A DNA stretch of 64,000 nt from Desulfurivibrio alkaliphilus AHT 2 (GTDB lineage: Bacteria > Desulfobacterota > Desulfobulbia > Desulfobulbales > Desulfurivibrionaceae): assembly GCF_000092205.1 (NCBI RefSeq), contig NC_014216.1, positions 806,001 through 870,000 on the forward strand, in the 5' to 3' direction. The notes beneath the pieces were generated by a model. That model saw only the letters and a program-made list of their open reading frames with translations. It did not search any database and was not told where the DNA came from. The position numbers and the translations under genes were made by a program. This document shows, one piece after another, positions 1 to 64,000 of the stretch (positions are counted from its first letter, which is position 1; each line of letters opens with the position of its first letter).

Positions 1-5
1 ACCTG

Positions 6-3000
6 GTGACGGCCGGGCGCCTGCTGGCCCGACTGGGCGAGCAGGTCCCGCCCTACCCGGGCCGGGGCGAGTTGTTGCGGGAGGGTGAAAATCCCGCCCT
101 TAAAGAGTGCTGGTTTCACCTTACCAACAACTGCAATCTTGCCTGCCGTCACTGTCTTTTTGCCTCCCGCCCCGGCCTGGCGGCCGAGAGTCTGCCCGCC
201 GAGTTGCTGCGCCGGGGTCTGGCCGAGGCCCGGGAGATGGGCTGCCGGCTGTTCTATTTCACCGGTGGCGAACCTTTTACCTACCCCGATTTTACCGCCA
301 TCCTGACTGGGCTGCTGGCCGATCCCGACCACCATGCCGTGGTGCTGACCAACGGCCTGCTGCTGGTCAACCACCTGGCCGAATTGCAAAAGTTGCCCCC
401 CGGCCGGCTGCACCTGCAGCTCAGCCTTGACGGTCTGGCCGAGCAGCATGATCAGCTTCGGGGGCGGGGCAGTTTCACCGGCCTGGTGGAAGCCCTGCAA
501 CTGCTGCGTCGCCACGGCCTGGCGGCCACCCTGGCGGTGGCGGTAAACCGGATCAACGTCGAACAACTGCCGGCCATGGTGGATTTTGCCGCCGAGCAGG
601 GGGTGGGTAATCTGCATCTGATCTGGCATTTTGTCCGCGGCATTGGGAGCCGGGAGCAGTTTGTCGCGCCGGCCGAAATCCTGCCCCGGCTGCTGGCCGC
701 CCAGGAGCGGGCGGAAGAGCGCGGGGTGCTGATCGACAACGTGGAAACCCTGCGCGGCCAGGTTTTTTCCTCGCCGGGCACCCGTTATGATTTGGCCAAC
801 ACCGCCTGGGAGTCGCTGACCGTCGGCCCCGACGGCCATGTTTATCCCTCGCCGGCCCTGATGGGCGTCAAGGAGCTGGACTGCGGCCCCCTCAGCGACG
901 GCCTGGCCCGGATCTGGCAACAAAGCCCGGTGCTGCGGCAGATTCGCGCTACCTCTCTGCAAGACAGCGAGGCCTACCGGCAAAACCCGCTTAAATTGCT
1001 GATCGGCGGCGGCGATCTGGACCACAGTTATCTGGCCGGCGGTGCACCGGTCGGCCATGATCCTTACCTGGAACTATACAACGGCCTGGCCCTGTGGCTG
1101 ATCGCCCGCCAGGCCGACAGTTATCCCGTACCGTCACCGGCGGTCGCCCGGGAGCCGGCGGTGCTGCTGGCCATGGGTGAGGTAAGGCATGACTGTCCAG
1201 ACGGCGGAGCGGCGGTCAGCTTCACCCATTGCAACTGCGTGATCTCCCTGGCCGACGAGCAGGGGCGGGGGCATGGGCCGGTGCGGGAATTTTACGCCGC
1301 CGCCGCCCGCAGCGCTCAAGATGACATCGTTAACCCCCTGGCTCCGGAACAGGGTCTGGCCACCTACATCCCCGAGGAGTCCCGCCGGAAATCGTACGGT
1401 TGCGGCAGCCCGGTCCATGATGCCGCCCCGCAACCCGGCCAGGTGCTGGTTGACCTGGGCAGCGGCAGCGGCGTGGAGTGTTTTATTGCCGCCCGGGCGG
1501 TTGGCCCGTCTGGGCGGGTGTTCGGCATTGATATGACCGATGAGATGCTGGCCCTGGCGGAAAAGTCCAAGGCGACGGTGGTGCGGGAGTTGGGGGTTGA
1601 TAATGTGGCTTTCAAGAAGGGACTGCTGGAGGCCATTCCCCTGCCCGATGACTGTGCCGACCTGGTGATTTCCAACTGTGTGATCAACCTCAGCCCGGAC
1701 AAACGCCGGGTCTTTCACGAGATTTGGCGGATTCTCAAGCCCGGCGGCCGGTTGGTGGTTTCCGACATCGTCACCGATGAGCCGGTGCCGGTGGCGATAA
1801 AAAACAACACCAGGTTCAGGGGCGAATGCCTGGGAGGAGCCATGCACCAGGAAGAGCTGCTGGCCATGTTGCATAGCTGCGGTTTTGCCGGCAGCCGCCT
1901 GCTCAAGCGCTTCCCCTACCGCCAGGAGGGCGACACCCGTTTTTATTCCCTGACCTTTGCGGCCGACAAACCAGTGGCGCCACAAAACCTGGAGGTCATC
2001 TACCGGGGGCCCTTTGCCGCCGTGCAGACCGCCGCCGGGGTGCTGCTGCGCCAGGGGCAGCGGTTGCAAACCGTCCTGAATGAGGCCGAGCGCCGGGATG
2101 AGGCGATCCTGGTGCTCGACGAGGCCGGGGCGGTTACCAACCTGCCCATGAGCGGCGGTTGTTGCCCGCCTGCCTCACCGGAAGATCCAGCTTCAAAGGA
2201 AGCTCCGGCAGGGGCAGCGTCGGCGCCGCTGGAGAAAACCCTGCCGCTGTTTACGCCCGGTTCGGGCAATTCGGCCGGTGGGCCGGGGGCTGCCGCCGGC
2301 AGCTGTTGCCCGTCGTCGGCAGCGCCGGCCGGGGCCGGTACCGCCACCGTCCGGCATCAGGCCGGCTGCCTGGTCTGTGGTGAAGAACTTCGATACTCCC
2401 GGCAAGAACGTGATCAGGCCTGCCATTACTGCGGTGTGGTGAGCAAAACCAACGCCGTCTGCCGGCAGCATCATTACGTCTGCGACGACTGTCACCAACG
2501 TGACGGCCTGTCGGTCATCCGGGCGATCTGCAGTGAAACCAGCGAGCAGGACATGCTGGCCCTGCTGGCCAAAATCCGCCACTCTCCGGCTATTCCCATG
2601 CACGGCCCGGAACATCACGCCCTGGTGCCGGGGGTGATCCTGGCCACCTATCGCAACCGGGGCGGCGAGTTGAGCCGGGAAGCGATCCTCACCGGCATAG
2701 CGCGCGGTTCCCAAATACCCGGCGGGGCCTGCGGCTTTTGGGGCAACTGCGGCGCTGCGGTTGGGGCCGGGATCGCCTTCAGTATTCTGCTGGATGCCAC
2801 CCCGCTGTCCCCCAAGCCCCGCCGCCAGGCACAGGAGATATCCGCCCGGATTCTGTCCGCTGTCGCCTCTGTCACCGGCGCCCGCTGCTGCCGGCGGGAA
2901 GCCTTCATCGTCCTGCGCGAAGCCGCCGCCATCTCCCGAGAGCTGCTACCGGTTTCCCTGCTGGCTGAGGCCGACTTCACCTGTGACCAGGCTGTGGCCA

Positions 3001-3044
3001 ACCCTCAGTGTATCCGCCGCCAGTGCCCGCTGCTGCCATTGTAA
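6..3044 (+). CDS. Radical SAM / ArsM-like methyltransferase / DUF5714 fusion protein
   Basis: Three modules can be read in 1012 residues. Residues 30-330 are a radical SAM domain with the cluster motif CNLACRHC (C43, C47, C50) and a FTGGEPF motif. Residues about 460-650 are a class I SAM methyltransferase (motif I DLGSGSG near 479) that carries the ArsM-type landmarks SNC (C558) and GECLGG (C608), so a metalloid or thiol acceptor is plausible. Residues about 785-1012 match DUF5714: paired zinc-type cysteines, then HGPEHH and an IPGGACGFWGNCG stretch. The linker has two CC pairs (GGCCPP near 718, SCCPSS near 766) in a low-complexity Ala/Pro/Gly region. SPASM cysteines are not apparent. The first in-frame start here is GTG at base 6, but the frame is open to the window edge, so the gene may begin upstream. 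The stop codon lies inside a degraded palindromic element. The substrate is unknown. Confidence 0.85.
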   Translation: MTAGRLLARLGEQVPPYPGRGELLREGENPALKECWFHLTNNCNLACRHCLFASRPGLAAESLPAELLRRGLAEAREMGCRLFYFTGGEPFTYPDFTAILTGLLADPDHHAVVLTNGLLLVNHLAELQKLPPGRLHLQLSLDGLAEQHDQLRGRGSFTGLVEALQLLRRHGLAATLAVAVNRINVEQLPAMVDFAAEQGVGNLHLIWHFVRGIGSREQFVAPAEILPRLLAAQERAEERGVLIDNVETLRGQVFSSPGTRYDLANTAWESLTVGPDGHVYPSPALMGVKELDCGPLSDGLARIWQQSPVLRQIRATSLQDSEAYRQNPLKLLIGGGDLDHSYLAGGAPVGHDPYLELYNGLALWLIARQADSYPVPSPAVAREPAVLLAMGEVRHDCPDGGAAVSFTHCNCVISLADEQGRGHGPVREFYAAAARSAQDDIVNPLAPEQGLATYIPEESRRKSYGCGSPVHDAAPQPGQVLVDLGSGSGVECFIAARAVGPSGRVFGIDMTDEMLALAEKSKATVVRELGVDNVAFKKGLLEAIPLPDDCADLVISNCVINLSPDKRRVFHEIWRILKPGGRLVVSDIVTDEPVPVAIKNNTRFRGECLGGAMHQEELLAMLHSCGFAGSRLLKRFPYRQEGDTRFYSLTFAADKPVAPQNLEVIYRGPFAAVQTAAGVLLRQGQRLQTVLNEAERRDEAILVLDEAGAVTNLPMSGGCCPPASPEDPASKEAPAGAASAPLEKTLPLFTPGSGNSAGGPGAAAGSCCPSSAAPAGAGTATVRHQAGCLVCGEELRYSRQERDQACHYCGVVSKTNAVCRQHHYVCDDCHQRDGLSVIRAICSETSEQDMLALLAKIRHSPAIPMHGPEHHALVPGVILATYRNRGGELSREAILTGIARGSQIPGGACGFWGNCGAAVGAGIAFSILLDATPLSPKPRRQAQEISARILSAVASVTGARCCRREAFIVLREAAAISRELLPVSLLAEADFTCDQAVANPQCIRRQCPLLPL

Positions 3045-3104
3045 ACGTCCAGCAGCGCCACATCTTCGGGCGATCAGCCGGGTTTGCGCACGGGGTGCGC
3101 CGCC
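3041..3104 (-). repeat. Degraded half-copy of the palindromic element
   Basis: This stretch starts GTAAACGTCCAGCAG and continues through CATCTTCGGGCGATCAGCC. It aligns with the reverse complement of the right half of the intact elements at 48646 and 63387. Its apical hairpin is GCGCAC-GGG-GTGCGC where full copies have CGTAC/GTACG, so the sequence differs but pairing is kept. The second half is not recognisable. The stop codon of the upstream radical SAM gene (3042-3044) is bases 2-4 of the element. Confidence 0.65.
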
Positions 3105-3200
3105 GATTGTTGTTTCCGGGGCTGGAAAATGATAAAGGTAGATGGCAGTGCCCGCTGATTCTTTGCAAGCCTGACCTTTTTCAACGGAAATCAAGGTAAA

Positions 3201-5402
3201 ATGAAACTCTTAACCGGGCGGCGTTCTCATCTGTTGCCAATAATGCTCTTTTTGTTGCTGCTCCTGCTCCCTGGAACGGGCCAACCGCAAACGGCCGACG
3301 AGCGGCTGACCTTGGGGGTTCTGGCCTATCGCCCGGTGCCGGACACCGAGCAGCGCTGGCAGCCTCTGGTCGATTACCTCAACGCCGCCGTGGCGGATCT
3401 CAGGCTCGACCTCAAGGCCCTCAATTACGACGACCTGGAAAATGCCATCGCCGCCGGCGAGATCGACTTCGTACTCAGCAACCCGGCCCATTACGTGCTG
3501 CTGGCCCATCGGGACAACCTATCCTCGCCGCTGGCCACCATGATCAACCTGGTGCAAGACCAGCCATCCCGTGGTTTCGGTGGGGTGATTCTGGTGCCCT
3601 CCCAACAGCGGGAGCTGCAACAGGTCAAGGACCTGGCCGGCCGGACCGTGGCCACGGTTTCCCGCAAGTCCCTGGGAGGGTTTCAGATGCAGGCCTTTGA
3701 GTTGCGGCAGCAAGGGGTAAACATTTTGCGGGAGTCTCGAGTGCTGGAAACGGGCATGCCCCACGACCTGGCCGTTGACACCATGCTGCGGGGCGAGGCC
3801 GATGCCGCTTTCGTCCGCAGCGGGGTAATGGAGGGGTTGATCCACGAAGGGCGGCTGGACCCGGAGGTGGTCAGGGTACTTAATCCGTTGCCCCGTTCTG
3901 AGTTCCCTTTTGTGCTTTCCACCCGGCTGTATCCCGAATGGCCCCTGGTCGCCCTGGCCCATGTCGATGAACAGGCGGCCCTGAAACTGGTTACCGCCGT
4001 ACTGGCTTTGCCCCATGGTGGCGAAGACGCTCGCCGGGCGGGGATTTACGGCTTTACCTTGCCGGCCGACTACCGGCCGGTGGAGCAACTGCTGCGCGAA
4101 TTGCGCCTGCCGCCTTTCGAGCAGTCGCCTTTCTTTACCCTGCATGATGCCTGGCAACGCTGGACGTGGTTGATCGTGGCCACGGTACTGTCCATGCTGT
4201 TTTTGCTGCTGTTGTCCATCGGCATGCTCTGGGCCCGGCGGCAGGTGGCCAGGCAACAAGCCCACACCATGAACCTGCTTAGAAGCTTAGGGGAAGGGGT
4301 TTACGGCACCGACCGCACCGGCCGGTGCACCTTTATTAATGATACCGCCCTGGAGATGCTGGGCTTTACCCACGAAGAAGTTATCGGTGCCGACCAGCAC
4401 CAGCTTTTTCACCACCACACCCCCGACGGCCGGGAGTACCATGTGGAGGATTGCCCGGTTTATCTTACCGCCATGGATGGCCGGGTGCGGCGCCTGGAAG
4501 AATGGTTTTTTCGCAAGGACGGCCGTGGTTTTCCGGTGGAACTGGTGGTTACCCCGGTGCGTGAGCAGGGAAAAATCACGGGGACCATCGCGGCTTTTAA
4601 AGATATCAGCCAGCGCCGCCGGGCCGAAGAAAAGCTGCAACGGCAAAGCGAGGAACTGCACCGCTCCAACGCCGACCTTGAGCAGTTTGCCTATGCCGCC
4701 TCCCACGACTTGCGGCAGCCCCTGCGGATGGTACAGGGTTATCTGCAACTGCTGGTGCGCCGCCTGGGTAGTCGTCTTTCATCGGAAGAGCAGGAGTATA
4801 TCTTTTACGCCACCGATGGCGCCCGGCGTATGGACGAGATGATCGTAGGCCTGTTGAATTTTTCCCGGGTAGGGCGCAAAGGCGATCCCATGGCTCCCCT
4901 TAATGGCCGCGCTCCCTTGGATGAGGCCCTGGCTTTTCTGGCTCTGGATATCGAGAAAAGCGGTGCCACGATGAAAGTCGCCGGCCGGTGGCCGCAAGTG
5001 GTGGCCAGTGGCGATGAACTGACCCGGTTGTTCCAGAATTTGTTGAGCAACGCCATTAAATATGTCCCTGCCGACCGCACCCCTGAGGTGGAGGTGGAAT
5101 CTTCGGTGGTCGGTGATTGTTGGCGGGTTGAGATCCGTGACAACGGGATCGGTATCGACCCGAGCCAGCAGCCCCGGTTGTTCAAGGTTTTTTCCCGTCT
5201 GCAAAGCCGAAAGAAATTTGATGGCACCGGCATCGGCCTGGCCCTTTGCCGCCGGATCGTCGAGTGCCACGGCGGCAGCATCGGGGTGGAGTCCGCCGGT
5301 TCCGACCAGGGGGCGGTATTCTGGTTTGAGTTGCCTCTGGAACCAAAACTTGCCGAAGAACCAGATCCTGATCCCGATCACCAGGGAAAATACCATGAAT
5401 GA
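3201..5402 (+). CDS. Sensor histidine kinase with PhnD-like periplasmic binding domain
   Basis: The 733-residue protein begins with a hydrophobic signal or anchor (residues about 10-28). A PhnD/phosphonate-type periplasmic substrate-binding domain follows (about 35-300; motifs LGVLAYRPV, DFVLSNPAHYV, LAGRTVATVSRKS). Next come a single membrane span (about 320-343), a PAS domain (about 355-465), a short coiled coil, a HisKA domain with the phosphoacceptor in AASHDLRQPL (H502), and a HATPase_c domain with NGIGID and GTGIGLAL. The architecture suggests direct sensing of a small periplasmic anion or solute. The ligand is not deducible. It overlaps the next kinase by 8 nt, so the two are probably co-translated. 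No response regulator lies beside them. Confidence 0.9.
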   Translation: MKLLTGRRSHLLPIMLFLLLLLLPGTGQPQTADERLTLGVLAYRPVPDTEQRWQPLVDYLNAAVADLRLDLKALNYDDLENAIAAGEIDFVLSNPAHYVLLAHRDNLSSPLATMINLVQDQPSRGFGGVILVPSQQRELQQVKDLAGRTVATVSRKSLGGFQMQAFELRQQGVNILRESRVLETGMPHDLAVDTMLRGEADAAFVRSGVMEGLIHEGRLDPEVVRVLNPLPRSEFPFVLSTRLYPEWPLVALAHVDEQAALKLVTAVLALPHGGEDARRAGIYGFTLPADYRPVEQLLRELRLPPFEQSPFFTLHDAWQRWTWLIVATVLSMLFLLLLSIGMLWARRQVARQQAHTMNLLRSLGEGVYGTDRTGRCTFINDTALEMLGFTHEEVIGADQHQLFHHHTPDGREYHVEDCPVYLTAMDGRVRRLEEWFFRKDGRGFPVELVVTPVREQGKITGTIAAFKDISQRRRAEEKLQRQSEELHRSNADLEQFAYAASHDLRQPLRMVQGYLQLLVRRLGSRLSSEEQEYIFYATDGARRMDEMIVGLLNFSRVGRKGDPMAPLNGRAPLDEALAFLALDIEKSGATMKVAGRWPQVVASGDELTRLFQNLLSNAIKYVPADRTPEVEVESSVVGDCWRVEIRDNGIGIDPSQQPRLFKVFSRLQSRKKFDGTGIGLALCRRIVECHGGSIGVESAGSDQGAVFWFELPLEPKLAEEPDPDPDHQGKYHE

Positions 5403-6987
5403 ACAGGTCGATCAAAAGAGCCCCGGGGAACTGTCGTTGCCTGGGCTGGTGGATATTCTTGGCAATATCAACGATGCGGTCTGGTCTTTTTCCTGGCCCG
5501 AGCTGGTAATGTTATTTGCCAGTCCGGCCACGGAACGAATTTACGGTCGACCGCCGGCGGCTTTTATTGAGCAGCCCGATTTGTGGCGGACCATGATGCA
5601 CCCCGACGACCGTCACCTGGCCGACCGGATCATCGAGCAGTTGCAGGCTGAGGGGATGGCCGACCTGGAGTACCGAATTGTCCGGCAAGATGAAACCCTG
5701 GGCTGGGTGCGCGACAAAAGGCGGCTGGTGTACGATGACCAACAGCGACCGCTGCGGGTGGATGGCAGTATTTCCGATATCACCACCCAAAAACAGGCCC
5801 ATGAGGCTTTGCGGGTCCTGGCGGAAAGCGGCAACCTGCAGGAGCAAAACGTCTTGGCCTTTCTGGTCGGCGAAATAGCGGCATCCCAGGGCAAGCGCCA
5901 TGTGCTGATTGCAGAAATCCCCCCAGGGCAGCCGGATCTTGCCCGGACGGTGGCGGTCTGCAGCGACGGCAAGCTGGTGGAAAACTTCAGTTATCATCTG
6001 GCCGACACCCCATGCCGCAACGTGGTCAACCAAGGGGTCTGCTTTTACCCCCGCAACATAAGGCAACTGTTCCCTCGGGATCAGTTGCTGCAGGAGATGG
6101 AAGTGGAAAGTTACTGGGGCACACCCCTCTTTGCCACCACCGGCGAAACCATCGGTTTACTGGCAATCATTGATGATCGCCCGATGGCCGAGGAACCCCA
6201 TAACACTGCGTTGCTCAAAAGTTTTGCCGTGCGGGCGGCGGCGGAACTGGAGCGCCGCCACGATGAGCTGCAACGGGATCTGATGATCTCCGCCCTCAGC
6301 CGCTCCAGCCAGGAGATGAAGCGGCTGGCTGAGGTTATGGCCCACCATCTGCAGGAGCCAACCCGCCGCCTGGTGACCTTTGCCCAGCGGTTGCGCAAAA
6401 GTTTCAGCTCGGACCAGGAGAGTCGTGAAAGCCTGACCGCCCTGGACTTTATCGAGTATGAGGCCTGGCGACTCAGGGCACTGGTTAATGATATTCAGCA
6501 GTACCTGAGCACCGAAGCTCAACCGCCGCAGGCGGTGGCCAGCGATGTCCGGGAGGTGCTGGCAGCCGAAGAACGGCGGCTGGCACCCCGGCTGGCCGAA
6601 ATCAACGGTCGGCTCGAGATCGGTGAACTGCCGGCGGCGCCACTTGATGTGTCGCGGCTGCAAAAACTGTTTTCCGTGTTGCTGGATAACGCCATTGGCC
6701 ACGCCACCGGCCATCACCCCCTGTTGATCAGGGTCAGCGGTGAGAGCTTACCGGGGTTGCTGCGGTTTAAAGTGGAAGACAACGGTCCCGGAATTGCTCT
6801 TGAACAGCGGAAAAAGGTTTTTAATCTGTTTGAAAAACTGGACTCCTCGCAGGCTGGAACCGGCCTGGGGCTGGCCATCGCCCGACGGATCGTCGACGGG
6901 CAGGGGGGCTGGATCGGGATCGGGGAAAGCGAGCTGGGGGGAACGGCGGTAATCATCGAGCTGCCCCGGAGAGATGGGGAAGGTTGA
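5395..6987 (+). CDS. Soluble PAS-GAF histidine kinase
   Basis: I start this 530-residue gene at ATG 5395, overlapping the end of the upstream kinase. A longer open frame back to 5062 lies inside that kinase and is a shadow. Residues 15-135 are a PAS fold with PAC-like end (YRIVRQDETLGWVRDKR). Residues about 140-290 look like a GAF domain. A dimerisation helix carries AHHLQEPTRRL (H317 or H318 as phosphoacceptor), and residues about 400-525 form HATPase_c (DNAIGHATG, DNGPGI, GTGLGLAIARRI). There is no membrane segment, so it should act in the cytoplasm, probably with its upstream neighbour. The output partner is not in the window. Confidence 0.87.
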   Translation: MNEQVDQKSPGELSLPGLVDILGNINDAVWSFSWPELVMLFASPATERIYGRPPAAFIEQPDLWRTMMHPDDRHLADRIIEQLQAEGMADLEYRIVRQDETLGWVRDKRRLVYDDQQRPLRVDGSISDITTQKQAHEALRVLAESGNLQEQNVLAFLVGEIAASQGKRHVLIAEIPPGQPDLARTVAVCSDGKLVENFSYHLADTPCRNVVNQGVCFYPRNIRQLFPRDQLLQEMEVESYWGTPLFATTGETIGLLAIIDDRPMAEEPHNTALLKSFAVRAAAELERRHDELQRDLMISALSRSSQEMKRLAEVMAHHLQEPTRRLVTFAQRLRKSFSSDQESRESLTALDFIEYEAWRLRALVNDIQQYLSTEAQPPQAVASDVREVLAAEERRLAPRLAEINGRLEIGELPAAPLDVSRLQKLFSVLLDNAIGHATGHHPLLIRVSGESLPGLLRFKVEDNGPGIALEQRKKVFNLFEKLDSSQAGTGLGLAIARRIVDGQGGWIGIGESELGGTAVIIELPRRDGEG

Positions 6988-7031
6988 GCAAAGGCAGGCT
7001 TGCCGGCGGCATTAAAACAGCGCCGAATCGG

Positions 7032-7865
7032 TTATGAGCGCCGGGCCAGCAGGGAGAGCAGGTAAGCGCCGGCGGCCACCAGGATAATGGTGGGGCCGCT
7101 GGGCAGGTCGTGCAAAAAGCTGATGCCCAGGCCAAAGCTGACAAAGAGCAGGCAGCAAACGATGGCCCCCAGCATCATCTGCCCCAGGGTGCGGGCAAAG
7201 GTGCCGGCCACCGCCGCCGGCAGGGTGAGCAGGGCGATCACCATGATAATGCCCACCACCCGGACCAGCAAAACCACGGTCAGGGCGGTAAGGCAGAGCA
7301 GCAGCAGGTGATACAGGTCGCTGTTCAAGCCACGTAGCCGGGCAAATTCTCCGTCGAAACAAACCGCCAGCAACTGGTGGTAAAAAACCGCGCAGACCGT
7401 CACCACCACCAGGTTCAAGCCCAGCACCAACCAGATATCGGTTTGGCTGATCAGCAGAATATTGCCGAAAAGATAGCTCATGGGCTCCACATAGCCCGGG
7501 GTCTGGGCGATAAAGAGCAGGCCGATGGCCATGCCGGTGGCCCAAAGCGCCCCGATCACCGTATCTTCCCGCTGCTTGGCATGCAGGCTGACCAGCCCGA
7601 TGATCAGAGCCGCCAGCAGGGCGGCGATCAGGGCCCCGTATAAGGGGTCAAACCAGCCGATGCCCACCCGGTGCTGCAGATAAAGCCCGGCGCCGATGCC
7701 CCCCAGTACGCAGTGGGCGATGGCCCCCGCCAGGTAGCTGATCCTTTTGGCCACCACGTAAGTTCCCATTATCCCAAAAGAGACGCTGGCCAGCAGGCCA
7801 ACTAAAAAGGCATGGCGAAAAAAGGAGATATCGGGATTGCGCAAGGCCTCGATGAGTTCAAACAC
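7032..7865 (-). CDS. znuB: Metal ABC transporter permease, ZnuB family
   Basis: This very hydrophobic ABC-3 family permease has about eight membrane segments. The open frame extends to 7913, but I favour GTG at 7865. It is preceded by a GGGGGAGAG ribosome site, overlaps the ATPase stop by 8 nt, and gives a 277-residue protein that begins like the family (MFELIEALRNP). The longer start adds an Ala/Arg-rich tail overlapping the ATPase gene. It is the last gene of a substrate-binding protein / ATPase / permease operon and would form the channel for zinc, or possibly manganese or iron. Confidence 0.85.
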   Translation of the reverse strand: MFELIEALRNPDISFFRHAFLVGLLASVSFGIMGTYVVAKRISYLAGAIAHCVLGGIGAGLYLQHRVGIGWFDPLYGALIAALLAALIIGLVSLHAKQREDTVIGALWATGMAIGLLFIAQTPGYVEPMSYLFGNILLISQTDIWLVLGLNLVVVTVCAVFYHQLLAVCFDGEFARLRGLNSDLYHLLLLCLTALTVVLLVRVVGIIMVIALLTLPAAVAGTFARTLGQMMLGAIVCCLLFVSFGLGISFLHDLPSGPTIILVAAGAYLLSLLARRS

Positions 7866-8661
7866 CGCCGCTCTCCCCCGGCCGGCAGTGGCCGCCGACG
7901 CAAGTGTGGTCATGCCTGATCATGGCCACATCGCCACCGTAGAGTTCCTGGATCATCTGGCCGTTAAGCTCCGAGACCGGGTGGGTGACCACCTGGCGGT
8001 TGACGCAGGCCACCCGCTGGAAAAAACTGGAGGCAAAGCCGATGTCGTGGGTAACCACCACCACGGTGCGGCTTTGATTCAACTCCTTGAGCAGGGCAAA
8101 AAGACTTTGCTCCGATTTAAGATCGATGTTGGCGGTTGGTTCGTCCAGCAGCAAGATTTCGGCGTCGCTGGCCAACGCCCGGGCGATCAGGGTTCGTTGC
8201 CGCTGGCCGCCGGAAAGGGAGGCAAAACGCTGCTCGGCCAGGGGTTCGAGTTTCATCAGCGCCAAGGCCTGGCGGGCGGCCTGGCGATCGTCCTGGCGGT
8301 ACCAGCCCAGGGGCTGGCGGCCCAGGCGACCCATGAGCACCACATCCATCACCGTGACCGGAAAGAGGGGGTCGTAATGGGCGTACTGGGGCACATACCC
8401 CAGACGCAGGCGCACCTCGGCCGGTGTCCGCCCCAGCACCCGGATTTGCCCCCGTTGCGGGGTGAGCAGGCCTAAAATAAGTTTTAGCAGGGTGGTTTTG
8501 CCGCCGCCGTTGGGGCCGACCAGGCAAATGGAATCCAGGTGATCAATGCGCAGGTTTACCTGTTGTAAAACCGCAGGTTGATGGCGGTTGTAGGCAAAAT
8601 CAAGCCCGCTCACCTCGATTACCGGGGCGGCGTTGGCTATGCTTTCTGCCGGCGGATTCAC
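7858..8661 (-). CDS. znuC: Metal ABC transporter ATP-binding protein, ZnuC family
   Basis: The 267-residue ABC ATPase shows Walker A GPNGGGKTT, the Q-loop region YVPQYAHYD, signature LSGGQRQR, Walker B ILLLDEP and a switch VVVTHD. It energises the adjacent permease. Translation starts at GTG 8661, whose GTGA overlaps the stop of the binding-protein gene, which indicates translational coupling. The C-terminal tail has several His and Cys residues (HDHTCVGGHC), unusual for a plain ATPase and possibly metal-binding. Confidence 0.9.
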   Translation of the reverse strand: MNPPAESIANAAPVIEVSGLDFAYNRHQPAVLQQVNLRIDHLDSICLVGPNGGGKTTLLKLILGLLTPQRGQIRVLGRTPAEVRLRLGYVPQYAHYDPLFPVTVMDVVLMGRLGRQPLGWYRQDDRQAARQALALMKLEPLAEQRFASLSGGQRQRTLIARALASDAEILLLDEPTANIDLKSEQSLFALLKELNQSRTVVVVTHDIGFASSFFQRVACVNRQVVTHPVSELNGQMIQELYGGDVAMIRHDHTCVGGHCRPGESGGV

Positions 8662-9599
8662 TGGTCACCGCTCGGGGTTAAGGCTTCCTGGATGACGCTG
8701 GCCATCTGTTCCAGGTTGCGCAGCACGTCGGCGGCCAAAGGGTCCAGCATGACCACCCGCCCGTCGATGGCGCGGGCGACGGCGTCGGCGCTGCGCCGGT
8801 CGAACTGGGGTTGAGTAAAAACCACCCGCACCCCTTCCCGGCGCGCAGCCTCGATCAGGGCAATCAACTGGCGCGGGGTGGGCGATTTGCCGGCAATCTC
8901 CACCGGCTTTTGCTGCAAGTCGTAAGCGGCGGCAAAATAGCCGAAAGCCGGGTGGTAAACAAAAAAGGTCTGCCCGGCCAGCGGCGCCAGCCGTGCTTGG
9001 TTGCGGGCATGCAACTCTTTAATGCGTTGCCGCAGCCGTTCATGGGCCGCCTGGTAATGGGCGGCATGATCCGGGTCGGCGGCGCTTAAGCCGTTCAGGA
9101 TATGCCTGCTGATGATCAGCAACTCTTCCGGTCCCAGCCAGATATGGGGGTCCAGTTCGCCGTGCCGGTGAGCGGCCCCCTCGCCATGGCGGTGATCGTG
9201 GTCGTGGTGATGTTCCGGCATGGGCAGTTTATCGATATTGCGGGAGACATCGATAATTTGGGGCCCGCTTCCCTGCTGCTGGGGAGTCCTGGCCAGCAGG
9301 GTGCGCTCAAAGGGCATGTTCAGGGCAAAAAAGATGTCGGCCCGAGCCAGTTCCGTGACCTGGCCGGGGCGCGGCTCAAAGGTATGGGGGTCCTGGCCCG
9401 GGGGAATCAGGGTCCCAACCCGGACCCGCTCGCCGCCTATTTCCGCCACCAGGAAGGAAAGCGGCGCAATGCCGGTGATTACTCGCAGTTCGGCGGCCGC
9501 GGCCGTTGCCGGTCCGGCCGCTGAGAGCCAGCAGCAGAAGAGCAGGGCGGTAAGGCAGAGTTGGGCTTTCGAGATCATGGAATTTATGGGTTTGATCAT
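8658..9599 (-). CDS. znuA: Periplasmic zinc-type metal-binding protein, ZnuA family
   Basis: The cluster A-I substrate-binding protein has 313 residues with an N-terminal signal peptide; a shorter start at 9578 (MISKAQLCL) would give a more compact one. It has the conserved ligand contexts PHTFEP, HIWLGPE and VYHPAFGY, and between the first two a His/Asp-rich loop (EHHHDHDHRHGEG) typical of zinc-specific members. That loop is the best argument for zinc over manganese. It leads the three-gene operon. I saw no convincing Zur operator in the 200 bases upstream. Confidence 0.88.
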   Translation of the reverse strand: MIKPINSMISKAQLCLTALLFCCWLSAAGPATAAAAELRVITGIAPLSFLVAEIGGERVRVGTLIPPGQDPHTFEPRPGQVTELARADIFFALNMPFERTLLARTPQQQGSGPQIIDVSRNIDKLPMPEHHHDHDHRHGEGAAHRHGELDPHIWLGPEELLIISRHILNGLSAADPDHAAHYQAAHERLRQRIKELHARNQARLAPLAGQTFFVYHPAFGYFAAAYDLQQKPVEIAGKSPTPRQLIALIEAARREGVRVVFTQPQFDRRSADAVARAIDGRVVMLDPLAADVLRNLEQMASVIQEALTPSGDQ

Positions 9600-9803
9600 G
9601 GTTGGTATTTTTTGTTTTTGATCTACTATCTTGCCATTGCTTTCGCAACAGAGATTGCAAAAGTTGGTTTTTTTTCCTGTAATATGAGTTAGAATGTCAT
9701 TTAATAGTTTGGGCTCACCGTTTTCCCGGCTGGCTGCCCCGGTGAGATAACGGTCTTTTGGTTGTGGTAGTCGCCCCTTTGTCGCGGAGCAAGGAGAATC
9801 GCC

Positions 9804-10034
9804 ATGTTTGGTTTGGGAATGCCGGAGTTGATTGTCATCCTGATTATCGCCTTTCTGGTTTTTGGCGGCAAAAAGCTGCCGGAAATCGGCTCTGGCCTGG
9901 GAAAGGCCATAAGCTCGTTTAAAAAAGGAGTACGGGAGGTGGAGCAGGAAAGTGGAGTCAGCGACATCAAGTCCTTGAAAGAAGATATCCAGGATGAGGT
10001 CAACAAGGTCAAGGATGCAGGCGGCGGCAAATAG
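9804..10034 (+). CDS. tatA: Twin-arginine translocase subunit TatA/E
   Basis: The 76-residue protein has an N-terminal membrane helix (MPELIVILIIAFLVFGGKKL), the FG-K-LPE-G motif at the hinge, an amphipathic helix (LGKAISSFKKGVREVE) and a charged tail, which is the complete TatA/TatE layout. A clear AAGGAG site precedes the ATG. It stands alone with its own terminator, and tatC is not in the window. At least two candidate Tat substrates are nearby (the DUF362 protein and the NapG-like segment). The leader at about 9709-9745 contains a CTCACCG/CGGTGAG stem of unknown meaning. Confidence 0.92.
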   Translation: MFGLGMPELIVILIIAFLVFGGKKLPEIGSGLGKAISSFKKGVREVEQESGVSDIKSLKEDIQDEVNKVKDAGGGK

Positions 10035-10090
10035 TCAACCGCATTAAGGCCCAGTTTCCGCTTCATCCGCTTCACTTCATCCGATTCGTC

Positions 10091-10152
10091 CGGCAAAAGC
10101 CGTTAGCGCCAAGCTCTTCAAGACCATGGCGCTAACGGCTTTTGCCGTTTTA
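10091..10152 (+). terminator. Rho-independent terminator after tatA
   Basis: A perfect 21-bp inverted repeat (10091-10111 with 10127-10147) encloses a 15-nt loop and is followed by a short T run. It lies 56 nt after the tatA stop. It is unusually long for a terminator and is unrelated in sequence to the palindromic element that follows. Confidence 0.85.
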
Positions 10153-10218
10153 CTTCCTGGCAAGGCAGAATCGGCACAACTGCTCACCAAGGCCAGTAGC
10201 CTGCCGGTTTAACAAACA

Positions 10219-10325
10219 GTAATCGTTCTGCAGTGCTGCAGGTTCGGGCAAGCAGCCAGGCGCAGCGTACCCCTGTACGTAAGCCTGGCTGATCGCCCGA
10301 ATATGCGGTGCTGCAGAACGATTAC
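10219..10325 (+). repeat. Palindromic element, copy A
   Basis: The 107-bp imperfect palindrome has perfect 15-bp ends: GTAATCGTTCTGCAG and CTGCAGAACGATTAC. Inside, TTCGGGC pairs with GCCCGAA, CAGCCAGGC with GCCTGGCTG, and CGTAC with GTACG around a CCCT loop. The flank 10201-10218 (CTGCCGGTTTAAC...) is also shared with the copy in recB. The element touches the 3' end of the aldolase gene: its last base is the G of that gene's TAG stop. The other intact copies are at 36989, 48646 and 63387. Confidence 0.92.
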
Positions 10326-11608
10326 TAGTCGTCGAAATCTCCTTCGGGGCCTTTGTCGCTATCCAGGGTAGCGGCTTTTTCAACAATTTTGTCGCCGGTC
10401 CACTGGGCCGGGTCTTCCAGGCGCTCCGCCTTGGGGCCAAGGTCGTGGCTGCCTTGCTGAATAATCGCCGCCAGGGCCGCCTCGGCGGTGTCTTCGGCGT
10501 TAAACACCGAGGTGAGCAGTTTGTAGACAAAATCCTCCACCGCCTTGCACATCCGCTGCCGTACCGCCGCCGGCTGACCGGTGAGACGGTTGGCAAAAGG
10601 CAGGTTGAGATTCTTGTAATTGCCTCCCTTCCAGCCCTGGGCCTCGGCGTAGGCCACCATTTCCTCCCACAACGACTCGGTTACCCCCTCGTTCTTGAGT
10701 TTCACGAAACGACCGTCGGCATCGAGCTTGGCGTTGCCGTAGTCGTTGACCTCCACCCCCCAGGAGACCATCTGCAGGGCGGTGGCCACGTTGGCCTTGG
10801 TGGTCCGGGTCTGCTCGGCAATGGCCCGCAGGCGGTCCGAGGAGTTGCCCGAGGTGCCGTGCTGGGCACCGGAGATACGGTAGGGGGAAAGCTGGTCATG
10901 AATCTTGCGCGTCAGTTCCACGTCAATCCCGGCGTCGCTGGCTTCGATGCCGTGGGTGGTGCCGTTGTTAAGGGCGATCCAGTCCGGGAAGATGTTGTGG
11001 GCATTGAGCCCCTGGATCAAAAACAGGGCCTCATCGGGGGTGGACAGCCCGCTGGTACCTTTGATTTCACCCACCTCGGTTTCATAACCGGCCCAGGCCG
11101 GCACCAGTTGGCTTAAGGCCAGGTTGGTCAGCAGGTTCTTGTCGTCGGGCAGGTGGGAGGCGTCGATGGCGATGGAAGTGATCCCGTGTTCAAAGAGGGT
11201 GGGGATCTCCACCTTGGCGAAGTCGATGTCGCTTTCCTTTTTCAGCCCGTAATGGTCGGCGTGGATGGCCACCGGAATGGTAATCCCCAACTCGTTCATG
11301 GCCGTGTCCACCAGGGTGGCCATGTTCCAGTAATTTACCGGGCAATAGGCCTTGGCACCGCCTTCGGAGCGGGCGATTTCAATGATGATGGCGGCATTGG
11401 CCCGCTGGGCGGCGGCCAGGGCGCCACGGATAATAAAAGGATTGCGGGCGTTGGCGGCGATGGTCATGCAGCGGCCCTTGGTCAACAAGGCCCGGTCGAT
11501 AACCTTGCCGCTGACGATCAGGGCTTTGGAATTGGGGAACAGGGCGGTGATGTTGGGGGGGCGACCCACCGCCAGCGCGCGTTCAAAATCAGCCTGGTTA
11601 ACGGCCAT
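10325..11608 (-). CDS. fba: Class II fructose-bisphosphate aldolase, long form
   Basis: The 427-residue enzyme belongs to the zinc-dependent class II aldolase family. The zinc and active-site contexts AIHADHYG, NNGTTHGIE and GAQHGTSGNSS are present. It is longer than the common ~340-residue enzymes, with an extended C-terminal helical and acidic tail (ending GPEGDFDD). The expected role is interconversion of fructose 1,6-bisphosphate with triose phosphates in glycolysis/gluconeogenesis; a related sugar-phosphate substrate cannot be excluded. AGGAGG lies 8 nt before the ATG. It appears monocistronic. Confidence 0.85.
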   Translation of the reverse strand: MAVNQADFERALAVGRPPNITALFPNSKALIVSGKVIDRALLTKGRCMTIAANARNPFIIRGALAAAQRANAAIIIEIARSEGGAKAYCPVNYWNMATLVDTAMNELGITIPVAIHADHYGLKKESDIDFAKVEIPTLFEHGITSIAIDASHLPDDKNLLTNLALSQLVPAWAGYETEVGEIKGTSGLSTPDEALFLIQGLNAHNIFPDWIALNNGTTHGIEASDAGIDVELTRKIHDQLSPYRISGAQHGTSGNSSDRLRAIAEQTRTTKANVATALQMVSWGVEVNDYGNAKLDADGRFVKLKNEGVTESLWEEMVAYAEAQGWKGGNYKNLNLPFANRLTGQPAAVRQRMCKAVEDFVYKLLTSVFNAEDTAEAALAAIIQQGSHDLGPKAERLEDPAQWTGDKIVEKAATLDSDKGPEGDFDD

Positions 11609-11775
11609 GGCAAACCTCCTAATTAGTCTATAAAAACTGGGTTGAAACAGATTCTCGGTAGATGGTGCGACTTACCGCTATGATACCCAGAAGAGAATAG
11701 CCAAGCGGCAGCAAGGGTGCAAGAACTGAATGGCCTTTTTTTGCCCCTGCCTTGGCGTGGCCGGCCAATTGGCAC

Positions 11776-11809
11776 AAAAAAAGCCCCGTACCGAACGGTA
11801 CGGGGCTTT
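11776..11809 (-). terminator. Terminator of the cold-shock gene
   Basis: AAGCCCCGTACCG and CGGTACGGGGCTT form a 13-bp perfect stem with a 2-nt AA spacer. Read on the minus strand it is followed by a run of seven T (11776-11782), directly after the cold-shock stop. Confidence 0.92.
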
Positions 11810-11831
11810 GTGGATTCAGGGTGTAAAAATC

Positions 11832-12032
11832 TTAGAGCTGGCGAACGTTGCTTGCCGCCGGGCCCTTGGGACCGTCAACGATCTCGAATTCGACCCGGGC
11901 TCCTTCCTGCAGGGACTTGAAGCCCTGCCCCAAAATGGCGGTGTGATGTACGAATACGTCACTGCCGCTGTCTTGAGCGATAAAGCCGAAACCTTTTGCG
12001 TCGTTGAACCACTTTACTGTACCTTCTGCCAT
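11832..12032 (-). CDS. csp: Cold-shock domain protein, CspA family
   Basis: The 66-residue protein is a single OB-fold cold-shock domain with RNP1 KGFGFI and RNP2 VFVHHTAI intact, and EGTVKWFND at the start. It should bind single-stranded nucleic acid as an RNA chaperone. GAGGAG lies 9 nt before the ATG. The upstream region is long and AT-rich, with a hairpin at 12144-12177, as expected for a csp gene with a structured leader. Confidence 0.95.
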
Positions 12033-12514
12033 GATCTGCTACTCCTCATACTGGACGCGGTCACCAATGACCACTTGATAAGTTCACCAGGCCCGGCCGG
12101 TAACCCCGGCTACACCTGGCTTGCCGCCTCTTGCGCCAACAAAAAAACCGCACGGTCAATTTTGCCTGTGCGGTTTTCCTCTGCGTAATCTTGTTAATCA
12201 CCAAACAGATGTTGCGCAACAACGGCGTCTAAAAAAACATAACCAACTAAATACCACGGCGCCAAGGGGATGGCAAGATAAAAAAAACATTATTTGCAGC
12301 TTGGGTGGCGAGAAACAGGCCGCCAACTTTAAAAAAATAATTTCAGCCCTGATGTTTGCTATCATGCTGTAATTTCGCGATTTACACTCAGGGAAGCAAT
12401 GGTGCTAATTTTTGATTGACAGATACCGCGCGTTGCAGCGACGATACATTACGCCATGATGGAGTATTGAGGGCCTAAGGAAAACTTGCATTCACCAGGG
12501 AAGGGGAGGTGGAC
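12033..12514. other. 482-bp AT-rich intergenic region
   Basis: This divergent region separates the cold-shock gene from the OmpA-domain gene and is clearly richer in A and T than its surroundings. On the minus strand its right part likely holds the csp promoter and leader. It contains the terminator-like hairpin at 12144-12177 and a GTTGCGCAAC palindrome at about 12210. A possible plus-strand TTGACA occurs at 12416, but no well-spaced -10 follows. I found no coding region. Confidence 0.5.
12144..12177 (-). terminator. Terminator-like hairpin upstream of csp
   Basis: AAACCGCAC on the left pairs with GTGCGGTTT on the right, with A and T runs on both sides, so it can work in either direction. 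It sits 110-145 bases before the csp start and after no plus-strand gene. That makes it a candidate leader attenuator rather than a gene-end terminator. Confidence 0.55.
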
Positions 12515-13381
12515 ATGATGAGACTGAAGACAAGCTTATTGCTGCTGGTTGCAATGACAATGCTGGTTGCCGGCATCTTGCCGGCCGCTGCCCAGGAAGT
12601 GCCAGAGCATCCCTTGATACGTCCATTTCCCGGGGCGGTGCTGCATGAGAGAAGCTCCGTTTATCAGAATTTCGACTCCTACGAATTTCAGGTGCGAAAC
12701 CCGCAAACCGGGAGAGCCGAAAGGCAGATGGTTAAGGGGGAATATCGACGGCTGCGCTATTTTTTGCATAAAGAGGATGGTAGTCGCGACACCAGTGTTT
12801 CACGGGTGGAGTATTTTGAAAATTTTAAAAGCGCCGCTCTGGCCATGGGGGGTGAAATCAAATGGGAAGACTCAAGGGAGCTGGTGTTTACCATTCCCCG
12901 TGAAGATGGAGGGGTAACCTGGTGTCGGGTAGAGGTGTCGGTGGGGGCTGGTTCGACAATCCTGATTATCATTGATGAAGAACCTCTTGAAATAAAACTG
13001 GAGTTTGGCCCGGACCAGATGAAAGCCGCCCTCGACGCCGACGGCCGGATCGCCCTTTACGGTATTCTCTTTGATTACGACAGGGCAACGTTGCAGCAAG
13101 CCTCGAGCAAACAGCTCCAAGGAATAGTGACCCTGCTGCACGATCATCCTGACCTGCGGCTTGAGATTCAGGGGCATACCGACAGTGATGGCAGTGCCGC
13201 CTACAATCTTCAGCTTTCCCAGCGCCGGGCGGAATCGGTGCTGAACTACCTGTTGCTTTTCGGGATTGACCCCTCGCGTCTTAAGTCGAAAGGATATGGC
13301 GAAACAATGCCGGTGGCGCCCAACGACACGGCTGAAAATAAAGCCAAAAACCGCCGCGTGGAGCTGGTGCGGCTGGATTAA
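12515..13381 (+). CDS. OmpA C-terminal domain envelope protein
   Basis: The 288-residue protein has a signal peptide (MMRLKTSLLLLVAMTMLVAG..., cleavage near AAAQE). A 150-residue N-terminal region of unknown fold (VYQNFDSYEF, RELVFTIPREDGG) precedes a C-terminal OmpA-like peptidoglycan-binding domain (about 180-288). That domain has IALYGILFDYDRATL, LEIQGHTDSDGS, NLQLSQRRAESVLNYLL and NRRVELVRL. GGGGAGG lies 5 nt before ATG 12515; the in-frame GTG at 12509 is part of that site. It probably tethers the envelope to the cell wall. A strong hairpin follows the stop. Confidence 0.85.
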   Translation: MMRLKTSLLLLVAMTMLVAGILPAAAQEVPEHPLIRPFPGAVLHERSSVYQNFDSYEFQVRNPQTGRAERQMVKGEYRRLRYFLHKEDGSRDTSVSRVEYFENFKSAALAMGGEIKWEDSRELVFTIPREDGGVTWCRVEVSVGAGSTILIIIDEEPLEIKLEFGPDQMKAALDADGRIALYGILFDYDRATLQQASSKQLQGIVTLLHDHPDLRLEIQGHTDSDGSAAYNLQLSQRRAESVLNYLLLFGIDPSRLKSKGYGETMPVAPNDTAENKAKNRRVELVRLD

Positions 13382-13388
13382 CGGGGCG

Positions 13389-13421
13389 GCCGGTAACAAT
13401 CTCTTCCCGATTGTTACCGGC
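13389..13421 (+). terminator. Hairpin after the OmpA-domain gene
   Basis: A perfect 13-bp stem (GCCGGTAACAATC with GATTGTTACCGGC) with a 7-nt loop begins eight bases after the stop. No T run follows, so it may be a weak terminator or a 3'-end-protecting hairpin. Confidence 0.6.
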
Positions 13422-13447
13422 AGTGAAAAATGGAATGACATTTTTCC

Positions 13448-13476
13448 TTGACGTCAGCCAACAGCCCCACTATCTT
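13448..13476 (+). promoter_or_regulatory. Sigma-70-type promoter of ppaC
   Basis: TTGACG (13448-13453), a 17-bp spacer and TATCTT (13471-13476) form a near-consensus promoter. It implies a leader of roughly 185 nt before the pyrophosphatase gene. Confidence 0.65.
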
Positions 13477-13667
13477 TCCGATATTTATGTGACAACCCGG
13501 TAAAAAGTCGCGGGATGCCCGGGCTGGTCTGGTCGGTGATACTGCCGGTTACCATGCCTGTCCCGGTGCTGTTGCGGCTTTTTATCGTCGGCAGATGTTT
13601 GTTCCTGTTTTCGTCAACCATTAAGTTACCCGTAATACACCAGAAAACCCAAAAGGAGGAAACCCGT

Positions 13668-14591
13668 ATGTCCGTCTATGTTGTAGGGCACTCAAGCCCC
13701 GATACCGATTCCGTAGCATCCGCCATCGCCTTTGCTCACTACCTGAAGGCCACCGGCACCGACGCTGTTCCCGTGGCCCAGTCCGCCGACCTCAGCCCCG
13801 AGACCACCCTGGTTTTGGAGCGCTTTGGCCTGTCCAAGCCGGAGCTGTTCACCGACGCCGCCGACAAGGACGTGGCCCTGGTGGATTTCAGCGATATCGG
13901 CCAGGCTCCGGACAACATCAAAAGCGCCAACGTGGTGGCCATTGTCGACCATCATAAAATCGGCGATATCACCACCAACGGTCCCATCTTCTTCTACGCC
14001 AAGCCGGTGGGCTGCACCTGCACGGTGCTCAACGAGATGTTCAAGAACAACAACGTTGATCTGCCCAAGGATATCGCCGGTGCCATGCTCTGCGCCATCC
14101 TCAGCGATACCGTGAACTTCAAGTCCCCCACCTGCACCGACGAAGATAAGGCCGCCGTCAAGGAACTGGCCGCCAAGGCCGGGGTTACCGACACCGATTC
14201 CCTGTTCATGGAGATGCTCAAGGCCAAGTCGGCGGTGGATGGAGTGCCCATCAAAGACCTGGTCTTCCGCGACTACAAAGATTTCGACATGGGCGGCAAG
14301 AAGGTCGGCATCTGCCAGCTGGAACTGGCCACCCTGGACCAGGTAGCCGCCATCCGCAACGACCTGATCAAGGGCCTGCAGGATGTCAAGGCCGACGGCC
14401 GCCACACGGTGATCATGATGCTCACCGACGTGGTCAAGGAAGGTTCCGAGCTGCTGGTCTTCTCTGATGATCCGGCGGTTGTGGAAAGCGCCTTCGGCGG
14501 CAAACTGAGCAACGACACCATGTGGGTCGACGGCATGATGAGCCGCAAGAAGCAGACCGTACCGCCGCTGCAAAAAGCCTTCGGCGCCTAA
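13668..14591 (+). CDS. ppaC: Manganese-dependent inorganic pyrophosphatase
   Basis: The 307-residue enzyme belongs to the DHH family (family II pyrophosphatase). It has the metal-site motifs VGHSSPDTDSV, VALVDFSD and IVDHHKIGDI, and a C-terminal DHHA2 domain with DGMMSRKKQTVPP. It hydrolyses pyrophosphate to phosphate, important where sulfate activation or biosynthesis releases PPi. An AAAGGAGGA site precedes ATG 13668. The frame is open back to 13515, but that extension is hydrophobic leader sequence overlapping the promoter transcript and is not conserved-looking. Confidence 0.95.
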   Translation: MSVYVVGHSSPDTDSVASAIAFAHYLKATGTDAVPVAQSADLSPETTLVLERFGLSKPELFTDAADKDVALVDFSDIGQAPDNIKSANVVAIVDHHKIGDITTNGPIFFYAKPVGCTCTVLNEMFKNNNVDLPKDIAGAMLCAILSDTVNFKSPTCTDEDKAAVKELAAKAGVTDTDSLFMEMLKAKSAVDGVPIKDLVFRDYKDFDMGGKKVGICQLELATLDQVAAIRNDLIKGLQDVKADGRHTVIMMLTDVVKEGSELLVFSDDPAVVESAFGGKLSNDTMWVDGMMSRKKQTVPPLQKAFGA

Positions 14592-14667
14592 ATAATTGTC
14601 CAGCAAAACCGTATCTTCTCGGGCGATCAGTCAAGCGCCGGAAGATGCGGTACTGCTGAACGATTAC
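14592..14667. repeat. Internally deleted copy of the palindromic element
   Basis: The 76-bp relic has both arms but no centre. The left half (GTCCAGCA...TATCTTCTCGGGCGATCAG) and the right half (GGAAGATGCGGTACTGCTG, then AACGATTAC) both look like the right arm of the full element, one inverted. It begins immediately after the ppaC stop codon. Confidence 0.75.
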
Positions 14668-14675
14668 GCCTTAAA

Positions 14676-14721
14676 CGATCACGGGGCACCGTAAACCTTA
14701 CGGCACCCCGTGATCGCTTTT
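14676..14721 (+). terminator. Terminator after ppaC
   Basis: A 19-bp stem with two mismatches (CGATCACGGGG...CCGTAA against TTACGG...CCCCGTGATCG) with a 3-nt loop is followed by CTTTT. It lies just beyond the degraded palindromic element and would end ppaC transcription. Confidence 0.85.
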
Positions 14722-14743
14722 CCCCTCTTACCTCTTTAACAAC

Positions 14744-16462
14744 CTACGGCCGGGGCAGGCATAACTCTTCCAGGTAGTTGATGGATTGCAGATAGTTGAA
14801 GTCCGGGCTCTGCTCGCTGGTATGGCAGCGGCGGCAGGTTTCGGCTTGCGGTCGCCGGATGACGCCGGGCGTTGCTTGGGGCTGGTTACGGGTGGCCACA
14901 TGTTCCCGGCCGGGACCATGGCAGGTCTCGCAGCCCACCCCCCGCAAGGCTGAGGGCAACGACAGCGCCTGTACCTCGTCATCCTGGTAGTCGACGGTTA
15001 CGTGGCAGGCAATGCAGGCCGGGTCGTACTGGCGCTGCCGCTGTTCCAGTGTCTTGTAGGCCTGGGCATGGCGGCTCTGCTGCCAGTTGGCGGTTTGCGA
15101 CTGGTGGCACTGGGCGCAGGCTTGCCAGCCCAGGTAAGGGAAATCCTCCCTGGTCTCTTGTTGCTGACGGTTTTTTATGGCCTGCTGACGACCGATCTCG
15201 TTGATTTCCTCATTGATTGCGGCCACCAGCCGGAGCATTTTTTCATCTTCCGGGTAGTTATGGTCCAGGTTGAAAAACTGGTTATGGAAACTGCCGGCCT
15301 GGCGTTGCCCCGCCGTTTCTTCCAGCGCCGCCACACGCTTTTTCAGAGCTTTGATCTCCTGCTGCAGCTCCTCCTGGTAGGCCGCCATCCGCTGCCGGTA
15401 GATCTTTTGGCTCTCGGTTTTTTCGGGTTCCTCGGCAACCTCGGTGGCAGAGTGCTCCTTTTCCACCCATTGCAGTGAACGTTGCAGGCTACGCCACTGC
15501 CAGTTAAGGCGATCAAGCTCCTGGCGTTTATCCTCCAACTGGGCCAGTTCCTGGTCGAACCAGATTTGATCCGGGGTCCAGGTTATTTCCATCAGGCCCA
15601 GCCGTTTGCCCTGGCGGCCGACGGAGGTGATGACGGTGTTGTTGACTCGCCGGGGGCGCAGGTTGGCCTCGCTGTTGCGGCTGGCTACGATGAGCAGGTG
15701 AATTTCGGGAAATTCGGCGGCAATAGCCTCGTTCTCCGTAGCTTCCAGGCCGGACAATAACACCAGAAAATCGCTTTCAGCGCTGAAATGCGCCACCTGT
15801 TCCGGCAGTACCTCCCGCCAGGGTCGTAAGGCCGGCACGGCAGGTTTGTCGGCTTTAGCCGCCGGGTCGGCAGCTGTGGTTGCATTTATTGTCGAGGGGA
15901 GGGAACCGGTTAAAGCGATGACCCCAACTTTGTTGCCGCCTTTCTTCACCACCACTCCCGGGGGGAAGGGGGGCTTGTTGCGGGCCTGGTCGATGAGGTC
16001 GGCACTGAGCCAGAGCGGTTGCTGGGACTCGGCTGTGATGGTCAGCAAAAAATCGAGCCCGGCGGCCAAATCCAGGGCGTTGACTCCCACCGCGTCAAAG
16101 CCCATGTCTTGATAGGCGACGACTATGCCCCGGGCCGTGGCCCGGTCCTGTTGCTGCAGGCCGGGGTTGAGCCGTTCCCGTTTAAAGAGCAGGGCCCCGG
16201 CGTCCAGGGCTAAAGTGTTCGGGTTCTGTTGCCTGGCCAGGTTCAGTTGCGCCGCTTTTCTGGGCAGACCGCCCAGTTGTTCCGATACTCAGCCGCAGGG
16301 TTCGATCTCGCCCCGCACGTCGTTGGAATAAAGCAGCAGCAGGTCGGTCGTCGACTGTGCAGGGGATTGCCGGTCGGCCGTGGTCAAGGTCACCGCCGGG
16401 CCGGCGAAAACGGCTGCCATTGCCAGCAGAGCCGCTAGCCATACTTTAGGGGTATTAATCAT
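14744..16462 (-). CDS. Tetraheme cytochrome c with UGA-encoded selenocysteine
   Basis: I read this as one 572-residue gene with an in-frame TGA at 16289-16291 decoded as Sec58. The N-terminus is a signal peptide (MINTPKVWLAALLAMAAVFAG), then LLLLYSNDVRGEIEPCG-U-VSEQLGGLPRKA, a metallophosphatase/5'-nucleotidase-like start where homologues usually have EPCGC. After the TGA the frame stays open for the rest of the gene. Residues about 60-240 continue the nucleotidase-like fold. A coiled coil (about 260-360) follows, then a cytochrome c554-like part with four CxxCH sites (CAQCH, CIACH, CETCH, CRRCH). A fitting SECIS hairpin lies downstream of the TGA. Export and heme attachment imply a periplasmic redox role; the substrate is unknown. 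Ordinary gene callers would give only 14744-16105. Confidence 0.85.
16252..16291 (-). promoter_or_regulatory. Bacterial SECIS element and its UGA codon
   Basis: On the minus strand the TGA (16291-16289) is followed 12 nt later by CTGGGC-GGTCT-GCCCAG, a perfect 6-bp stem with a GGUCU loop (16276-16260). Counting the U of UGA as 1, GGU falls at 22-24 and CUG at 25-27. From memory this matches the placement of GGUCUG in the E. coli fdhF SECIS. SelB recognises such loops. The hairpin encodes Leu-Gly-Gly-Leu-Pro-Arg, so the protein motif and the RNA signal coincide. Confidence 0.85.
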
Positions 16463-16475
16463 TTTACAGGCCTCG

Positions 16476-17861
16476 CTAGGGTTGGGTCTTTTTTCGTTGG
16501 GCCAGGATTTTGCGCCATTTTTCCAGTCGCTCCTTAACCAGCGCCTCATGTCCGCGGTTGGTGGGATGATAAAACCTGGTGCCGGCCAACTGGTCCGGCA
16601 GATGCTGCTGATCCACCAGCCCCAGACGGTCGTCGTGGGCGTACTGGTAGTCCTTGCCGTAGTTAAGGTCCCGCATCAGCTTGGTGGGGGCATTGCGCAG
16701 GTGGAGCGGCACCGGCAGGCTGCCGCTTTTTTTGATGGTGGCCAGCACCTGGTTGTAGGCGGCGTAAACGGCGTTGCTTTTGGGCGCGGTGGCCAGATAA
16801 ACCACTGCCTGGGCCAGGGCCAGTTCACCCTCCGGGCTGCCCAGCAGGTGGTAACTCTCCCGGGCCTGCACGGCCAGGCCCAGAGCCTGGGGGTCGGCGT
16901 TGCCGATATCTTCCGAGGCAAAGCGGATCAGGCGACGGGCGATGTAAAGCGGCTCTTCCCCGGCGGCCAGCATCCGGCCCAGCCAGTACAGGGCCCCGTC
17001 GGGGTCGCTGTCGCGCAGGCTTTTGTGCAGGGCCGAAATCAGATTGTAATGTTCCTCGCCGTCGGCATCGTAGCGCAGGCTGTGGCGCTGAATGGCCTCT
17101 TCCACCGTGGTCAGGCCGATTTGCACCTCACCGCCGATCTCTTGGCTTGCAGTCTGTCCCCGGGCCTGATCCTGGGCCAGGGCGGCGGCGATTTCCAGGC
17201 TGTTGAGCAGGCTCCTGGCATCGCCATCGGCGATGCTGATCAGGTGATCGGCGGCCTCCCGGCTGATCTTCAGGCGCAGCTTCCCCAGGCCCCGTTCTTC
17301 ATCACTCAGAGCCCGTTCCAGGATGATCTGTAGATCTTCCGCCGCCAAGGGGTTGAGCACAATCACCCGGCAACGGGAGAGTAGCGGGGCGATGACATGA
17401 AAAGAGGGGTTTTCGGTGGTGGCCCCGATCAGGGTGATCAGTCCGGCCTCCACGTGGGGGAGAAAGGCATCCTGCTGAGATTTGTTGAAACGGTGGATCT
17501 CATCGACAAAGAGTACGCTGCCCCGGCCGCTTTCCGCCCTGATGCGGCGGCTTCGTTCGACAATTTCCCGGATCTCCTTGACCCCGGAGAGGACCGCCGA
17601 GAAAAAGACAAAATCCGCCCCGCTGCCGCCGGCCAGAATCCGGGCCAGGGTGGTTTTGCCGGAACCCGGCGGACCCCAGAGCAAAAGCGATGGGAGGTAA
17701 CCGTGGCGGCTTAAGCCGGCGAGCAGTTTGTCGTCAGCCAGCAGATGGCGCTGGCCGACGAAATCATCCAGCCGGGCTGGGCGCATCCGTTCGGCCAGCG
17801 GGGTGGTAGGCTGGTCCCGCTGGGGTTGGTTTTTCCTCGCTGCCGTTTTGCTGTTGCTCAT
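16476..17861 (-). CDS. rarA: Replication-associated recombination protein RarA/MgsA
   Basis: The 461-residue AAA+ ATPase has Walker A GPPGSGKTTLA, Walker B VLFVDEIHRFNK, sensor GATTENPSF and the C-terminal MgsA domain (RRLIRFASEDIGNADP, LPVPLHLRNAPTKLM). It acts at stalled replication forks. ATG 17861 overlaps the TAA of the upstream pseudokinase-WD40 gene (TAATG), a tighter start than the alternative at 17900. It ends 14 nt before the start of the selenoprotein cytochrome, so the three genes could share one transcript. Confidence 0.94.
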   Translation of the reverse strand: MSNSKTAARKNQPQRDQPTTPLAERMRPARLDDFVGQRHLLADDKLLAGLSRHGYLPSLLLWGPPGSGKTTLARILAGGSGADFVFFSAVLSGVKEIREIVERSRRIRAESGRGSVLFVDEIHRFNKSQQDAFLPHVEAGLITLIGATTENPSFHVIAPLLSRCRVIVLNPLAAEDLQIILERALSDEERGLGKLRLKISREAADHLISIADGDARSLLNSLEIAAALAQDQARGQTASQEIGGEVQIGLTTVEEAIQRHSLRYDADGEEHYNLISALHKSLRDSDPDGALYWLGRMLAAGEEPLYIARRLIRFASEDIGNADPQALGLAVQARESYHLLGSPEGELALAQAVVYLATAPKSNAVYAAYNQVLATIKKSGSLPVPLHLRNAPTKLMRDLNYGKDYQYAHDDRLGLVDQQHLPDQLAGTRFYHPTNRGHEALVKERLEKWRKILAQRKKTQP

Positions 17862-20245
17862 TAGATTATATCGAAATCCAGTTGATAGATCAGCTGCCAA
17901 ACGTTGATGTTGCCGTCGTTACGGCCGGCCAGCAGGGTATGGGGCCGGGGGCCGGGGGCCAGGCTGCGGATGCCGCCGCCCCGGCCATCGAGACAAAAAA
18001 GCTTTTCGCCGCCTTCCAGGCTGATGATGTTAATCAGATCGTCATCGCCGGCGGAGGCCAGGCAACGGCCGTCGGCCAGCCCCAGCACCGCCCGAATCCG
18101 GTCGTGGTGGGGTTTGATACTGTGTTGCGCTTCATCGCCCCGCCGTGGCCAGATCTTCACCCGCCGGTCCCCGCCGGTGGAAATAAAGTGCTCGCCGGCC
18201 ACCGTTGCCGCCAGATCATACACCGATCCGGCGTGGGCCTGGACGGTGGCGGTACATTCACGCATGCGACTTTGCCAGTGGCGCAGCAGACCATCTTCGC
18301 TGCCGCTGATCAGTTCCAGGCCCTGGTCCGGGTAACACAGGGCGCTGATGGCGCCGCTTTCCGCCAGCGAGACGCCGTCTTCCCGGCCGGTGGCCAGGCG
18401 CCGGACAATAATGCTGCCGTCCGCCCCGCCGGAGGTCAGCAGCTTGCCGTCCCGGCTGAAGGTCAGGGCGGTTACCGGTGCCCGGTGGCTTTGCTCCTGG
18501 CCCAAAACAGTGCCGGAGCGGGGCGACACCAGATGCACCCCGCCTTCCCTGGTACCGACGGCCAGATGCTTGCCACCGGGGGAAACCACCAGGGTGCTGA
18601 TGGGCAACTCGTTATTTTGTACCACTTCCGGGCTGGCGCCACCAGTCAGGTTATAGATGAGCAGGCGGCCATCCTGCCCCACCGAGGCAATCCGGCGACT
18701 GTTGGGGATGCAGGACAGGGCGACCACCGGCGCCTGGTGACCGGTAAGGGTAAGAAAACGCTGGCCATGGAGGGGCAACAGCTTTTCCCGGATCAGCAAC
18801 AGCTCTTCATAAACGCGATTGAAAAAACGGTCCTTGCGAAAGCCTTCAAGACGCCAGGTCGCCAGCAGGGCCTCAAAACAGGCCTGGTAGCGGCGATTGA
18901 CCAGGTGATCGTGGATCTTGCTCTCCACCTGACGCCGCTGGGCACCGCGCCGGTAAACGGCCAGGCTTACGGGGGGCGGCACCAGGCAAAACTCCGGGCC
19001 ATCCTCGTGGTCCTGGCCAAAATCACTCTTAAGACCGGTGATGTTGAGTTTGGCCGCCTTTTCCAACTCCTGCAAAAGATCCTGGCCGCCCGGCGGTCGA
19101 CCGTACTGGCGGTTGGCCTCGATCCGCCGGAGGATGCGGGCCGGGCTGCTGCCCTCCAGGCGCCAGCGCAGCAGCAGTTCGTTATAAACCCCCTCCGGCA
19201 GAGTATCGTTCAACTCCAGACAACGCATAAGCTTGCGGGTGGCGGCCTGTTTTTTGCCCTCTTCCAGTAAAAAAACCGCCTGGTTGTTGAGTACTTCCGC
19301 CCGCATCTCAAGGGTTGGCGCTTCGTGGTAGGGGCAGGACATCTTGAAAAGTTGGCGGTAGGCTCGGTTCAGGTCATGCCGCAAGTCGGCAAAACCCGGG
19401 TAGCCCTGGCCGCTGTTGCTCGCCTGGCTGCGCTGCAGGGCCTGGCGCAGGGGAGGCGGCAGGCTGGCCGTTGAGCCTTTCGCCTGGCAGCCGGCGGCGG
19501 CAAACATCTGTTGCAGGCAACGGCCAAAGGCCTGCAGCTCGGCAGCGGGCGAGGGATCGGCGGAACCGGTGGCGAGCCCGAAGCCGGTGATTTTCAGCAA
19601 CGACCCGGGGGTAATAAAAATATTTTCCGGCCTGATGTCGCCATGGGTCAGCCCCAGGGCGTGGCAGTGCTCCATGCCGTGGCAGAACTGGATGGCCAGG
19701 GAGAGGGCGATACGGGGGTTGTGGCAGCGCCGATCGGCCAACCAGGCCGCCAGGGTGTCGCCGGCCACCAACTCGCTGATCATCACCGGCAGGTTGTGCT
19801 GAAAACGCAGGTTATAAGAAACGGCAACATTGGGGTGCAACCCGGTCTTTACCCGCAGTTCAGCCCGGTGGAGGCATTGTTTCAGCCCGGCGGGGCTTTG
19901 CAGCAGCTCGGCAGGCGGTGTTTCCAGCAACAGCGGTATTTTCCAGCGCAGATGAAAACATTGCCAGGCGCGGCTGACGTTGTGGCCCGAGGGCAAACGC
20001 GCTTCAATCCGGTAGTTATCCAGTACCCGGTCTTCCTTTTGCCAGTCAGGCAGTTGGGGAGGGGTAAAGGGGGCCGGTTTGGCAGCCGGGCGGCCCACCT
20101 CATGGGCCTTCTTCGGGCGGCGACCGGTTTCCTGCTCAGCGGTGGGGGCCGCCGTTGCTGGCCGGTCTTTTGCCTGTTCGGGGGATGGGTCGCGTTTGCC
20201 AACCTTGTCGTTAATTTTTTGCAGCCAGCGGTTCAGCATCCCCAA
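17861..20245 (-). CDS. Pseudokinase-TPR-WD40 protein
   Basis: The 794-residue protein begins with a charged, Pro/Ala-rich tail (1-65). A Hanks-type kinase fold follows (about 75-260) whose key positions are altered: no glycine-rich GxGxxG loop, no VAIK-type lysine (IPLLLET), HGDIRPEN at 201-208 in place of HRD...N, and GFG instead of DFG. It is therefore probably a pseudokinase that binds partners or nucleotide without phosphorylating. A TPR-like stretch (about 295-370) comes next, then at least six WD40-like blades from about 505 to the end (VVALSCIPNSRRIASVGQDG, VTALTFSRDGKLLTSGGADG, VYDLAATVAGEHFISTGGDR). No signal peptide or membrane span is evident. The function is unknown; it is coupled to rarA by a TAATG overlap. 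Confidence 0.82.
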   Translation of the reverse strand: MGMLNRWLQKINDKVGKRDPSPEQAKDRPATAAPTAEQETGRRPKKAHEVGRPAAKPAPFTPPQLPDWQKEDRVLDNYRIEARLPSGHNVSRAWQCFHLRWKIPLLLETPPAELLQSPAGLKQCLHRAELRVKTGLHPNVAVSYNLRFQHNLPVMISELVAGDTLAAWLADRRCHNPRIALSLAIQFCHGMEHCHALGLTHGDIRPENIFITPGSLLKITGFGLATGSADPSPAAELQAFGRCLQQMFAAAGCQAKGSTASLPPPLRQALQRSQASNSGQGYPGFADLRHDLNRAYRQLFKMSCPYHEAPTLEMRAEVLNNQAVFLLEEGKKQAATRKLMRCLELNDTLPEGVYNELLLRWRLEGSSPARILRRIEANRQYGRPPGGQDLLQELEKAAKLNITGLKSDFGQDHEDGPEFCLVPPPVSLAVYRRGAQRRQVESKIHDHLVNRRYQACFEALLATWRLEGFRKDRFFNRVYEELLLIREKLLPLHGQRFLTLTGHQAPVVALSCIPNSRRIASVGQDGRLLIYNLTGGASPEVVQNNELPISTLVVSPGGKHLAVGTREGGVHLVSPRSGTVLGQEQSHRAPVTALTFSRDGKLLTSGGADGSIIVRRLATGREDGVSLAESGAISALCYPDQGLELISGSEDGLLRHWQSRMRECTATVQAHAGSVYDLAATVAGEHFISTGGDRRVKIWPRRGDEAQHSIKPHHDRIRAVLGLADGRCLASAGDDDLINIISLEGGEKLFCLDGRGGGIRSLAPGPRPHTLLAGRNDGNINVWQLIYQLDFDII

Positions 20246-20251
20246 GGGCCC

Positions 20252-21688
20252 TTACTTGTTGCCCAGGCGGGCGATGGTGGCCAGTTGTTCTTTGGCCCGG
20301 CGCTGATAGTTGCCATCTTCTTCGTCGTGGCGGACGGCCTCGCCAAGGTGGTGCCGGGCCATACGGGCCTCGCCCAGATACCAGTGGTAAAGGCCCAGGT
20401 GATAGTGGCCGGCGGCCCGGTCTCCCAGTTCGGTACGTACCTGGCCGTAGCGGAAATGCAGCCGGGCATGATCGGGGGTTTTGGTCAGCAGTTGCTCGTA
20501 AATGGGCTTGGCCTCGGCGGACCGGTCTAGTTGTTGCAGGGTTCTGGCCAGGTGAAACAGGATATAGGGGTCGTTGGGATCCCGTTTGCGGGCCTCGATC
20601 AACTGCTCCAAAGCTTCTTCGCCATGGCCGGCTTCAAACAGGATAATGGCCAGATCCGCCAACAAAATGGGGCGATCCGGGAAACGGGCGATAACTTTGC
20701 GGATTTCCTCCAGGGCTTTTTTGTGTTGCCGGTCGGCCAGATAAACCTGGGACAGCCCGTAGCGGGCCATGAAGTTGACCGGGTCTTCCTCGCCCTGGCG
20801 CATCCGGTGCCGCAGGGCCGGCAGCAGGTCCTGGGGAGAGCGGGTCAGGGAGAAAATCCGTTGCCTCACCCGGTGGAATTCAAACTCGAAATCCTCATCC
20901 CCCGGCCGGGGCTCAATCCGGGTGGGCAGGCGGTCGATATAAAGCCGATCTTCAATATAGGCGATGCGCCGTTCCGGTTCCGGGTGGGTCAGCAGGTATG
21001 CCGGCAGTTGGGCCCGGCGAAAACGGCTGATATTGCGCATGGTGCGCAGCATGCCCAGCATTTCCGCCGGATCCCGGCCCATTTCCCGCATCCAGCGCAG
21101 GGCCAGCAGGTCGGCCTCTTCCTCGTCCTGGCGACTGAACTGCAGACTCATGGTGGCGCTACCGGCCAGGGAGCCGGCTACCACCGCTTCGGCCATCGCA
21201 CCACCGCCCAGAATCAGCCCGGCCAGGGCCAGGGCGGTGGCGCCCAGGTTGACCCGCTGGGTTTTGTCCAGGCGATCGGCGTAGTGGCGGCTCACCGCAT
21301 GCCCCACTTCATGGGCCAGGACACTGACCAGTTGCCCCTCGCTTTCGGCGGCCTCGATCAGGCCGGAGTGGATAACAATGATCCCGCCGGGGGCGGCAAA
21401 GGCATTAAACTCCCTATTGTCCACCACAAAAAAATGGTAGTCAAAGGGCTGTGGGCCGGCCACATCCAGCACCTCTTGCCCCAGGCGGCGGATATAGGTG
21501 GTGATATCCGGATCGTCGAGAAACTTGAACTCCTTGCGAACCAGGGTAAGCAGGCGTTCCCCCAGCTCTTTTTCCTCTTGGATGGAAAGCGCCACAGCGG
21601 GTGTCGGCTGGGCCAGACTGACGGCAAGCATCAGTACAACCGTTAGCCAGACCAGGCAGCGTTGCGGAATTTTAGTAGAAAAAATCAT
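20252..21688 (-). CDS. bepA: M48 metalloprotease with TPR tail, BepA-like
   Basis: The 478-residue periplasmic protein has a signal peptide (cleavage near AVALS, about residue 34). An M48 zinc protease domain has HEVGH at 126-130 and a downstream EEEADLLALRWM helix that provides the third ligand. A C-terminal array of TPR repeats (about 270-470) follows. This is the BepA/YfgC layout, a protease-chaperone that helps assemble or clear outer-membrane beta-barrel proteins such as LptD. It lies 6 nt upstream of the pseudokinase gene. Confidence 0.9.
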   Translation of the reverse strand: MIFSTKIPQRCLVWLTVVLMLAVSLAQPTPAVALSIQEEKELGERLLTLVRKEFKFLDDPDITTYIRRLGQEVLDVAGPQPFDYHFFVVDNREFNAFAAPGGIIVIHSGLIEAAESEGQLVSVLAHEVGHAVSRHYADRLDKTQRVNLGATALALAGLILGGGAMAEAVVAGSLAGSATMSLQFSRQDEEEADLLALRWMREMGRDPAEMLGMLRTMRNISRFRRAQLPAYLLTHPEPERRIAYIEDRLYIDRLPTRIEPRPGDEDFEFEFHRVRQRIFSLTRSPQDLLPALRHRMRQGEEDPVNFMARYGLSQVYLADRQHKKALEEIRKVIARFPDRPILLADLAIILFEAGHGEEALEQLIEARKRDPNDPYILFHLARTLQQLDRSAEAKPIYEQLLTKTPDHARLHFRYGQVRTELGDRAAGHYHLGLYHWYLGEARMARHHLGEAVRHDEEDGNYQRRAKEQLATIARLGNK

Positions 21689-21859
21689 GGGGAATAAGAC
21701 ACCTGTACAAATAAAAAAGTTGCAGGATCATGCTTATGATAACTTTGCTCCCGGAAAAACGCCATAACTTATCTTTGCCCGGCCTTTCTCCCGGCGCAGC
21801 CTGTCTTGTTGCCTCTCTCATTGTCTTGCAATTCCGGAACGATACGGTATTTTGGCGGA

Positions 21860-23608
21860 ATGCTCAAGGAACTGTGGATTAAAAACCTGGCCCTGGTGGA
21901 AGAGTTGCGGCTGTCGCCCGGCTCCGGCCTGGCAGTGCTCACCGGCGAGACCGGGGCCGGCAAGTCGATCATTCTGCAGGCCGTTCACCTGCTGGCCGGC
22001 GGCCGGGCCTCGGCGGACTGGGTGCGCGGGGGGGCGGAACAGGCCACGGTGGAGGCCTTTTTTGAATTCGACCCGGGCCACGAGGAGTTGGTGCAACTTT
22101 TAAGCGCAGCCGGCCTTGAGTTGCCGGATAAGGACGGGCCGCAGGGGCATGCGAAAGATGAGCCGGCCGGTGAGTTGATCGTCAAAAGAATTATCAGCGC
22201 CAAAGGCAAGAGCCGCTTTTACCTCAACGGCTCCATGGCCACCGCCGCCACCGTGGGCAGCCTGGTCGAACACCTGGTCAGCGTGGCCAGTCAGCATGAC
22301 CATCAGCAACTGTTGCAACCCCGTTATCATTTGGAATGCATTGATGCCGCCGGCAACCTGCTGGAACAGCGGCAGGCCCTGGCGGTATTGTTCGACCAGT
22401 GGCAGGAGGTGAAAAACCGCCTGCTGCAACTGCGCACCCAGGAACAGGACAAGGAGCAGCGCCGCGATTTTCTTGCCTTCCAGTGCCGGGAAATCGAGGA
22501 GATCGCCCCGGAAGCGGGGGAAGACGAACGGCTGGCCGAACAAAAGGATCGGCTTAAATTTGCCGACACCCTGATCGATCTGGGGCGGAAAAGCTATGCC
22601 GCCCTGGCGGAAAAGATCGGCACGCCTCTGGCCGCGGTCCGCAAAAATCTGCAGGAGATGGCGGCCCGGGATGAAGGAATCGGCAAGCTGGCCGAGGATG
22701 TGGCCGGTGCCGCTTTCGTGCTGGAAGACGCCCAGATGGAACTGGTCCGCTATCTCGATGGCCTGCCCAATGACGCCGCCGCCCTGGATCAGGTGACGGC
22801 CCGCATCGACCAGCTTCAGAAGCTCAAGCGCAAATACGGTCCCACCCTGGAAGAGGTGCTGACCTTTGCCCGGCAGGCCAGGGCTGAACTGGATACCTTG
22901 GAGAATATGGACGCCGCCCTGGCGGAACTGGAAGCCGAGGTGGCGCGGCGGGAAGCGGAGCTTATGGCCGCCGCCGCCGAGCTATCGGCCGCCCGCCGCC
23001 GGGTGGCAGATGATTTTGTCGCCCGGGTGGGGGCAGAGCTGAGCTCGCTGGCTTTGGCGCAGGCCCGCTTTGCCGTTCAGATGCCGGCCGGCGAGCCTGC
23101 CAGAATAACCCGCCTGGGCTGGGATAAACCGGAATTCGTTTTTTCCGCCAACCCCGGCGAAGAACTGCGCCCGCTGGCCAGGGTGGCCTCGGGCGGTGAG
23201 CTTTCCCGCCTGATGCTGGCCTTGAAATGCGTTCTGGCCCGGCAGGATAAGGTGGAAAGCGTGGTCTTTGACGAGGTCGATGCCGGCATCAGCGGCCAGG
23301 CCGCCGAGTCGGTGGCCCGCAAGATTCGCCAGCTGGCCGGTCATCACCAGGTGATCTGCATTACCCACTTACCTCAGATCGCCGCCGGGGCCGACGAGCA
23401 TTACCTGGTGGCCAAGAGCCAGCGCAACGGGCGCACCATCACCGAAATCGACCGGTTGCCGGAAAAGCGGCGACCGCACGAGTTGGCTCGGATGCTGGAC
23501 GGGGCGGCGGTCAGCGATAAAACCCTGGCCTATGCCACGGAACTGATCAACCGGACCACGGCGGAGAAAAAACAATTGACGGCAAAAATGAGGGGCGGGG
23601 CAAAATGA
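21860..23608 (+). CDS. recN: DNA repair ATPase RecN
   Basis: The 582-residue SMC-like protein has Walker A GETGAGKS, two long coiled-coil arms (about 155-200 and 270-400), the ABC signature VASGGELSRLMLALK and Walker B VVFDEVDAGISG, then VICITHLPQIA. It acts at double-strand breaks, in keeping with recB, recC, recD and rarA elsewhere in the window. The start MLKELWIKNLALVEE matches the family; an upstream in-frame ATG at 21806 would add an unlikely leader. I saw no certain LexA box. Confidence 0.95.
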   Translation: MLKELWIKNLALVEELRLSPGSGLAVLTGETGAGKSIILQAVHLLAGGRASADWVRGGAEQATVEAFFEFDPGHEELVQLLSAAGLELPDKDGPQGHAKDEPAGELIVKRIISAKGKSRFYLNGSMATAATVGSLVEHLVSVASQHDHQQLLQPRYHLECIDAAGNLLEQRQALAVLFDQWQEVKNRLLQLRTQEQDKEQRRDFLAFQCREIEEIAPEAGEDERLAEQKDRLKFADTLIDLGRKSYAALAEKIGTPLAAVRKNLQEMAARDEGIGKLAEDVAGAAFVLEDAQMELVRYLDGLPNDAAALDQVTARIDQLQKLKRKYGPTLEEVLTFARQARAELDTLENMDAALAELEAEVARREAELMAAAAELSAARRRVADDFVARVGAELSSLALAQARFAVQMPAGEPARITRLGWDKPEFVFSANPGEELRPLARVASGGELSRLMLALKCVLARQDKVESVVFDEVDAGISGQAAESVARKIRQLAGHHQVICITHLPQIAAGADEHYLVAKSQRNGRTITEIDRLPEKRRPHELARMLDGAAVSDKTLAYATELINRTTAEKKQLTAKMRGGAK

Positions 23609-24687
23609 CCACCGCGTTGGCACTCTATTCCGGCGGGCTGGACAGCACTCTGGCCTGCCGGGTGATCATGGAGCAGAATATCCGGGTACTGGCGGTCAAG
23701 TTCATCAGCCCCTTTTTCGGCGCCGACCTGCTGCAATATCCGGAACAATACCGGCAGATGGTACGGCGCAAATACGGCATCGAGGTGATCCTGCGGGATC
23801 TCACCGAACCTTACCTGCAAATGCTGGCCGCCCCGGCGCATGGCTACGGCAAGAACTTCAACCCCTGCGTGGACTGCAAGATCATGCTGATGGGCGAGGC
23901 CAGGCGGATGCTAGCCGAGGTGGGGGCGGAATTTCTGATCTCCGGCGAGGTGCTGGGCCAGCGCCCCATGAGTCAGCGCCGCGACACCCTGCGGGTGATC
24001 GAGCGGGACAGCGGCTGTGCCGATCTGCTCCTGAGGCCGCTGTGCGCCCGCAACCTGCCGCCTACCAAGCCGGAACGCGAAGGCCTGGTGGACCGGGAAA
24101 AACTCTACGACTTCAAGGGCCGCAGCCGCACCCCGCAGATGCAACTGGCGGCCCGATTCGGCATTGATGACTACGAATCGCCGGGGGGCGGCTGCGTGCT
24201 CACCGACCCCAATCTGGCCGAGCGTATTCGGGGCCACTACGCCGAAACCGCTGCCGAAGGCCGACCGGTGCGGGCCGAGGATATCCTGCTGCTGCTCAGC
24301 GGCCGGATCTTCAAACTGCCCGGCGGCTCCATTCTGGCCCTGGGCCGGACCGAGGCGGGCAACCAGCGGGTGCTTTCCCGCCGCATCCACGGCGACTGGT
24401 TGCTGCAACTGCGCGATCACCCCGGCCCACAGGCGGTGTTACGACCGCCGGCGGGCAGTCTCCCCAACGGGGAAACAGAGCGCCAAATAAACGCCGAAAA
24501 GGCGGCCGCTGCCCCCTTGGCGGCCGATCTGCAACGGGCGGTGGCCCTGGTGCTGCGCTACGCCGGCAAAGCGGTGCGGCAGCAGGGCAGGGCGGTGGTG
24601 GAGTTGTGCCGCGATCGGGAAGAACCGGTGATGGCGCTGGAAACCGCCCCGGCCCGGGATGAAGAGTTTATCCCCTGGCGCCGCTAG
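23605..24687 (+). CDS. PP-loop ATP pyrophosphatase, MnmA/ThiI-like
   Basis: The 360-residue protein starts with the PP-loop SGGLDS (9-14), followed by NFNPCVDCK, ISGEVLGQRPMSQ, a SPGGGCVLTD segment and a C-terminal domain without a clear family. The two cysteine sites fit a tRNA thiolation-type enzyme that adenylates a base and transfers sulfur, but it is not canonical MnmA or ThiI. Its ATGA overlaps the recN stop, so it is translationally coupled to a DNA repair gene. The C-terminal portion (about 255-360) may confer its own specificity. Confidence 0.75.
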   Translation: MTTALALYSGGLDSTLACRVIMEQNIRVLAVKFISPFFGADLLQYPEQYRQMVRRKYGIEVILRDLTEPYLQMLAAPAHGYGKNFNPCVDCKIMLMGEARRMLAEVGAEFLISGEVLGQRPMSQRRDTLRVIERDSGCADLLLRPLCARNLPPTKPEREGLVDREKLYDFKGRSRTPQMQLAARFGIDDYESPGGGCVLTDPNLAERIRGHYAETAAEGRPVRAEDILLLLSGRIFKLPGGSILALGRTEAGNQRVLSRRIHGDWLLQLRDHPGPQAVLRPPAGSLPNGETERQINAEKAAAAPLAADLQRAVALVLRYAGKAVRQQGRAVVELCRDREEPVMALETAPARDEEFIPWRR

Positions 24688-24734
24688 CTTTTTTTTGACG
24701 CGCCGCATCTGCCAACCAGTTAACATACCGTTGG

Positions 24735-26144
24735 TCAGGGTTGGCGCTGGTTGAAGCGCTCCAGCCACAACTCCAAGGTGCCCCAGAAGCGCTCCGGCAG
24801 GCGTTGGTACCAGGGGCGGTGATGCCACTGGTCGGCCAGAATTTCTCGGCTGGCGGCAAAATTTTGTTCAAACAGGCCCGCTAGCTGATCTTTCAGGGCC
24901 GGGTCGGAGGCTTCCTGGTTGGCCTCCAGGCTCCAACGGAAATTCCAGCGGTCGATGTTGCTGGAGCCGATGGAGACCCAGTTGTCGATGAGCAGGGTTT
25001 TGGCGTGGAGGAAACGGGGTTGGTACTCAAAAATCCGCACCCCGGCCGCCAGCAGCTTGTGGTAGTAACGGCGCCCGACATGCCGGACACTGGGATGATC
25101 GGTATGGGGCCCCGGCAGCAGCAGGCGGACATCGCAGCCCCGCCGGGCCGCCTGGTAAAGCGCGCGGCGGAGCTTCCAGGAGGGGATGAAGTAGGCGGTG
25201 GCAATCCAGGCGCGGCGTTGGCTGTTGCGCAACCGATTCAGCAGCGAACGTTTGATTTCCATACGCACCGGATTGTTGAGCACGACCCTTCCCAGGCCCG
25301 GTTGCTGCTCACCTGCGGTACAACATTTGTGGGTTGCCGCCCGCCCGGTCGCGGCCGCTTTGGCTCCTTGCCGCCCAAAGACGCGACCTTGTCGAAGCCC
25401 GGGCTGTACGGGGGGCGATTGCGGGCTGTGGCGGCCGTCGCGGGTGTGTTTCCAAACTTGGGCAAAGGCGTTTTGCCAGTCGGCCACGCAGGGACCTTGC
25501 ACCCTCAGCATCACGTCATGCCAGGGCGGGGTTGCGGCCAGCAGGGGAAAGGTTGAAGAATAGGGGGGGCGGGGCACAAAGTCATCGGTGATGCCGGTGC
25601 CGCCGGTGTAGGCGATCTCGCCGTCCACCACCAGCAGCTTGCGGTGATCGCGCCAGAAATTGCGGCGCCACTTGCCGTAGTGCAGGGGATTGTAAAAGGC
25701 CAGGTGCGCCCCGGCTTGGTGCAGACGGTTGCGGTCCACCTGGTTGAGGCCGCGGGCGCCGAAATCGTCGGCCAGCACAAAAACATCGACCCCGCGGGCG
25801 ATGGCCGCCTCAAAGGCGGAGATAAAACTGTCGGCCACCCGGCCCGAGGCCAGCAGATACATTTCCAACAGCACAAAGTGCCGGGCGGCGGCGATATCGG
25901 CCAGCATCGCCGGGAAAAAAATCTCCCCGTCGGCCAGCAGGGTAAACCGGTTGCCGTCGCGCCATGGAAAGCGTTGCCAGTGAAGGGGGAAGGGAGTCTG
26001 CATCTTGCGGCATATTCTAATGAACGCCGCCGCCCTGGTCAATGTCTGTTCGGCGGTCAATGCCTGGTGCACGGTGCTACTGTCGATCATGCAGGCCAAA
26101 ACAGTTTGGGCATTTGCCGCCGTTTGCGCCGGCGAATCGGCCAT
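24735..26144 (-). CDS. Phospholipase D / cardiolipin synthase-like protein
   Basis: The protein of up to 469 residues has two HKD motifs, HRKLLVVD and HAKTLLID followed by GSSNIDRWNFRWSLEAN, typical of cardiolipin synthases and related phosphatidyltransferases. It lacks the N-terminal membrane helices of the major ClsA type and is closer to ClsB-like enzymes. The start is uncertain: MQTPFPLHWQRF at 26003 begins the conserved part, and the first 47 residues of the long form look unstructured. An insertion near residue 250-290, rich in Gly, Arg and Pro, separates the two catalytic halves. Confidence 0.82.
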   Translation of the reverse strand: MADSPAQTAANAQTVLACMIDSSTVHQALTAEQTLTRAAAFIRICRKMQTPFPLHWQRFPWRDGNRFTLLADGEIFFPAMLADIAAARHFVLLEMYLLASGRVADSFISAFEAAIARGVDVFVLADDFGARGLNQVDRNRLHQAGAHLAFYNPLHYGKWRRNFWRDHRKLLVVDGEIAYTGGTGITDDFVPRPPYSSTFPLLAATPPWHDVMLRVQGPCVADWQNAFAQVWKHTRDGRHSPQSPPVQPGLRQGRVFGRQGAKAAATGRAATHKCCTAGEQQPGLGRVVLNNPVRMEIKRSLLNRLRNSQRRAWIATAYFIPSWKLRRALYQAARRGCDVRLLLPGPHTDHPSVRHVGRRYYHKLLAAGVRIFEYQPRFLHAKTLLIDNWVSIGSSNIDRWNFRWSLEANQEASDPALKDQLAGLFEQNFAASREILADQWHHRPWYQRLPERFWGTLELWLERFNQRQP

Positions 26145-26283
26145 CTTCGCTGATGGGCATTATGAGGTGCTTTTTTGAAATTGCCGCTTGCTTGTGACCT
26201 GTAATAGCATATAAGCTGTTATTGTCTTTGCCGATCAGGTGAGGAAGGCTATGGCTCATGACCATTTTCCCAGGAGACATCGT

Positions 26284-26481
26284 ATGCGTGAAAACAAAGA
26301 AAAAGACCAGCAAGGCGGGAATATCTGCGCCGTGTGCGGCGGAAAAAAAGTTATTGCCGGCACCTGCACCTGCGATCACGAGTGGCGTGGCAACCAAGGT
26401 GACGACGCTTGGGAAGACTGCAAGTGCACGCCCGATGTGCCGTGCCCCGAATGTGGCGGCACCGGCGTGCTTGGGGGTTGA
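26284..26481 (+). CDS. Zinc-ribbon microprotein
   Basis: The 65-residue protein has CAVCGG near the start, CTC in the middle, CKC, and CPECGGTG near the end, resembling DnaJ-type or rubredoxin-like zinc knuckles. A strong AGGAGA site lies 6 nt before ATG 26284. In-frame starts at 26251 and 26239 have poorer sites. No partner is evident; it lies divergent from the cardiolipin-synthase-like gene. I do not recognise a named family. It may be a small metal-binding adaptor. Confidence 0.65.
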   Translation: MRENKEKDQQGGNICAVCGGKKVIAGTCTCDHEWRGNQGDDAWEDCKCTPDVPCPECGGTGVLGG

Positions 26482-26556
26482 CCAGCGCCGGAGTTGCTGC
26501 TCTTGCGAGCCCGGCAATTAGAGTCGCAGTCACCGGCTGAGCTGCGTGGCATGAAC

Positions 26557-28236
26557 CTAAAGCAGCAACTGGTTGTCCCGTGAGCGGGATTCCCCGATGC
26601 TGGTAACGTAGATTGCCGGTTTATCGGTCACCGGGCAAAGGGTTTCGCAGATGCCGCAGCCGATGCAAAGCTCCAGGTCGACGTGGGGGCGTTGCACGCG
26701 GACCGGTTCGCCGTCGCGGTTGAGCACCTCCACTTCTTCAAACCAGATCGCCTTTTTGGGGGTGGGGCAGACCTCTTCGCAGACGATGCAGGGAATGCCG
26801 TAAGCCCAGGGCAGGCAACGGTTGCGGTCGAACATGGCCAGGCCGATTTTAACCTCGGTTTTCTCCTCCACACTCAGCCGCCGGATCGCTCCGGTGGGGC
26901 AGACCTGGCCGCACAGGGTGCAGTGGTATTCGCAATAACCCATGCGGGGCACCAGCAGCGGTGTCCACAGCCCTTCCACCCCGGCTTCCAGCAGGGTGGG
27001 CTGCAGGCCGCCGGTAAGGCATACTTTCATGCACTCCCCGCACTTGACGCAGCGTGACAGGAACTCCTTTTCCGGCACCGAACCCGGCGGCCGGATCAGC
27101 TTGGGGTTGGCCCGGGCTTCGGGCAGATTACCCACCCGCATCAGCGGCACCATGGCCATCCCGGCCACCGCCGCGCCCACCAGCCGGCGGCGGCCCAGGT
27201 CCAGCCCGGGGGAAAGATCGGCTGTGGCCCGTTTACCCCACGGCAGAATCGGCCGACCCAGTTTGAATTTCACCAGGTTGTGGGGGCAAAGGTCATCGCA
27301 GTTGAAACAGGCGTGGCATTCGCTGCGGCGCCAGCCGGCGGCCGGTTGCCGTGCTTGCTCTTTGCTGTCGGCCACGGTTTCGGTTTGTTGCCGCCCCGCG
27401 TCGTGCAAGCCGGCGGGCAGGTGTTGCAGGCTGCGCGGTTCAGCTCCACCTGGGCAGTTGCGGCCACAGGCGCCGCAGTTGGTGCAGCCCTCGGCCACCT
27501 CCCGGCGCAGCAGCGACCAGCGGGCCAACAACCCCAGCAGGGCGCCCAAAGGGCACAGGTAGCGGCACCAGAAACGGCGCTCGTAAAGGTTCAGGGCCAG
27601 CAGCCCGATAAAGAGCAGGCCGATGAACACCGACTGGCGGAAAAAGCCCTGCTGGAAAGGGAGCACCGTATCCCGCAGCAGGCTGTAAAAACGCTCGGAG
27701 ATGGCGGTGATCCCGCGAAGATCGGCGTGGTACAGGGCGTCGAAAAGGGCGCTGGCAGTAAGGCTGAAGGCGGGATAGATACTGACCGATAGCGAGCGGA
27801 TCAGCAGGGAAATGGGATCCAGCAAGCCGGCCTGCTGCGACCCCAGCAGGGCCAGTCCCAGCATGACCACCAGGATATAATATTTAATTTTAAACCAGGC
27901 CGGGTGGCGCACCAAAGCGCGGGCCCGGCCGGCGGTTTGGCTGACCAGGTTGTGCAGGGTGCCGAAAGGGCAGATCCAGCCGCAAAACACCCGCCCCAGC
28001 AGCAAGGTGACGGCCACCATCAGCAAGGAAAGAAAAAAGGCCACCGGCGCACTCTGGGCGCTGAGCAGGGTGGTCAGCAGGATCAAGGGGTTGAAATCGA
28101 GAAAAAGCCGTACCGGCCAACCCAGTTCATCGGCCCCTTTGCCTTCGGTTTCCAGAAAAAGGAAGAGAAAAAAGAGCAGAAACAACCATTGAGAGGCAAT
28201 CCGCAGGCCGCGCCAGGAAAATATCTTGGTTAACAT
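26557..28236 (-). CDS. NapH-NapG-type fused membrane ferredoxin
   Basis: The 559-residue protein has an N-terminal half like NapH/MauN: about five membrane spans with CGWICPFG and CRYLCPLG, then 4Fe-4S motifs CTNCGACGRNC and CHACFNCDDLC. An RRRLVGAAVAGMAMVPLM segment near residue 345, like the Tat signal of NapG, precedes a NapG-like half with four further cysteine clusters (CVKCGECMKVC, CTLCGQVC, CIVCEEVC, CIGCGICETLC). It probably passes electrons from quinol or the cytoplasm to a periplasmic partner. No nap genes are nearby. The DUF362 gene upstream is likely in the same operon. Confidence 0.85.
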   Translation of the reverse strand: MLTKIFSWRGLRIASQWLFLLFFLFLFLETEGKGADELGWPVRLFLDFNPLILLTTLLSAQSAPVAFFLSLLMVAVTLLLGRVFCGWICPFGTLHNLVSQTAGRARALVRHPAWFKIKYYILVVMLGLALLGSQQAGLLDPISLLIRSLSVSIYPAFSLTASALFDALYHADLRGITAISERFYSLLRDTVLPFQQGFFRQSVFIGLLFIGLLALNLYERRFWCRYLCPLGALLGLLARWSLLRREVAEGCTNCGACGRNCPGGAEPRSLQHLPAGLHDAGRQQTETVADSKEQARQPAAGWRRSECHACFNCDDLCPHNLVKFKLGRPILPWGKRATADLSPGLDLGRRRLVGAAVAGMAMVPLMRVGNLPEARANPKLIRPPGSVPEKEFLSRCVKCGECMKVCLTGGLQPTLLEAGVEGLWTPLLVPRMGYCEYHCTLCGQVCPTGAIRRLSVEEKTEVKIGLAMFDRNRCLPWAYGIPCIVCEEVCPTPKKAIWFEEVEVLNRDGEPVRVQRPHVDLELCIGCGICETLCPVTDKPAIYVTSIGESRSRDNQLLL

Positions 28237-28270
28237 TGCACAATCCGTTTGTTGGTCAGCTGCCCAACGA

Positions 28271-29182
28271 TCAGGCCGGCAGGTTGATTTCCTGCAGTTT
28301 TAGTTTGTTCAAGTCCGCTTCGCCCACCCCCAGCCGGACCGCTTCCCGCACATAGCCCAGGTCGCTGCCGGTCATCTCAAAGAGGGTGGCGCCCAAAGAG
28401 TCGATGGCCACTTCATCGGTGCCGGCGATGATCACTTCGGGCCGGCGCACGTCATCCAGGCTGCCGCCCTGGGGGCCGTTGGCCACCAGGATGCGGTGGG
28501 CGTCGAGGATGCTCAGGTCAGGTTCGACAAAGGCCGCCATCTCCGCCAGGGCCTGGTCCAGGCGCTGGTGAATGCGGCTCCGGTTGCCGCCCATGATGCC
28601 CATCCAGTTTTTAATGGCCATGGTCAACCGGGCCAGGCCATGGTGCTTGGCTATGGGCAGGTTGATCAGTACATCGGCCTCCACCGCCTCGGTATAAATG
28701 GGCCAGGTGGTCAGCACCTGGCCGCCGATACGCATATCCCGGAAGCGCCGTTCATCGACATATTTAAGATCCACCCCGTCCAGGGGCTCCAGGGCGGCGG
28801 CGATTCCGCTTTGCACGTAACAGCGGCGGGCATCGTTCACCGGCCGGTCGAACACCTTGACCAGCCTGGCGCCGGCCTCCAGGCACATTTCCGCCGTGGC
28901 CCGCACCACATCGGGATTGGTGTTGGCGGCCTGTTCGGGGCGGCGATCGAAGGCGATATTGGGTTTAAGGACCACGATATCGCCCCGGCTGACAAAGCGT
29001 TCCATGCCGCCCAGGGCCGCCACGGCTTGGCGGGTGGCGCTGGCGGGGTCGCCGCCTTTGGTCATCACCAGGTCCGGCAGTTCACCAGCCCGGCTTTGCT
29101 GCCACCAGGTGTCAAAGGCCGGGGGCACCAGCAAAGCGCCGCCAGCCACCGTTGTCTTGAGCAGAAAATTGCGTCGATCCAT
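28271..29182 (-). CDS. DUF362 Fe-S-associated protein with Tat signal
   Basis: The 303-residue protein has a twin-arginine signal (DRRNFLLKT...AGGALLVPPAF) and the DUF362 body: VVLKPNIAFDR, DVLINLPIAKHHGLARLTMAIKNWMG and EVAIDSLGATLF. ATG 29182 follows GGAGG at 7-nt spacing; the frame upstream to 29245 gives no better start. DUF362 proteins often neighbour NapH-like ferredoxins in anaerobes, and here the two are 34 nt apart. Export by Tat implies folding with a cofactor in the cytoplasm. The reaction is unknown. Confidence 0.85.
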   Translation of the reverse strand: MDRRNFLLKTTVAGGALLVPPAFDTWWQQSRAGELPDLVMTKGGDPASATRQAVAALGGMERFVSRGDIVVLKPNIAFDRRPEQAANTNPDVVRATAEMCLEAGARLVKVFDRPVNDARRCYVQSGIAAALEPLDGVDLKYVDERRFRDMRIGGQVLTTWPIYTEAVEADVLINLPIAKHHGLARLTMAIKNWMGIMGGNRSRIHQRLDQALAEMAAFVEPDLSILDAHRILVANGPQGGSLDDVRRPEVIIAGTDEVAIDSLGATLFEMTGSDLGYVREAVRLGVGEADLNKLKLQEINLPA

Positions 29183-29322
29183 GGGGAAACCTCCATGCAG
29201 CCCGGCCAAAGGCCAAGGCTTTCGGGTTCGTAACTGTTGAGCCATGCATAGCCTAGCTTATCTTATACCCGGTTGGCAAGTGATGTTCATCTTACCTGGT
29301 AATACTTGTAGCCCGGCGGAAA

Positions 29323-30255
29323 ATGGTTTATTTAAAGGCCATGCAAACATCCATGGTTTATCCCCGTTTTCTCGAAGATGAGGCTGATGTTGGGGTGGTC
29401 TGCCCCCGCTTTGCCGTGCTCTCCGCTCCCATGGCGCCGACCGTCAGTTGGGGAGGGGGGACCGAGGCCGGTCCGGCGGCGATTCTGGAAGCCTCGACGG
29501 CACTTGAGGTGTTCGACGATGAACTGCTGCAGGAAACCGTTCAGGCCGGGATTGTTACCCGTCCACCTTTGCCTTTGGCGGGGCATGATTTAACCGATGA
29601 CTGCCGACTGATCAAGGAAGCGGTGAGCAGGGAGCTTGCCGCCGGTCTTTTCCCGGTGCTGCTGGGCGGTGAACACACCGTAAGCGGCCCGGCGGTGGCT
29701 GCCATGCAGGAGCAATACCCCGACCTGCACGTGGTCCAGGTTGATGCCCACCTCGATCTGCGTGATGCCTACAGCGGCACCCCCTTGAGCCATGCCTGCG
29801 TCATGCGGCGGGTGGCCGAGCTGGGAGTTAACTTCAGCCAGGTCGGCATTCGCTCTTTTTCGGCTGAAGAGTGGCAACTGGTGCAGCAACACGGCTGGCA
29901 ACCCTATACCATGGCCAGAATTCATCAGCAGCCGGACTGGTTGGAGCAACTGCAGGGGGAGATCAACGGGCCGGTATATCTTACCATCGATGTGGACGGC
30001 CTGGACCCGGCCATCATGCCGGCCACCGGCACCCCGGAACCCGACGGCCTGTCCTGGCGCCAGGTGACCGCGCTGATTCGTATGCTGACCGCCATTAAGC
30101 CGGGCCTGGTGGGCCTGGACGTGGTGGAGCTGGCACCCCGGCCGGGGCAGGAGCACGCCGCCTTTACCGCCGCCAAGTTGATCTACCGGACCATGGGGTA
30201 TATCGCTGCAAAAGAGGTGGCGGCAACCCATGGCCATGGGCCGAAACAAGTATAA
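29323..30255 (+). CDS. speB: Agmatinase / ureohydrolase family enzyme
   Basis: The 310-residue member of the arginase-agmatinase family carries the binuclear manganese motifs GGEHT, VDAHLDLRDAY and TIDVDGLDPAIMPATGTPEPDGLSW. Agmatine to putrescine plus urea is the most likely reaction, though guanidino substrates vary in this family. The start could be 29323 or 29341 (MQTSMVYPRF). Neither a spermidine synthase nor an arginine decarboxylase lies in the window. Confidence 0.88.
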   Translation: MVYLKAMQTSMVYPRFLEDEADVGVVCPRFAVLSAPMAPTVSWGGGTEAGPAAILEASTALEVFDDELLQETVQAGIVTRPPLPLAGHDLTDDCRLIKEAVSRELAAGLFPVLLGGEHTVSGPAVAAMQEQYPDLHVVQVDAHLDLRDAYSGTPLSHACVMRRVAELGVNFSQVGIRSFSAEEWQLVQQHGWQPYTMARIHQQPDWLEQLQGEINGPVYLTIDVDGLDPAIMPATGTPEPDGLSWRQVTALIRMLTAIKPGLVGLDVVELAPRPGQEHAAFTAAKLIYRTMGYIAAKEVAATHGHGPKQV

Positions 30256-30311
30256 CCAAGGATCTGTGAACGTACCCGATCGCTTACAGGTAAAAATGAA
30301 GAGGAAGCACC

Positions 30312-30698
30312 ATGAGTGTTGAGGATTTTTATCAATGCCGCCAATGCGGCTACTGCTGCCAGGGTGAGACCACCGTCTCGCTGAACAAAAATGACCAGGA
30401 ACGGCTTAGCGCTCACCTGGGGATGCCCCTTGAGGAAGTCAAAAAGCGTTACCTGCGGGTCACCGGCAATACCGTGCAGATGAAAATCGTTGACGGCCAC
30501 TGTATCTTCTACGACCACGGCTGCACCATCCATGAGGGCAAACCCTGGCGCTGCCGGCAGTGGCCGTTGCACCCCAGCATGCTGGATGATCCCGGCAACT
30601 TTGCGGTAATTACCGCCTCCTGCCCCGGCTTCAAAGAAGGGCTGACCCACGAGGAGTTCCGGCGCAAGATGAAAGAAGCCGGCAAAGATGCGGTTTGA
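30312..30698 (+). CDS. YkgJ-family cysteine-cluster protein
   Basis: The 128-residue protein has the CxxCxxCC motif CRQCGYCC near residue 9, then CIFYDHGCTIHEGKPWRCRQWPLHP and ASCPGF. This is the UPF0153/YkgJ (CxxCxxCC) family, thought to bind Zn or an Fe-S cluster. GAGGAAGC lies before the ATG. It overlaps rlmH by 11 nt, implying a two-gene transcript. Its role is unknown. Confidence 0.88.
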   Translation: MSVEDFYQCRQCGYCCQGETTVSLNKNDQERLSAHLGMPLEEVKKRYLRVTGNTVQMKIVDGHCIFYDHGCTIHEGKPWRCRQWPLHPSMLDDPGNFAVITASCPGFKEGLTHEEFRRKMKEAGKDAV

Positions 30699-31158
30699 GA
30701 TCATTTACCCCGGAAAAACCAAGGAAGACTACCTGGCCCGGGGGGTTGACGATTTCGCCCAGCGCCTCAGCCGCTACATCGACCTTGAGCTGAAAGCCCT
30801 GAAGGCCCCCAGGCCGGGTAAGGGCGACGATGAAGCCCGGTTGATCCGGGAAGAGGGCCGGCTGCTGCTAAGCCGCATCCCCGATGACACCCTGGTGGTG
30901 GCCCTGGACCCCGGCGGTCGCCTGCTCTCCTCCCCGGAGCTGGCCGACTTGCTGGGCAACTGGCAGGAGCAGGGCCGATCCCGCCTGGTTTTTGTGCTGG
31001 GCGGGCCCCTGGGGCTCTCGGCCGAGGTTTTAAGCCGGGCCGATTTCACCCTTTCCCTGTCGCCCATGACCTTCACCCACGAGATGGCCCGGCTGCTGCT
31101 GCTCGAGCAACTCTACCGGGCCTGGAGCATCCGGCTGGGCACCGGTTACCACAAGTAG
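30688..31158 (+). CDS. rlmH: 23S rRNA pseudouridine-1915 N3-methyltransferase RlmH
   Basis: The 156-residue SPOUT methyltransferase has the family landmarks VVALDPGGRLLSS, LVFVLGGPLGLS and the knot-forming C-terminus LSPMTFTHEMARLLLLEQLYRAWSI. It methylates pseudouridine 1915 in helix 69 of 23S rRNA. Length and ends match the family. Confidence 0.96.
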   Translation: MRFEIIYPGKTKEDYLARGVDDFAQRLSRYIDLELKALKAPRPGKGDDEARLIREEGRLLLSRIPDDTLVVALDPGGRLLSSPELADLLGNWQEQGRSRLVFVLGGPLGLSAEVLSRADFTLSLSPMTFTHEMARLLLLEQLYRAWSIRLGTGYHK

Positions 31159-31231
31159 CTACACTGCAGGCCTTTTTTGGCGGTGCCTGGTTATCGCTTA
31201 CACCATAAAAACTCATTTGACAAAAAACTCC

Positions 31232-31624
31232 ATGATCGACAAACTACCTCACACCATGCCAAGGCCGGTGATTTACGGGGCCATGGTGCTTGGCCTGCTG
31301 GCCGCACTTTCCTTTCGGGTTCTCACCATTGTGGAAGTTTTTAACCCGGCTCTGGTGCGCCCCATCTGGTACTTCGGGGTGCTGGGTTACATCCTCTTCT
31401 TCGCTTACCGTTATTTTATCACCGAAAAAAGGAAACGGGTGATCACCGCCAACCGCCTGCTGGAAAAACTGAAGGCGGAAGGGGAGTTGAACCGCGATGA
31501 TCGCCTGCTGTTGGATTATGTCCTTTCTTCGGTGGTAAAATCCAAAGAGCATGTCAATTACATTTTTATTGTGGTGATTTCGATCATTGTGGTAGTAATC
31601 GACCTCTGGCTTACAGTGTTTTGA
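31232..31624 (+). CDS. Small membrane protein of unknown function
   Basis: The 130-residue protein has three hydrophobic segments: VIYGAMVLGLLAALSF, PIWYFGVLGYILFFAYRYF, and YIFIVVISIIVVVIDLWLTVF at the end. A charged loop (EKRKRVITANRLLEKLKAEGELNRDD) lies between the second and third. ATG 31232 is preferred to the TTG at 31217. I do not recognise the family. Confidence 0.6.
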   Translation: MIDKLPHTMPRPVIYGAMVLGLLAALSFRVLTIVEVFNPALVRPIWYFGVLGYILFFAYRYFITEKRKRVITANRLLEKLKAEGELNRDDRLLLDYVLSSVVKSKEHVNYIFIVVISIIVVVIDLWLTVF

Positions 31625-31667
31625 AGCGCTTAAAAAGCAAGTAGCCTCATAATTTTCTAAAGAATGC

Positions 31668-31697
31668 TTGATAAGTGTAACCATCCTAATTTATAGT
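31668..31697 (+). promoter_or_regulatory. Promoter of the CheV-like gene
   Basis: TTGATA (31668-31673), an 18-bp spacer and TATAGT (31692-31697) form a good sigma-70-type promoter. A leader of about 120 nt with GC-rich potential stems follows. Confidence 0.6.
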
Positions 31698-31824
31698 GAA
31701 AAAATGGTACCCGAAGGGCCGTCCCAAGCGGGGCGGGGTGGCAACCTAACAACAACCGGAATAACCGGAGTTTACCGGCCCGGCAGGCAAAATATAACCA
31801 GCAGTTGTGGTTGGAGGAACTGAG

Positions 31825-32799
31825 ATGAGTCAAACGGCGGGTTCCCGCACCAATATTCTTCTGGAGTCCGGCACCAATGAACTGGAGGTGATCACCCTTT
31901 ACCTGCAGTGGCTTGATCCCGCCAGCTCGGCTTCCACCCAAACATCATACGGCATCAATGCTGCCAAGGTGCGGGAGCTGGTGGCCATGCCGAGCAAACT
32001 CACCGAGGTGCCGGACAGCCACCCTTCGGTGCGTGGTGTCTTTATGCTCCGTGACCGCACCATTCTCCTGATCGACCTTTGCCACTGGTTCGGCTACCAG
32101 CCGGACCTGTCGCCGGAGGCCAAGGCCAAGTGGGTGGTGGTGGTAACCGAGATCAACGGCAAGTTGTTCAGCTTTATCTCTCACGGGGTGGACAAGGTGC
32201 ACCGGATCTCCTGGAACCAGATCATGCCGCCGCCGGAAGTGGTGGCCAACGACAGTAGCCTGACCGGCATGTGCCTGGTCAACGACCGCATTATCCAGAT
32301 GATCGATTTTGAAAAGATCTGTGCCGATATAGATCCCAGCATGGCCATGGATTACGTTACCCACGCCGTTAAAGACAAGGCGGAAGCCGGCCAGGAGGAT
32401 AAATTTGTCGTTATTGCCGACGATTCCGCCATGATCCGCGACCAGATCACCCAGACCCTCACCCGGGCCGGCTACAAGGTCAAGGCCTTTCCCGACGGCC
32501 AATCGGCCTGGGATTTCCTGGAACTGACCATGGGCTCCGGCGAGGTGGACAGCCGAATTTTAGGGATTATCTCCGACATTGAAATGCCCCGCATGGATGG
32601 CCATCATCTTTGCATGAAAATCAAGCAGCAACCGGCCTTTGCCAAGGTGCCGGTGATGCTCTTTTCTTCCCTGATCAACGACACCGCCCGGCACAAAGGG
32701 GAAAAGGTGGGGGCTGACGACCAGATCACCAAGCCGGAGCTTGGCACCCTGGTGGAACGACTGCAGGGTTGCCTGCGCAAATTGGGGGCGGCAGCCTAA
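31825..32799 (+). CDS. cheV: CheV-type chemotaxis coupling protein
   Basis: The 324-residue protein has an N-terminal CheW-like domain (about 15-165; YGINAAKVRELV, MLRDRTILLIDL) and a C-terminal receiver domain (about 190-315). The receiver shows ADDSAMIRDQ, phospho-acceptor Asp in GIISDIEMPRMDG, VMLFSSL and TKPELG. It would couple chemoreceptors to CheA with phosphorylation-dependent adaptation. ATG 31825 follows GGAGGAACTGAG. It is isolated from other chemotaxis genes. The reading frame of recC is open from inside its 3' end. Confidence 0.9.
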   Translation: MSQTAGSRTNILLESGTNELEVITLYLQWLDPASSASTQTSYGINAAKVRELVAMPSKLTEVPDSHPSVRGVFMLRDRTILLIDLCHWFGYQPDLSPEAKAKWVVVVTEINGKLFSFISHGVDKVHRISWNQIMPPPEVVANDSSLTGMCLVNDRIIQMIDFEKICADIDPSMAMDYVTHAVKDKAEAGQEDKFVVIADDSAMIRDQITQTLTRAGYKVKAFPDGQSAWDFLELTMGSGEVDSRILGIISDIEMPRMDGHHLCMKIKQQPAFAKVPVMLFSSLINDTARHKGEKVGADDQITKPELGTLVERLQGCLRKLGAAA

Positions 32800-32801
32800 T
32801 A

Positions 32802-32819
32802 TCTCTGGTGAATGGTTAC
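32802..32819 (+). repeat. Short dispersed repeat, copy 1
   Basis: TCTCTGGTGAATGGTTAC recurs with one change at 51379-51396 and, inverted, at 48603-48619. Reverse-complemented it reads GTAACCATTCACCAGAGA, close to the GTAATCGTTCA termini of the palindromic elements. Confidence 0.6.
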
Positions 32820-32822
32820 GTT

Positions 32823-35800
32823 GTGCCTGTTGAACGCCGCCTGATCCTTTACCGCAGCAATCGCCTGGAGGCCTTGCTGGACTGCCTGGCGGCCAGCCTG
32901 CAAGATGATCCGCCGCCTCCCTTAAGCAGTGAATGTGTAGTGGTCCAGAGCCGGGGCATGGCTACCTGGCTGGGGCAAAGCCTGGCCCAGCGTTTCGGCA
33001 TCTGGGCCCATCCCGATTTCCCCCACCCCCGCCGTTTCATTGAACGCCTGCTGCGGGCCGCTGCCGGAGAGGAGGCGGCCACCGCCACTTCTTTCAGCCG
33101 GGAGCTGCTGACCCTGGCGATTCTCGAGTTGTTGCCGCAGTTGCTCTCCCGGCCGGAGTTTGCCCCCCTGCGCCGTTACCTGGAGGGGGCGGACGATTGG
33201 AAAAGTCTGCAACTGGCGGAACGGATCGCCTATGTTTTCGACCAGTACCTGGTGTATCGGCCCGAAATGGTGCTGGCCTGGGAAGACCGGCAAGCTGAAC
33301 CGGAGGATGACGACCGCTGGCAGGCGCTGCTGTGGCGGCAACTGGCGCAACGCTTCGGCTCCCCGGCCCGCCTTTTTCACCAGGCCAAAGGTCGCCTGCA
33401 GCAGGGCGATTTAGCCCAACCCGAGTTGCTGCCCGCCCGGGTTTTCCTTTTCGGGATCACCACCCTGCCTCCCGTGTACCTCGATTTGCTCAATGAGGCG
33501 GCCAAACTGCTGCCCTGCCACCTGCTGCTCTTTGCCCCGGCCCGTGACTACTGGGGCGATATCCTCAGCCCCAAGGCCGCCAACCGGCTGCTGTTGCGCC
33601 ATCACCCCCCGGCAGCCAACGCCGATGAACAGCATGGAAGAGATTTCGAACACTTGCACCTGGATACCGGCCACCCGCTGCTGGCTTCCTGGGGAGAGGT
33701 GGGGCGGGAATTCCAACATATCATGGAAGAGCGGGCCGAATACCTGCAACCTGCCCACGGTGATTGCTTTGTCAATCCTGCAACCGTCGAAGTTGCCGGG
33801 GCCTCCATCCTGGCCCGCCTGCAAAGAGATATCCTGGAGTTGCAGGAGCCCGCCCCAGCGGCCGCTGACCAACGGAATTCTGCCGGCGACAGCCCGAACC
33901 CCAACAACCGGTTGCCTGAACAAGCGGCGGGGGCGGTAGACCATGATCACTCCATTGTCATTCATGCCTGCCACAGCCCTTTGCGGGAGGTGGAAGTTTT
34001 GCAGGACCAGCTTCTGGCCATGCTGGATGTCGAGGGTTACCGGCCCCGGGATATCGTGGTCATGGTGCCGGATATCGAGACCTACGCCCCCCTGATCGAA
34101 GCGGTTTTTCGCCGACCCACCGGTGATCGCCGCTACATCCCTTTTCGCCTTGCCGACCGCCGGGTCAGCCGGGAAGCGCCGCTTCTGGATGCCCTGTTAA
34201 ACCTGCTCGACCTGGCCCGCGGCCGGCTGCCGCTGTCTCAGGTGCTGGATTTTCTCGCCCGGGAGCCGGTGCGGCAAGGTTTCGGGCTGGACGGCCGGCA
34301 GTTGCAGCGCCTTGAACAGTGGCTGGAGCAACTGCGGGTGCGCTGGGGGATTGATGAAGAGCACCGCCGTCGCCACGACCAGCCGCCGGACCGCCAAAAC
34401 ACCTGGCGTTTCGGCCTGGACCGGTTGATCCTCGGTTACGCGCTGCCCGGCGAAGATCGCTATCTGGTGGCCGGCATACTGCCCTTCGACGACATTGAAG
34501 GCCAGGACGCCCAGCTGGCAGGGGTACTGCTGCAATTCAGCCAGGCCCTGTTCAGCCTGGTCGACGAGGTGAGAGAAGCCAAAACCATGGCCCGCTGGGT
34601 GGAGCTGGTGCGCCGGGCCATGGCCGCCTTTTTCGCCCCGGAGGAACGGGCGGCGGCGGGGGAACAGTGGCAGCGGCAAAGCCTGCGCGATGCCCTGGTA
34701 GCGCTGCTTCAGGAGAGCGAGCGGGCGGGGCTGGAGCGCCCCCTGGAGTTAGCAGCCTTTCTGAGACTGCTGCGCGCCCGCCTGGACGAGGCAGGCATGG
34801 CTGCCGGCTTTCTGGAAGGCGGCCTGACCTTCTGCACCATGCTGCCCATGCGCACCATTCCTTTCCCGGTGGTCTGCCTGCTGGGAATGAACGACGGCGA
34901 TTTCCCCCGCCAGGACAACCCCGCCGGCTTCGACCTGCTGGCCGCCGCCCCCCGTCCCGGTGACCGCTCCCGCCGCCGGGACGACCGCTACCTTTTCCTG
35001 GAATCACTGCTCTCCGCCCGCCGGCGGCTTTATATCAGCTACGTGGGCCGCAGCATCAAAGACAACACAGAACTGCCACCCTCGCCCCTGGTGGATGAAT
35101 TGCTGGACTGCCTGGAGCGGATGCCGGAGGCTGTCGCAGAAAGCACCGCAGATAGTGAGGGTACCGGCGAAGAAGAGCGCCTGGCCGACCGCCGCCGGCG
35201 TACCCGCGCCCGTTTTGTCGTCAACCACCCTCTGCAGCCCTTCAGCCCGCGCTATTTCCAGCCGGACCAGCCGCTGCTGTTTACCTATGCCGCTGAATAT
35301 GCACCCGTGCCAAGCACCCGGCCGGTCGGCACCGGGCAGGGTGGCCCGGATTCCCCGCGGCCCAAGGCCGCCGCCACTGCCCCCGCCCCAGGCGCCCCCA
35401 CCTTGGCCGAACTGCACCGTTTTTTTCGTAATCCATCCAGGTGGTATGCCGAACATCACCTGGGCCTGAGCCTGCCGCCAGGCGAAGAGGCCCGGCCGGA
35501 CCGGGAACCGGTTTTCCTGGAAAGATTGGATGCATACCGGCTGAACCGGCAACTGCTGCAAGATCCCGCCAGCGTGCTGGCGGCTGTGAACGCCGGGGAA
35601 GATGACGAAGCGGGTCGCCGGCTCCGGCACCTCTTGGCCGCCCGGGGCGAGTTGCCGTTGGCCGGGGCCGCCGCCCCGGCCCTGGCGGAAGCCATGGCCG
35701 CCGTCGAGCCGGTGGCCGCCTTTCTGGCCACCAATCCCGCCGGCCGTCCCTTGCCGAATCTGCCCCTTGACCTTGAGCTTGGACAGCACTTGTATTTGCG

Positions 35801-36386
35801 CGGTGAGCTGCGGGACCGGGCCGAGCTGGGCCTGCTGCGCTGGCGGCCCGGCCGAAGCAAGCCGGTTTTTCTGCTGCTGGCCTGGCTTGACCACCTGGCC
35901 TTGTGCGCCCGGGCCCCGGCCGACCAAGACCACCAGTGCCTGCTGGTGGCCAGGGGTAAGGGGCAAGACGAAGGCCAGGCGGATATCCGCATTTTTCGGG
36001 CGGTGGCGCAAGAGCAGGCCCAAAGCCTGCTGGCCCAACTGCTCGACCTGTGGCGACGGGGGCAGGAAGCGCCGCTGCCTTTTTTCCCGGCTTGCTCCCA
36101 CGCCTGGTCAGATAAGATTTACCAAGCCAAAGAAAGTGACCCCGCGAAACTTTGCCGCCAGGCCCGACAGGCCGCCCTGCAAGCGTACCACGGCGGAGAT
36201 TTTCATCCGGGTGACGGGGCCGACCCTTACGTGGGGCTGATCTTCCAGGAGGCGGACCCGGCGGGTGAGTGGTCGGAGGATGACAGCTCGGGGCCCGGCG
36301 GGAGCGACTGGGAAGAATTCACTGCGGTGGCCGAAACCGTTTACCTCCCCATGCTCCGAGTTTTGGAAAAAGCTGGAGAAAAATGA
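32823..36386 (+). CDS. recC: Exodeoxyribonuclease V subunit RecC
   Basis: The protein of about 1187 residues is the RecC component of RecBCD. The start reads RLILYRSNRLEALLDCLAASL, VVQSRGMATWLGQSLAQRFGIWAH follows, and FCTMLPMRTIPFPVVCLLGMNDGDFPR marks the inactivated helicase core. The C-terminal part is a degenerate nuclease-like fold. It recognises Chi-type sites and splits strands. The start is uncertain: the frame is open from 32769 inside cheV, and I prefer GTG 32823, which brings the N-terminus in line with other RecC proteins. The stop overlaps recB (ATGA). Confidence 0.9.
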   Translation: MPVERRLILYRSNRLEALLDCLAASLQDDPPPPLSSECVVVQSRGMATWLGQSLAQRFGIWAHPDFPHPRRFIERLLRAAAGEEAATATSFSRELLTLAILELLPQLLSRPEFAPLRRYLEGADDWKSLQLAERIAYVFDQYLVYRPEMVLAWEDRQAEPEDDDRWQALLWRQLAQRFGSPARLFHQAKGRLQQGDLAQPELLPARVFLFGITTLPPVYLDLLNEAAKLLPCHLLLFAPARDYWGDILSPKAANRLLLRHHPPAANADEQHGRDFEHLHLDTGHPLLASWGEVGREFQHIMEERAEYLQPAHGDCFVNPATVEVAGASILARLQRDILELQEPAPAAADQRNSAGDSPNPNNRLPEQAAGAVDHDHSIVIHACHSPLREVEVLQDQLLAMLDVEGYRPRDIVVMVPDIETYAPLIEAVFRRPTGDRRYIPFRLADRRVSREAPLLDALLNLLDLARGRLPLSQVLDFLAREPVRQGFGLDGRQLQRLEQWLEQLRVRWGIDEEHRRRHDQPPDRQNTWRFGLDRLILGYALPGEDRYLVAGILPFDDIEGQDAQLAGVLLQFSQALFSLVDEVREAKTMARWVELVRRAMAAFFAPEERAAAGEQWQRQSLRDALVALLQESERAGLERPLELAAFLRLLRARLDEAGMAAGFLEGGLTFCTMLPMRTIPFPVVCLLGMNDGDFPRQDNPAGFDLLAAAPRPGDRSRRRDDRYLFLESLLSARRRLYISYVGRSIKDNTELPPSPLVDELLDCLERMPEAVAESTADSEGTGEEERLADRRRRTRARFVVNHPLQPFSPRYFQPDQPLLFTYAAEYAPVPSTRPVGTGQGGPDSPRPKAAATAPAPGAPTLAELHRFFRNPSRWYAEHHLGLSLPPGEEARPDREPVFLERLDAYRLNRQLLQDPASVLAAVNAGEDDEAGRRLRHLLAARGELPLAGAAAPALAEAMAAVEPVAAFLATNPAGRPLPNLPLDLELGQHLYLRGELRDRAELGLLRWRPGRSKPVFLLLAWLDHLALCARAPADQDHQCLLVARGKGQDEGQADIRIFRAVAQEQAQSLLAQLLDLWRRGQEAPLPFFPACSHAWSDKIYQAKESDPAKLCRQARQAALQAYHGGDFHPGDGADPYVGLIFQEADPAGEWSEDDSSGPGGSDWEEFTAVAETVYLPMLRVLEKAGEK

Positions 36387-39300
36387 TTACCCCGCAACCC
36401 TTCAACGCCGCCGCTTTGCCGTCGGCCCCGCTGCAACTCATCGAGGCCAGCGCCGGCACAGGCAAGACCTATTCCATTACCTCGCTCTACCTGCGTTTTA
36501 TTCTGGAACAGGAACTGCCGGTGGAAAAGATCCTGGTGCTGAGCTTCACCGAGGCCGCCACCGCCGAACTGCACGGCCGCCTGCGCGCCCGCCTCCAGGC
36601 CGCCGCCACCGCCTTCCAGCAGGGCGGTGGTACTAATGATCCTTTCCTGCAGGAACTGGTTCGCAATAGCCGCCGGCCGGAACGGGATCTGCGGCTGCTG
36701 CAGCGGGCCGTCAGCGATATCGACCAGGCGGCGGTGACCACCATTCACAGCTTCTGCCACCGGGTTTTGCAGCAGGGCGCCTTTGAAAGCGGGATGCCCT
36801 TTGAGCTGGAACTGCTCGGCGAGGTGACGCCATTTATCGATGAACTGATCTACGATTTTCTGGCCACCCTCCACCATCGCGATGATCCCCGGCTGCTGGC
36901 GCTCTGGCGCCGCGTTTACAGCCTTACGGAACTGCGCGCCCTGGTGCGGGAGGGGTTGCGCCACCGCCACTTCCCGCTGCTTACCGGGGTAAGCGAACAG
37001 CCGCACCGCATCTTCGGGCGATCAGCCAGGCTTACGTACAGGGGGTACGCTGCGCCTGGCTGCTTGCCCGAACCTGCGGCACGGCTGTTCGCTTACGGCC
37101 CGTTAGACCGGCAGTTTAGTGCCCCAGTCGGCGCTGAAACTTCCCCCTGGGCCGGGCAAATGGCCGATATTCAAAGGCGTTACACCAGGGCGCGGCAGTG
37201 CTGGCAACAAAACCGAGAGGAGATCGTCAAAACTCTGCATGACACCGATTTTTTGAAAAAATACCGCGATCTGCTGGCCGCCGGCCTGGTCGACAAACTG
37301 GCCGTCCACCTGGCCGCCCCCGAACCTCGATCCCTGGTGCTGCCGTCAGGGGCGGAAAAAATGACTCCCGCTGTTTTCAACGACCCCGACGGCGGGGTCT
37401 GCAAGAAAATCAACATCAAAAAGGGTAACATTCCCCGCCACCGGTTTTTTGACCTCTGGGCGCATTACATGGAGCCGGTGCAAAAGCTGGCTTTCTCCTA
37501 CCAGACGGCCATCCAGCAAGAGCTGCTGGCCTTTGCCCGCCGGGAGTTGCCAGCCCGGCTGGCCGCCGCCGGCCTGCAATCTTTCGATGATCTCCTCTAC
37601 GGCCTGGAGCGGGCTTTGCGAGGGCCGGGGGCGGCGGCTCTGCGCCGCTTTATCGGCAGTCGCTACCCGGTGGCCCTGATCGATGAATTCCAGGATACCG
37701 ACCCGGTGCAGTACAGTATTTTTCAACAAGTTTATGGCCAACATGTTGCCGGCGGGCGGGAAGAGGGGAGGCGGCTGATTTTAATCGGTGACCCCAAGCA
37801 GGCCATCTATGCCTTCCGGGGCGCCGATATCTTTGCTTACCTGCAGGCGGCGCAGGATGCCGGTGAGCAGCGTTACACCATGACCATCAACTGGCGGGCC
37901 GACCGGCGCCTGGTGGCGGCGGTCAACGCCCTGTTTCAACCGGTTGCCCAGCCCTTTGTGGTGCCGGGGATCGATTTCCCGGCGGTAACGGCCCGCCCCG
38001 ATGCGCCCGACCTGTGGCGGGAAACAACGTCCGCCGGCGAAGAGGATGAGCAACCACTGCAGTTTCTGCTCCCGCCCCCTAAGCTGGCGGAACGACTTAA
38101 CAGCGGTCCCGGACGGCTGCCGGCCCGGAGCCGGGTGGAAAAAGCAGTGCCTAACCTGGTGGCGGCGGATATCGTCCGCCTGCTGGAAGGTGCCGGCAGC
38201 CTGGGGGAAAGAGGGTTGCGACCGGCGGATATCGCAGTGCTGGTACGCAGCAACCAGCAGGCCGCCCTGGTTCAGCACGCCTTGCAACGTCGGGGGGTGG
38301 CGGCGGTGCTGCACAGCCGGGAGAGTGTCTTTCAGAGTACCGAGGCGCGGCAGTTGTCCATCCTGCTCCACGGCCTGCTGGGCCAGGCCGGCGAGCCCCA
38401 GCGCCGGGCAGCCATGCTCAGCGGTCTGCTGGGTTGCACCCGGGCCGAACTGGAGAGCCTGGAAGAAGACGAGCAGCAGTGGCAGAGCTGGCTGCTGCGC
38501 TTTACCCGCTGGAGTCGATTATGGAGCGAGCGGGGTTTCATGGCCGTGATGCGGGCCATCGGCGAGGAGCAGGAGATGCCGGCCCGGTTGCTCAATCACC
38601 CCAACGGCCAACGGCGACTCACCAATTTTCGCCACCTGGCGGAACTGCTCCATAACCAGGAACGGGAAGCCCATTTGCAGCCGCCAGCCCTGCTCAAATG
38701 GCTGGATGAAGGGATTGCCGGCCTGCGCCCCGGCTCCGAGTTCGACGAGTTACGCCTGGAAAGCGACGAGGAAGCGGTCCAGGTGTTGACCATCCACCGC
38801 AGCAAAGGGCTGCAATACCCGGTGGTTTACTGCCCCTACCTGTGGAAAACCGGCAAACGGAAAAATGAAGAGAAAGACAAATTTTTCACCTTCCACGACC
38901 CCGATGATCATTGGCAGGGTAAGATCACCCTGCAGCCCGATGATGAGCAGCGCCAGGCCCGCCGCCGGGAATTGTTCGCCGAAGACCTGCGCCTGCTCTA
39001 CGTGGCCCTCACCCGGGCCCGCCACTGTTGCCGGGCGGTGTGGTTCGGCGCCGATGGCTACCAGGAATCGGCCCTGGCCTACTTGCTGCACGGCGGTGAG
39101 CAAGGTCACCCGCCCGCCGACCTGACCGGCTTATCCTTTGCCGAGTTGCAGCAACGGTTGCACCGGCGGGTGGCCAATGAACCGGACTGGGGCCTGCAGA
39201 CCGCGTCGGCAGAAACCATTCCGGCGCCGCCGCAGCACGGGCAGGTCCAAAAACCATCTGCCGCCGCCGCGGCGGACCCGACCCGGCTGCGGCAGATGCA

Positions 39301-40294
39301 AACCACCATCGACACCGCCTGGCGGGTGGGCAGTTTTTCCCATCTCATCGCCCGGGCGTCGGAGCTCAATGCCACCGTCAGTGAGCGCGATTACGACGCC
39401 GCGGCGGATGCTGCCGCGACCGTTGCCGGCGATTCGGCCGGAGCTGCCGCCAGAACTGCCACCGGAGATTCCGATGGAGATGCCGCCGGCGATCGCGGCG
39501 GGGCGGCACCGGTTACGGCGGCCGGCGCCCCCCCCGTCTCATTGCGGCTTGCCGCCCGCGTCCCCTTGGCCGACCTGCCCGCCGGGGCGGCTATCGGCAA
39601 TCTCTGGCACCGCATTCTGGAGCTGATTTCTTTTCAGCAACCCGATCAGCACCAGGAGATCATCGCCGAGCAGTTGCGCATCTTCGGGGTTGACCGCCGA
39701 CAATGGCAACCGGTGCTGGAAGAGGCCCTGGCCACCATCCTCGACACCCCGCTGACCGCCGCCGAGCCCTTCCGGCTGGCGGACATCAAAGACACGGAGC
39801 GGCTCAACGAAATGGCCTTCATCGGCCCGGTGCGCCAGCAAGACCAGCCCCTGGAAGCCGCCGACCTGGCCCGGGTTTTTAAGCAGTTTCCTGAAAACCT
39901 GCCTCCCGGTTACGCCGATCGCCTGGCACAACTGCGCTTCCCGGCCCTGCAGGGATACCTGAAAGGCTTTGTCGATCTTATTTGCCGGTGGCAGAACAAA
40001 TGGTATGTCATCGATTACAAGAGCAACCTGCTGGGCCCCACCCACGCCGACTACCAACCCGCCAACCTGCTGCCGGCGATGAGCAACCACCACTATATCC
40101 TCCAGTACCACCTCTACACCCTGGCCCTGCATCGCCACCTGGCCCAGCGGCTGCCGGATTACGACTATGATCAACACTTCGGCGGCGCCCTCTACCTGTT
40201 TCTCCGCGGCCTGCACCCGGACTTGGGCCCCGCCGCCGGCATCCACCACGAACGCCCACCCCGCCAGCGCATCGAAGCCCTTGCCGGATTATGA
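36383..40294 (+). CDS. recB: Exodeoxyribonuclease V subunit RecB with repeat-encoded insert
   Basis: The 1303-residue UvrD-type helicase-nuclease has Walker A ASAGTGKT (22-29), TTIHSFCHRVLQ, Walker B region LIDEFQDTDPVQYSIF (near 433), motif VLTIHRSKGLQYPVVYCP, and a C-terminal nuclease with GFVDLI and VIDYKSN (near 1200). Residues 203-238 (VSEQPHRIFGRSARLTYRGY and on to LFAY) are encoded exactly by a palindromic element; six more residues (GPLDRQ) come from its flank. The rest of the frame is intact, so the protein is probably active with the insert as a surface loop in the helicase 1B region. A second low-complexity Ala/Gly/Asp insert lies near 1010-1055. The usual length is about 1180 residues. 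Confidence 0.93.
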   Translation: MITPQPFNAAALPSAPLQLIEASAGTGKTYSITSLYLRFILEQELPVEKILVLSFTEAATAELHGRLRARLQAAATAFQQGGGTNDPFLQELVRNSRRPERDLRLLQRAVSDIDQAAVTTIHSFCHRVLQQGAFESGMPFELELLGEVTPFIDELIYDFLATLHHRDDPRLLALWRRVYSLTELRALVREGLRHRHFPLLTGVSEQPHRIFGRSARLTYRGYAAPGCLPEPAARLFAYGPLDRQFSAPVGAETSPWAGQMADIQRRYTRARQCWQQNREEIVKTLHDTDFLKKYRDLLAAGLVDKLAVHLAAPEPRSLVLPSGAEKMTPAVFNDPDGGVCKKINIKKGNIPRHRFFDLWAHYMEPVQKLAFSYQTAIQQELLAFARRELPARLAAAGLQSFDDLLYGLERALRGPGAAALRRFIGSRYPVALIDEFQDTDPVQYSIFQQVYGQHVAGGREEGRRLILIGDPKQAIYAFRGADIFAYLQAAQDAGEQRYTMTINWRADRRLVAAVNALFQPVAQPFVVPGIDFPAVTARPDAPDLWRETTSAGEEDEQPLQFLLPPPKLAERLNSGPGRLPARSRVEKAVPNLVAADIVRLLEGAGSLGERGLRPADIAVLVRSNQQAALVQHALQRRGVAAVLHSRESVFQSTEARQLSILLHGLLGQAGEPQRRAAMLSGLLGCTRAELESLEEDEQQWQSWLLRFTRWSRLWSERGFMAVMRAIGEEQEMPARLLNHPNGQRRLTNFRHLAELLHNQEREAHLQPPALLKWLDEGIAGLRPGSEFDELRLESDEEAVQVLTIHRSKGLQYPVVYCPYLWKTGKRKNEEKDKFFTFHDPDDHWQGKITLQPDDEQRQARRRELFAEDLRLLYVALTRARHCCRAVWFGADGYQESALAYLLHGGEQGHPPADLTGLSFAELQQRLHRRVANEPDWGLQTASAETIPAPPQHGQVQKPSAAAAADPTRLRQMQTTIDTAWRVGSFSHLIARASELNATVSERDYDAAADAAATVAGDSAGAAARTATGDSDGDAAGDRGGAAPVTAAGAPPVSLRLAARVPLADLPAGAAIGNLWHRILELISFQQPDQHQEIIAEQLRIFGVDRRQWQPVLEEALATILDTPLTAAEPFRLADIKDTERLNEMAFIGPVRQQDQPLEAADLARVFKQFPENLPPGYADRLAQLRFPALQGYLKGFVDLICRWQNKWYVIDYKSNLLGPTHADYQPANLLPAMSNHHYILQYHLYTLALHRHLAQRLPDYDYDQHFGGALYLFLRGLHPDLGPAAGIHHERPPRQRIEALAGL
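36989..37096 (-). repeat. Palindromic element, copy D, inside recB
   Basis: The 108-bp element (exactly 36 codons) has perfect 15-bp ends GTAAGCGAACAGCCG and CGGCTGTTCGCTTAC. Its orientation is opposite to copies A, B and C. The flank 37097-37114, reverse complement CTGCCGGTCTAACGGGCC, is shared with the other copies, so the inserted unit may be 126 bp or 42 codons. It keeps the recB frame open with no stop. Confidence 0.95.
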
Positions 40295-40358
40295 ACAGAG
40301 CCTTGGCATTACTTGTCTGCTGGCTGCCTTATTTGTGCCTTACCTGTGGGCAACAAGT

Positions 40359-40862
40359 TCACCCCGGCCGCCAGCCCTGGTTCAGGGCGGTCAGTACGAT
40401 CTGAGCGCATGCTTCGGCATCTGAGGCGGCATGGTGGTGGTGCAGGGGGATTTGCAGCTGGCGGCAGACATCGGGCAGCTTGGTGGGGTGAATGTTCCAT
40501 TGCTTGCGAGACAGTCGCACGGTGCAGATAAAGGGCGGGGCCGGCGGCGGCAGGGCATTTTCGGCGCAACAGGCCAGCATTACGCCCTGGTCGAAAGAAG
40601 CATTGTGGGCGGCCAGAAATTCCACCTGGCCCATCTCTTTAGCAATTTGCGGCCAAATATCGCCGAAAGCCGGCGCGTTGCGTACATCGCGCCAGGTCAG
40701 GCCGTGGATGTGGGTAAACACAAACCAGTTCGATGGCGGCCGGATCAACTCGTAAAAACGCTGCACGACCCGGCCGTGGGAAACCACCACCACTCCCACG
40801 GCGCAGGCGCTGTTGCTGCGGTAGTTGGCGGTTTCGAAATCGATGGCGGCGAAGGTGGTCAT
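40359..40862 (-). CDS. DEDDh 3'-5' exonuclease, DnaQ-like
   Basis: The 167-residue protein has ExoI AAIDFETANY, ExoII HNASFDQGVM and ExoIII HHHHAASDAEACA, so the catalytic Asp, Glu, Asp, His and Asp are all present. It is a stand-alone proofreading-type exonuclease. I start it at ATG 40862 (MTTFAAIDFE); the frame is open to 41036 but that part is promoter region. It lies convergent to recB and divergent from the HAD gene. Confidence 0.88.
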   Translation of the reverse strand: MTTFAAIDFETANYRSNSACAVGVVVVSHGRVVQRFYELIRPPSNWFVFTHIHGLTWRDVRNAPAFGDIWPQIAKEMGQVEFLAAHNASFDQGVMLACCAENALPPPAPPFICTVRLSRKQWNIHPTKLPDVCRQLQIPLHHHHAASDAEACAQIVLTALNQGWRPG

Positions 40863-40901
40863 CAGGAGGTAAGGTGAATGGTAAGTTTGCTTGTCTTCAT
40901 A

Positions 40902-40930
40902 TATAAAGCATTTAAAGGAAAAAAGAGCAA
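40902..40930 (-). promoter_or_regulatory. Promoter of the exonuclease gene
   Basis: On the minus strand TTGCTC (40930-40925), a 17-bp spacer and TTTATA (40907-40902) lie about 40 bases before ATG 40862. Confidence 0.45.
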
Positions 40931-41020
40931 AGGCAAGGTGTTTTTGCTTTACCTGGAATCGTGGTCGGCTATCTTTAGTGTATACATGGTGAAGATAACC
41001 GAAGGAGCCGAGACCTGTAA

Positions 41021-41635
41021 ATGAGCGACTATACAACCATTATGTTTGATTTTGGCGGGGTTGTAGCCGCCGAGGGCTTTCGCACCGGGCTGGAGGCCAT
41101 CGGGGGTGAACACGGGCTTGATCCTGCCGAAACTTTCCGCCTGGGCAAAGAAATTGTTTTCGACGGCGGCTATGTGGTGGGGGCGGTGGATGAGGCCGCC
41201 TACTGGAACGAGTTCCGCCGCCGCACCGGGATTGTCGCCTCCAATACGGAGTTGCGCCGCCATATCCTTGATCGCTTCCGGCCGTACCCGGAAATGTTAG
41301 CTGCCCTGGCTCGCCTGCGGCAACTCGGGTTTACCCTGGTCATGGTCAGCGACCAAACCAACTGGCTGGACGAACTTAATGAGCGCCACCAGTTTTTCCC
41401 TCTCTTTCACCGGGTTTTCAACAGCTACCACCACGGTCGCAGTAAACGGGACAGCCGTTTTTTTATCGAGGTGCTGGCCGAGTTGAACTCTCCTCCGGCA
41501 GCCGCCATTTTTCTGGATGACGACCCGGGCAACGTGGAGCGCGCCCAGTCGGTGGGGATCAACACGGTCCTGGTAACCAGCCCTCGCCAGGCCCTCAAAG
41601 AACTGGCCCAAATCTTAGGGGTGATCGACCTTTAG
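41021..41635 (+). CDS. HAD-family phosphatase, YihX-like
   Basis: The 204-residue HAD-superfamily hydrolase has motif I FDFGGVV (nucleophile Asp; the general-acid Asp position is Gly, as in many FDxGGV subtypes), motif II VMVSDQ and motif IV FLDDDPGNVERAQSVG. The layout matches YihX-like sugar-phosphate phosphatases or epoxide-hydrolase-like HADs. The substrate is unknown. Confidence 0.8.
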   Translation: MSDYTTIMFDFGGVVAAEGFRTGLEAIGGEHGLDPAETFRLGKEIVFDGGYVVGAVDEAAYWNEFRRRTGIVASNTELRRHILDRFRPYPEMLAALARLRQLGFTLVMVSDQTNWLDELNERHQFFPLFHRVFNSYHHGRSKRDSRFFIEVLAELNSPPAAAIFLDDDPGNVERAQSVGINTVLVTSPRQALKELAQILGVIDL

Positions 41636-41716
41636 CAGGGGCGCTGAAAAAGCCCTCCGTGGGCCTCAACAACCCGTTTTGCAACGGGTGCGAAAGTGTT
41701 ATTAAGTATATACGAT

Positions 41717-41747
41717 GAACAGCAGGGATCGGCCCCGCTGTTCTTTT
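41717..41747 (+). terminator. Terminator-like hairpin before the S1 gene
   Basis: GAACAGC and GCTGTTC pair, extended by GGG/CCC after one mismatch, and are followed by TTTT. It ends transcription of the HAD gene or attenuates the S1-domain gene, whose start is 28 nt further on. Confidence 0.6.
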
Positions 41748-41774
41748 GGCAATTAACTTCAGGAGTTGATGGTA

Positions 41775-43028
41775 ATGAGCGGTTTTGAGGAACTTTTTGC
41801 AGAACATGAAGCAGCCGGCGAAAAATTAACCCCCGGCCAGCAGATCACCGCCGAGGTTGTCAGCATCGCCAGGGAGTGGATTTTCATTGATCTGGGCGGC
41901 AAAAGCGAAGGGGCGGTAGCCAAGGCTGAATTTATTGACCAAGAAGGTAACTGCACGGTGGCGGTGGGAGATAAGGTAACCGTTTACTTTCTCGCCGAAA
42001 AGAAGCAGGAAAAGCTTTTTACCACCAAGGTTGGCGGGGCCGCCACCCAAGCCCACCTGGAAGAGGCTTACCACAGCGGGATTCCGGTGGAAGGCACGGT
42101 GGAAGCGGAAGGCAAGGGCGGCTTTCAGGTACGTATCAGCGGCAATGTCCGGGCTTTTTGCCCTTTTTCCCAGATGGCCCTGCGCCGAGTGGAAAACAAC
42201 GAAGAGTACCTCGGCCAGGGTTTCGCCTTCAAAATTATCGAGTTTCGCGAAGGGGGGCGCAACATCATCCTTTCCCGCCGCCGGTTGCTGGAAGAGGAGC
42301 GGGCGGCCCGCAAGGAAGAGTTGCGGCAGTCCCTTGCGGTTGGTGACAAGGTGACCGGCACCGTGACCTCGGTGCAAAAGTTCGGCGCTTTTGTCGATAT
42401 CGGCGGCATTGAGGGGTTGATCCCCATGTCGGAGATCGGCTGGGGCACGGTGGAAGATATTCACAGCCACCTGGAGCCGGGCCGCGAGGTGGAGGTGGTG
42501 GTCAAAAGCCTGGATTGGGAGAAAGAGCGTTACTCCTTGAGCCTGAAAGACACCCTGCCCGATCCCTGGGAAGGGGTGGCGGCCCGTTTTCCCGAGGGCT
42601 CTCGCCACCAGGGCAAGGTGGCCCGGCTGATGGACTTCGGGGCCTTTGTTACCCTGGCGCCGGGAATAGACGGCCTGGTACATATCTCCAAGCTTGGTGC
42701 CGGCCGGCGGATCAATCACCCCCGGGAGGTGGTACAGCCCGGTGAAACCCTGGAAGTGGAGATCGAGGCCATCGATTCCGAAAGGCGACGGCTTTCCTTA
42801 AGTGTGCCCCCACCGGCGGAGAGTGAAGCCGCCGGTGAGCCGGCTCAAAGCGAAACCCGGCCGGCCGCCGGAGCCGCCGGTAAAGCGAGGAAAAAAGCCG
42901 CCGCCCCGGCGGACAACCGCCAGGATTTCCGGGAGTACCAAAATCAGCAGGGTCGGCAGAGCGATCGCCCCATGGGAACTTTAGGGGATCTGCTCAAGGC
43001 TAAGATGGCGGAAAAAGGAAGCAAGTAA
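41775..43028 (+). CDS. Protein with four S1 RNA-binding domains
   Basis: The 417-residue protein contains four S1 domains in a row: about 22-88, 98-175, 185-265 and 275-350. The last two are the most typical (VQKFGAFVDIGGIEGLIPMSEI and LMDFGAFVTLAPGIDGLVHIS). The tail is Ala/Lys-rich and ends in GTLGDLLKAKMAEKGSK. It is smaller than ribosomal protein S1 (six domains) and more like the S1-repeat proteins YfgF/RpsA-related of anaerobes. Its role in translation or RNA handling is inferred. AGGAG lies 9 nt before ATG 41775. Confidence 0.85.
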   Translation: MSGFEELFAEHEAAGEKLTPGQQITAEVVSIAREWIFIDLGGKSEGAVAKAEFIDQEGNCTVAVGDKVTVYFLAEKKQEKLFTTKVGGAATQAHLEEAYHSGIPVEGTVEAEGKGGFQVRISGNVRAFCPFSQMALRRVENNEEYLGQGFAFKIIEFREGGRNIILSRRRLLEEERAARKEELRQSLAVGDKVTGTVTSVQKFGAFVDIGGIEGLIPMSEIGWGTVEDIHSHLEPGREVEVVVKSLDWEKERYSLSLKDTLPDPWEGVAARFPEGSRHQGKVARLMDFGAFVTLAPGIDGLVHISKLGAGRRINHPREVVQPGETLEVEIEAIDSERRRLSLSVPPPAESEAAGEPAQSETRPAAGAAGKARKKAAAPADNRQDFREYQNQQGRQSDRPMGTLGDLLKAKMAEKGSK

Positions 43029-43071
43029 AAACGGGATCTAATGATTGCACGACAGGGAAAGGGGGGGGCGT

Positions 43072-44241
43072 GTGGTTGAGTTCGGTCGACGACTGGGGCT
43101 GGTGCTGTTGTTATTGCTGCTCCTGGCCGGCGTCTCGGCCAAGGCTGCGCCGGGAAAAGAGCTGTTGCTGGCGGGAGTATCCCTGGGGCTGAGCGGTAAG
43201 TACGCCACCATGGCCCATGATCAGAAGTTGGCTTTTCGGCTGTGGGAAGAAGAAATCAATGCCGCTGGCGGTTTGCTGGGCCGCAAGGTTCAACTGACCA
43301 TCTATGATGATCAGAGTGACCCGCAAAAGGCTCTGGAAATTTACCGGCGATTGCTGGACGAAGAAGGGGTGGATTTGCTTTTTGCCCCCTTTTCCAGCGA
43401 GATAACCGGAGCAGTGCTGCCGCTCTTTGAGCAGCACCGCTTTCCTTTGCTGGCCTCCGGGGCGGTGGCCGATGGGCTCTGGCAACAAGGGGCCCGTTAC
43501 ATCTTCGGGATTTTCACCACCGCCGACAAAATACCCGCCAATTTAATGGAAATGCTGTTTGCTCACGGCATCGACGGCCTGGCCCTGTTGCACTCCGCCG
43601 ACCCGTTTTCCCAAGCCGCCGCCGAAGGGGTGCGGAAACGGGCCGCCTGGCTCGGCCTGGAGTTGAAGCTGGATGCCCAATTCAGCGATCCGGAAAAGGA
43701 TTTTGCCATCCTGCTGGCTGAGGCCCGGGAGCTGGACAGCGAGGTGGTGATCATGGCCGGCCATCTGGAGGAGACCATAGCCCTGCGGCGGGCCATGCTT
43801 GCCATGGACTGGATTCCACGGGTCTATTACGGTACTCAGGGTCCGGCCAACCCGTCTTTCATCAAACGCCTGGGGTCGGGGGCCGAAGGGGTGTTCGGCA
43901 CCGAACAGTGGCAATATTTGGGCGGCATCAGCACCCCGGAAACGGAAGCCTTTCTGGCAGCCTACCGAGAGAAATTCGGCCGGGAAGCCAGTTATTTCTC
44001 CGTCGCCGCCTACTCCGCCACGCAAATCATGACCAAAGTAATTCAACAGGCCGGCAGCCTGGATGGCGAGAAATTGCGCACCGAACTGGTCGAACTGGAC
44101 ACCATCTGCCTGACCGGGCGGTTCCGGGTGGACGCCCGGGGTCGGCAAATTCGTAACTTCAGCCTGGTTACCCAGTGGCAGGACGGCCGCCAGGAGGTGG
44201 TCTGGCCCCGTAAGCTGATGACCGCGGAGCCCAGGTTATGA
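43072..44241 (+). CDS. Type I periplasmic binding protein, LivJ-like
   Basis: The 389-residue protein has a signal peptide (RRLGLVLLLLLLLAGVSAKAAPG) and the receptor-family-ligand-binding fold (LLAGVSLGLSGKYATMAHD, EEINAAGGLLGRKVQLTIYDDQSDPQKA). It would bind an amino acid, amide or similar solute. GTG 43072 follows a run of G that can serve as a ribosome site; upstream in-frame TTG 43045 is less likely. It overlaps the following histidine kinase (ATGA) and no ABC permease is present, so it probably acts as the kinase's sensor subunit instead of in transport. Confidence 0.85.
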   Translation: MVEFGRRLGLVLLLLLLLAGVSAKAAPGKELLLAGVSLGLSGKYATMAHDQKLAFRLWEEEINAAGGLLGRKVQLTIYDDQSDPQKALEIYRRLLDEEGVDLLFAPFSSEITGAVLPLFEQHRFPLLASGAVADGLWQQGARYIFGIFTTADKIPANLMEMLFAHGIDGLALLHSADPFSQAAAEGVRKRAAWLGLELKLDAQFSDPEKDFAILLAEARELDSEVVIMAGHLEETIALRRAMLAMDWIPRVYYGTQGPANPSFIKRLGSGAEGVFGTEQWQYLGGISTPETEAFLAAYREKFGREASYFSVAAYSATQIMTKVIQQAGSLDGEKLRTELVELDTICLTGRFRVDARGRQIRNFSLVTQWQDGRQEVVWPRKLMTAEPRL

Positions 44242-45848
44242 AGCGGTTGCCTGGTTTGTTCAGCCCGATGCTTGATCATCTGCGATGGTGGAACCGGCGG
44301 TTGGCCTGCCGTTACACCGTGGGCAACCTGCTGATGGTTCTGCTGGTGGGGGGCGGTTTCTATTTTTTAGCCCTTCTGCCCATGGCCCGGTTTATTGAAA
44401 GATGCAACATCTCGCAGATGGCCGACGCCGTTGACGATATTCAACGTATTTGTGAACAAAGCCACAACGAACTGCTCCGGACCGGAGTAGTTCCAGACAG
44501 TATTGAATACATCTTGAAACAGGTTGCCACCTTAAGTTTTATCGAGGATTTTCTGACCGCCAACCGGCTGCAGATTCTTCTGGTCAACAACCAGCAGGTG
44601 CTGCTGGCGCCTGACTTGCCGACGCCTTTGCCGAAGGCGACCGGCAAGCTGCTGGGGACGGATAAAGCCTATGCCGAAAGGACTTCAGAACCGGCTGCGC
44701 TCGGGGCACTGGTGGAAGACCTGTCGGTTCCTCAGAGCTCCCCTGAGATGGTGACTCTCAACGGCCGGGAATATCACCTCCAGGGCGGCACCTTTTCGCC
44801 CTGGGACTGGCAGTTTGTGGTTTTCAGAGACAGCGGCCATTTCCTCAACACCATAAGCCAGGTGCATTATGCCTATTTCGGTACCGTCATCCTGCTGCTG
44901 TTCTGGGTTTTGTTCAGTGGTTATTTTTTCCGGCGGCAGGTGGAAACCCCGGTCAACGAAATGATCAACGCCTTGCGGCAAGGGAAAAAGCCGGATTACC
45001 GGGGAGTTTATGAGTTTGAATTTCTCTCGCAGCGTTTTGCCGAGTACATGGAAGAGCAGCAGGCCCTGCACCGGCGCTTTTTTCAGCAGCAAAAACTGGA
45101 ATCAGTAGGGGTGATGGCCGGTGGCATTGCCCATGATTTCAACAACTTACTCACGGCTCTTTACGGCCAGATCAGCCTGGCGGAGCTTTCCCTGCCCGCC
45201 GACCATCCAGCCCGCGCCCATCTGTCGTTGGCCGAGGGCTCGGCCAACCGGGCCCGTTTCCTTACCCGGCAACTCTTAACCTTCACCACCGGCAACCACC
45301 TGCATCGGCGGCCGTTAACGCTATCCAGGCTGTTGCCGGAAACCGCCCGTTTTGCCTTGACCGGCAGCAACTGTGAACTGCAGTTCAGTGCCGATGAAGA
45401 CCTTTGGCCGACCGAACTGGACCCGGAGCAAATGGGCAATGTTTTTCACAACCTGGTGCTCAACGCCCGGGATGCCATGGGCGATAACGGGGAACTGACG
45501 ATCTCCTGCCGGAACCTGGAGTTGCCGGCCGACACCCGCTTGCCGTTGCCGCCGGGCCGCTACGTACGTATCGTCTTTCAGGATAACGGCTGCGGAATGG
45601 AGCCGGAAGTGCTCAGTCGCATCTTTGATCCCTATTTTTCCACCAAGGAAAAAAGCTCTCGCAAGGGAACCGGCCTGGGGCTGGCCATCTGTTATTCCGT
45701 GATCAACCAACACGGCGGCCACATCGAGGTTGACTCCGTAAAAGGGCAGGGCACGGTTTTTACCCTCTATCTGCCGGCGACCGATGGTACCGATCCGGTT
45801 ACCGAGCAGTTAAGAGCCTATTTGCAACAAAAGGGGCAGAAGTTGTGA
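44238..45848 (+). CDS. Membrane sensor histidine kinase, NtrB/DctB-like
   Basis: The 536-residue protein has two membrane spans (about 28-50 and 213-235) around a periplasmic domain, a HAMP-like linker, a HisKA domain with MAGGIAHDFNNLL, and HATPase_c (LNARDAM, DNGCGMEPEVLSRIFDPYFSTK, GTGLGLAICYSVINQHGG). The H-D-F-N-N signature is that of NtrB/DctB-type kinases. It is translationally coupled to the binding protein, and recD overlaps its stop. No response regulator adjoins it. Confidence 0.9.
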   Translation: MKRLPGLFSPMLDHLRWWNRRLACRYTVGNLLMVLLVGGGFYFLALLPMARFIERCNISQMADAVDDIQRICEQSHNELLRTGVVPDSIEYILKQVATLSFIEDFLTANRLQILLVNNQQVLLAPDLPTPLPKATGKLLGTDKAYAERTSEPAALGALVEDLSVPQSSPEMVTLNGREYHLQGGTFSPWDWQFVVFRDSGHFLNTISQVHYAYFGTVILLLFWVLFSGYFFRRQVETPVNEMINALRQGKKPDYRGVYEFEFLSQRFAEYMEEQQALHRRFFQQQKLESVGVMAGGIAHDFNNLLTALYGQISLAELSLPADHPARAHLSLAEGSANRARFLTRQLLTFTTGNHLHRRPLTLSRLLPETARFALTGSNCELQFSADEDLWPTELDPEQMGNVFHNLVLNARDAMGDNGELTISCRNLELPADTRLPLPPGRYVRIVFQDNGCGMEPEVLSRIFDPYFSTKEKSSRKGTGLGLAICYSVINQHGGHIEVDSVKGQGTVFTLYLPATDGTDPVTEQLRAYLQQKGQKL

Positions 45849-47755
45849 TGGGTCCGGAAATGGCCCAACTGATGGAACGCCTGGTCAAGGAAGAGGTGCT
45901 GGCCGAGTTTGACCGGCACTGGCTTGAACTGCTGGCCCGGCTGCAACCTCAGAGCTCCCCCGCCCTGCTGCTGACGGCGGCCTTGCTGCGCCGGGCCGTG
46001 GATTTGGGCCACGTCTGCCTTAAGCTGCCGGAGGTGGCGGCCTGGTGGCCGGCGGAAGCCGCGGCCATGGGTTATGCCGCCCCCTCGCCGTCGACCCTGC
46101 TGGCCGAGTTGCGCCACAGTGCCCTGGTGGACAGCCTGGAGCCTGGCGCGTGCAGCCATCTTCAGGGCGCAACCGAGCACGGGCCACCACAGGTCGCGGT
46201 GGCCCCTCTGGTATTGAGCGACAACCGGCTTTATCTGCGGCGCTACTGGCAGTACGAAATGGCCCTGGCCGATGAGATCAGGGCAAGGGCGGTAAGGGTA
46301 CCCGCGCCGCCGGCGCCGGAGGTTGCCGCCGCCCGCCTGGCCGAACTGGCGACGGCAGCAGGGGTGGAACTGGACCAGGACCAGCAGGCGGCGGTACTGG
46401 GGGCGCTCAACCATTATCTAACCGTGATTTCCGGGGGACCGGGAACCGGCAAGACCACCATTATCTTTTTTATCCTGACCCTGCTGACCCAAATGGCCAG
46501 AGAAGAGGGACAGGGGAGCGATTTGCGGGTGCTGCTGCTGGCCCCCACCGGCAAGGCAACAGCTCGCCTGGCGGAGACCCTGCGGGAACGAGCGGCGGAG
46601 TTTTCCGCCATGACCATCCACCGGGCCTTGGGGTATCAAAGCTGTTCCCCCACCATTTTCCGCCATAACCGGAGCAACCCGCTGGCGGCCGACCTGGTGG
46701 TGGTGGACGAGGCCTCCATGGTGGACCTGGCCCTGATGAGCAAACTGTTTGCCGCCGTATCTCCCCGGGCCCGGTTGGTGCTGCTGGGCGACAAGGACCA
46801 ACTGGCCTCGGTGGAGGCCGGCTCCATTCTGGGCGATATCTGTTTGGCCGCCCCGCAGCTGGACTCGGCGGTTATTGAGTTGAGCCGGGAGTTCCGCTTT
46901 GATCCTCGGCGGGGTATCGGCGCCCTGGTGCGAGGGATTAAGGCGGGAGAGCCGGCCACGGTACTGGCGGTGCCGGTGCGGGTGGATGGCGCCCAAAATG
47001 ATGACCCCAAAGGGCCGCCAGCAGAGGTTACTTTAAGTGACCAACCCGGCGCTCCGGCGGAAAACCCCACCTTGCGCGAGTTGGTGCTGGCCGGTTTCCG
47101 GCCTTGCCTGCAGGCCTCTTCCCCGGCCGAAGCCCTGGCCAGAATGAATGACTTCCGCCTACTCTGCGCCCATCGCCGGGGACCATACGGGGTCGAGCAA
47201 CTCAACAGCTTTTGCCGGCAACTGCTGCGGGCGGAAGGAGTGCTGGGAGAGGCGGCAGGCCGTGGGGCAATGGGAAAGGAGGCCAGAGGGCCGGCGGACG
47301 GACTCGCTCCGGAAGGGGATTATTATCGGGGGCAACCGGTGCTGGTGGTGGCCAACAGCTACGAAAGCCGGCTGTTCAACGGCGATCTGGGCATTATCTG
47401 GCCGTCGCCGGACGACGCCGGCCAACTGATGGCCTTTTTCCCGTCCGCCCAGGGGGCGCCCCGAATGCTGCCGCCGGGGCGGTTGCCCCGCCACGAAACC
47501 GCCTTTGCCATGACCATTCATAAAAGCCAGGGTTCGGAGTTCAACCAGGTGGCGGTGGTTCTGCCTCCGGAAGACTCACCCCTGCTCAGCCGGGAGCTGT
47601 TGTACACGGCTGTCTCCCGGGCTCGCAGCCGGGTTCATCTCTTCGGCCCCGAGCAGGTGCTCAGCCGGGCCGTTGACCGCCGGGTAACCCGCGCCTCCGG
47701 CCTGGCCGAAATTTTAACCAGGACCGAAAACGGCCATATCAGCGCACCAATATAA
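45848..47755 (+). CDS. recD: Exodeoxyribonuclease V subunit RecD
   Basis: The 635-residue superfamily 1B helicase has Walker A GGPGTGKTTI, motif II VVDEASMVDLALM, GDKDQLASVEAGSILGD and the C-terminal TIHKSQGSEFNQVAVVLP. It is the 5'-3' motor of RecBCD. ATG 45848 overlaps the TGA of the kinase gene; a GTG at 45845 is the alternative. recC and recB lie about 5.5 kb upstream, separated by unrelated genes. Confidence 0.93.
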   Translation: MGPEMAQLMERLVKEEVLAEFDRHWLELLARLQPQSSPALLLTAALLRRAVDLGHVCLKLPEVAAWWPAEAAAMGYAAPSPSTLLAELRHSALVDSLEPGACSHLQGATEHGPPQVAVAPLVLSDNRLYLRRYWQYEMALADEIRARAVRVPAPPAPEVAAARLAELATAAGVELDQDQQAAVLGALNHYLTVISGGPGTGKTTIIFFILTLLTQMAREEGQGSDLRVLLLAPTGKATARLAETLRERAAEFSAMTIHRALGYQSCSPTIFRHNRSNPLAADLVVVDEASMVDLALMSKLFAAVSPRARLVLLGDKDQLASVEAGSILGDICLAAPQLDSAVIELSREFRFDPRRGIGALVRGIKAGEPATVLAVPVRVDGAQNDDPKGPPAEVTLSDQPGAPAENPTLRELVLAGFRPCLQASSPAEALARMNDFRLLCAHRRGPYGVEQLNSFCRQLLRAEGVLGEAAGRGAMGKEARGPADGLAPEGDYYRGQPVLVVANSYESRLFNGDLGIIWPSPDDAGQLMAFFPSAQGAPRMLPPGRLPRHETAFAMTIHKSQGSEFNQVAVVLPPEDSPLLSRELLYTAVSRARSRVHLFGPEQVLSRAVDRRVTRASGLAEILTRTENGHISAPI

Positions 47756-47760
47756 AAAAT

Positions 47761-48606
47761 ATGAACCCTTTGGAACTGTTCAAGAAAACCCCGCAGACCA
47801 ACTGCGGCCAGTGCGGCCACCCCGCCTGCCTGGCCTTTGCCGCCGCGGTTACCAAGGGCGGAGAGGACCCTGCCAAGTGCCCTTTCCTCGACCTTGCCGC
47901 CCTGGGCCTCAGCCGGCAAGAGGGACCGGAGCTGGCCGGGGTGCTTCGCCAGCGGGAACTGGAACTGGCGGAGTACCTGAAAAGCCAGGTTGCCGGCTTG
48001 GACTTTGCCGCTCTGGCCGAGCCCTTGGGCTGCCGGCTGGAACAGGACGGCAGCGGCCGACCGGTGCTGGTGTTCAACTACCTTGGCCAAGAGACGCGGC
48101 TGAACGCGACCGGTGTCTGGCTGGAGGGGGTGGAGCCGGAGGACCCCAGGGACCGGATTCTGCTCTACAGCTATGTCCGTTCCGGCGGCGGCCCCGCCCC
48201 CACCAACCAATGGATCGGCCTGGAAAGCCTGCCCAATACCATTTCCAAGGTGCGCACCCTGGCCGTCTACGGCGAACAACCTTTGGCCCGGTTGTTCCAC
48301 GAGTATGGCCACCAGCGGTTGCTGGCGGCCGGCTTGCAACTGGGCGGTTCATCCCCGGCCGAGTCCACCGCCGATCTCAGCATGATCATCCCGGTGCTGC
48401 CCCAACTGCCCCAGTGCCTGCATTTCTGGGCCGAGGCGCCGGAGGAGGGCTTCGCCGCCTCGGCCAAAGTACTGTACGATGCCCGGGTGCTGGATTTTCT
48501 CGATCTTGAATCCCTGATCTTTACCACCGAGAGGCTGGTGGATCGGCTGACCTTGCTGCTGCAGGAACCAAAGTCGGCAGCACTTGGCAAGCCGGAAAAA
48601 AAGTAA
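47761..48606 (+). CDS. Fe-S domain and DUF3786 protein
   Basis: The 281-residue protein begins with an Fe-S domain of the CGQCGHPACLAFA...C type (C15, C18, C23 and a later C in AKCPF). This resembles the 4Fe-4S domain of corrinoid proteins and RnfB. Residues about 85-275 match DUF3786 (NYLGQETRLNATGVWLEG, DLSMIIPVLPQLPQ). It is found in strict anaerobes; a corrinoid- or CO-metabolism-related role is a guess. No ribosome site is visible before ATG 47761. Confidence 0.82.
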   Translation: MNPLELFKKTPQTNCGQCGHPACLAFAAAVTKGGEDPAKCPFLDLAALGLSRQEGPELAGVLRQRELELAEYLKSQVAGLDFAALAEPLGCRLEQDGSGRPVLVFNYLGQETRLNATGVWLEGVEPEDPRDRILLYSYVRSGGGPAPTNQWIGLESLPNTISKVRTLAVYGEQPLARLFHEYGHQRLLAAGLQLGGSSPAESTADLSMIIPVLPQLPQCLHFWAEAPEEGFAASAKVLYDARVLDFLDLESLIFTTERLVDRLTLLLQEPKSAALGKPEKK

Positions 48607-48619
48607 CCGTTCACCAGAG
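48603..48619 (-). repeat. Short dispersed repeat, copy 2
   Basis: GTAACCGTTCACCAGAG, inverted relative to copies at 32802 and 51379. It spans the stop codon of the DUF3786 gene and lies 26 bp before palindromic element copy B. Confidence 0.65.
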
Positions 48620-48645
48620 GTACTAACCTACAGGTATAACGGGCT

Positions 48646-48753
48646 GTAATCGTTCAGCAGTGCCGCAGGTTCGGGCAAGCAGCCAGGCGCAGCGTACCCC
48701 CTGTACGTAAGTCTGGCTGATCGCCAGAAGATGCGGTGCTGCTGAACGATTAC
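48646..48753 (+). repeat. Palindromic element, copy B
   Basis: The 108-bp element has perfect 15-bp ends GTAATCGTTCAGCAG and CTGCTGAACGATTAC. The full fold is a single hairpin of paired blocks 15, 5, 7, 9 and 5 bp with matching small internal loops. The preceding GGTATAACGGGCT is shared with copy C. It separates the DUF3786 and C_GCAxxG_C_C genes, and one right-arm ATG (48736) can extend the latter's frame. Confidence 0.95.
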
Positions 48754-48780
48754 GGAAAAAAACAGCAAGGAGCAACCGTG

Positions 48781-49272
48781 ATGGAAAAAATTCCCGAGCT
48801 TTGCGGCCAGCGGGCGGAAAATATTTACAGCCACCGCAACTTCTGCTGTGCCGAATCGGTACTGGTTACCTTAAACGGCGCTTTTAAAATCGGCCTGGCT
48901 GAAAACACCGCGGCCGCCCTGGGTTCCGGCTTCTGCCACGGGATGGGCGGGGCCGGCTGTGTCTGCGGGGCCCTGGCCGGGGGCGAGATGGTGCTGGGGT
49001 TGCTGCTGGGCCCACGCCAGGAAGGGGGGCTGGCCAAAAAGGTGTTCCAGAAAGAAATAGCGGCGGTGATGCATGATCGCTTCAAGGAGCGTTTCGGCGC
49101 CACCTGCTGCCGGGTGTTACTGAAAAAACGCAAGGAAAAGCAGGGGGCAAGCTGTGCTGAACTGACCCGGGGCGCCACGGAGCTGGCCGCTGAACTGCTG
49201 CTGACCAGCCGGCCGGAGTTGGCCACCAAGGTTGACCATGATTTTCTGGCGGTCCGGGACGACAAAAAATAA
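48781..49272 (+). CDS. C_GCAxxG_C_C family redox protein
   Basis: The 163-residue protein belongs to the family named for its spaced cysteines. Visible are CCAESV near residue 20, GSGFCHGMGGAGCVCGALAGGEMVLG (the GCxxG core) and ATCCRVL further on. Such proteins are widespread in anaerobes as putative redox or metal-binding proteins. AAGGAG precedes ATG 48781 by 8 nt; a longer start at 48736 would lie inside palindromic element copy B and is unlikely. Confidence 0.85.
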   Translation: MEKIPELCGQRAENIYSHRNFCCAESVLVTLNGAFKIGLAENTAAALGSGFCHGMGGAGCVCGALAGGEMVLGLLLGPRQEGGLAKKVFQKEIAAVMHDRFKERFGATCCRVLLKKRKEKQGASCAELTRGATELAAELLLTSRPELATKVDHDFLAVRDDKK

Positions 49273-49833
49273 TTATTCTTTTTCCGGCAGCAGGCTGCTT
49301 TCGGTGTCCGACTCCCGTTGTTCCCGGCGTTTTTCCGTGTCCAGGCGGTCTTCCAGTTCGCCGATATAGGCGGTCAGGGTGTTGCCCGACTGCTCCACAC
49401 TGGCCAGCAGATCTTTTTCCGCCTCATCCAGCCGGCCAAGCAGGGCATTTTCCACCAGCTCCAGGCGGTTGAGCATCTCCGCCCGGGTATTCTCGGCCGC
49501 TTCGCTCTGGCGGGCCAGTTCCTTTTCCAGGTAGTTGCGCAACTCGGTGAAGCGGGAGGTTTCCGCCTGGGTGGCCAGCTTGCGGTGATCCTGCAATTCC
49601 TGGGCATGTCGCCGGGTGGCCAGCATCAGGGTGGTCTGCAGGTAGACCACAAAAACCAGAAACAACACCGTCAGCAAGGCCAGCACGCCGAACATCAGCA
49701 GTCCCAGGGGGGCATTGAATTCGGCCACCCCTATAGAGACAGCAGTCGGCGCCACCAGGGTGGGCCAGTTGAGGGCGGCAAAAGCGGTGGCGGTAAGGAG
49801 GATGAAAGCCAGCAACAGGGCGATGAATTTCAT
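49273..49833 (-). CDS. Membrane protein with LapA-like N-terminus and coiled coil
   Basis: The 186-residue protein has two membrane segments (about 3-20 and 44-68) around a short loop, then a long coiled coil (about 75-175; QELQDHRKLATQAETSRFTELRNYLEKELARQ). The N-terminus resembles LapA/YciS. It ends SSLLPEKE. It lies convergent to the C_GCAxxG_C_C gene and upstream of nothing obvious. The function is unknown. Confidence 0.7.
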   Translation of the reverse strand: MKFIALLLAFILLTATAFAALNWPTLVAPTAVSIGVAEFNAPLGLLMFGVLALLTVLFLVFVVYLQTTLMLATRRHAQELQDHRKLATQAETSRFTELRNYLEKELARQSEAAENTRAEMLNRLELVENALLGRLDEAEKDLLASVEQSGNTLTAYIGELEDRLDTEKRREQRESDTESSLLPEKE

Positions 49834-49889
49834 GATCGGCGTTTCTCCTGGTCGGGGTTGAGGTTAAGCTGCCACAGCCGTAACCGAAA

Positions 49890-51230
49890 TTATTGCGGTT
49901 TGATTTGCTTGACGTTGCAGCTCAGTTGGCCATCGTGCAGGATCAGGCTGAGCTCTTCGTCGATTTCGGCCTGCCGGGCGGAGCGCAAAACCGTGCCGTC
50001 GGTCCGGCGGGCAATGGCGTAGCCGCGACCAAGCACGGCCAAAGGGCTGACTGCATCCAGAATAGCAGCATTACGGCCCAGATGGTTACGTTTTTCCACC
50101 ATGATACTGTTAATGGTGAAATTTAACCGCATTACCCCGGCCTGCAGGCGGTCGCGCTGCCGGGCCAGTTCCCGGCGGGGGTCCCGCTGCTGCAAGATGG
50201 CCTGAAAGCGGTTCAGGCGCTCTTGGCAGCGGTGCAGGTGGTAACGCAGACCATGGCCCAACTCGGCCTGGAGGTGGTCCAGCCGCAGGTGGTGCTGGGC
50301 CAGCAGGCGGCTGGGGTCGCCCAGCAAGCGCTGGCCGGCAAGCAGTTTTTGGCGTGCCTCCTGCAACTGCCGGCGCAGCGTAGCGGCCAGCCGCCGGTTA
50401 AATTCGTTGATGGCGCCGGCCAGCGCCTCCTGGTCCGGCAGGACCATCTGCGCTGCGGCGGTGGGGGTGGGAGCGCGCAGGTCGGCGACGAAATCGGCGA
50501 TGGTGAAATCCACCTCGTGGCCCACCGCCGAAACCACCGGAATTTCCGACGCCGCCACCGCTCTCGCCAGTTCTTCCTCGTTGAAGGCCCAGAGGTCTTC
50601 CAACGAACCCCCGCCGCGGCACAGCACGATAACGTCCCAGCGCGCAAGTTGATTGAGCCGGGCGATGGCCTGGGCGATTTCCGCCGCCGCCCCGTCACCC
50701 TGGACCCGCACCGGCATGATGCTGATGGCGGTGGCCGGGCAGCGTTTTGCCGCCTGGGTCAGAAAGTCCCGCACCGCCGCCCCCTGGGGCGAGGTAACCA
50801 GGGCGATGCTTTTGGGCAGAAAGGGCAGGGGTCGTTTGCGTTCAGGGGCAAACAGCCCCTCGGCTTCCAGCTTGGCCTTCAGGCGATCAAAGGCGATGCG
50901 CAGCAGGCCGGCGCCCTTGCCGTCCATGAAGTCTATGATCAACTGATATTCGCCCCGGGGCTCATACACCGAGATTCGCCCCCGGCACAAAACTTCCAGG
51001 CCATCGGCGGGGGTGCAGGCCAGGTAACGTTGCTGGGCCCGAAACAGTACCGCCCGCAACTGGGCGTCGGCATCTTTCAGGGTAAAGTAGAGGTGGCCGG
51101 AAGATGGGCGGCGCAGGTTGGAGATCTCCCCGGTCACGGTGACCATGGAGTAAGAGGTTTCCAGCAGCCCCCTGATGGAGCGAGTCAGTTCCGAGACGGT
51201 TTGAATGCGGTTGTCGAAAGGGTTTTCCAT
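49890..51230 (-). CDS. xseA: Exodeoxyribonuclease VII large subunit
   Basis: The 446-residue protein has an OB-fold N-terminus (TVTGEISNLRRPSSGHLYFTLKDADAQLRAVLFR), the catalytic core (ALVTSPQGAAVRDFL, LCRGGGSLEDLWAFNEE, SAVGHEVDFTIADFVADLRAPTPTAAA), a coiled coil and a C-terminal SPLAVLGRGYAI motif. It degrades single-stranded DNA with the small subunit XseB, which is not in the window. Confidence 0.96.
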   Translation of the reverse strand: MENPFDNRIQTVSELTRSIRGLLETSYSMVTVTGEISNLRRPSSGHLYFTLKDADAQLRAVLFRAQQRYLACTPADGLEVLCRGRISVYEPRGEYQLIIDFMDGKGAGLLRIAFDRLKAKLEAEGLFAPERKRPLPFLPKSIALVTSPQGAAVRDFLTQAAKRCPATAISIMPVRVQGDGAAAEIAQAIARLNQLARWDVIVLCRGGGSLEDLWAFNEEELARAVAASEIPVVSAVGHEVDFTIADFVADLRAPTPTAAAQMVLPDQEALAGAINEFNRRLAATLRRQLQEARQKLLAGQRLLGDPSRLLAQHHLRLDHLQAELGHGLRYHLHRCQERLNRFQAILQQRDPRRELARQRDRLQAGVMRLNFTINSIMVEKRNHLGRNAAILDAVSPLAVLGRGYAIARRTDGTVLRSARQAEIDEELSLILHDGQLSCNVKQIKPQ

Positions 51231-51350
51231 AAGTTTGCAATGGGTTACGGTCTGGCATCTTTTGCCCTGACCGGTAAAAAAAACCGGGATGATTTTTGCT
51301 TAAAAGGCAAGTATACTAACGCGCTTTAACAAGGGCAAAGAATTTTGCCA

Positions 51351-51372
51351 AACTTGCCGCAACCGGCAAGTT
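51351..51372 (+). other. Hairpin in the leader of the YfgM-like gene
   Basis: AACTTGCCG and CGGCAAGTT form a 9-bp perfect stem with a CAAC loop. No T run follows. A TATACT box at 51312-51317 lies upstream without a convincing -35. The short repeat at 51379 follows the hairpin. Confidence 0.45.
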
Positions 51373-51378
51373 AATACC

Positions 51379-51396
51379 TCTCTGGTGAACGGTTAC
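51379..51396 (+). repeat. Short dispersed repeat, copy 3
   Basis: TCTCTGGTGAACGGTTAC, the same motif as at 32802-32819 (one difference) and the inverted copy at 48603-48619. It lies 35 bases before the YfgM-like gene. Confidence 0.65.
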
Positions 51397-51430
51397 TACC
51401 AGCTTACCAAAATAAAAAACGGGAATACAC

Positions 51431-52099
51431 GTGGCTGAAAAAAAAATCTTCCAACCGGGCAAGCTTAAACCCGCCGGCAGCGGCACCACCAACTTTTTCG
51501 ATGAACTCAACCTGCCCCCGGCGGCGGCGGAGTTTCTCAATGTCTGGTACCGCCATATCCTGGCGGCCATCGGCATAGTGGTGGTGGCGATACTGACCTG
51601 GAGCCTGAGCCAGCAGTATGTAACCTCCCGCGCCGAACAGTCCTCCCAGCAGCTTAGTGTCGCCATGCAAATCGCCGATCCTGCCGCCCGGGCCCAGGCC
51701 CTGGAAGAGGTGGCTTCGTCCTACCGCCGCACCGGCGCCGGGATCTGGAGCCGTATTGAACTGGCTCACCTGGCCAGGGACGCCGGCGACCTGGAGGGAG
51801 CGGCTCAGGCTTACCAGGAGTTGCTGGGCACCATTTCCCGGCGTGATGCACGCCGCCCCATGGTGCAGTTGAGTCTGGCCCAGGTTTTGAGCGAACTGGG
51901 CCAGGATGAGCAGGCCCTTAGGTACTACCGGGAACTGGCCGAAACCCCGGGCTTTGAAGCCTGGGGACTGCTGGGCACCGGTGATGTAATGGCCCGCCGG
52001 GGAGACACCGAAGCGGCCCGGGAAAAATACCGCCAGGTGACGGAAAAAACCAACGCCCCGCTGCTGGTGCTGGAGCAGGCCGAGTCGCGCCTACGGTAA
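51431..52099 (+). CDS. YfgM-like membrane-anchored TPR protein
   Basis: The 222-residue protein has a cytoplasmic N-terminus, one membrane span (about 38-60; HILAAIGIVVVAILTWSLS) and a periplasmic TPR domain (about 75-220). This layout matches YfgM/TPR_21 proteins, which act with the Sec translocon and periplasmic chaperones. Translation starts at GTG 51431. It ends 7 nt before panC. Confidence 0.8.
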   Translation: MAEKKIFQPGKLKPAGSGTTNFFDELNLPPAAAEFLNVWYRHILAAIGIVVVAILTWSLSQQYVTSRAEQSSQQLSVAMQIADPAARAQALEEVASSYRRTGAGIWSRIELAHLARDAGDLEGAAQAYQELLGTISRRDARRPMVQLSLAQVLSELGQDEQALRYYRELAETPGFEAWGLLGTGDVMARRGDTEAAREKYRQVTEKTNAPLLVLEQAESRLR

Positions 52100-52106
52100 A
52101 AAGAAC

Positions 52107-52946
52107 ATGGAAATCATCACCCAGCTTGAGGCCATGCGTGGCTGGGCGGAGCGGCGGCGCCGGGAGGGAGGAAGAATTGCCCTGGTGCCCACCATGGGTT
52201 ATTTCCATGAGGGGCATTTGCACCTGATGCGTCTGGCCGCCACCCAGGCCCGGCATGTGGTGGTAAGCCTCTTTGTCAACCCCATCCAGTTTGCCCCCGG
52301 TGAAGATCTGGCCGACTACCCTCGCGACCGGCAGCGCGATGCCGACCTGGCCGCCGATTGCGGGGTGGAGGTGCTCTTCTGCCCGGAACCGGAAGCCATG
52401 TACCCACCGACCTTCCGCACCTCGGTAACGGTTACCGGACTCAGCAGCGAAGTACTCTGCGGCCGCAGCCGCCCCACCCATTTCACCGGGGTGGCCACCG
52501 TGCTGACCAAGCTTTTCAACCTGATCCGCCCCCACAAGGCGATTTTCGGCGAAAAAGACTTCCAGCAACTGGCAGTGATCCGGGCCCTGGTACGGGATTT
52601 AAACTGGGATCTGGAGGTTGTCGGCCACCCCATCGTGCGGGAGGCCGACGGTCTGGCCATGAGTTCCCGCAATGTTTACATGACCAAGGAACAGCGGCAG
52701 GCAGCCCTGGCGCTGCCCCGGGCCCTCGAGGAAGCCCGCCGGATGGTAGCCGCCGGGGAGACAAACCCGGAAGGGTTGCGGCGCCAACTGGCCGCCGGGC
52801 TGGAACAGGCTGGCCTGAAGTGGGAGTACATTGAGTTTGTCGATCCCGATTCACTGGCGGCGGCTGAGTCGATAACCCCCGGCACCGTACTGGCCCTGGC
52901 GGCCCGCAGCGGCAAAACCAGGCTGATTGACAACTGTCGCCTGTGA
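52107..52946 (+). CDS. panC: Pantothenate synthetase
   Basis: The 279-residue enzyme has VPTMGYFHEGHLHLMRLA (the HxGH-type nucleotide site), VSLFVNPIQFAPGEDLADYPR, GEKDFQQLAVIRALVRDLN and MSSRNVYM. It condenses pantoate with beta-alanine. panD, which makes beta-alanine, follows about 130 bases later; panB is not in the window. Confidence 0.97.
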   Translation: MEIITQLEAMRGWAERRRREGGRIALVPTMGYFHEGHLHLMRLAATQARHVVVSLFVNPIQFAPGEDLADYPRDRQRDADLAADCGVEVLFCPEPEAMYPPTFRTSVTVTGLSSEVLCGRSRPTHFTGVATVLTKLFNLIRPHKAIFGEKDFQQLAVIRALVRDLNWDLEVVGHPIVREADGLAMSSRNVYMTKEQRQAALALPRALEEARRMVAAGETNPEGLRRQLAAGLEQAGLKWEYIEFVDPDSLAAAESITPGTVLALAARSGKTRLIDNCRL

Positions 52947-53074
52947 TTCCGAAGTGAAACGCAAAAATCAAATGCAGTCTATCATCTAAACCCCTGATAC
53001 CCTGGCCAGTTCTGCCGGCTTCTGTTTTTTAACCGGCAACAGGCCGTAATCATTAAAGTAGAGCAACCGATATT

Positions 53075-53443
53075 ATGTTACGCAGCATGCTGAAGTCCAA
53101 GATTCACCGGGCCACGGTGATTGACGCCGAGTTGCATTACGAAGGCAGTCTGGCGGTGGATGCCGAATTGATGGCGGCGGTGGGCCTGATACCGTTCGAA
53201 CAGGTCCATGTCTATAACATGAACAACGGCGAGCGTTTCGAGACCTATGTCATCGAAGCACCGGCCGGCAGCGGCATGATCGGCCTGCGCGGCGCCGCCG
53301 CCCGTAAGGGGTTGGCCGGCGACATGATCATTATCGCCAGCTACGCCATGGTGGCCGATGAAGAACTGGCCCGATACACCCCGCAAATCGTGGTACTGGA
53401 CCAGGCAAACCGCATTAAGCGCCACGGCCCGGCAAGCTCCTAA
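53075..53443 (+). CDS. panD: Aspartate 1-decarboxylase
   Basis: The 122-residue proenzyme has the self-cleavage site YEGS (G24-S25, which forms the pyruvoyl group), HRATVIDAELHYEGS around it, NMNNGERFETYVI and GDMIIIASYAMV. It supplies beta-alanine for pantothenate. The 128-bp gap before it contains CCGGCAACAGGCCGTAATCATT, which resembles the left end of the palindromic elements and may be a relic. Confidence 0.97.
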   Translation: MLRSMLKSKIHRATVIDAELHYEGSLAVDAELMAAVGLIPFEQVHVYNMNNGERFETYVIEAPAGSGMIGLRGAAARKGLAGDMIIIASYAMVADEELARYTPQIVVLDQANRIKRHGPASS

Positions 53444-53499
53444 CCGCGGCAAGAGCCATCCTTGATCGGCTTAACTTAGTAACACGTCGGGACAATTTC

Positions 53500-54273
53500 A
53501 TGAAGGTCGGTCACCCTTGCCCAACAACTGCCACCTCCCACTGCTCCCTGCGGGACGATTCAGGGTGGTTGCTGGTAACGGCGGCCACAGCCATGGAGTT
53601 GGAGCCGCTACGCCAAAGCCTAAACGGTGGCAATTACAGCGGCCGGGGAGCCGAGATCGACTTTTTAAACTGCGGGGTTGGGCCAACGGCCACCGCCGCC
53701 TCCCTGGCCGCCTGGCTGGCCTGCCGCCCAGGCCGCTATGCCGGGGTGATCATGACGGGGGTGGCCGGGGCTTACATGCTGGAGTCGGCCGGGGCGGCGG
53801 TGCAAAGTGCCCGGGTGCTGGATATCTGTGTGGCGGAACGGGAAGTTCTGGGTGATTTCGGCCTGGCCTGCGACCATGGTGCCGACCCGTTCGACAATCC
53901 ACAACTGGCCGCCGAACGGGAATTTAGCCTGCACCACCAACTGCTGCAAACCGCCTGTGATACCCTGCGGCAAAGGCGGATTCCTTTTCATCGCGGCACC
54001 TTTGTCACCGTTAACGCCGCCAGCACCACACGTCGGCGGGGAATGGCCTTGGCCCACCGCCACCTTGCCCTGTGTGAAAACATGGAAGGGGCCGCCGCCG
54101 CCCTGGTCTGCCAGCGGCTGGGGTTACCCCTGCTGGAAATTCGTTGTATCAGCAACCTGGTTGAGGACCGCGATCTGAGCCGCTGGCAACTGCCGGAGGC
54201 GGTGGCCCGTAACGCGGAAATTCTCTCCCTATTGCTGCCGGAGCTGCTAGCCGCCGTTGCCGCCTCATCTTGA
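53500..54273 (+). CDS. mqnB: Futalosine hydrolase
   Basis: The 257-residue nucleosidase of the MTA/SAH family has LLVTAATAMELEPLR, NCGVGPTATAASLA, GVAGAYMLESAG, ENMEGAAAALVC and EIRCISNLVEDRD. In the futalosine pathway it removes the base from futalosine to give dehypoxanthine-futalosine. mqnD follows 38 nt later, which supports the assignment. The first ~20 residues vary, so the start may be a little further in. Confidence 0.9.
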   Translation: MKVGHPCPTTATSHCSLRDDSGWLLVTAATAMELEPLRQSLNGGNYSGRGAEIDFLNCGVGPTATAASLAAWLACRPGRYAGVIMTGVAGAYMLESAGAAVQSARVLDICVAEREVLGDFGLACDHGADPFDNPQLAAEREFSLHHQLLQTACDTLRQRRIPFHRGTFVTVNAASTTRRRGMALAHRHLALCENMEGAAAALVCQRLGLPLLEIRCISNLVEDRDLSRWQLPEAVARNAEILSLLLPELLAAVAASS

Positions 54274-54311
54274 TAACGCCCACCACCTGTCAACACCGGA
54301 AACATGTCACC

Positions 54312-55193
54312 ATGAGCACGCCCCTTTCCTTGGGTTTTTCCCCCTGTCCCAACGACACCTTTATTTTTCATGCCTTGGTGCATGGCCTGGTGCCGCAGGC
54401 GCCGGAGTTTGATCCGATCCTGCTGGAGGATGTGGAAACCCTTAACCAGTGGGCTCTGCAGGGCAAGCTGGACGTCAGCAAGCTTTCTTTTCATGCCCTG
54501 GGGCAGGTGTTGGATGAATATGTCCTGCTGCCAGACGGGGCGGCTCTGGGCCGGGGCTGCGGCCCGCTGCTGGTGGCCCGTGAGCACCTGGACCCGGCCG
54601 AGTTGCCCGCTAAACGCCTGGCGATTCCCGGCCGTTACACCACCGCCGCCATGTTGTTGGGGCTTTATGCCCCGGCGGTATGGCAGGGTATCGCCGCCGG
54701 GGCCGGGCAGCTGCCGCCCAACCTTCGCCAGATGCGCTTTGACCGGATAATGCCGGCCCTGGTGGCAGGGGAGATCGACGCCGGAGTAATCATCCACGAA
54801 AGCCGTTTTACCTACCGCGCCCACGGCCTTAAGCTACTGGTGGATCTGGGGGCCTGGTGGGAGCAGGTCAGCGGCCTGCCCATTCCTCTGGGGGGAATTG
54901 CCGCCCGGCGCAGCCTGGGCAAGGAAAAACTGGCCGCCGTAGCCGAGGCCATCAAGCAGAGCCTGGCCCGGGCCCGCCGGCAACCGGCCGCCGCCATGGA
55001 GTATATCCGGCGTCACGCGGGGGAACTGGACAGCGAGGTGATGCGGGCCCATATCGATCTTTACGTCAACGATTTCTCCTCTGACCTTGGCCAAGAGGGG
55101 GAGCGGGCGGTGGCGGAATTTATCCGCCGGGGCCGTGCGGCCGGTATTCTCCCCGCCACCAACCAACGTTTACTTCTTGACAAGCGGGTTTGA
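54312..55193 (+). CDS. mqnD: 1,4-dihydroxy-6-naphthoate synthase
   Basis: The 293-residue protein has the MqnD/periplasmic-binding-like fold with LGFSPCPNDTFIFHALVHG at the start, EDVETLNQWAL, RLAIPGRYTTAAMLLGL and VIIHESRFTY. It catalyses the last dedicated ring step to 1,4-dihydroxy-6-naphthoate in the futalosine menaquinone route. ATG 54312 is favoured over 54270, which would overlap the gap sequence after mqnB. Confidence 0.93.
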   Translation: MSTPLSLGFSPCPNDTFIFHALVHGLVPQAPEFDPILLEDVETLNQWALQGKLDVSKLSFHALGQVLDEYVLLPDGAALGRGCGPLLVAREHLDPAELPAKRLAIPGRYTTAAMLLGLYAPAVWQGIAAGAGQLPPNLRQMRFDRIMPALVAGEIDAGVIIHESRFTYRAHGLKLLVDLGAWWEQVSGLPIPLGGIAARRSLGKEKLAAVAEAIKQSLARARRQPAAAMEYIRRHAGELDSEVMRAHIDLYVNDFSSDLGQEGERAVAEFIRRGRAAGILPATNQRLLLDKRV

Positions 55194-55279
55194 GCAACTA
55201 TATTGAAGCTTTTTCCCCAAAAAAGACCCGCAGGAACCCATAACAGGCTGTCAAAATCACCAAACGCAGGAAAGAGCAC

Positions 55280-56980
55280 ATGAAAATGAAAGGAGCCCAG
55301 GCCTTTGTTAAATGCCTGGAAGAACAAGGGGTTGAGGTTATTTTCGGCTTTCCCGGCGGGGCGGTCATCGATTTGTATGATGAACTGCTCAACACCGACA
55401 AGCTTACCCACGTACTGGTCCGCCACGAGCAGGCCGCAGTTCATGCCGCCGACGCTTACGGTCGGGTAAAAGGCGAGGTCGGGGTTGCCCTGGTCACCTC
55501 CGGCCCCGGCGCCACCAATACAGTCACCGGCATTGCCTCGGCCTACTGCGACTCCATCCCCATGGTGGTCTTCACCGGTCAGGTGCCCACCATGCTGATC
55601 GGCAACGATGCCTTCCAGGAAGTGGACATCGTCGGCATCACCCGGCCGGTGACCAAACATAACTACCTGGTGAAAAAGCCGGAAGACCTGATCCCCACCA
55701 TCCGCGAGGCCTTCCACCTGGCCCGTAGTGGCCGGCCCGGCCCGGTACTGGTTGACCTGCCCAAGGACGTAATCGGGGCCATGGTCAATTATACCGAGCC
55801 CAAGCCCATCAAGATGCGGACCTACAAACCCACCTACGAGCCTCATCCCGGTCAGGTGGAGAAGGCCTGCAAGGCCATTCTCAAAGCCAAGAAGCCGGTT
55901 CTTTACGTGGGTGGCGGGGTGATCAACGCCAATGCCGCGGAAACGGTAACCGAACTGGCCAAGAAGCTGGATATCCCAGTTACCATGACTCTCATGGGGC
56001 TGGGCGGATTCCCCGGCACCGACCCGCTTTCCATGGGGATGCTGGGCATGCACGGCACCTATTATGCCAACATGGCGGTGGCCAACTGCGACCTGCTGAT
56101 CTCCGTGGGCGCCCGTTTCGATGATCGGGTAACCGGCCGCATCGACGCCTTCGCACCCCATGCTAAAATTATCCATATCGATATCGACCCCAGTTCCATC
56201 AGCAAAAACGTCCGGGTGGATATTCCCATCGTAGCCGACTGCCTGCACGCCGTCACCGCCATGAACGCCTGGTTCGACCAGAGCAAGGACTTCAGCAAAA
56301 AGGCGGCCAAGGATCAGCACAAGGAATGGCATAAGCAGATCAAGGAATGGAAAAACCGGCACCCGCTGGGTTATGTTGAGGAAAGCGATATCATCAAGCC
56401 CCAGTTTGTGGTCCAAAAACTCCATGAATTGACCAAAGGGAACGCCATTATCACCACCGAGGTGGGCCAGAACCAGATGTGGGCGGCCCAGTTCTACCAT
56501 TTCAACAAGCCGCGCCACTTTATGACCTCCGGCGGGCTTGGTGTTATGGGCTACGGTTTTCCCGCCGCCATCGGGGCCCAGATGGCGGCCCCCAAGCAGA
56601 CGGTCATCGATATCGCCGGCGATGGTTCCATCCAGATGAACATCCAGGAGCTGGCCACCGCCAGGCAGTACAAGTGCCCGGTCAAGATCGCCATCCTCAA
56701 CAACAACTACCTGGGCATGGTGCGCCAGTGGCAGGAACTGTTCTACGACAAGCGTTACGCCCACACCCCGATGGAGGTGGCCCCGGATTTTGTCAAACTG
56801 GCGGAAGCGTACGGTGCCGTGGGTCTGCGGGCCAAAAAGCCCAGCGAAGTGGAGCCGGTGATCAAGGAAGCGCTCAAGACCAAGAACACCGTGATCATGG
56901 ACTTTGTAATTTCCCGCGAGGAGGGGGTTTACCCCATGGTTCCGGCGGGTAAAGCGACCACCGAAATGTTACTCGTTTAA
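55280..56980 (+). CDS. ilvB: Acetolactate synthase, catalytic subunit
   Basis: The 566-residue thiamine-diphosphate enzyme has VIFGFPGGAVIDLYDEL, RHEQAAVHAADAYGR, LVTSGPGATNTVTGIA, the FAD region, and the ThDP motif GDGSIQMNIQELATARQYK...NNNYLGMVRQWQ. It begins branched-chain amino acid synthesis. ilvN follows 9 nt later. No T-box or leader peptide with repeated Leu/Val codons is evident. Confidence 0.97.
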   Translation: MKMKGAQAFVKCLEEQGVEVIFGFPGGAVIDLYDELLNTDKLTHVLVRHEQAAVHAADAYGRVKGEVGVALVTSGPGATNTVTGIASAYCDSIPMVVFTGQVPTMLIGNDAFQEVDIVGITRPVTKHNYLVKKPEDLIPTIREAFHLARSGRPGPVLVDLPKDVIGAMVNYTEPKPIKMRTYKPTYEPHPGQVEKACKAILKAKKPVLYVGGGVINANAAETVTELAKKLDIPVTMTLMGLGGFPGTDPLSMGMLGMHGTYYANMAVANCDLLISVGARFDDRVTGRIDAFAPHAKIIHIDIDPSSISKNVRVDIPIVADCLHAVTAMNAWFDQSKDFSKKAAKDQHKEWHKQIKEWKNRHPLGYVEESDIIKPQFVVQKLHELTKGNAIITTEVGQNQMWAAQFYHFNKPRHFMTSGGLGVMGYGFPAAIGAQMAAPKQTVIDIAGDGSIQMNIQELATARQYKCPVKIAILNNNYLGMVRQWQELFYDKRYAHTPMEVAPDFVKLAEAYGAVGLRAKKPSEVEPVIKEALKTKNTVIMDFVISREEGVYPMVPAGKATTEMLLV

Positions 56981-56989
56981 GGAAACACC

Positions 56990-57472
56990 ATGAAACATAC
57001 TATTTCCGTTCTTCTCCAAAACAAACCGGGGGTGCTTTCCCGGGTTACCGGACTTTTCAGTGGCCGGGGCTTCAATATCGACAGCCTTTCCGTGGCCGAG
57101 ACCCTGGAAAAAGACGTCTCCTGCCTGACCCTGGTAACCCACGGGGATGAGGCGATCATTGAGCAGATCACCAAGCAGCTGCATAAGCTGATCGATGTCA
57201 TCAAGGTTACCGACATGGCCGAACATGATCATGTCGAGCGGGAAATGGCCATGATTCGGATCAAGGCCGAGGCCGGCACCCGGGCTGAAGTGCTGCGGGT
57301 GATCGACATCTTCCGGGGCAAGGTGGTGGATGTTTCCCCCAAGAGCTATGTGGTTGAGGTGACCGGCTCCAAAAGCAAGGTGCAGGCGATCATCGACATT
57401 CTGCGCCCCATCGGGATCCAGGAAATCGTCAAGACCGGTGCCCTTGCCATTACCCGGGGCAAAAAGTTTTAG
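56990..57472 (+). CDS. ilvN: Acetolactate synthase, regulatory subunit
   Basis: The 160-residue protein has an N-terminal ACT domain (HTISVLLQNKPGVLSRVTGLFSGRGFNIDSL) and the C-terminal IlvH domain (KSKVQAIIDILRPIGIQEIVKTG). It confers valine feedback and stabilises IlvB. GGAAACACC precedes the ATG. Confidence 0.97.
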   Translation: MKHTISVLLQNKPGVLSRVTGLFSGRGFNIDSLSVAETLEKDVSCLTLVTHGDEAIIEQITKQLHKLIDVIKVTDMAEHDHVEREMAMIRIKAEAGTRAEVLRVIDIFRGKVVDVSPKSYVVEVTGSKSKVQAIIDILRPIGIQEIVKTGALAITRGKKF

Positions 57473-57484
57473 CCGGATAACAAA

Positions 57485-58129
57485 ATGACCAAACCGCGTG
57501 TTCCAGTAGCCCGGGAGGGTTACCCGTTTATCCTGCTGGCCGGTTTCGCTACCCTGGTGGTGGCGATTCTCGGCCTTTTTATTCCCACCATGGTGTTGCT
57601 GGGCCTGACCATTTTTGTGCTCTTCTTCTTTCGGGATCCGGAGAGGGTGGCGCCCCACGAGGATGATGTGCTGGTTGCACCGGCCGACGGCAAGGTGATT
57701 TTAGTGGAGCGGGTCTTTGATGAGCGTTTCGTCAAGGAGCACGTCTACAAGGTCAGCATCTTCATGAACGTCTTCAACGTGCATGTTAACCGCACCCCCT
57801 TTCCCGGCCGGGTGGAGCAGATCGTTTACACCCCCGGGGCCTTCTACTCCGCCGACAGTCAGCGCGGGGCCCTGAAGAACGAGTCTTGCGCGGTTATTCT
57901 CAACTCCACCCGGGGCCAGCGTATGGCCGTGGTGCAGGTGGCGGGCCTGATCGCCCGCCGCATCGTCTGCTGGGCCGAACCCGGCGATGAGCTTAAGCGG
58001 GGCCAGCGCTTCGGCCTGATCCGCTTCGGCTCCCGGGTTGATCTTTACCTGCCGCTCTCCACCCAGCTTGAAGTGGCCGTGGGCCGCCGGGTCAAAGCCG
58101 GCGAGACGGTTCTGGGCTACCTCCCTTAA
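57485..58129 (+). CDS. psd: Phosphatidylserine decarboxylase, short type
   Basis: The 214-residue proenzyme has two N-terminal membrane segments (about 15-50), APADGKVILVE, SIFMNVFNVHVNR and the FGSRVD self-cleavage site that makes the pyruvoyl group. It forms phosphatidylethanolamine at the inner membrane. A phosphatidylserine synthase gene, often its neighbour, is absent. It follows ilvN by 12 nt. Confidence 0.94.
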   Translation: MTKPRVPVAREGYPFILLAGFATLVVAILGLFIPTMVLLGLTIFVLFFFRDPERVAPHEDDVLVAPADGKVILVERVFDERFVKEHVYKVSIFMNVFNVHVNRTPFPGRVEQIVYTPGAFYSADSQRGALKNESCAVILNSTRGQRMAVVQVAGLIARRIVCWAEPGDELKRGQRFGLIRFGSRVDLYLPLSTQLEVAVGRRVKAGETVLGYLP

Positions 58130-58176
58130 ATCGCTAACTGATCACGGGAATTCCTGCCGTGACGATCTTCCAAGGA

Positions 58177-58204
58177 GTAAGCGGGCACGGGGTTGCCCGC
58201 TTAC
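58177..58204. terminator. Hairpin between psd and the actin-like gene
   Basis: GTAAGCGGGCA and TGCCCGCTTAC form a perfect 11-bp stem with a 6-nt loop between two converging genes. It could serve both as terminator although no long T run follows. Its outer seven bases, GTAAGCG/CGCTTAC, equal the ends of the palindromic elements. Confidence 0.65.
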
Positions 58205-58205
58205 C

Positions 58206-59291
58206 TTAAATCTCTTCCGACAGGGCCATCACCATGGCCCCTTTGGCGGTGGTGTTGAGGGTGTCTTCGGCGATTCTGACCTCGGAGATCTCCACCGGCA
58301 GGTTGACCTCGCTCAGTGCCTTTTCGAAATGCTCGCGGAAACCTCCCGCCAGTACAGTGCCGCCGGCTAAGGCGATGGGGATGGGCTTGGCGATTTTGGG
58401 AATTTTGTCCGACGAGTGCAAAACATCCTGGAGGCTGTGGAGCAGGCTGTTGATGAGATCGTCGTAGTAAATGTGCAGGGCTGTTTCCACACGGTTTTTG
58501 GGGCTTCTGTTGAGACTGACCCCGCCTTCCTTGATGGTCTTGATCTTGGTGGCCGGTTCTCCCACCGAAGCGCCGACCATGTAATCGATGTAGTCACCGC
58601 CTTTTTGGATGCTGTAGGTAATGACCGGCACCGAGAGGTAGGAGAGGCAGACATTGCACATGCCGCCGCCCATGCTGATGCCGATGCCCGTGAAGTTGTC
58701 TTCCGCCAGCTCGCTCATCACCGTGGCCAGGCCCTCGTTGATGGAAATTGGCCGGAAACCAAGAGAGGAAAGAAACATCTTGATCACCGACTCGTGATAG
58801 ATGGTCGAGTTGGGGCTGTCGATGGGCTGGCCGGGAATGCTGAAACAGATCACCTCGCCTTCATTCTTGGGCTTGTTGATCAAGGTGTTGATGATGGCCT
58901 GCAGGACGGTGATCCCTTCATCCTCCCGGGCGCTCAACAACCCTTTTTCCATGGTGCGGCGGGTGTTGGTGTTGAACATGTTGGCGAAATTCTCCGCCGA
59001 GTAACCGAGGATATAGAACTGGTCGTTCTTTTCAAAAAAATTGACCTCGTTTTCCACCAGAATTTTTTTGGTGAATTTGGAGTAGGGGATGGTGAAAAAG
59101 GCATTGAGCTGCTTGACGGTGTGAATGTTTTTGCCTTTGTTCTGAGCCATGACGATATGACTGGTGCCGATATCAAGACCCACCGGCCCGCTGGGGCGTT
59201 CCGCTTCTTCGCCGATCTCTTTTTCCCTTGAAATCACGGTTTTGTGTGATGCCTTGACGGCGGTGTCCACATTGCCCATTTCATTGGCCAT
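58206..59291 (-). CDS. Actin-like ATPase of unknown role
   Basis: The 361-residue protein of the actin/Hsp70/FtsA superfamily has phosphate 1 GPVGLDIGTSHIVMAQ (about 36-51), phosphate 2 GIGISMGGGMCNVCL, an adenosine-type motif PIALAGGTVLAGGFREHFEKAL, and closing region TTAKGAMVMALSEEI. It is shorter than MreB or FtsA relatives at the N-terminal helices and has no membrane-targeting amphipathic tail that I can see. It could polymerise or act as a chaperone or motor. AAGGAGGAG lies at ideal distance before ATG 59291. Confidence 0.78.
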   Translation of the reverse strand: MANEMGNVDTAVKASHKTVISREKEIGEEAERPSGPVGLDIGTSHIVMAQNKGKNIHTVKQLNAFFTIPYSKFTKKILVENEVNFFEKNDQFYILGYSAENFANMFNTNTRRTMEKGLLSAREDEGITVLQAIINTLINKPKNEGEVICFSIPGQPIDSPNSTIYHESVIKMFLSSLGFRPISINEGLATVMSELAEDNFTGIGISMGGGMCNVCLSYLSVPVITYSIQKGGDYIDYMVGASVGEPATKIKTIKEGGVSLNRSPKNRVETALHIYYDDLINSLLHSLQDVLHSSDKIPKIAKPIPIALAGGTVLAGGFREHFEKALSEVNLPVEISEVRIAEDTLNTTAKGAMVMALSEEI

Positions 59292-59354
59292 GGCTGCTCC
59301 TCCTTAGCTTACGGTTGCCCGATGGTATTCGAAAAAATCCCTGGCATTGTACTT

Positions 59355-59383
59355 TTGGTGTGGTAAAAGTTCCAGCTTATTTT
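59355..59383 (+). promoter_or_regulatory. Candidate promoter of hrpA
   Basis: TTGGTG (59355-59360), a 17-bp spacer and TATTTT (59378-59383) precede hrpA by about 60 bases. A short stem CGGCC-ACT-GGCCG and T7 run (59393-59412) follows in the leader and could attenuate transcription. Confidence 0.4.
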
Positions 59384-59441
59384 TGTACAGATCGGCCACT
59401 GGCCGTTTTTTTCTGAATATTTTCTACTCTCCAGCTCGCCC

Positions 59442-62400
59442 ATGTCGCCCATATCATCGCCAGATCCCCGCGCTGTGAACACTACCCCCGAGCTTTCCTG
59501 CCCGGCGGAATTGCCCATTGCCGACTTCCGGGAGGAGATCATCGCGGCCATCATCAGCCACCCGGTGGTGATCATCGCCGGTGAGCCGGGCAGCGGCAAA
59601 ACCACCCAGATTCCCAAAATGTGCCTGGCCGCCGGCCGGGGGCGACAGCAAAAGATCGGCTGCACCCAGCCCCGGCGGATTGCCGCCATCTCCATGGCCG
59701 CCCGGCTGCGCGACGAGCTGGGGCCGGCCGGTGAGGTGCTGGTGGGCTACCGGATCCGCTTTTCCGATCATACCAGCCGGGCCACCCGGGTTAAATTCAT
59801 GACCGACGGCATCCTGCTGGCCGAAACCCAGCACGACCGCCAACTGGCCGATTACGACACCATCATAGTTGATGAAGCCCACGAACGCAGCCTGAATATT
59901 GATTTTTTGTTGGGTATTCTCAAGGAGTTGCTGAAGCGGCGGCCGGATCTTAAGGTAATCATCACCTCGGCCACCATCGATACCGAAAAATTTTCCCGCC
60001 ATTTCGATAAAGCCCCGGTAATTCAGGTGGCCGGCCGCACCCATCCGGTGGAGGTCCGCCACCAGCCGCCGGCGGAGACTGGGGGCGAGGCCGATGCCGA
60101 TGAACAGGGCTATACCGAGCGGGCTGCGGCGGCGGTGCTGGAGATTATCAACCACGAGCCGCCCGGCGATATCCTGGTCTTCATGCCCACCGAGCGGGAT
60201 ATCCGCGAAACCGCCGAACTGCTTGAAGGCGCTCTGGGGGCGCCGGCGGCCGCCGGCCGGGGCGGGAAGAATACCATTATGCCCCTGTATGGCCGGTTGT
60301 CGCCGAAGGAACAGCGGCGGATCTTTCAGCCGGTGAAGGGGCGCAAAATCGTCATTGCCACCAACGTGGCGGAAACCTCCATTACCGTGCCGGGGATCCG
60401 TTACGTGGTGGACACCGGGCTGGCCCGGGTGGCTGCCTACAACCCCCGGGCCCGCACTTACAAGTTACCGGTGGTGCCGGTGGCCCGTTCCGCTTGCGAT
60501 CAACGGGCCGGCCGCTGCGGCCGGGTGGCCCCGGGAGTCTGTATCCGTCTTTATGGCGAAGATGATTACCTCAACCGGCCGCTCTACACCCCGCCGGAGA
60601 TCGTCCGCTCCAACCTGGCCGAGGTGATCCTGCGCATGACCGCGCTGAAATTGGGAGATCCCGCCGCCTTTCCCTTTGTCGACCCGCCTTCCGCCCGGGC
60701 CATCAAAGATGGTTACCAGTTGCTGGCCGAACTGGGCGCCCTGGAAGGGCCGTCAGGTGGCCGCTTACAACTTTCCCGGCGGGGACGGCTGATGTCCCGC
60801 CTGCCTTTGGACCCCTGCATCTCCCGCATGATCCTGGAGGCCCGCGACCAAAACGCCCTGCGTGAGGTCTGCGTGATTGCCGCCGCCTTAAGCATCCAGG
60901 ACCCCCGGATACGGCCGGCAGACAAGGAAAAGGAAGCTGATCAGGTCCATCGCCGCTTCAGTGTGCCGGACTCCGATTTTCTCTTTTACCTCAAACTTTG
61001 GGACACCATGCAGAATGTGCTGGAACAGACCGGCAGCAAAGCCAGGTTGCGCAAGTTCTGCCAGAGCCACTTTTTGTCTTTTCAGCGCATCCGCGAGTGG
61101 CAGGATATTTATGGGCAGATCGGCCGGATCCTGGCCGGAGAAAAGGGTTTCAGCCTCAATCATGAGGCGGCCGCCGCCGATGCCGTACACAAGGCCCTGC
61201 TCAGCGGCAATCTGCGTAATATCGCCCAGAAGAAGGAAAAAAACATTTACCAGGGCGGTGGTGGCCGGGAAGTGGTGATCTTTCCCGGCTCCTCCCTTTA
61301 TTACCGCGGCGGTGAGGGCCAGGCAAAAGGGGCGAAACGGCAGGGGCGGGGGGCAAAAGAGGGCGGGCGGCCGGAAACCGGCCCCACGCCGGGCTGGCTC
61401 ATGGCCGCCGAACTGGTGGAGACCAGTCGCCTCTACGCCCGCACGGTGGCAGCCATCGACCCGGACTGGATTGAACCTCTGGCCCGCCCCTTGATGCGCT
61501 ACAGCTACAGCGATCCTCACTGGGAAAAACGCCGTGGCCAGGTGGTGGCCAAAGAAAAGGGCACCCTTTTCGGCCTGGTGGTGGTGGCCGGCCGCAAGGT
61601 GCCTTTTGCCCGGATCGATCCGGCTGAAGCCCGGCGCATTTTTATCCAGAGCGCCCTGGTAGAAGGTGAACTCAAGGGGAATTACCACTTTTTAGGGCAT
61701 AACCGGCAGTTGCTGGCAGACCTTAAAGACCTTGAGGAACGCAGTCGGCGGCGGGATTTGCTGGTGGCCGACGACCGGATTTTCCAGTTTTACGAGCAGC
61801 GCCTGCCGCCCGAGGTTTGTGATCAGGCAAGCTTGAACCGCCTGCTTAAAAAAAGGCGTGGCGACACTTTCCTGCAACTGCAACGGGAAGACCTGCTTTA
61901 CCGGGAGCCAAAGGCCGACCTCATGGAGCAGTTTCCCACCGCCATGCAGGTGGGGCAGATCAGCCTGCAACTCAGCTACCATTTTGAGCCCGGGGCGGAA
62001 GATGACGGCCTGAGCGTGCTGATTCCGGTGCAGCTGGCCGCCCACCTGCGGCCGGAGCGCTTCGAGTGGCTGGTACCGGGAATGCTGGAGGAAAAAATCT
62101 TTTTTCTGCTGAAAAATCTGCCGAAAAATTTACGCCGCCAACTGGTGCCCATCCCCCGTACCGCCGCGGAACTGGCGGAAAAGTTGCACGAAAAGTTGCA
62201 ATCGGTCAATATCTCCCTTTACCAGGCCCTGGGGCAGGAAATTTACCACCGGTACGGGCTGCGGATCGAGGCGGCGGCCTGGCCGATCAAAGCATTGCCC
62301 GATCATCTGCGCTGCCGCTTCTGTCTGGTGAACCAGGAGGACAAAATTCTCGCCTCCGGCCGCAATTTAAGCGCCCTGGCCAGCGGCGGCCCACCCGCAG

Positions 62401-63380
62401 CGCCACCGCCCGACAAGGTGGTGGCGGCATTGCGCCAACGCTGGCAGCGGCAGAACATAAGCGGCGCCGAACTGCCCGAGATTCCTCAGCGACTGCCGAT
62501 GACCGGCCCCGACGGGCAACTGATCGGCTATCTTTTTCCCGGTTTACAGGAGGATGATCGGGGCCGGGTAAACCTGCACCTGTTTACGGCGGAAAAACCG
62601 GCGCACCTGGCCACCTGCCAAGGGCTGCTGCGGCTCTTTTGCCGGGAGTTTACCGCCCGCCTGAAAGGTTTAAGAAAAGACCTGACCTTCCCCCGCCAGC
62701 ACTGGCGCTTGGCCCATGGGGTGGCCAGCCTGGAGGAGTTGAACCGGGCCATCGAGCAGTTTGTGCTGCGGGAGATTTTTGCCACCGGCAGCGGGGAGTT
62801 GATCGGGGCGGCGGAATTTCAGGCCCGGGTGGAAAAATTGCGGCGAGATGGCTTTTACCAGGAGGCCCGGCGTTTATATGAGTTGATTCTGCTGGTTTTG
62901 CAGGAGCGCTGGGAGACCCTTCAGGCCATTAATCGCCTGGTCCCGCCGGCTGCGGGAGGGCAAAGCAGGGTTGGCTCGGCGGCCGCCGCCGGTCTGCCCG
63001 CAGAGCTGATCGCGGAGTTGCAACAGGAGCTGGCGGAATTGCTGCCGCCGGATTTTTTGGAACACCATGACGCCGCCAGTCTGGCTCGCTTGCCTCGCTA
63101 TCTCAAGGCACTGCAGATCCGCACCCAACGGGCTTTAAGCGATCCCGCCAAGGACGCGGCCAAGGCCGCCCGCCTGGCCGCCTTTAAGCAACGGCTGCAA
63201 AAATACCCGGATGCAAGCGAGTTGTCGGCAGGCAAAAGATCGGTGCTGGCAGAGTATCGCCTGATGCTGGCGGAGTACAAGATAAGCCTTTTTGCCCAGG
63301 AGATCAAAACCATATTTCCTGTCTCACCGCAGCGCCTGGAGGAGAAATGGCGGGAGGTGGAAGGGGTGGTTCCGGTATAA
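59442..63380 (+). CDS. hrpA: DEAH-box ATP-dependent RNA helicase HrpA
   Basis: The 1312-residue protein has motif I AGEPGSGKTTQ, motif II DEAHERSLNIDFL, motif III TSATIDTEKFS, ATNVAETSITVPGIRYVVDTG and DQRAGRCGRVAPG, then helicase-associated and OB domains and the long DUF3418 C-terminus of HrpA. It remodels RNA and, in some bacteria, rescues stalled ribosomes. Its last codons (P-V-stop) lie in the flank of palindromic element copy C. A later start at 59475 (GTG) is possible. Confidence 0.93.
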   Translation: MSPISSPDPRAVNTTPELSCPAELPIADFREEIIAAIISHPVVIIAGEPGSGKTTQIPKMCLAAGRGRQQKIGCTQPRRIAAISMAARLRDELGPAGEVLVGYRIRFSDHTSRATRVKFMTDGILLAETQHDRQLADYDTIIVDEAHERSLNIDFLLGILKELLKRRPDLKVIITSATIDTEKFSRHFDKAPVIQVAGRTHPVEVRHQPPAETGGEADADEQGYTERAAAAVLEIINHEPPGDILVFMPTERDIRETAELLEGALGAPAAAGRGGKNTIMPLYGRLSPKEQRRIFQPVKGRKIVIATNVAETSITVPGIRYVVDTGLARVAAYNPRARTYKLPVVPVARSACDQRAGRCGRVAPGVCIRLYGEDDYLNRPLYTPPEIVRSNLAEVILRMTALKLGDPAAFPFVDPPSARAIKDGYQLLAELGALEGPSGGRLQLSRRGRLMSRLPLDPCISRMILEARDQNALREVCVIAAALSIQDPRIRPADKEKEADQVHRRFSVPDSDFLFYLKLWDTMQNVLEQTGSKARLRKFCQSHFLSFQRIREWQDIYGQIGRILAGEKGFSLNHEAAAADAVHKALLSGNLRNIAQKKEKNIYQGGGGREVVIFPGSSLYYRGGEGQAKGAKRQGRGAKEGGRPETGPTPGWLMAAELVETSRLYARTVAAIDPDWIEPLARPLMRYSYSDPHWEKRRGQVVAKEKGTLFGLVVVAGRKVPFARIDPAEARRIFIQSALVEGELKGNYHFLGHNRQLLADLKDLEERSRRRDLLVADDRIFQFYEQRLPPEVCDQASLNRLLKKRRGDTFLQLQREDLLYREPKADLMEQFPTAMQVGQISLQLSYHFEPGAEDDGLSVLIPVQLAAHLRPERFEWLVPGMLEEKIFFLLKNLPKNLRRQLVPIPRTAAELAEKLHEKLQSVNISLYQALGQEIYHRYGLRIEAAAWPIKALPDHLRCRFCLVNQEDKILASGRNLSALASGGPPAAPPPDKVVAALRQRWQRQNISGAELPEIPQRLPMTGPDGQLIGYLFPGLQEDDRGRVNLHLFTAEKPAHLATCQGLLRLFCREFTARLKGLRKDLTFPRQHWRLAHGVASLEELNRAIEQFVLREIFATGSGELIGAAEFQARVEKLRRDGFYQEARRLYELILLVLQERWETLQAINRLVPPAAGGQSRVGSAAAAGLPAELIAELQQELAELLPPDFLEHHDAASLARLPRYLKALQIRTQRALSDPAKDAAKAARLAAFKQRLQKYPDASELSAGKRSVLAEYRLMLAEYKISLFAQEIKTIFPVSPQRLEEKWREVEGVVPV

Positions 63381-63386
63381 CGGGCC

Positions 63387-63494
63387 GTAAGCGTTCAGCA
63401 GTGCCGCAGGTTCGGGCGATCAGTCAGGCGCAGCGTACCCCCTGTACGTAAGCCTGGCTGATCGCCCGAAGATGCGGTGCTGCTGGACGCTTAC
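63387..63494 (+). repeat. Palindromic element, copy C
   Basis: The 108-bp element has ends GTAAGCGTTCAGCAG and CTGCTGGACGCTTAC, complementary except one T-G position that still pairs as U-G in the plus-strand RNA. Pairing extends outward through GGCC (63383 and 63498). It lies between converging genes: its left flank includes the hrpA stop (CCGGTATAACGGG), and TTA at 63491-63493 is the TAA stop of the minus-strand methyltransferase. Confidence 0.95.
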
Positions 63495-64000
63495 GGCCGC
63501 AGCAGGTAGAGACGGCCTTGTACCCACCGCTCCTTTTCCCGCCGCAGATCGCAGCGCCGCTCATTGACCACGGTGAAATCATGGCGGCTTGCCAGCTTGT
63601 GGATATAGCCCGGAGCGTGGGCGTAGCGACCGTTTTCCTGCAAAACAAAACCACCTTCACAATCAACTTCTTCCGTGGAAAAAAGCAGCAGCCCCCCGGG
63701 TGGCAACAGGTTGCCGATCTCGGCAAAGAAAGGTGCCAGATCACCAAGATAGTTAAGCACATCGGCGGCCACCACTAAGTCGTAAGTGGCGCGGTGTTGT
63801 TGGCAGAATTCCAGAATATCCTGCTGGTGCAGCTGGTCATAAACCATCTTTTCCCGGGCCTGGGCCAGCATACCGGCGGAGAGATCCACTCCGGTAAGTT
63901 CGGCCGCCTGGGCCAGAAAGGCCTCGCCGGCCAGGCCGGTCCCGCAGCCCAGATCCAAAAGCCGGTCAAACATTTGCCCGCCGGTGGCTTCCCGCAGCAT
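63491..64000 (-). CDS. Class I SAM-dependent methyltransferase (partial)
   Basis: At least 169 residues are present; the N-terminus runs off the right edge, and the ATG at 64000 may be internal. Motif I LLDLGCGTGLAGE, acidic motif VDLSAGM, DLVVAADVLNYLG and LPPGGLLLFSTEE show a class I methyltransferase of the UbiE/TPR-methyltransferase sort. The substrate is unknown. The stop codon is supplied by the terminal arm of palindromic element copy C. Confidence 0.8.
   Translation of the reverse strand: MLREATGGQMFDRLLDLGCGTGLAGEAFLAQAAELTGVDLSAGMLAQAREKMVYDQLHQQDILEFCQQHRATYDLVVAADVLNYLGDLAPFFAEIGNLLPPGGLLLFSTEEVDCEGGFVLQENGRYAHAPGYIHKLASRHDFTVVNERRCDLRREKERWVQGRLYLLRP

Follow-up and report, generated by a model that had tools for sequence, protein, structure and literature searches.

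A UshA-like tetraheme protein gene with an in-frame UGA codon predicted to encode selenocysteine

The window, a stretch of 64,000 nucleotides (C1:806001-870000 of a single-contig genome of 3,097,763 bases), carries on its minus strand a gene whose apparent stop codon is almost certainly read as selenocysteine (Sec), as judged from its sequence. We give a probability of about 0.95 to the reading that the product belongs to the UshA-like (seleno)protein family NF041198 (UshA_like_PCGU), with UGA codon 58 decoded as Sec, and that it would be exported and pass electrons by means of a Cys-Gly-Sec redox pair and four hemes. Against the NCBIfam profile NF041198, which has a cut-off of 275 bits, the joined protein scores 638 bits (E 8e-192), over profile positions 2-518 of 519, and has EPCG-TGA at codon 58, where the family carries the Sec or Cys of its PCG-U/C (CxU) motif. 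The preliminary description had placed the protein outside the standard listed selenoprotein families, which is wrong: a UshA-like COG0737 protein with CxU, represented by 76 Sec sequences in GOS, was reported in a marine survey of 2008 (PMC2398784), a UshA-like selenoprotein with the exemplar WP_013162925.1 stands in a review table (PMC9312934), and NF041198 is listed in a further one (PMC13188914). The window protein is an ordinary member of a known family whose Sec has already been described, and the present result is a confirmation, with no discovery. The main text of a 2025 study on iron-oxide respiration by Desulfurivibrio alkaliphilus makes no mention of a nucleotidase-like protein or a selenoprotein.

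The minus-strand frame from 16462 to 14744, as read from the sequence, contains a single TGA, at 16291-16289, and is otherwise open to its final TAG codon at 14746-14744. The likely natural start is the ATG at 16462 (MINTPK...), which has GAGG upstream and lies 13 bases past the stop of rarA; the same frame runs further upstream to a listed ATG at 16549, and that stretch overlaps rarA, which ends at 16476. With the start at 16462 the TGA becomes codon 58, and the joined protein is 572 residues long; it probably begins with a signal peptide, and it contains four CxxCH motifs. These features agree with the preliminary description, which had two open frames sharing one minus-strand frame, separated by a single TGA and no other stop, with the TGA at residue 58 of an exported tetraheme cytochrome; export is supported by the probable signal peptide and the heme content by the CxxCH motifs. 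The coordinates are collected in Table 1.

Table 1. Features of the UshA-like tetraheme selenoprotein gene, in window positions
Feature	Position	Strand	Basis
Complete gene, UGA read as Sec (predicted), 572-aa UshA-like tetraheme selenoprotein	14744..16462	-	Reading frame; NF041198 match of 638 bits; own-genome match with one TGA inside
Probable N-terminal signal peptide, about residues 1-24	16391..16462	-	Hydrophobic stretch in sequence; model helix 7-25
5'-nucleotidase/SoxB-fold head, about residues 39-295, degenerate metal site	15578..16348	-	Profile and structure matches; ligand alignment
UGA codon 58, putative selenocysteine, in EPCG-U (C56-G57-U58)	16289..16291	-	Sequence; TGA kept in 29/30 fetched loci including the window's own
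bSECIS hairpin CUGGGC-GGUCU-GCCCAG, 6 bp, nt 16-32 from the U of UGA	16260..16276	-	Geometry; recoding test; conservation
Tetraheme domain, four CxxCH, about residues 445-553, cytochrome c554-like	14804..15130	-	Pfam PF13435; CxxCH count

Relatives of the protein at E<=1e-40 were found in 116 of the 395 genomes of the phylum sample, and most of the matches listed there carry exactly one TGA. Alignment of homologues at residue 58, a check proposed in the preliminary description, revealed UGA at PCG-U in 29 of the 30 fetched loci, or in 28 of 29, from many families, once the window's own locus is set aside. Two other relatives, L069 (TGC) and L078 (TGT), have a Cys codon at the Sec position, the former belonging to the same order as the window organism; in several other stop-free matches the fetched stretch did not contain the motif. 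The TGA indeed sits last in EPCG-x, as first described, and the accompanying statement that this position is normally Cys has to be corrected for the family, in which nearly all sampled members have Sec and few have Cys. The one fetched locus that lacks UGA, L031 (G111:C168:34-1512), reads CCC TCC GGT CGA at the motif, with Cys56 replaced by Ser and Sec58 by Arg (CGA). Both redox residues are lost together and all four hemes are kept, which suggests a heme-only form or a recent loss.

Some sequences around this core set deviate in other ways. L041 (G088:C2:307667-308734) has two in-frame TGA codons in its matched stretch and no CxxCH, and the second TGA could be a second Sec, the true gene end or a sequence error. 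L074, L077 and L079 are related proteins in which EPCSTC or EPCGTC takes the place of PCG-U, a spacing that to some extent recalls the CxxU of UshA-like family 2. Within the window, none of the other in-frame TGA codons mimicking a SECIS, which were inspected by eye, resembles a Sec motif.

The hairpin downstream of the UGA has the CUGGGC/GCCCAG stem and the GGUCU loop given in the preliminary description, and GGUCUG occupies nucleotides 22-27, counting from the U of the UGA codon. The RNA folding that it proposed as a check recovers the hairpin, yet the signal alone is weak (z -1.2 on 40 nt). In the window gene alone, the hairpin is marginal against 2000 synonymous recodings for the same amino acids, 5% of which fold as well and 8% of which have as long a stem (p 0.05 for energy and 0.08 for stem length). 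Moreover, part of the signal is forced, because the codons of the conserved protein motif LGGL make one stem arm and the loop. Across the 29 UGA loci, however, the stem always keeps five or six of the six standard pairs, with paired changes in the form of GC/UA and CG/UA exchanges, and the loop of 5 or 6 nt begins with GG. Several relatives on their own reach p 0.01 or less in the synonymous-recoding test, and the stem is weak in some others, such as L038 and L043. A chance origin is untenable, because the UGA and the stem are conserved across distant genomes. A search of the 1 kb surrounding the UGA against Rfam found no SECIS, and the bSECIS was assessed from its geometry and its conservation; it is by conservation that the hairpin shows the hallmarks of bacterial selenoprotein genes, namely a conserved bSECIS that closely follows the UGA on its 3' side and has a G in its apical loop.

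The genome possesses the four Sec genes that the preliminary description had suggested looking for, including tRNA-Sec (selC, 73 bits), selB (351 bits), selA (633 bits) and selD (384 bits). Altogether, the conserved UGA and hairpin, this machinery and the membership in NF041198 support the initial assignment of Sec to the UGA. We hold with high confidence that this is a real selenoprotein gene, in which Sec insertion at UGA 58 is predicted: the hairpin that closely follows the codon would direct SelB and Sec-tRNA to decode it as selenocysteine. In addition, selD (L066, C1:2436357-2437286) has its own in-frame TGA and probably encodes a selenoprotein itself, a known state of SelD. The genome also harbors an ExtKL-type multiheme cytochrome with one in-frame TGA (L086, C1:2793023-2794201; NF040886, 476 bits), which is a second multiheme selenoprotein.

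The AlphaFold model of the joined protein (mean pLDDT 76, pTM 0.75) has good confidence in the head, moderate confidence in the heme domain and low confidence at residues 60-62. As the preliminary description had proposed, the head is nucleotidase-like in fold: its best profile match is 3ivd (E 1e-30), and the predicted model matches 3ivd_B with a Z of 32.0 and an rmsd of 2.3 over 282 residues. SoxB comes close behind the 5'-nucleotidases in structure (Z 29.5-30.4) and is a weaker match by sequence. Nevertheless, the head does not have the dinuclear metal-ligand set of UshA/5'-nucleotidase enzymes. The motif NDxH is changed to NDVR, GD to GA, GNHE to NALD and SH to SG, and GHxH is lost, with R, A, AL, G and SR at positions 50, 90, 129-130, 238 and 261-262 in the sequence alignment, the last two being least certain; the only metal ligand kept is Asp48 of NDxH. 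Across the family, the ligand motifs other than the Asp of ND are mostly replaced as well. As the metal ligands are largely gone, a phosphohydrolase role is unlikely.

The C-terminal tail matches PF13435 with 59.8 bits against a gathering threshold of 20.8, and its four counted CxxCH motifs bear out the proposed fusion of four hemes to the head; some members, such as L033 and L036, have no CxxCH in the same open frame. The gene is flanked by rarA upstream and by ppaC downstream on the other strand, and this order recurs in related genomes of the same order, so the arrangement is best read as inherited synteny and not as a pathway. In a single other family, represented by L051, L053, L054 and L055, the gene adjoins multiheme cytochrome genes, one of which weakly resembles NrfH, while another has a borderline match to cytochrome b561. 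These multiheme cytochrome neighbours, seen in one lineage, fit an electron-transfer role.

Most likely, the protein is a periplasmic redox protein that couples Cys-Gly-Sec to four c-hemes, and no nucleotidase. It would be exported and would have four c-type hemes attached, while Cys56-Gly57-Sec58 would form a redox pair beside the remnant of the 5'-nucleotidase metal site, and electrons would pass between the hemes and a small substrate in the periplasm, which may be a compound of sulfur or selenium. Both the redox role and the substrate are what we infer from these features, and the literature search found no tested function for the family. We tentatively suggest, as a possibility, that a metal-dependent hydrolase of the 5'-nucleotidase/SoxB fold was converted into an oxidoreductase that depends on selenium, is wired to hemes and acts on a periplasmic sulfur (or selenium) compound.

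A sharper form of this explanation, which we regard as rather doubtful, has the protein act in a SoxB-like manner on sulfur-carrier substrates, with Sec/Cys attacking or reducing protein-bound or sulfane sulfur. SoxB is among the best structural matches and the organism is probably a sulfur-metabolising Desulfurivibrio; however, the SoxB match is no better than those of ordinary 5'-nucleotidases, and neither rarA nor ppaC, next to the gene, offers a connection to sulfur. It is improbable that the protein is still a metal-dependent phosphohydrolase (nucleotidase) with fused hemes and a structural Sec, since despite the strong 5'-nucleotidase fold and profile matches the ligand motifs are replaced, and Cys56 and Sec58 go together, both in their conservation and in their loss from L031. 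Least probable is that the TGA really ends translation or stems from a sequencing error, in a split gene, a pseudogene or a normally Cys-encoding gene, for although two relatives have Cys and the hairpin alone is marginal, the same codon is TGA in nearly all other fetched loci, the downstream frame encodes a conserved head and four hemes, and the Sec machinery is complete.

The gene illustrates neatly that a selenoprotein can lie concealed behind a UGA in a routine gene call. The family to which we assign it is common in the phylum and combines a Cys-Sec pair and four hemes with a degenerate hydrolase fold, and the biochemistry of a single member would bear on the role of many others.

Compared to known systems, the window protein shows no substantive difference from NF041198, which it matches over the full length and with which it shares the PCG-U motif and the COG0737-type head with heme tail. 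UshA-like (seleno)protein family 2 (NF049981) is matched only weakly, over the N-terminal 88 profile positions (34 bits versus a cut-off of 140), and has the motif CxxU, unlike the CxU of the window protein (PMC13188914). The ExtKL multiheme (seleno)proteins (NF040886) are another multiheme selenoprotein family, separate from that of the window protein, whose score against their profile is 9.8 bits with a cut-off of 250. Cytochrome c554 of Nitrosomonas (1bvb) shares the tetraheme PF13435 domain, a likeness limited to the tail, and the score against the cytochrome c554 equivalog is 43 bits versus a cut-off of 400. UshA, CD73 and the Thermus protein 2z1a have the metallophosphatase-type head fold in common with the window protein, in which, by contrast, the metal ligands are nearly all lost, CxU is added and a heme domain replaces the C-terminal nucleotide-binding domain.

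Follow-up and report, generated by a model that had tools for sequence, protein, structure and literature searches.

A volactin-family actin of Desulfurivibrio alkaliphilus, paralogous to Mad28, that co-occurs with a class A penicillin-binding protein

We find that an actin-like gene in a 64,000-nucleotide stretch of the Desulfurivibrio alkaliphilus AHT 2 genome (NC_014216.1, positions 806,001 to 870,000; hereafter the window) encodes a non-magnetosomal paralogue of the magnetosome actin Mad28 within the volactin family, and gene content and neighbourhoods point to a strong genomic tie between this actin and peptidoglycan synthesis. The tie runs through a class A penicillin-binding protein, here called PBPd, which accompanied the actin in all 36 actin-bearing genomes among 197 of its order. 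An earlier, sequence-only reading of this DNA, which proposed a search for linked partners in other genomes, had called the gene an orphan, a label that does not fit: the protein is a member of Pfam Volactin, and relatives of it exist in bacteria, haloarchaea and phages.

The actin ORF runs from ATG to TAA, and its start is supported because close homologues align from the identical methionine. On the minus strand the sequence 5′ of the start reads AAGGAGGAGCAGCC-ATG and contains a strong ribosome site. The gene is monocistronic, with a convergent psd-like gene on one side and a divergent HrpA-like gene on the other (Table 1); the earlier reading had likewise seen one gene on its own behind a strong ribosome site. 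The stem-loop 3′ of the stop codon, where the surrounding 111 nucleotides fold with a z score of −4.0, is only a possible terminator; it has no U-run and is absent from the list produced by the terminator scan. Both signal scans performed at chance level, with 1 promoter-like sequence found versus 0.9 expected and 4 terminator-like sequences found versus 3.2 expected.

Table 1. Positions within the window of the actin gene, its candidate signals and its neighbours.
Feature	Positions	Strand	Basis
Volactin-family actin-like ATPase (Mad28-like paralogue), 361 aa	58206..59291	-	ORF, Pfam PF25216, AF2 model, MamK filament Z 28.0
Ribosome site AAGGAGG, 5′ of actin ATG	59299..59305	-	sequence
Stem-loop in the gap between the actin gene and its convergent psd-like neighbour	58177..58204	.	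fold, z −4.0 for 58120-58230
Actin N-terminal tail, residues 1-36	59184..59291	-	alignment and AF2 model
psd-like gene (phosphatidylserine decarboxylase-like, named by eye), convergent; outside the system	57485..58129	+	ORF
HrpA-like DEAH helicase gene (named by eye), divergent; target-clade synteny marker	59442..63380	+	ORF, blastp cluster

The protein carries the five actin motifs, phosphate-1 (GLDIGTSHIV), connect-1 (INEGLA), phosphate-2 (GISMGGGMCN), adenosine (LAGGTVLAGGF) and connect-2 (TAKGAMVMA), all of which align in 42 of 42 family rows, with single residues differing in some rows; its identification as an actin-superfamily ATPase by phosphate and adenosine motifs was thus sound. Ahead of the actin fold lies an N-terminal tail whose first 33 residues are modelled with pLDDT below 50. 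The sequence of this tail is kept within the clade that contains the AHT 2 protein (the target clade) and partly in magnetosome-linked paralogues. As a membrane helix it is unconvincing, with a 12-residue moment of 0.49 (residues 8–19) and a mean hydrophobicity of about 0.

The AHT 2 actin matches the Pfam Volactin profile (PF25216) with 288.4 bits against a cut-off of 35, over profile positions 3–321 of 321, and the E value of 1.1e-85 rules out chance; membership in the Volactin family is virtually certain. Volactins encoded on haloarchaeal plasmids (Haloarcula, Natrinema) are 38–39% identical to it over 90–96% of its length, and the Haloarcula homologue itself scores 447 bits with the same profile. 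In the tree, the 42 family rows, haloarchaeal members included, split from the host's own MreB and MamK-like rows with support of 100/99; groups inside the 42 rows mostly have no supported order. VolA of Haloferax volcanii is the described protein whose family profile our actin matches over its full length, and it is reported to form dynamic filaments and to affect the change from rod to disk (PMC10869688). In contrast to VolA, the AHT 2 protein is bacterial, has an N-terminal tail and is tied to a peptidoglycan enzyme; the volactin gene of Haloarcula differs further in being preceded by a gene for a DUF7139 protein.

An AlphaFold model built from 22 sequences (pLDDT 84.8, pTM 0.83) had as its best match among known structures the MamK filament, which it fitted with 2.9 Å over 296 residues, followed by BeeR (Z 26.9) and MreB (Z 25.5). 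The predicted fold resembles that of polymerising actins. MamK and MreB share with the AHT 2 protein the actin fold, the ATP motifs and structural Z scores of 25–28 to the model; they differ in that the AHT 2 protein has no whole-length sequence match to them and that the host's own MreB and MamK genes are distinct.

Several better-known identities were considered and set aside. Searches of Pfam and NCBIfam to E≤10 returned no MreB model, and the host's MreB is a separate gene elsewhere in the genome that scores 494.7 bits. The MamK model NF040964 gave 28.3 bits against a cut-off of 400. Salactin models matched the C-terminal part only, at 23.3 of 27.1 bits (PF25229) and 22.9 of 400 bits (NF053533). 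FtsA of the host has just one short patch in common with the AHT 2 actin, and against the host's MreB, FtsA and two MamK-like actins together similarity was confined to short patches. The judgement that the protein is not a typical MreB, FtsA or MamK therefore stands, as does the exclusion of ParM and DnaK, for which there was simply no model among the Pfam and NCBIfam hits. The best EutJ chain aligned at E 0.15 and the immediate neighbours are not eut genes; neither EutJ nor a benzoyl-CoA-reductase-type ATPase, the two non-filament families in which placement would, by the earlier reading, have refuted its proposal, was among the Pfam and NCBIfam hits. The NCBIfam profiles gave no match over any cut-off, and the PHROGs search gave no family. 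Bbp (big bacteria protein) is, like our actin, a further actin besides MreB in some Desulfobacterota; it is set apart by its description, since the cluster described for it, with a hypothetical protein and a Kelch protein, is not beside the AHT 2 gene.

In a draw of 394 genomes of the phylum, 20 exceeded the Pfam Volactin cut-off; four of these barely pass 35 bits and one more is a fragment, and discounting them leaves about 15 of 394 with full-length volactins. The volactin profile also weakly catches MamK: in three of the 20 genomes, G059, G070 and G159, which belong to the four that barely pass, its matches (37–39 bits) fall on genes scored as MamK. Within the order, 36 of 197 genomes that are 85% or more complete carry an actin over the Pfam cut-off, and the target clade is present in six families; another Desulfurivibrio sp. 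carries a copy 96% identical to the AHT 2 protein. The phylum of an 'Oligoflexia' bin had a volactin-family actin over the Pfam cut-off in 5 of 191 genomes. A scan of genome contigs returned 25 loci, most of them Desulfobacterota by title; two come from Oligoflexia bins and one from a Blastocatellia bin.

Comparison of the AHT 2 protein with magnetosome actins pointed to a relation with Mad28. According to Awal et al. 2023 (PMC10653835), two motifs tell Mad28 from MamK: phosphate-2 has S in place of D, and connect-1 reads xExx. Our protein has this signature, with S-x-G-x-G in GISMGGGMC and an E without a P in INEGLA. Because nearly all family rows have it, however, the signature marks the whole family and not Mad28 alone. 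In clade A2, the actins of G359, G407 and G421 share their contigs with MamK genes that pass the NCBIfam cut-off and with MamB/MamM-type CDF genes, the G359 contig also with an HtrA-type protease for which DegP/HtrA was the best model and MamE the second; none of the CDF and protease proteins on the three contigs reached a magnetosome equivalog cut-off. Analogously, an actin of branch X in G015 and G030 shares a contig with MamM/MamB-type CDF genes. Because of the MamK and magnetosome-type genes on their contigs together with the motif signature, we identify these A2 and X relatives as Mad28, a match made through the published signature and not through a named sequence.

The AHT 2 actin is 58–64% identical to the three A2 actins with MamK on the contig and has a similar N-terminal tail; it is 60% identical to the A2 actin of G436 and 54% to that of G214, both of which neighbour a class A penicillin-binding protein gene instead. 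The target clade (97/94), A2 and X form one joint clade with support of 97/99, built without a named Mad28 sequence and including the G436 and G214 actins; the three have no supported branching order among them. G015 and G030 each encode an X actin alongside one of the target clade, which makes the target clade a paralogue in its own right. It differs from Mad28 in being its own subclade, in its partner PBPd and in the absence of a convincing amphipathic helix. It differs also in its setting: the gene lies outside any magnetosome cluster, between its psd-like and HrpA-like neighbours, and no magnetosome CDF (MamM-type) match at E≤1e-40 was found in the host genome or in eight further target-clade genomes (G002, G009, G014, G028, G031, G033, G039 and G041). 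The NF033615 search is a poor discriminator between magnetosome and ordinary CDF proteins: its 350-bit cut-off was reached in no genome, 5 of 14 control genomes match below that cut-off, and G099, G214, G436 and G767–G769 match on contigs other than their volactin's, G767 having no volactin over the cut-off. Elsewhere in the host genome, at about 2.983–2.986 Mb (L118 6884-9734), two MamK-family actin genes stand in tandem (460 and 376 of 400 bits), and such tandem pairs also occur in the target-clade genomes G002, G028 and G041.

Genes in target-clade loci are usually arranged as HrpA-like helicase, actin, pentapeptide-repeat protein (encoded on the opposite strand) and PBPd, a divergent class A penicillin-binding protein. 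The helicases of 24 loci, counting the window, fall into one blastp cluster, and PBPd was seen within the stretch at 16 target-clade loci. Pfam finds Transglycosylase and Transpeptidase domains in both the PBPd of locus L062 and that of the host. Calling PBPd at E≤1e-60 and the actin by the Pfam cut-off in the same 197 genomes, we found PBPd in 37, the 36 genomes with the actin plus G767, which has PBPd alone. Actin-bearing and PBPd-bearing genera were identical (17 of 64). Fisher tests gave p values of 1e-38 for genomes and 7e-16 for genera, which ignore shared ancestry and are descriptive only, and the co-occurrence may reflect few gains and losses. In the phylum draw, PBPd was present in 7 of the 394 genomes, all of them with a target-clade actin. 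The genes are also absent together: G004, of the same genus and 100% complete, has neither, and G043 and G771 (genus g22, family f5) have no PBPd and only sub-cut-off matches for the actin. Joint absences in G013, G016, G019 and G762 count less because these are draft assemblies of 70 to 500 contigs.

Because the opposite-strand pentapeptide gene usually separates the actin and PBPd genes, they do not form a simple operon. In the host, some 393 kb separate the actin from PBPd and the pentapeptide gene, which lie near 1.255–1.261 Mb. At a further six loci (L061, L064, L100, L180, L181 and L184) the 5–8 kb downstream of the actin contain no PBPd or pentapeptide gene, and the corresponding genomes carry PBPd elsewhere. 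The pair is therefore kept without adjacency in seven loci, the window among them. As a separate observation, the gene beside PBPd in the host (L117) encodes a large pentapeptide-repeat protein and has stayed there although the actin gene is elsewhere.

PBPd has the transglycosylase ED motif and the SxxK, SxN and KTG motifs in 26 of 26 aligned rows (24 distinct). Its likely membrane helix is only moderately hydrophobic (1.3–1.6 on a simple scale), and before it residues 31–105 show 61–73% majority-residue conservation, versus 85% in the transglycosylase domain. Conservation of this kind could be expected if a cytoplasmic partner binds there.

Wall genes recur beside more distant relatives. At 12 of 14 distant loci (L071–L083 and L085) a gene like that for the L077 Amidase_2 protein is adjacent to the volactin gene or one ORF away, the two exceptions being the Oligoflexia loci; G437 brings the total to 13 loci, which by eye represent about eight lineages because several are near-identical. 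Pfam confirmed Amidase_2 in 3 of 3 proteins tested and an AMIN-domain gene after the Amidase_2-type gene in 2 of 2. A class A penicillin-binding protein gene is adjacent to the actin in G436 and one small gene away in G214. Elsewhere in the family the neighbours are ParA/MinD-like ATPases, coiled-coil or HEAT proteins, or a further actin-like gene. Wall linkage in the family is thus common and not universal, and wall work is not general to it, because other members adjoin magnetosome, ParA-like ATPase or phage tail-like genes.

Two minor features of these neighbourhoods were also noted. The Amidase_2-type protein beside the volactin has an apparent membrane segment (L071–L074, L076–L080, L082, L083, L085 and L090), and the loci pairing the two come mostly from Desulfobacterales-type bins, with one Blastocatellia bin. 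Elsewhere the volactin gene clusters with genes for small conserved proteins (L075 752-7002, L081, L097 and L176); L075, L081 and L176 hold another actin-like gene, with an MreB-like_C match in both of those tested, above cut-off in L075 and just under it in L176, and in L097 and L176 a ParA/MinD-like ATPase gene follows the volactin gene.

The best explanation, about which we are evenly divided, is that a filament-forming ATPase positions a dedicated peptidoglycan synthase in a curved rod, the cells of strain AHT2 being reported as non-motile curved rods (PMC5016858). The link to PBPd could instead be hitch-hiking, in which vertical descent and an old gene order hold the two together while the actin's job lies elsewhere. 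We consider this rather unlikely: the four-gene arrangement is indeed frequent and the Fisher test takes no account of ancestry, but both genes are kept at the seven loci where the arrangement is broken, both are missing in G004, G043 and G771 (with the sub-cut-off actin matches of the latter two), and outside the order relatives neighbour different wall enzymes. A role in segregating DNA, as for salactin or ParM, would fit the ParA/MinD-like ATPases beside other volactin groups and the weak, sub-cut-off Salactin-profile match of 23.3 bits; the AHT 2 gene, however, is chromosomal and monocistronic, has psd-like and HrpA-like flanks with no ParA-like neighbour, and retains its HrpA-like neighbour at many loci of the target clade, which makes this reading very improbable.

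Two further alternatives start from magnetosomes. The gene might be a leftover Mad28, its magnetotactic ancestor having lost the magnetosome cluster so that the actin and two MamK proteins remain or position other inclusions. The 58–64% identity to actins on magnetosome-gene contigs and the tandem MamK-family genes kept by the host, as by G002, G028 and G041, agree with such a history. Against it, the target clade has its own synteny (the HrpA-like gene and PBPd), the eight further target-clade genomes likewise give no MamM match at E≤1e-40, and the target clade is not the Mad28 of G015 and G030, because a separate actin sits on their CDF contig; we regard the account as improbable. The actin might otherwise position non-magnetic cargo, such as storage granules or polar machinery, or set polarity, much as Mad28 and MamK do with magnetosomes. 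Its place in one clade with Mad28-type actins and the two MamK-family actins in the same genome would suit that task, yet no linked cargo gene was seen and the linked genes encode a wall synthase and a pentapeptide-repeat protein, so that this too seems improbable. The earlier suggestion of organelle positioning was a good guess for the related Mad28 and fares less well in a host that has no magnetosome CDF match at E≤1e-40; the cytoskeletal role suggested with it probably holds.

Returning to the positioning of a wall synthase, descent from the volactin and Mad28 line is the reason to expect that the actin polymerises, perhaps near a membrane. Mad28 of RS-1 is reported to form filaments, to bind liposomes and to prefer concave membrane (PMC12713370), and Mad28 to hold magnetosome chains at positive curvature (PMC12748827). 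Filament formation by the AHT 2 protein is, in our view, likely; that it works with PBPd or the cell wall, as expected from their co-occurrence, is an even call; and control of curvature specifically, by analogy, is doubtful. We infer filaments, membrane proximity, contact with PBPd and an effect on the wall as parts of one sequence of events. The actin would bind ATP and polymerise in the cytoplasm, close to the membrane's inner face, where its filaments would recruit or confine PBPd. PBPd combines a conserved N-terminal segment predicted to be cytoplasmic, a single likely membrane helix and both transglycosylase and transpeptidase domains, so that the pair would direct the site at which peptidoglycan is made. 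Most likely it would thereby control cell shape or curvature locally, with the ordinary MreB system working alongside.

These comparisons connect volactin, a shape actin of archaea, with Mad28 of magnetosomes, two proteins that had been described in different papers; a literature search, with preprints and most subscription journals outside it, found no paper naming both. PBPd offers a testable partner for a third branch, the target clade, for which we found no description. Tentatively, and with less than even confidence, we propose that Desulfobulbales have a second, MreB-independent wall actin, a volactin/Mad28-type filament with its own class A synthase, and that Mad28, haloarchaeal volactin and the phage actins are one family that changes partners among wall enzymes, magnetosomes and phage tails. 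If this is true, MreB is not the only actin with which bacteria direct wall growth, and experiments can address whether the Mad28 line originally served geometry or the wall before it took on magnetosomes.

Volactin relatives are also abundant in viral contigs. They occur in a 485-kb and a 595-kb phage record, and an alignment scan of IMG/VR found at least 598 stretches encoding a relative (598 of 600 candidates among the matches listed), whereas a viral scan with the AHT 2 protein alone as query found none. Viral volactin loci include L088 6001-6999, L089 6001-6996 and L216–L295; from the matches listed we kept 80 loci, and the contigs reach 485 kb. All six viral proteins tested matched Pfam Volactin, with 228–261 bits, and none of the six had a PHROG family. 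Most of the 45 top-of-list loci that we inspected share a recurring gene module, which often ends in a gene for a long protein that looks tail-sheath-like by eye.
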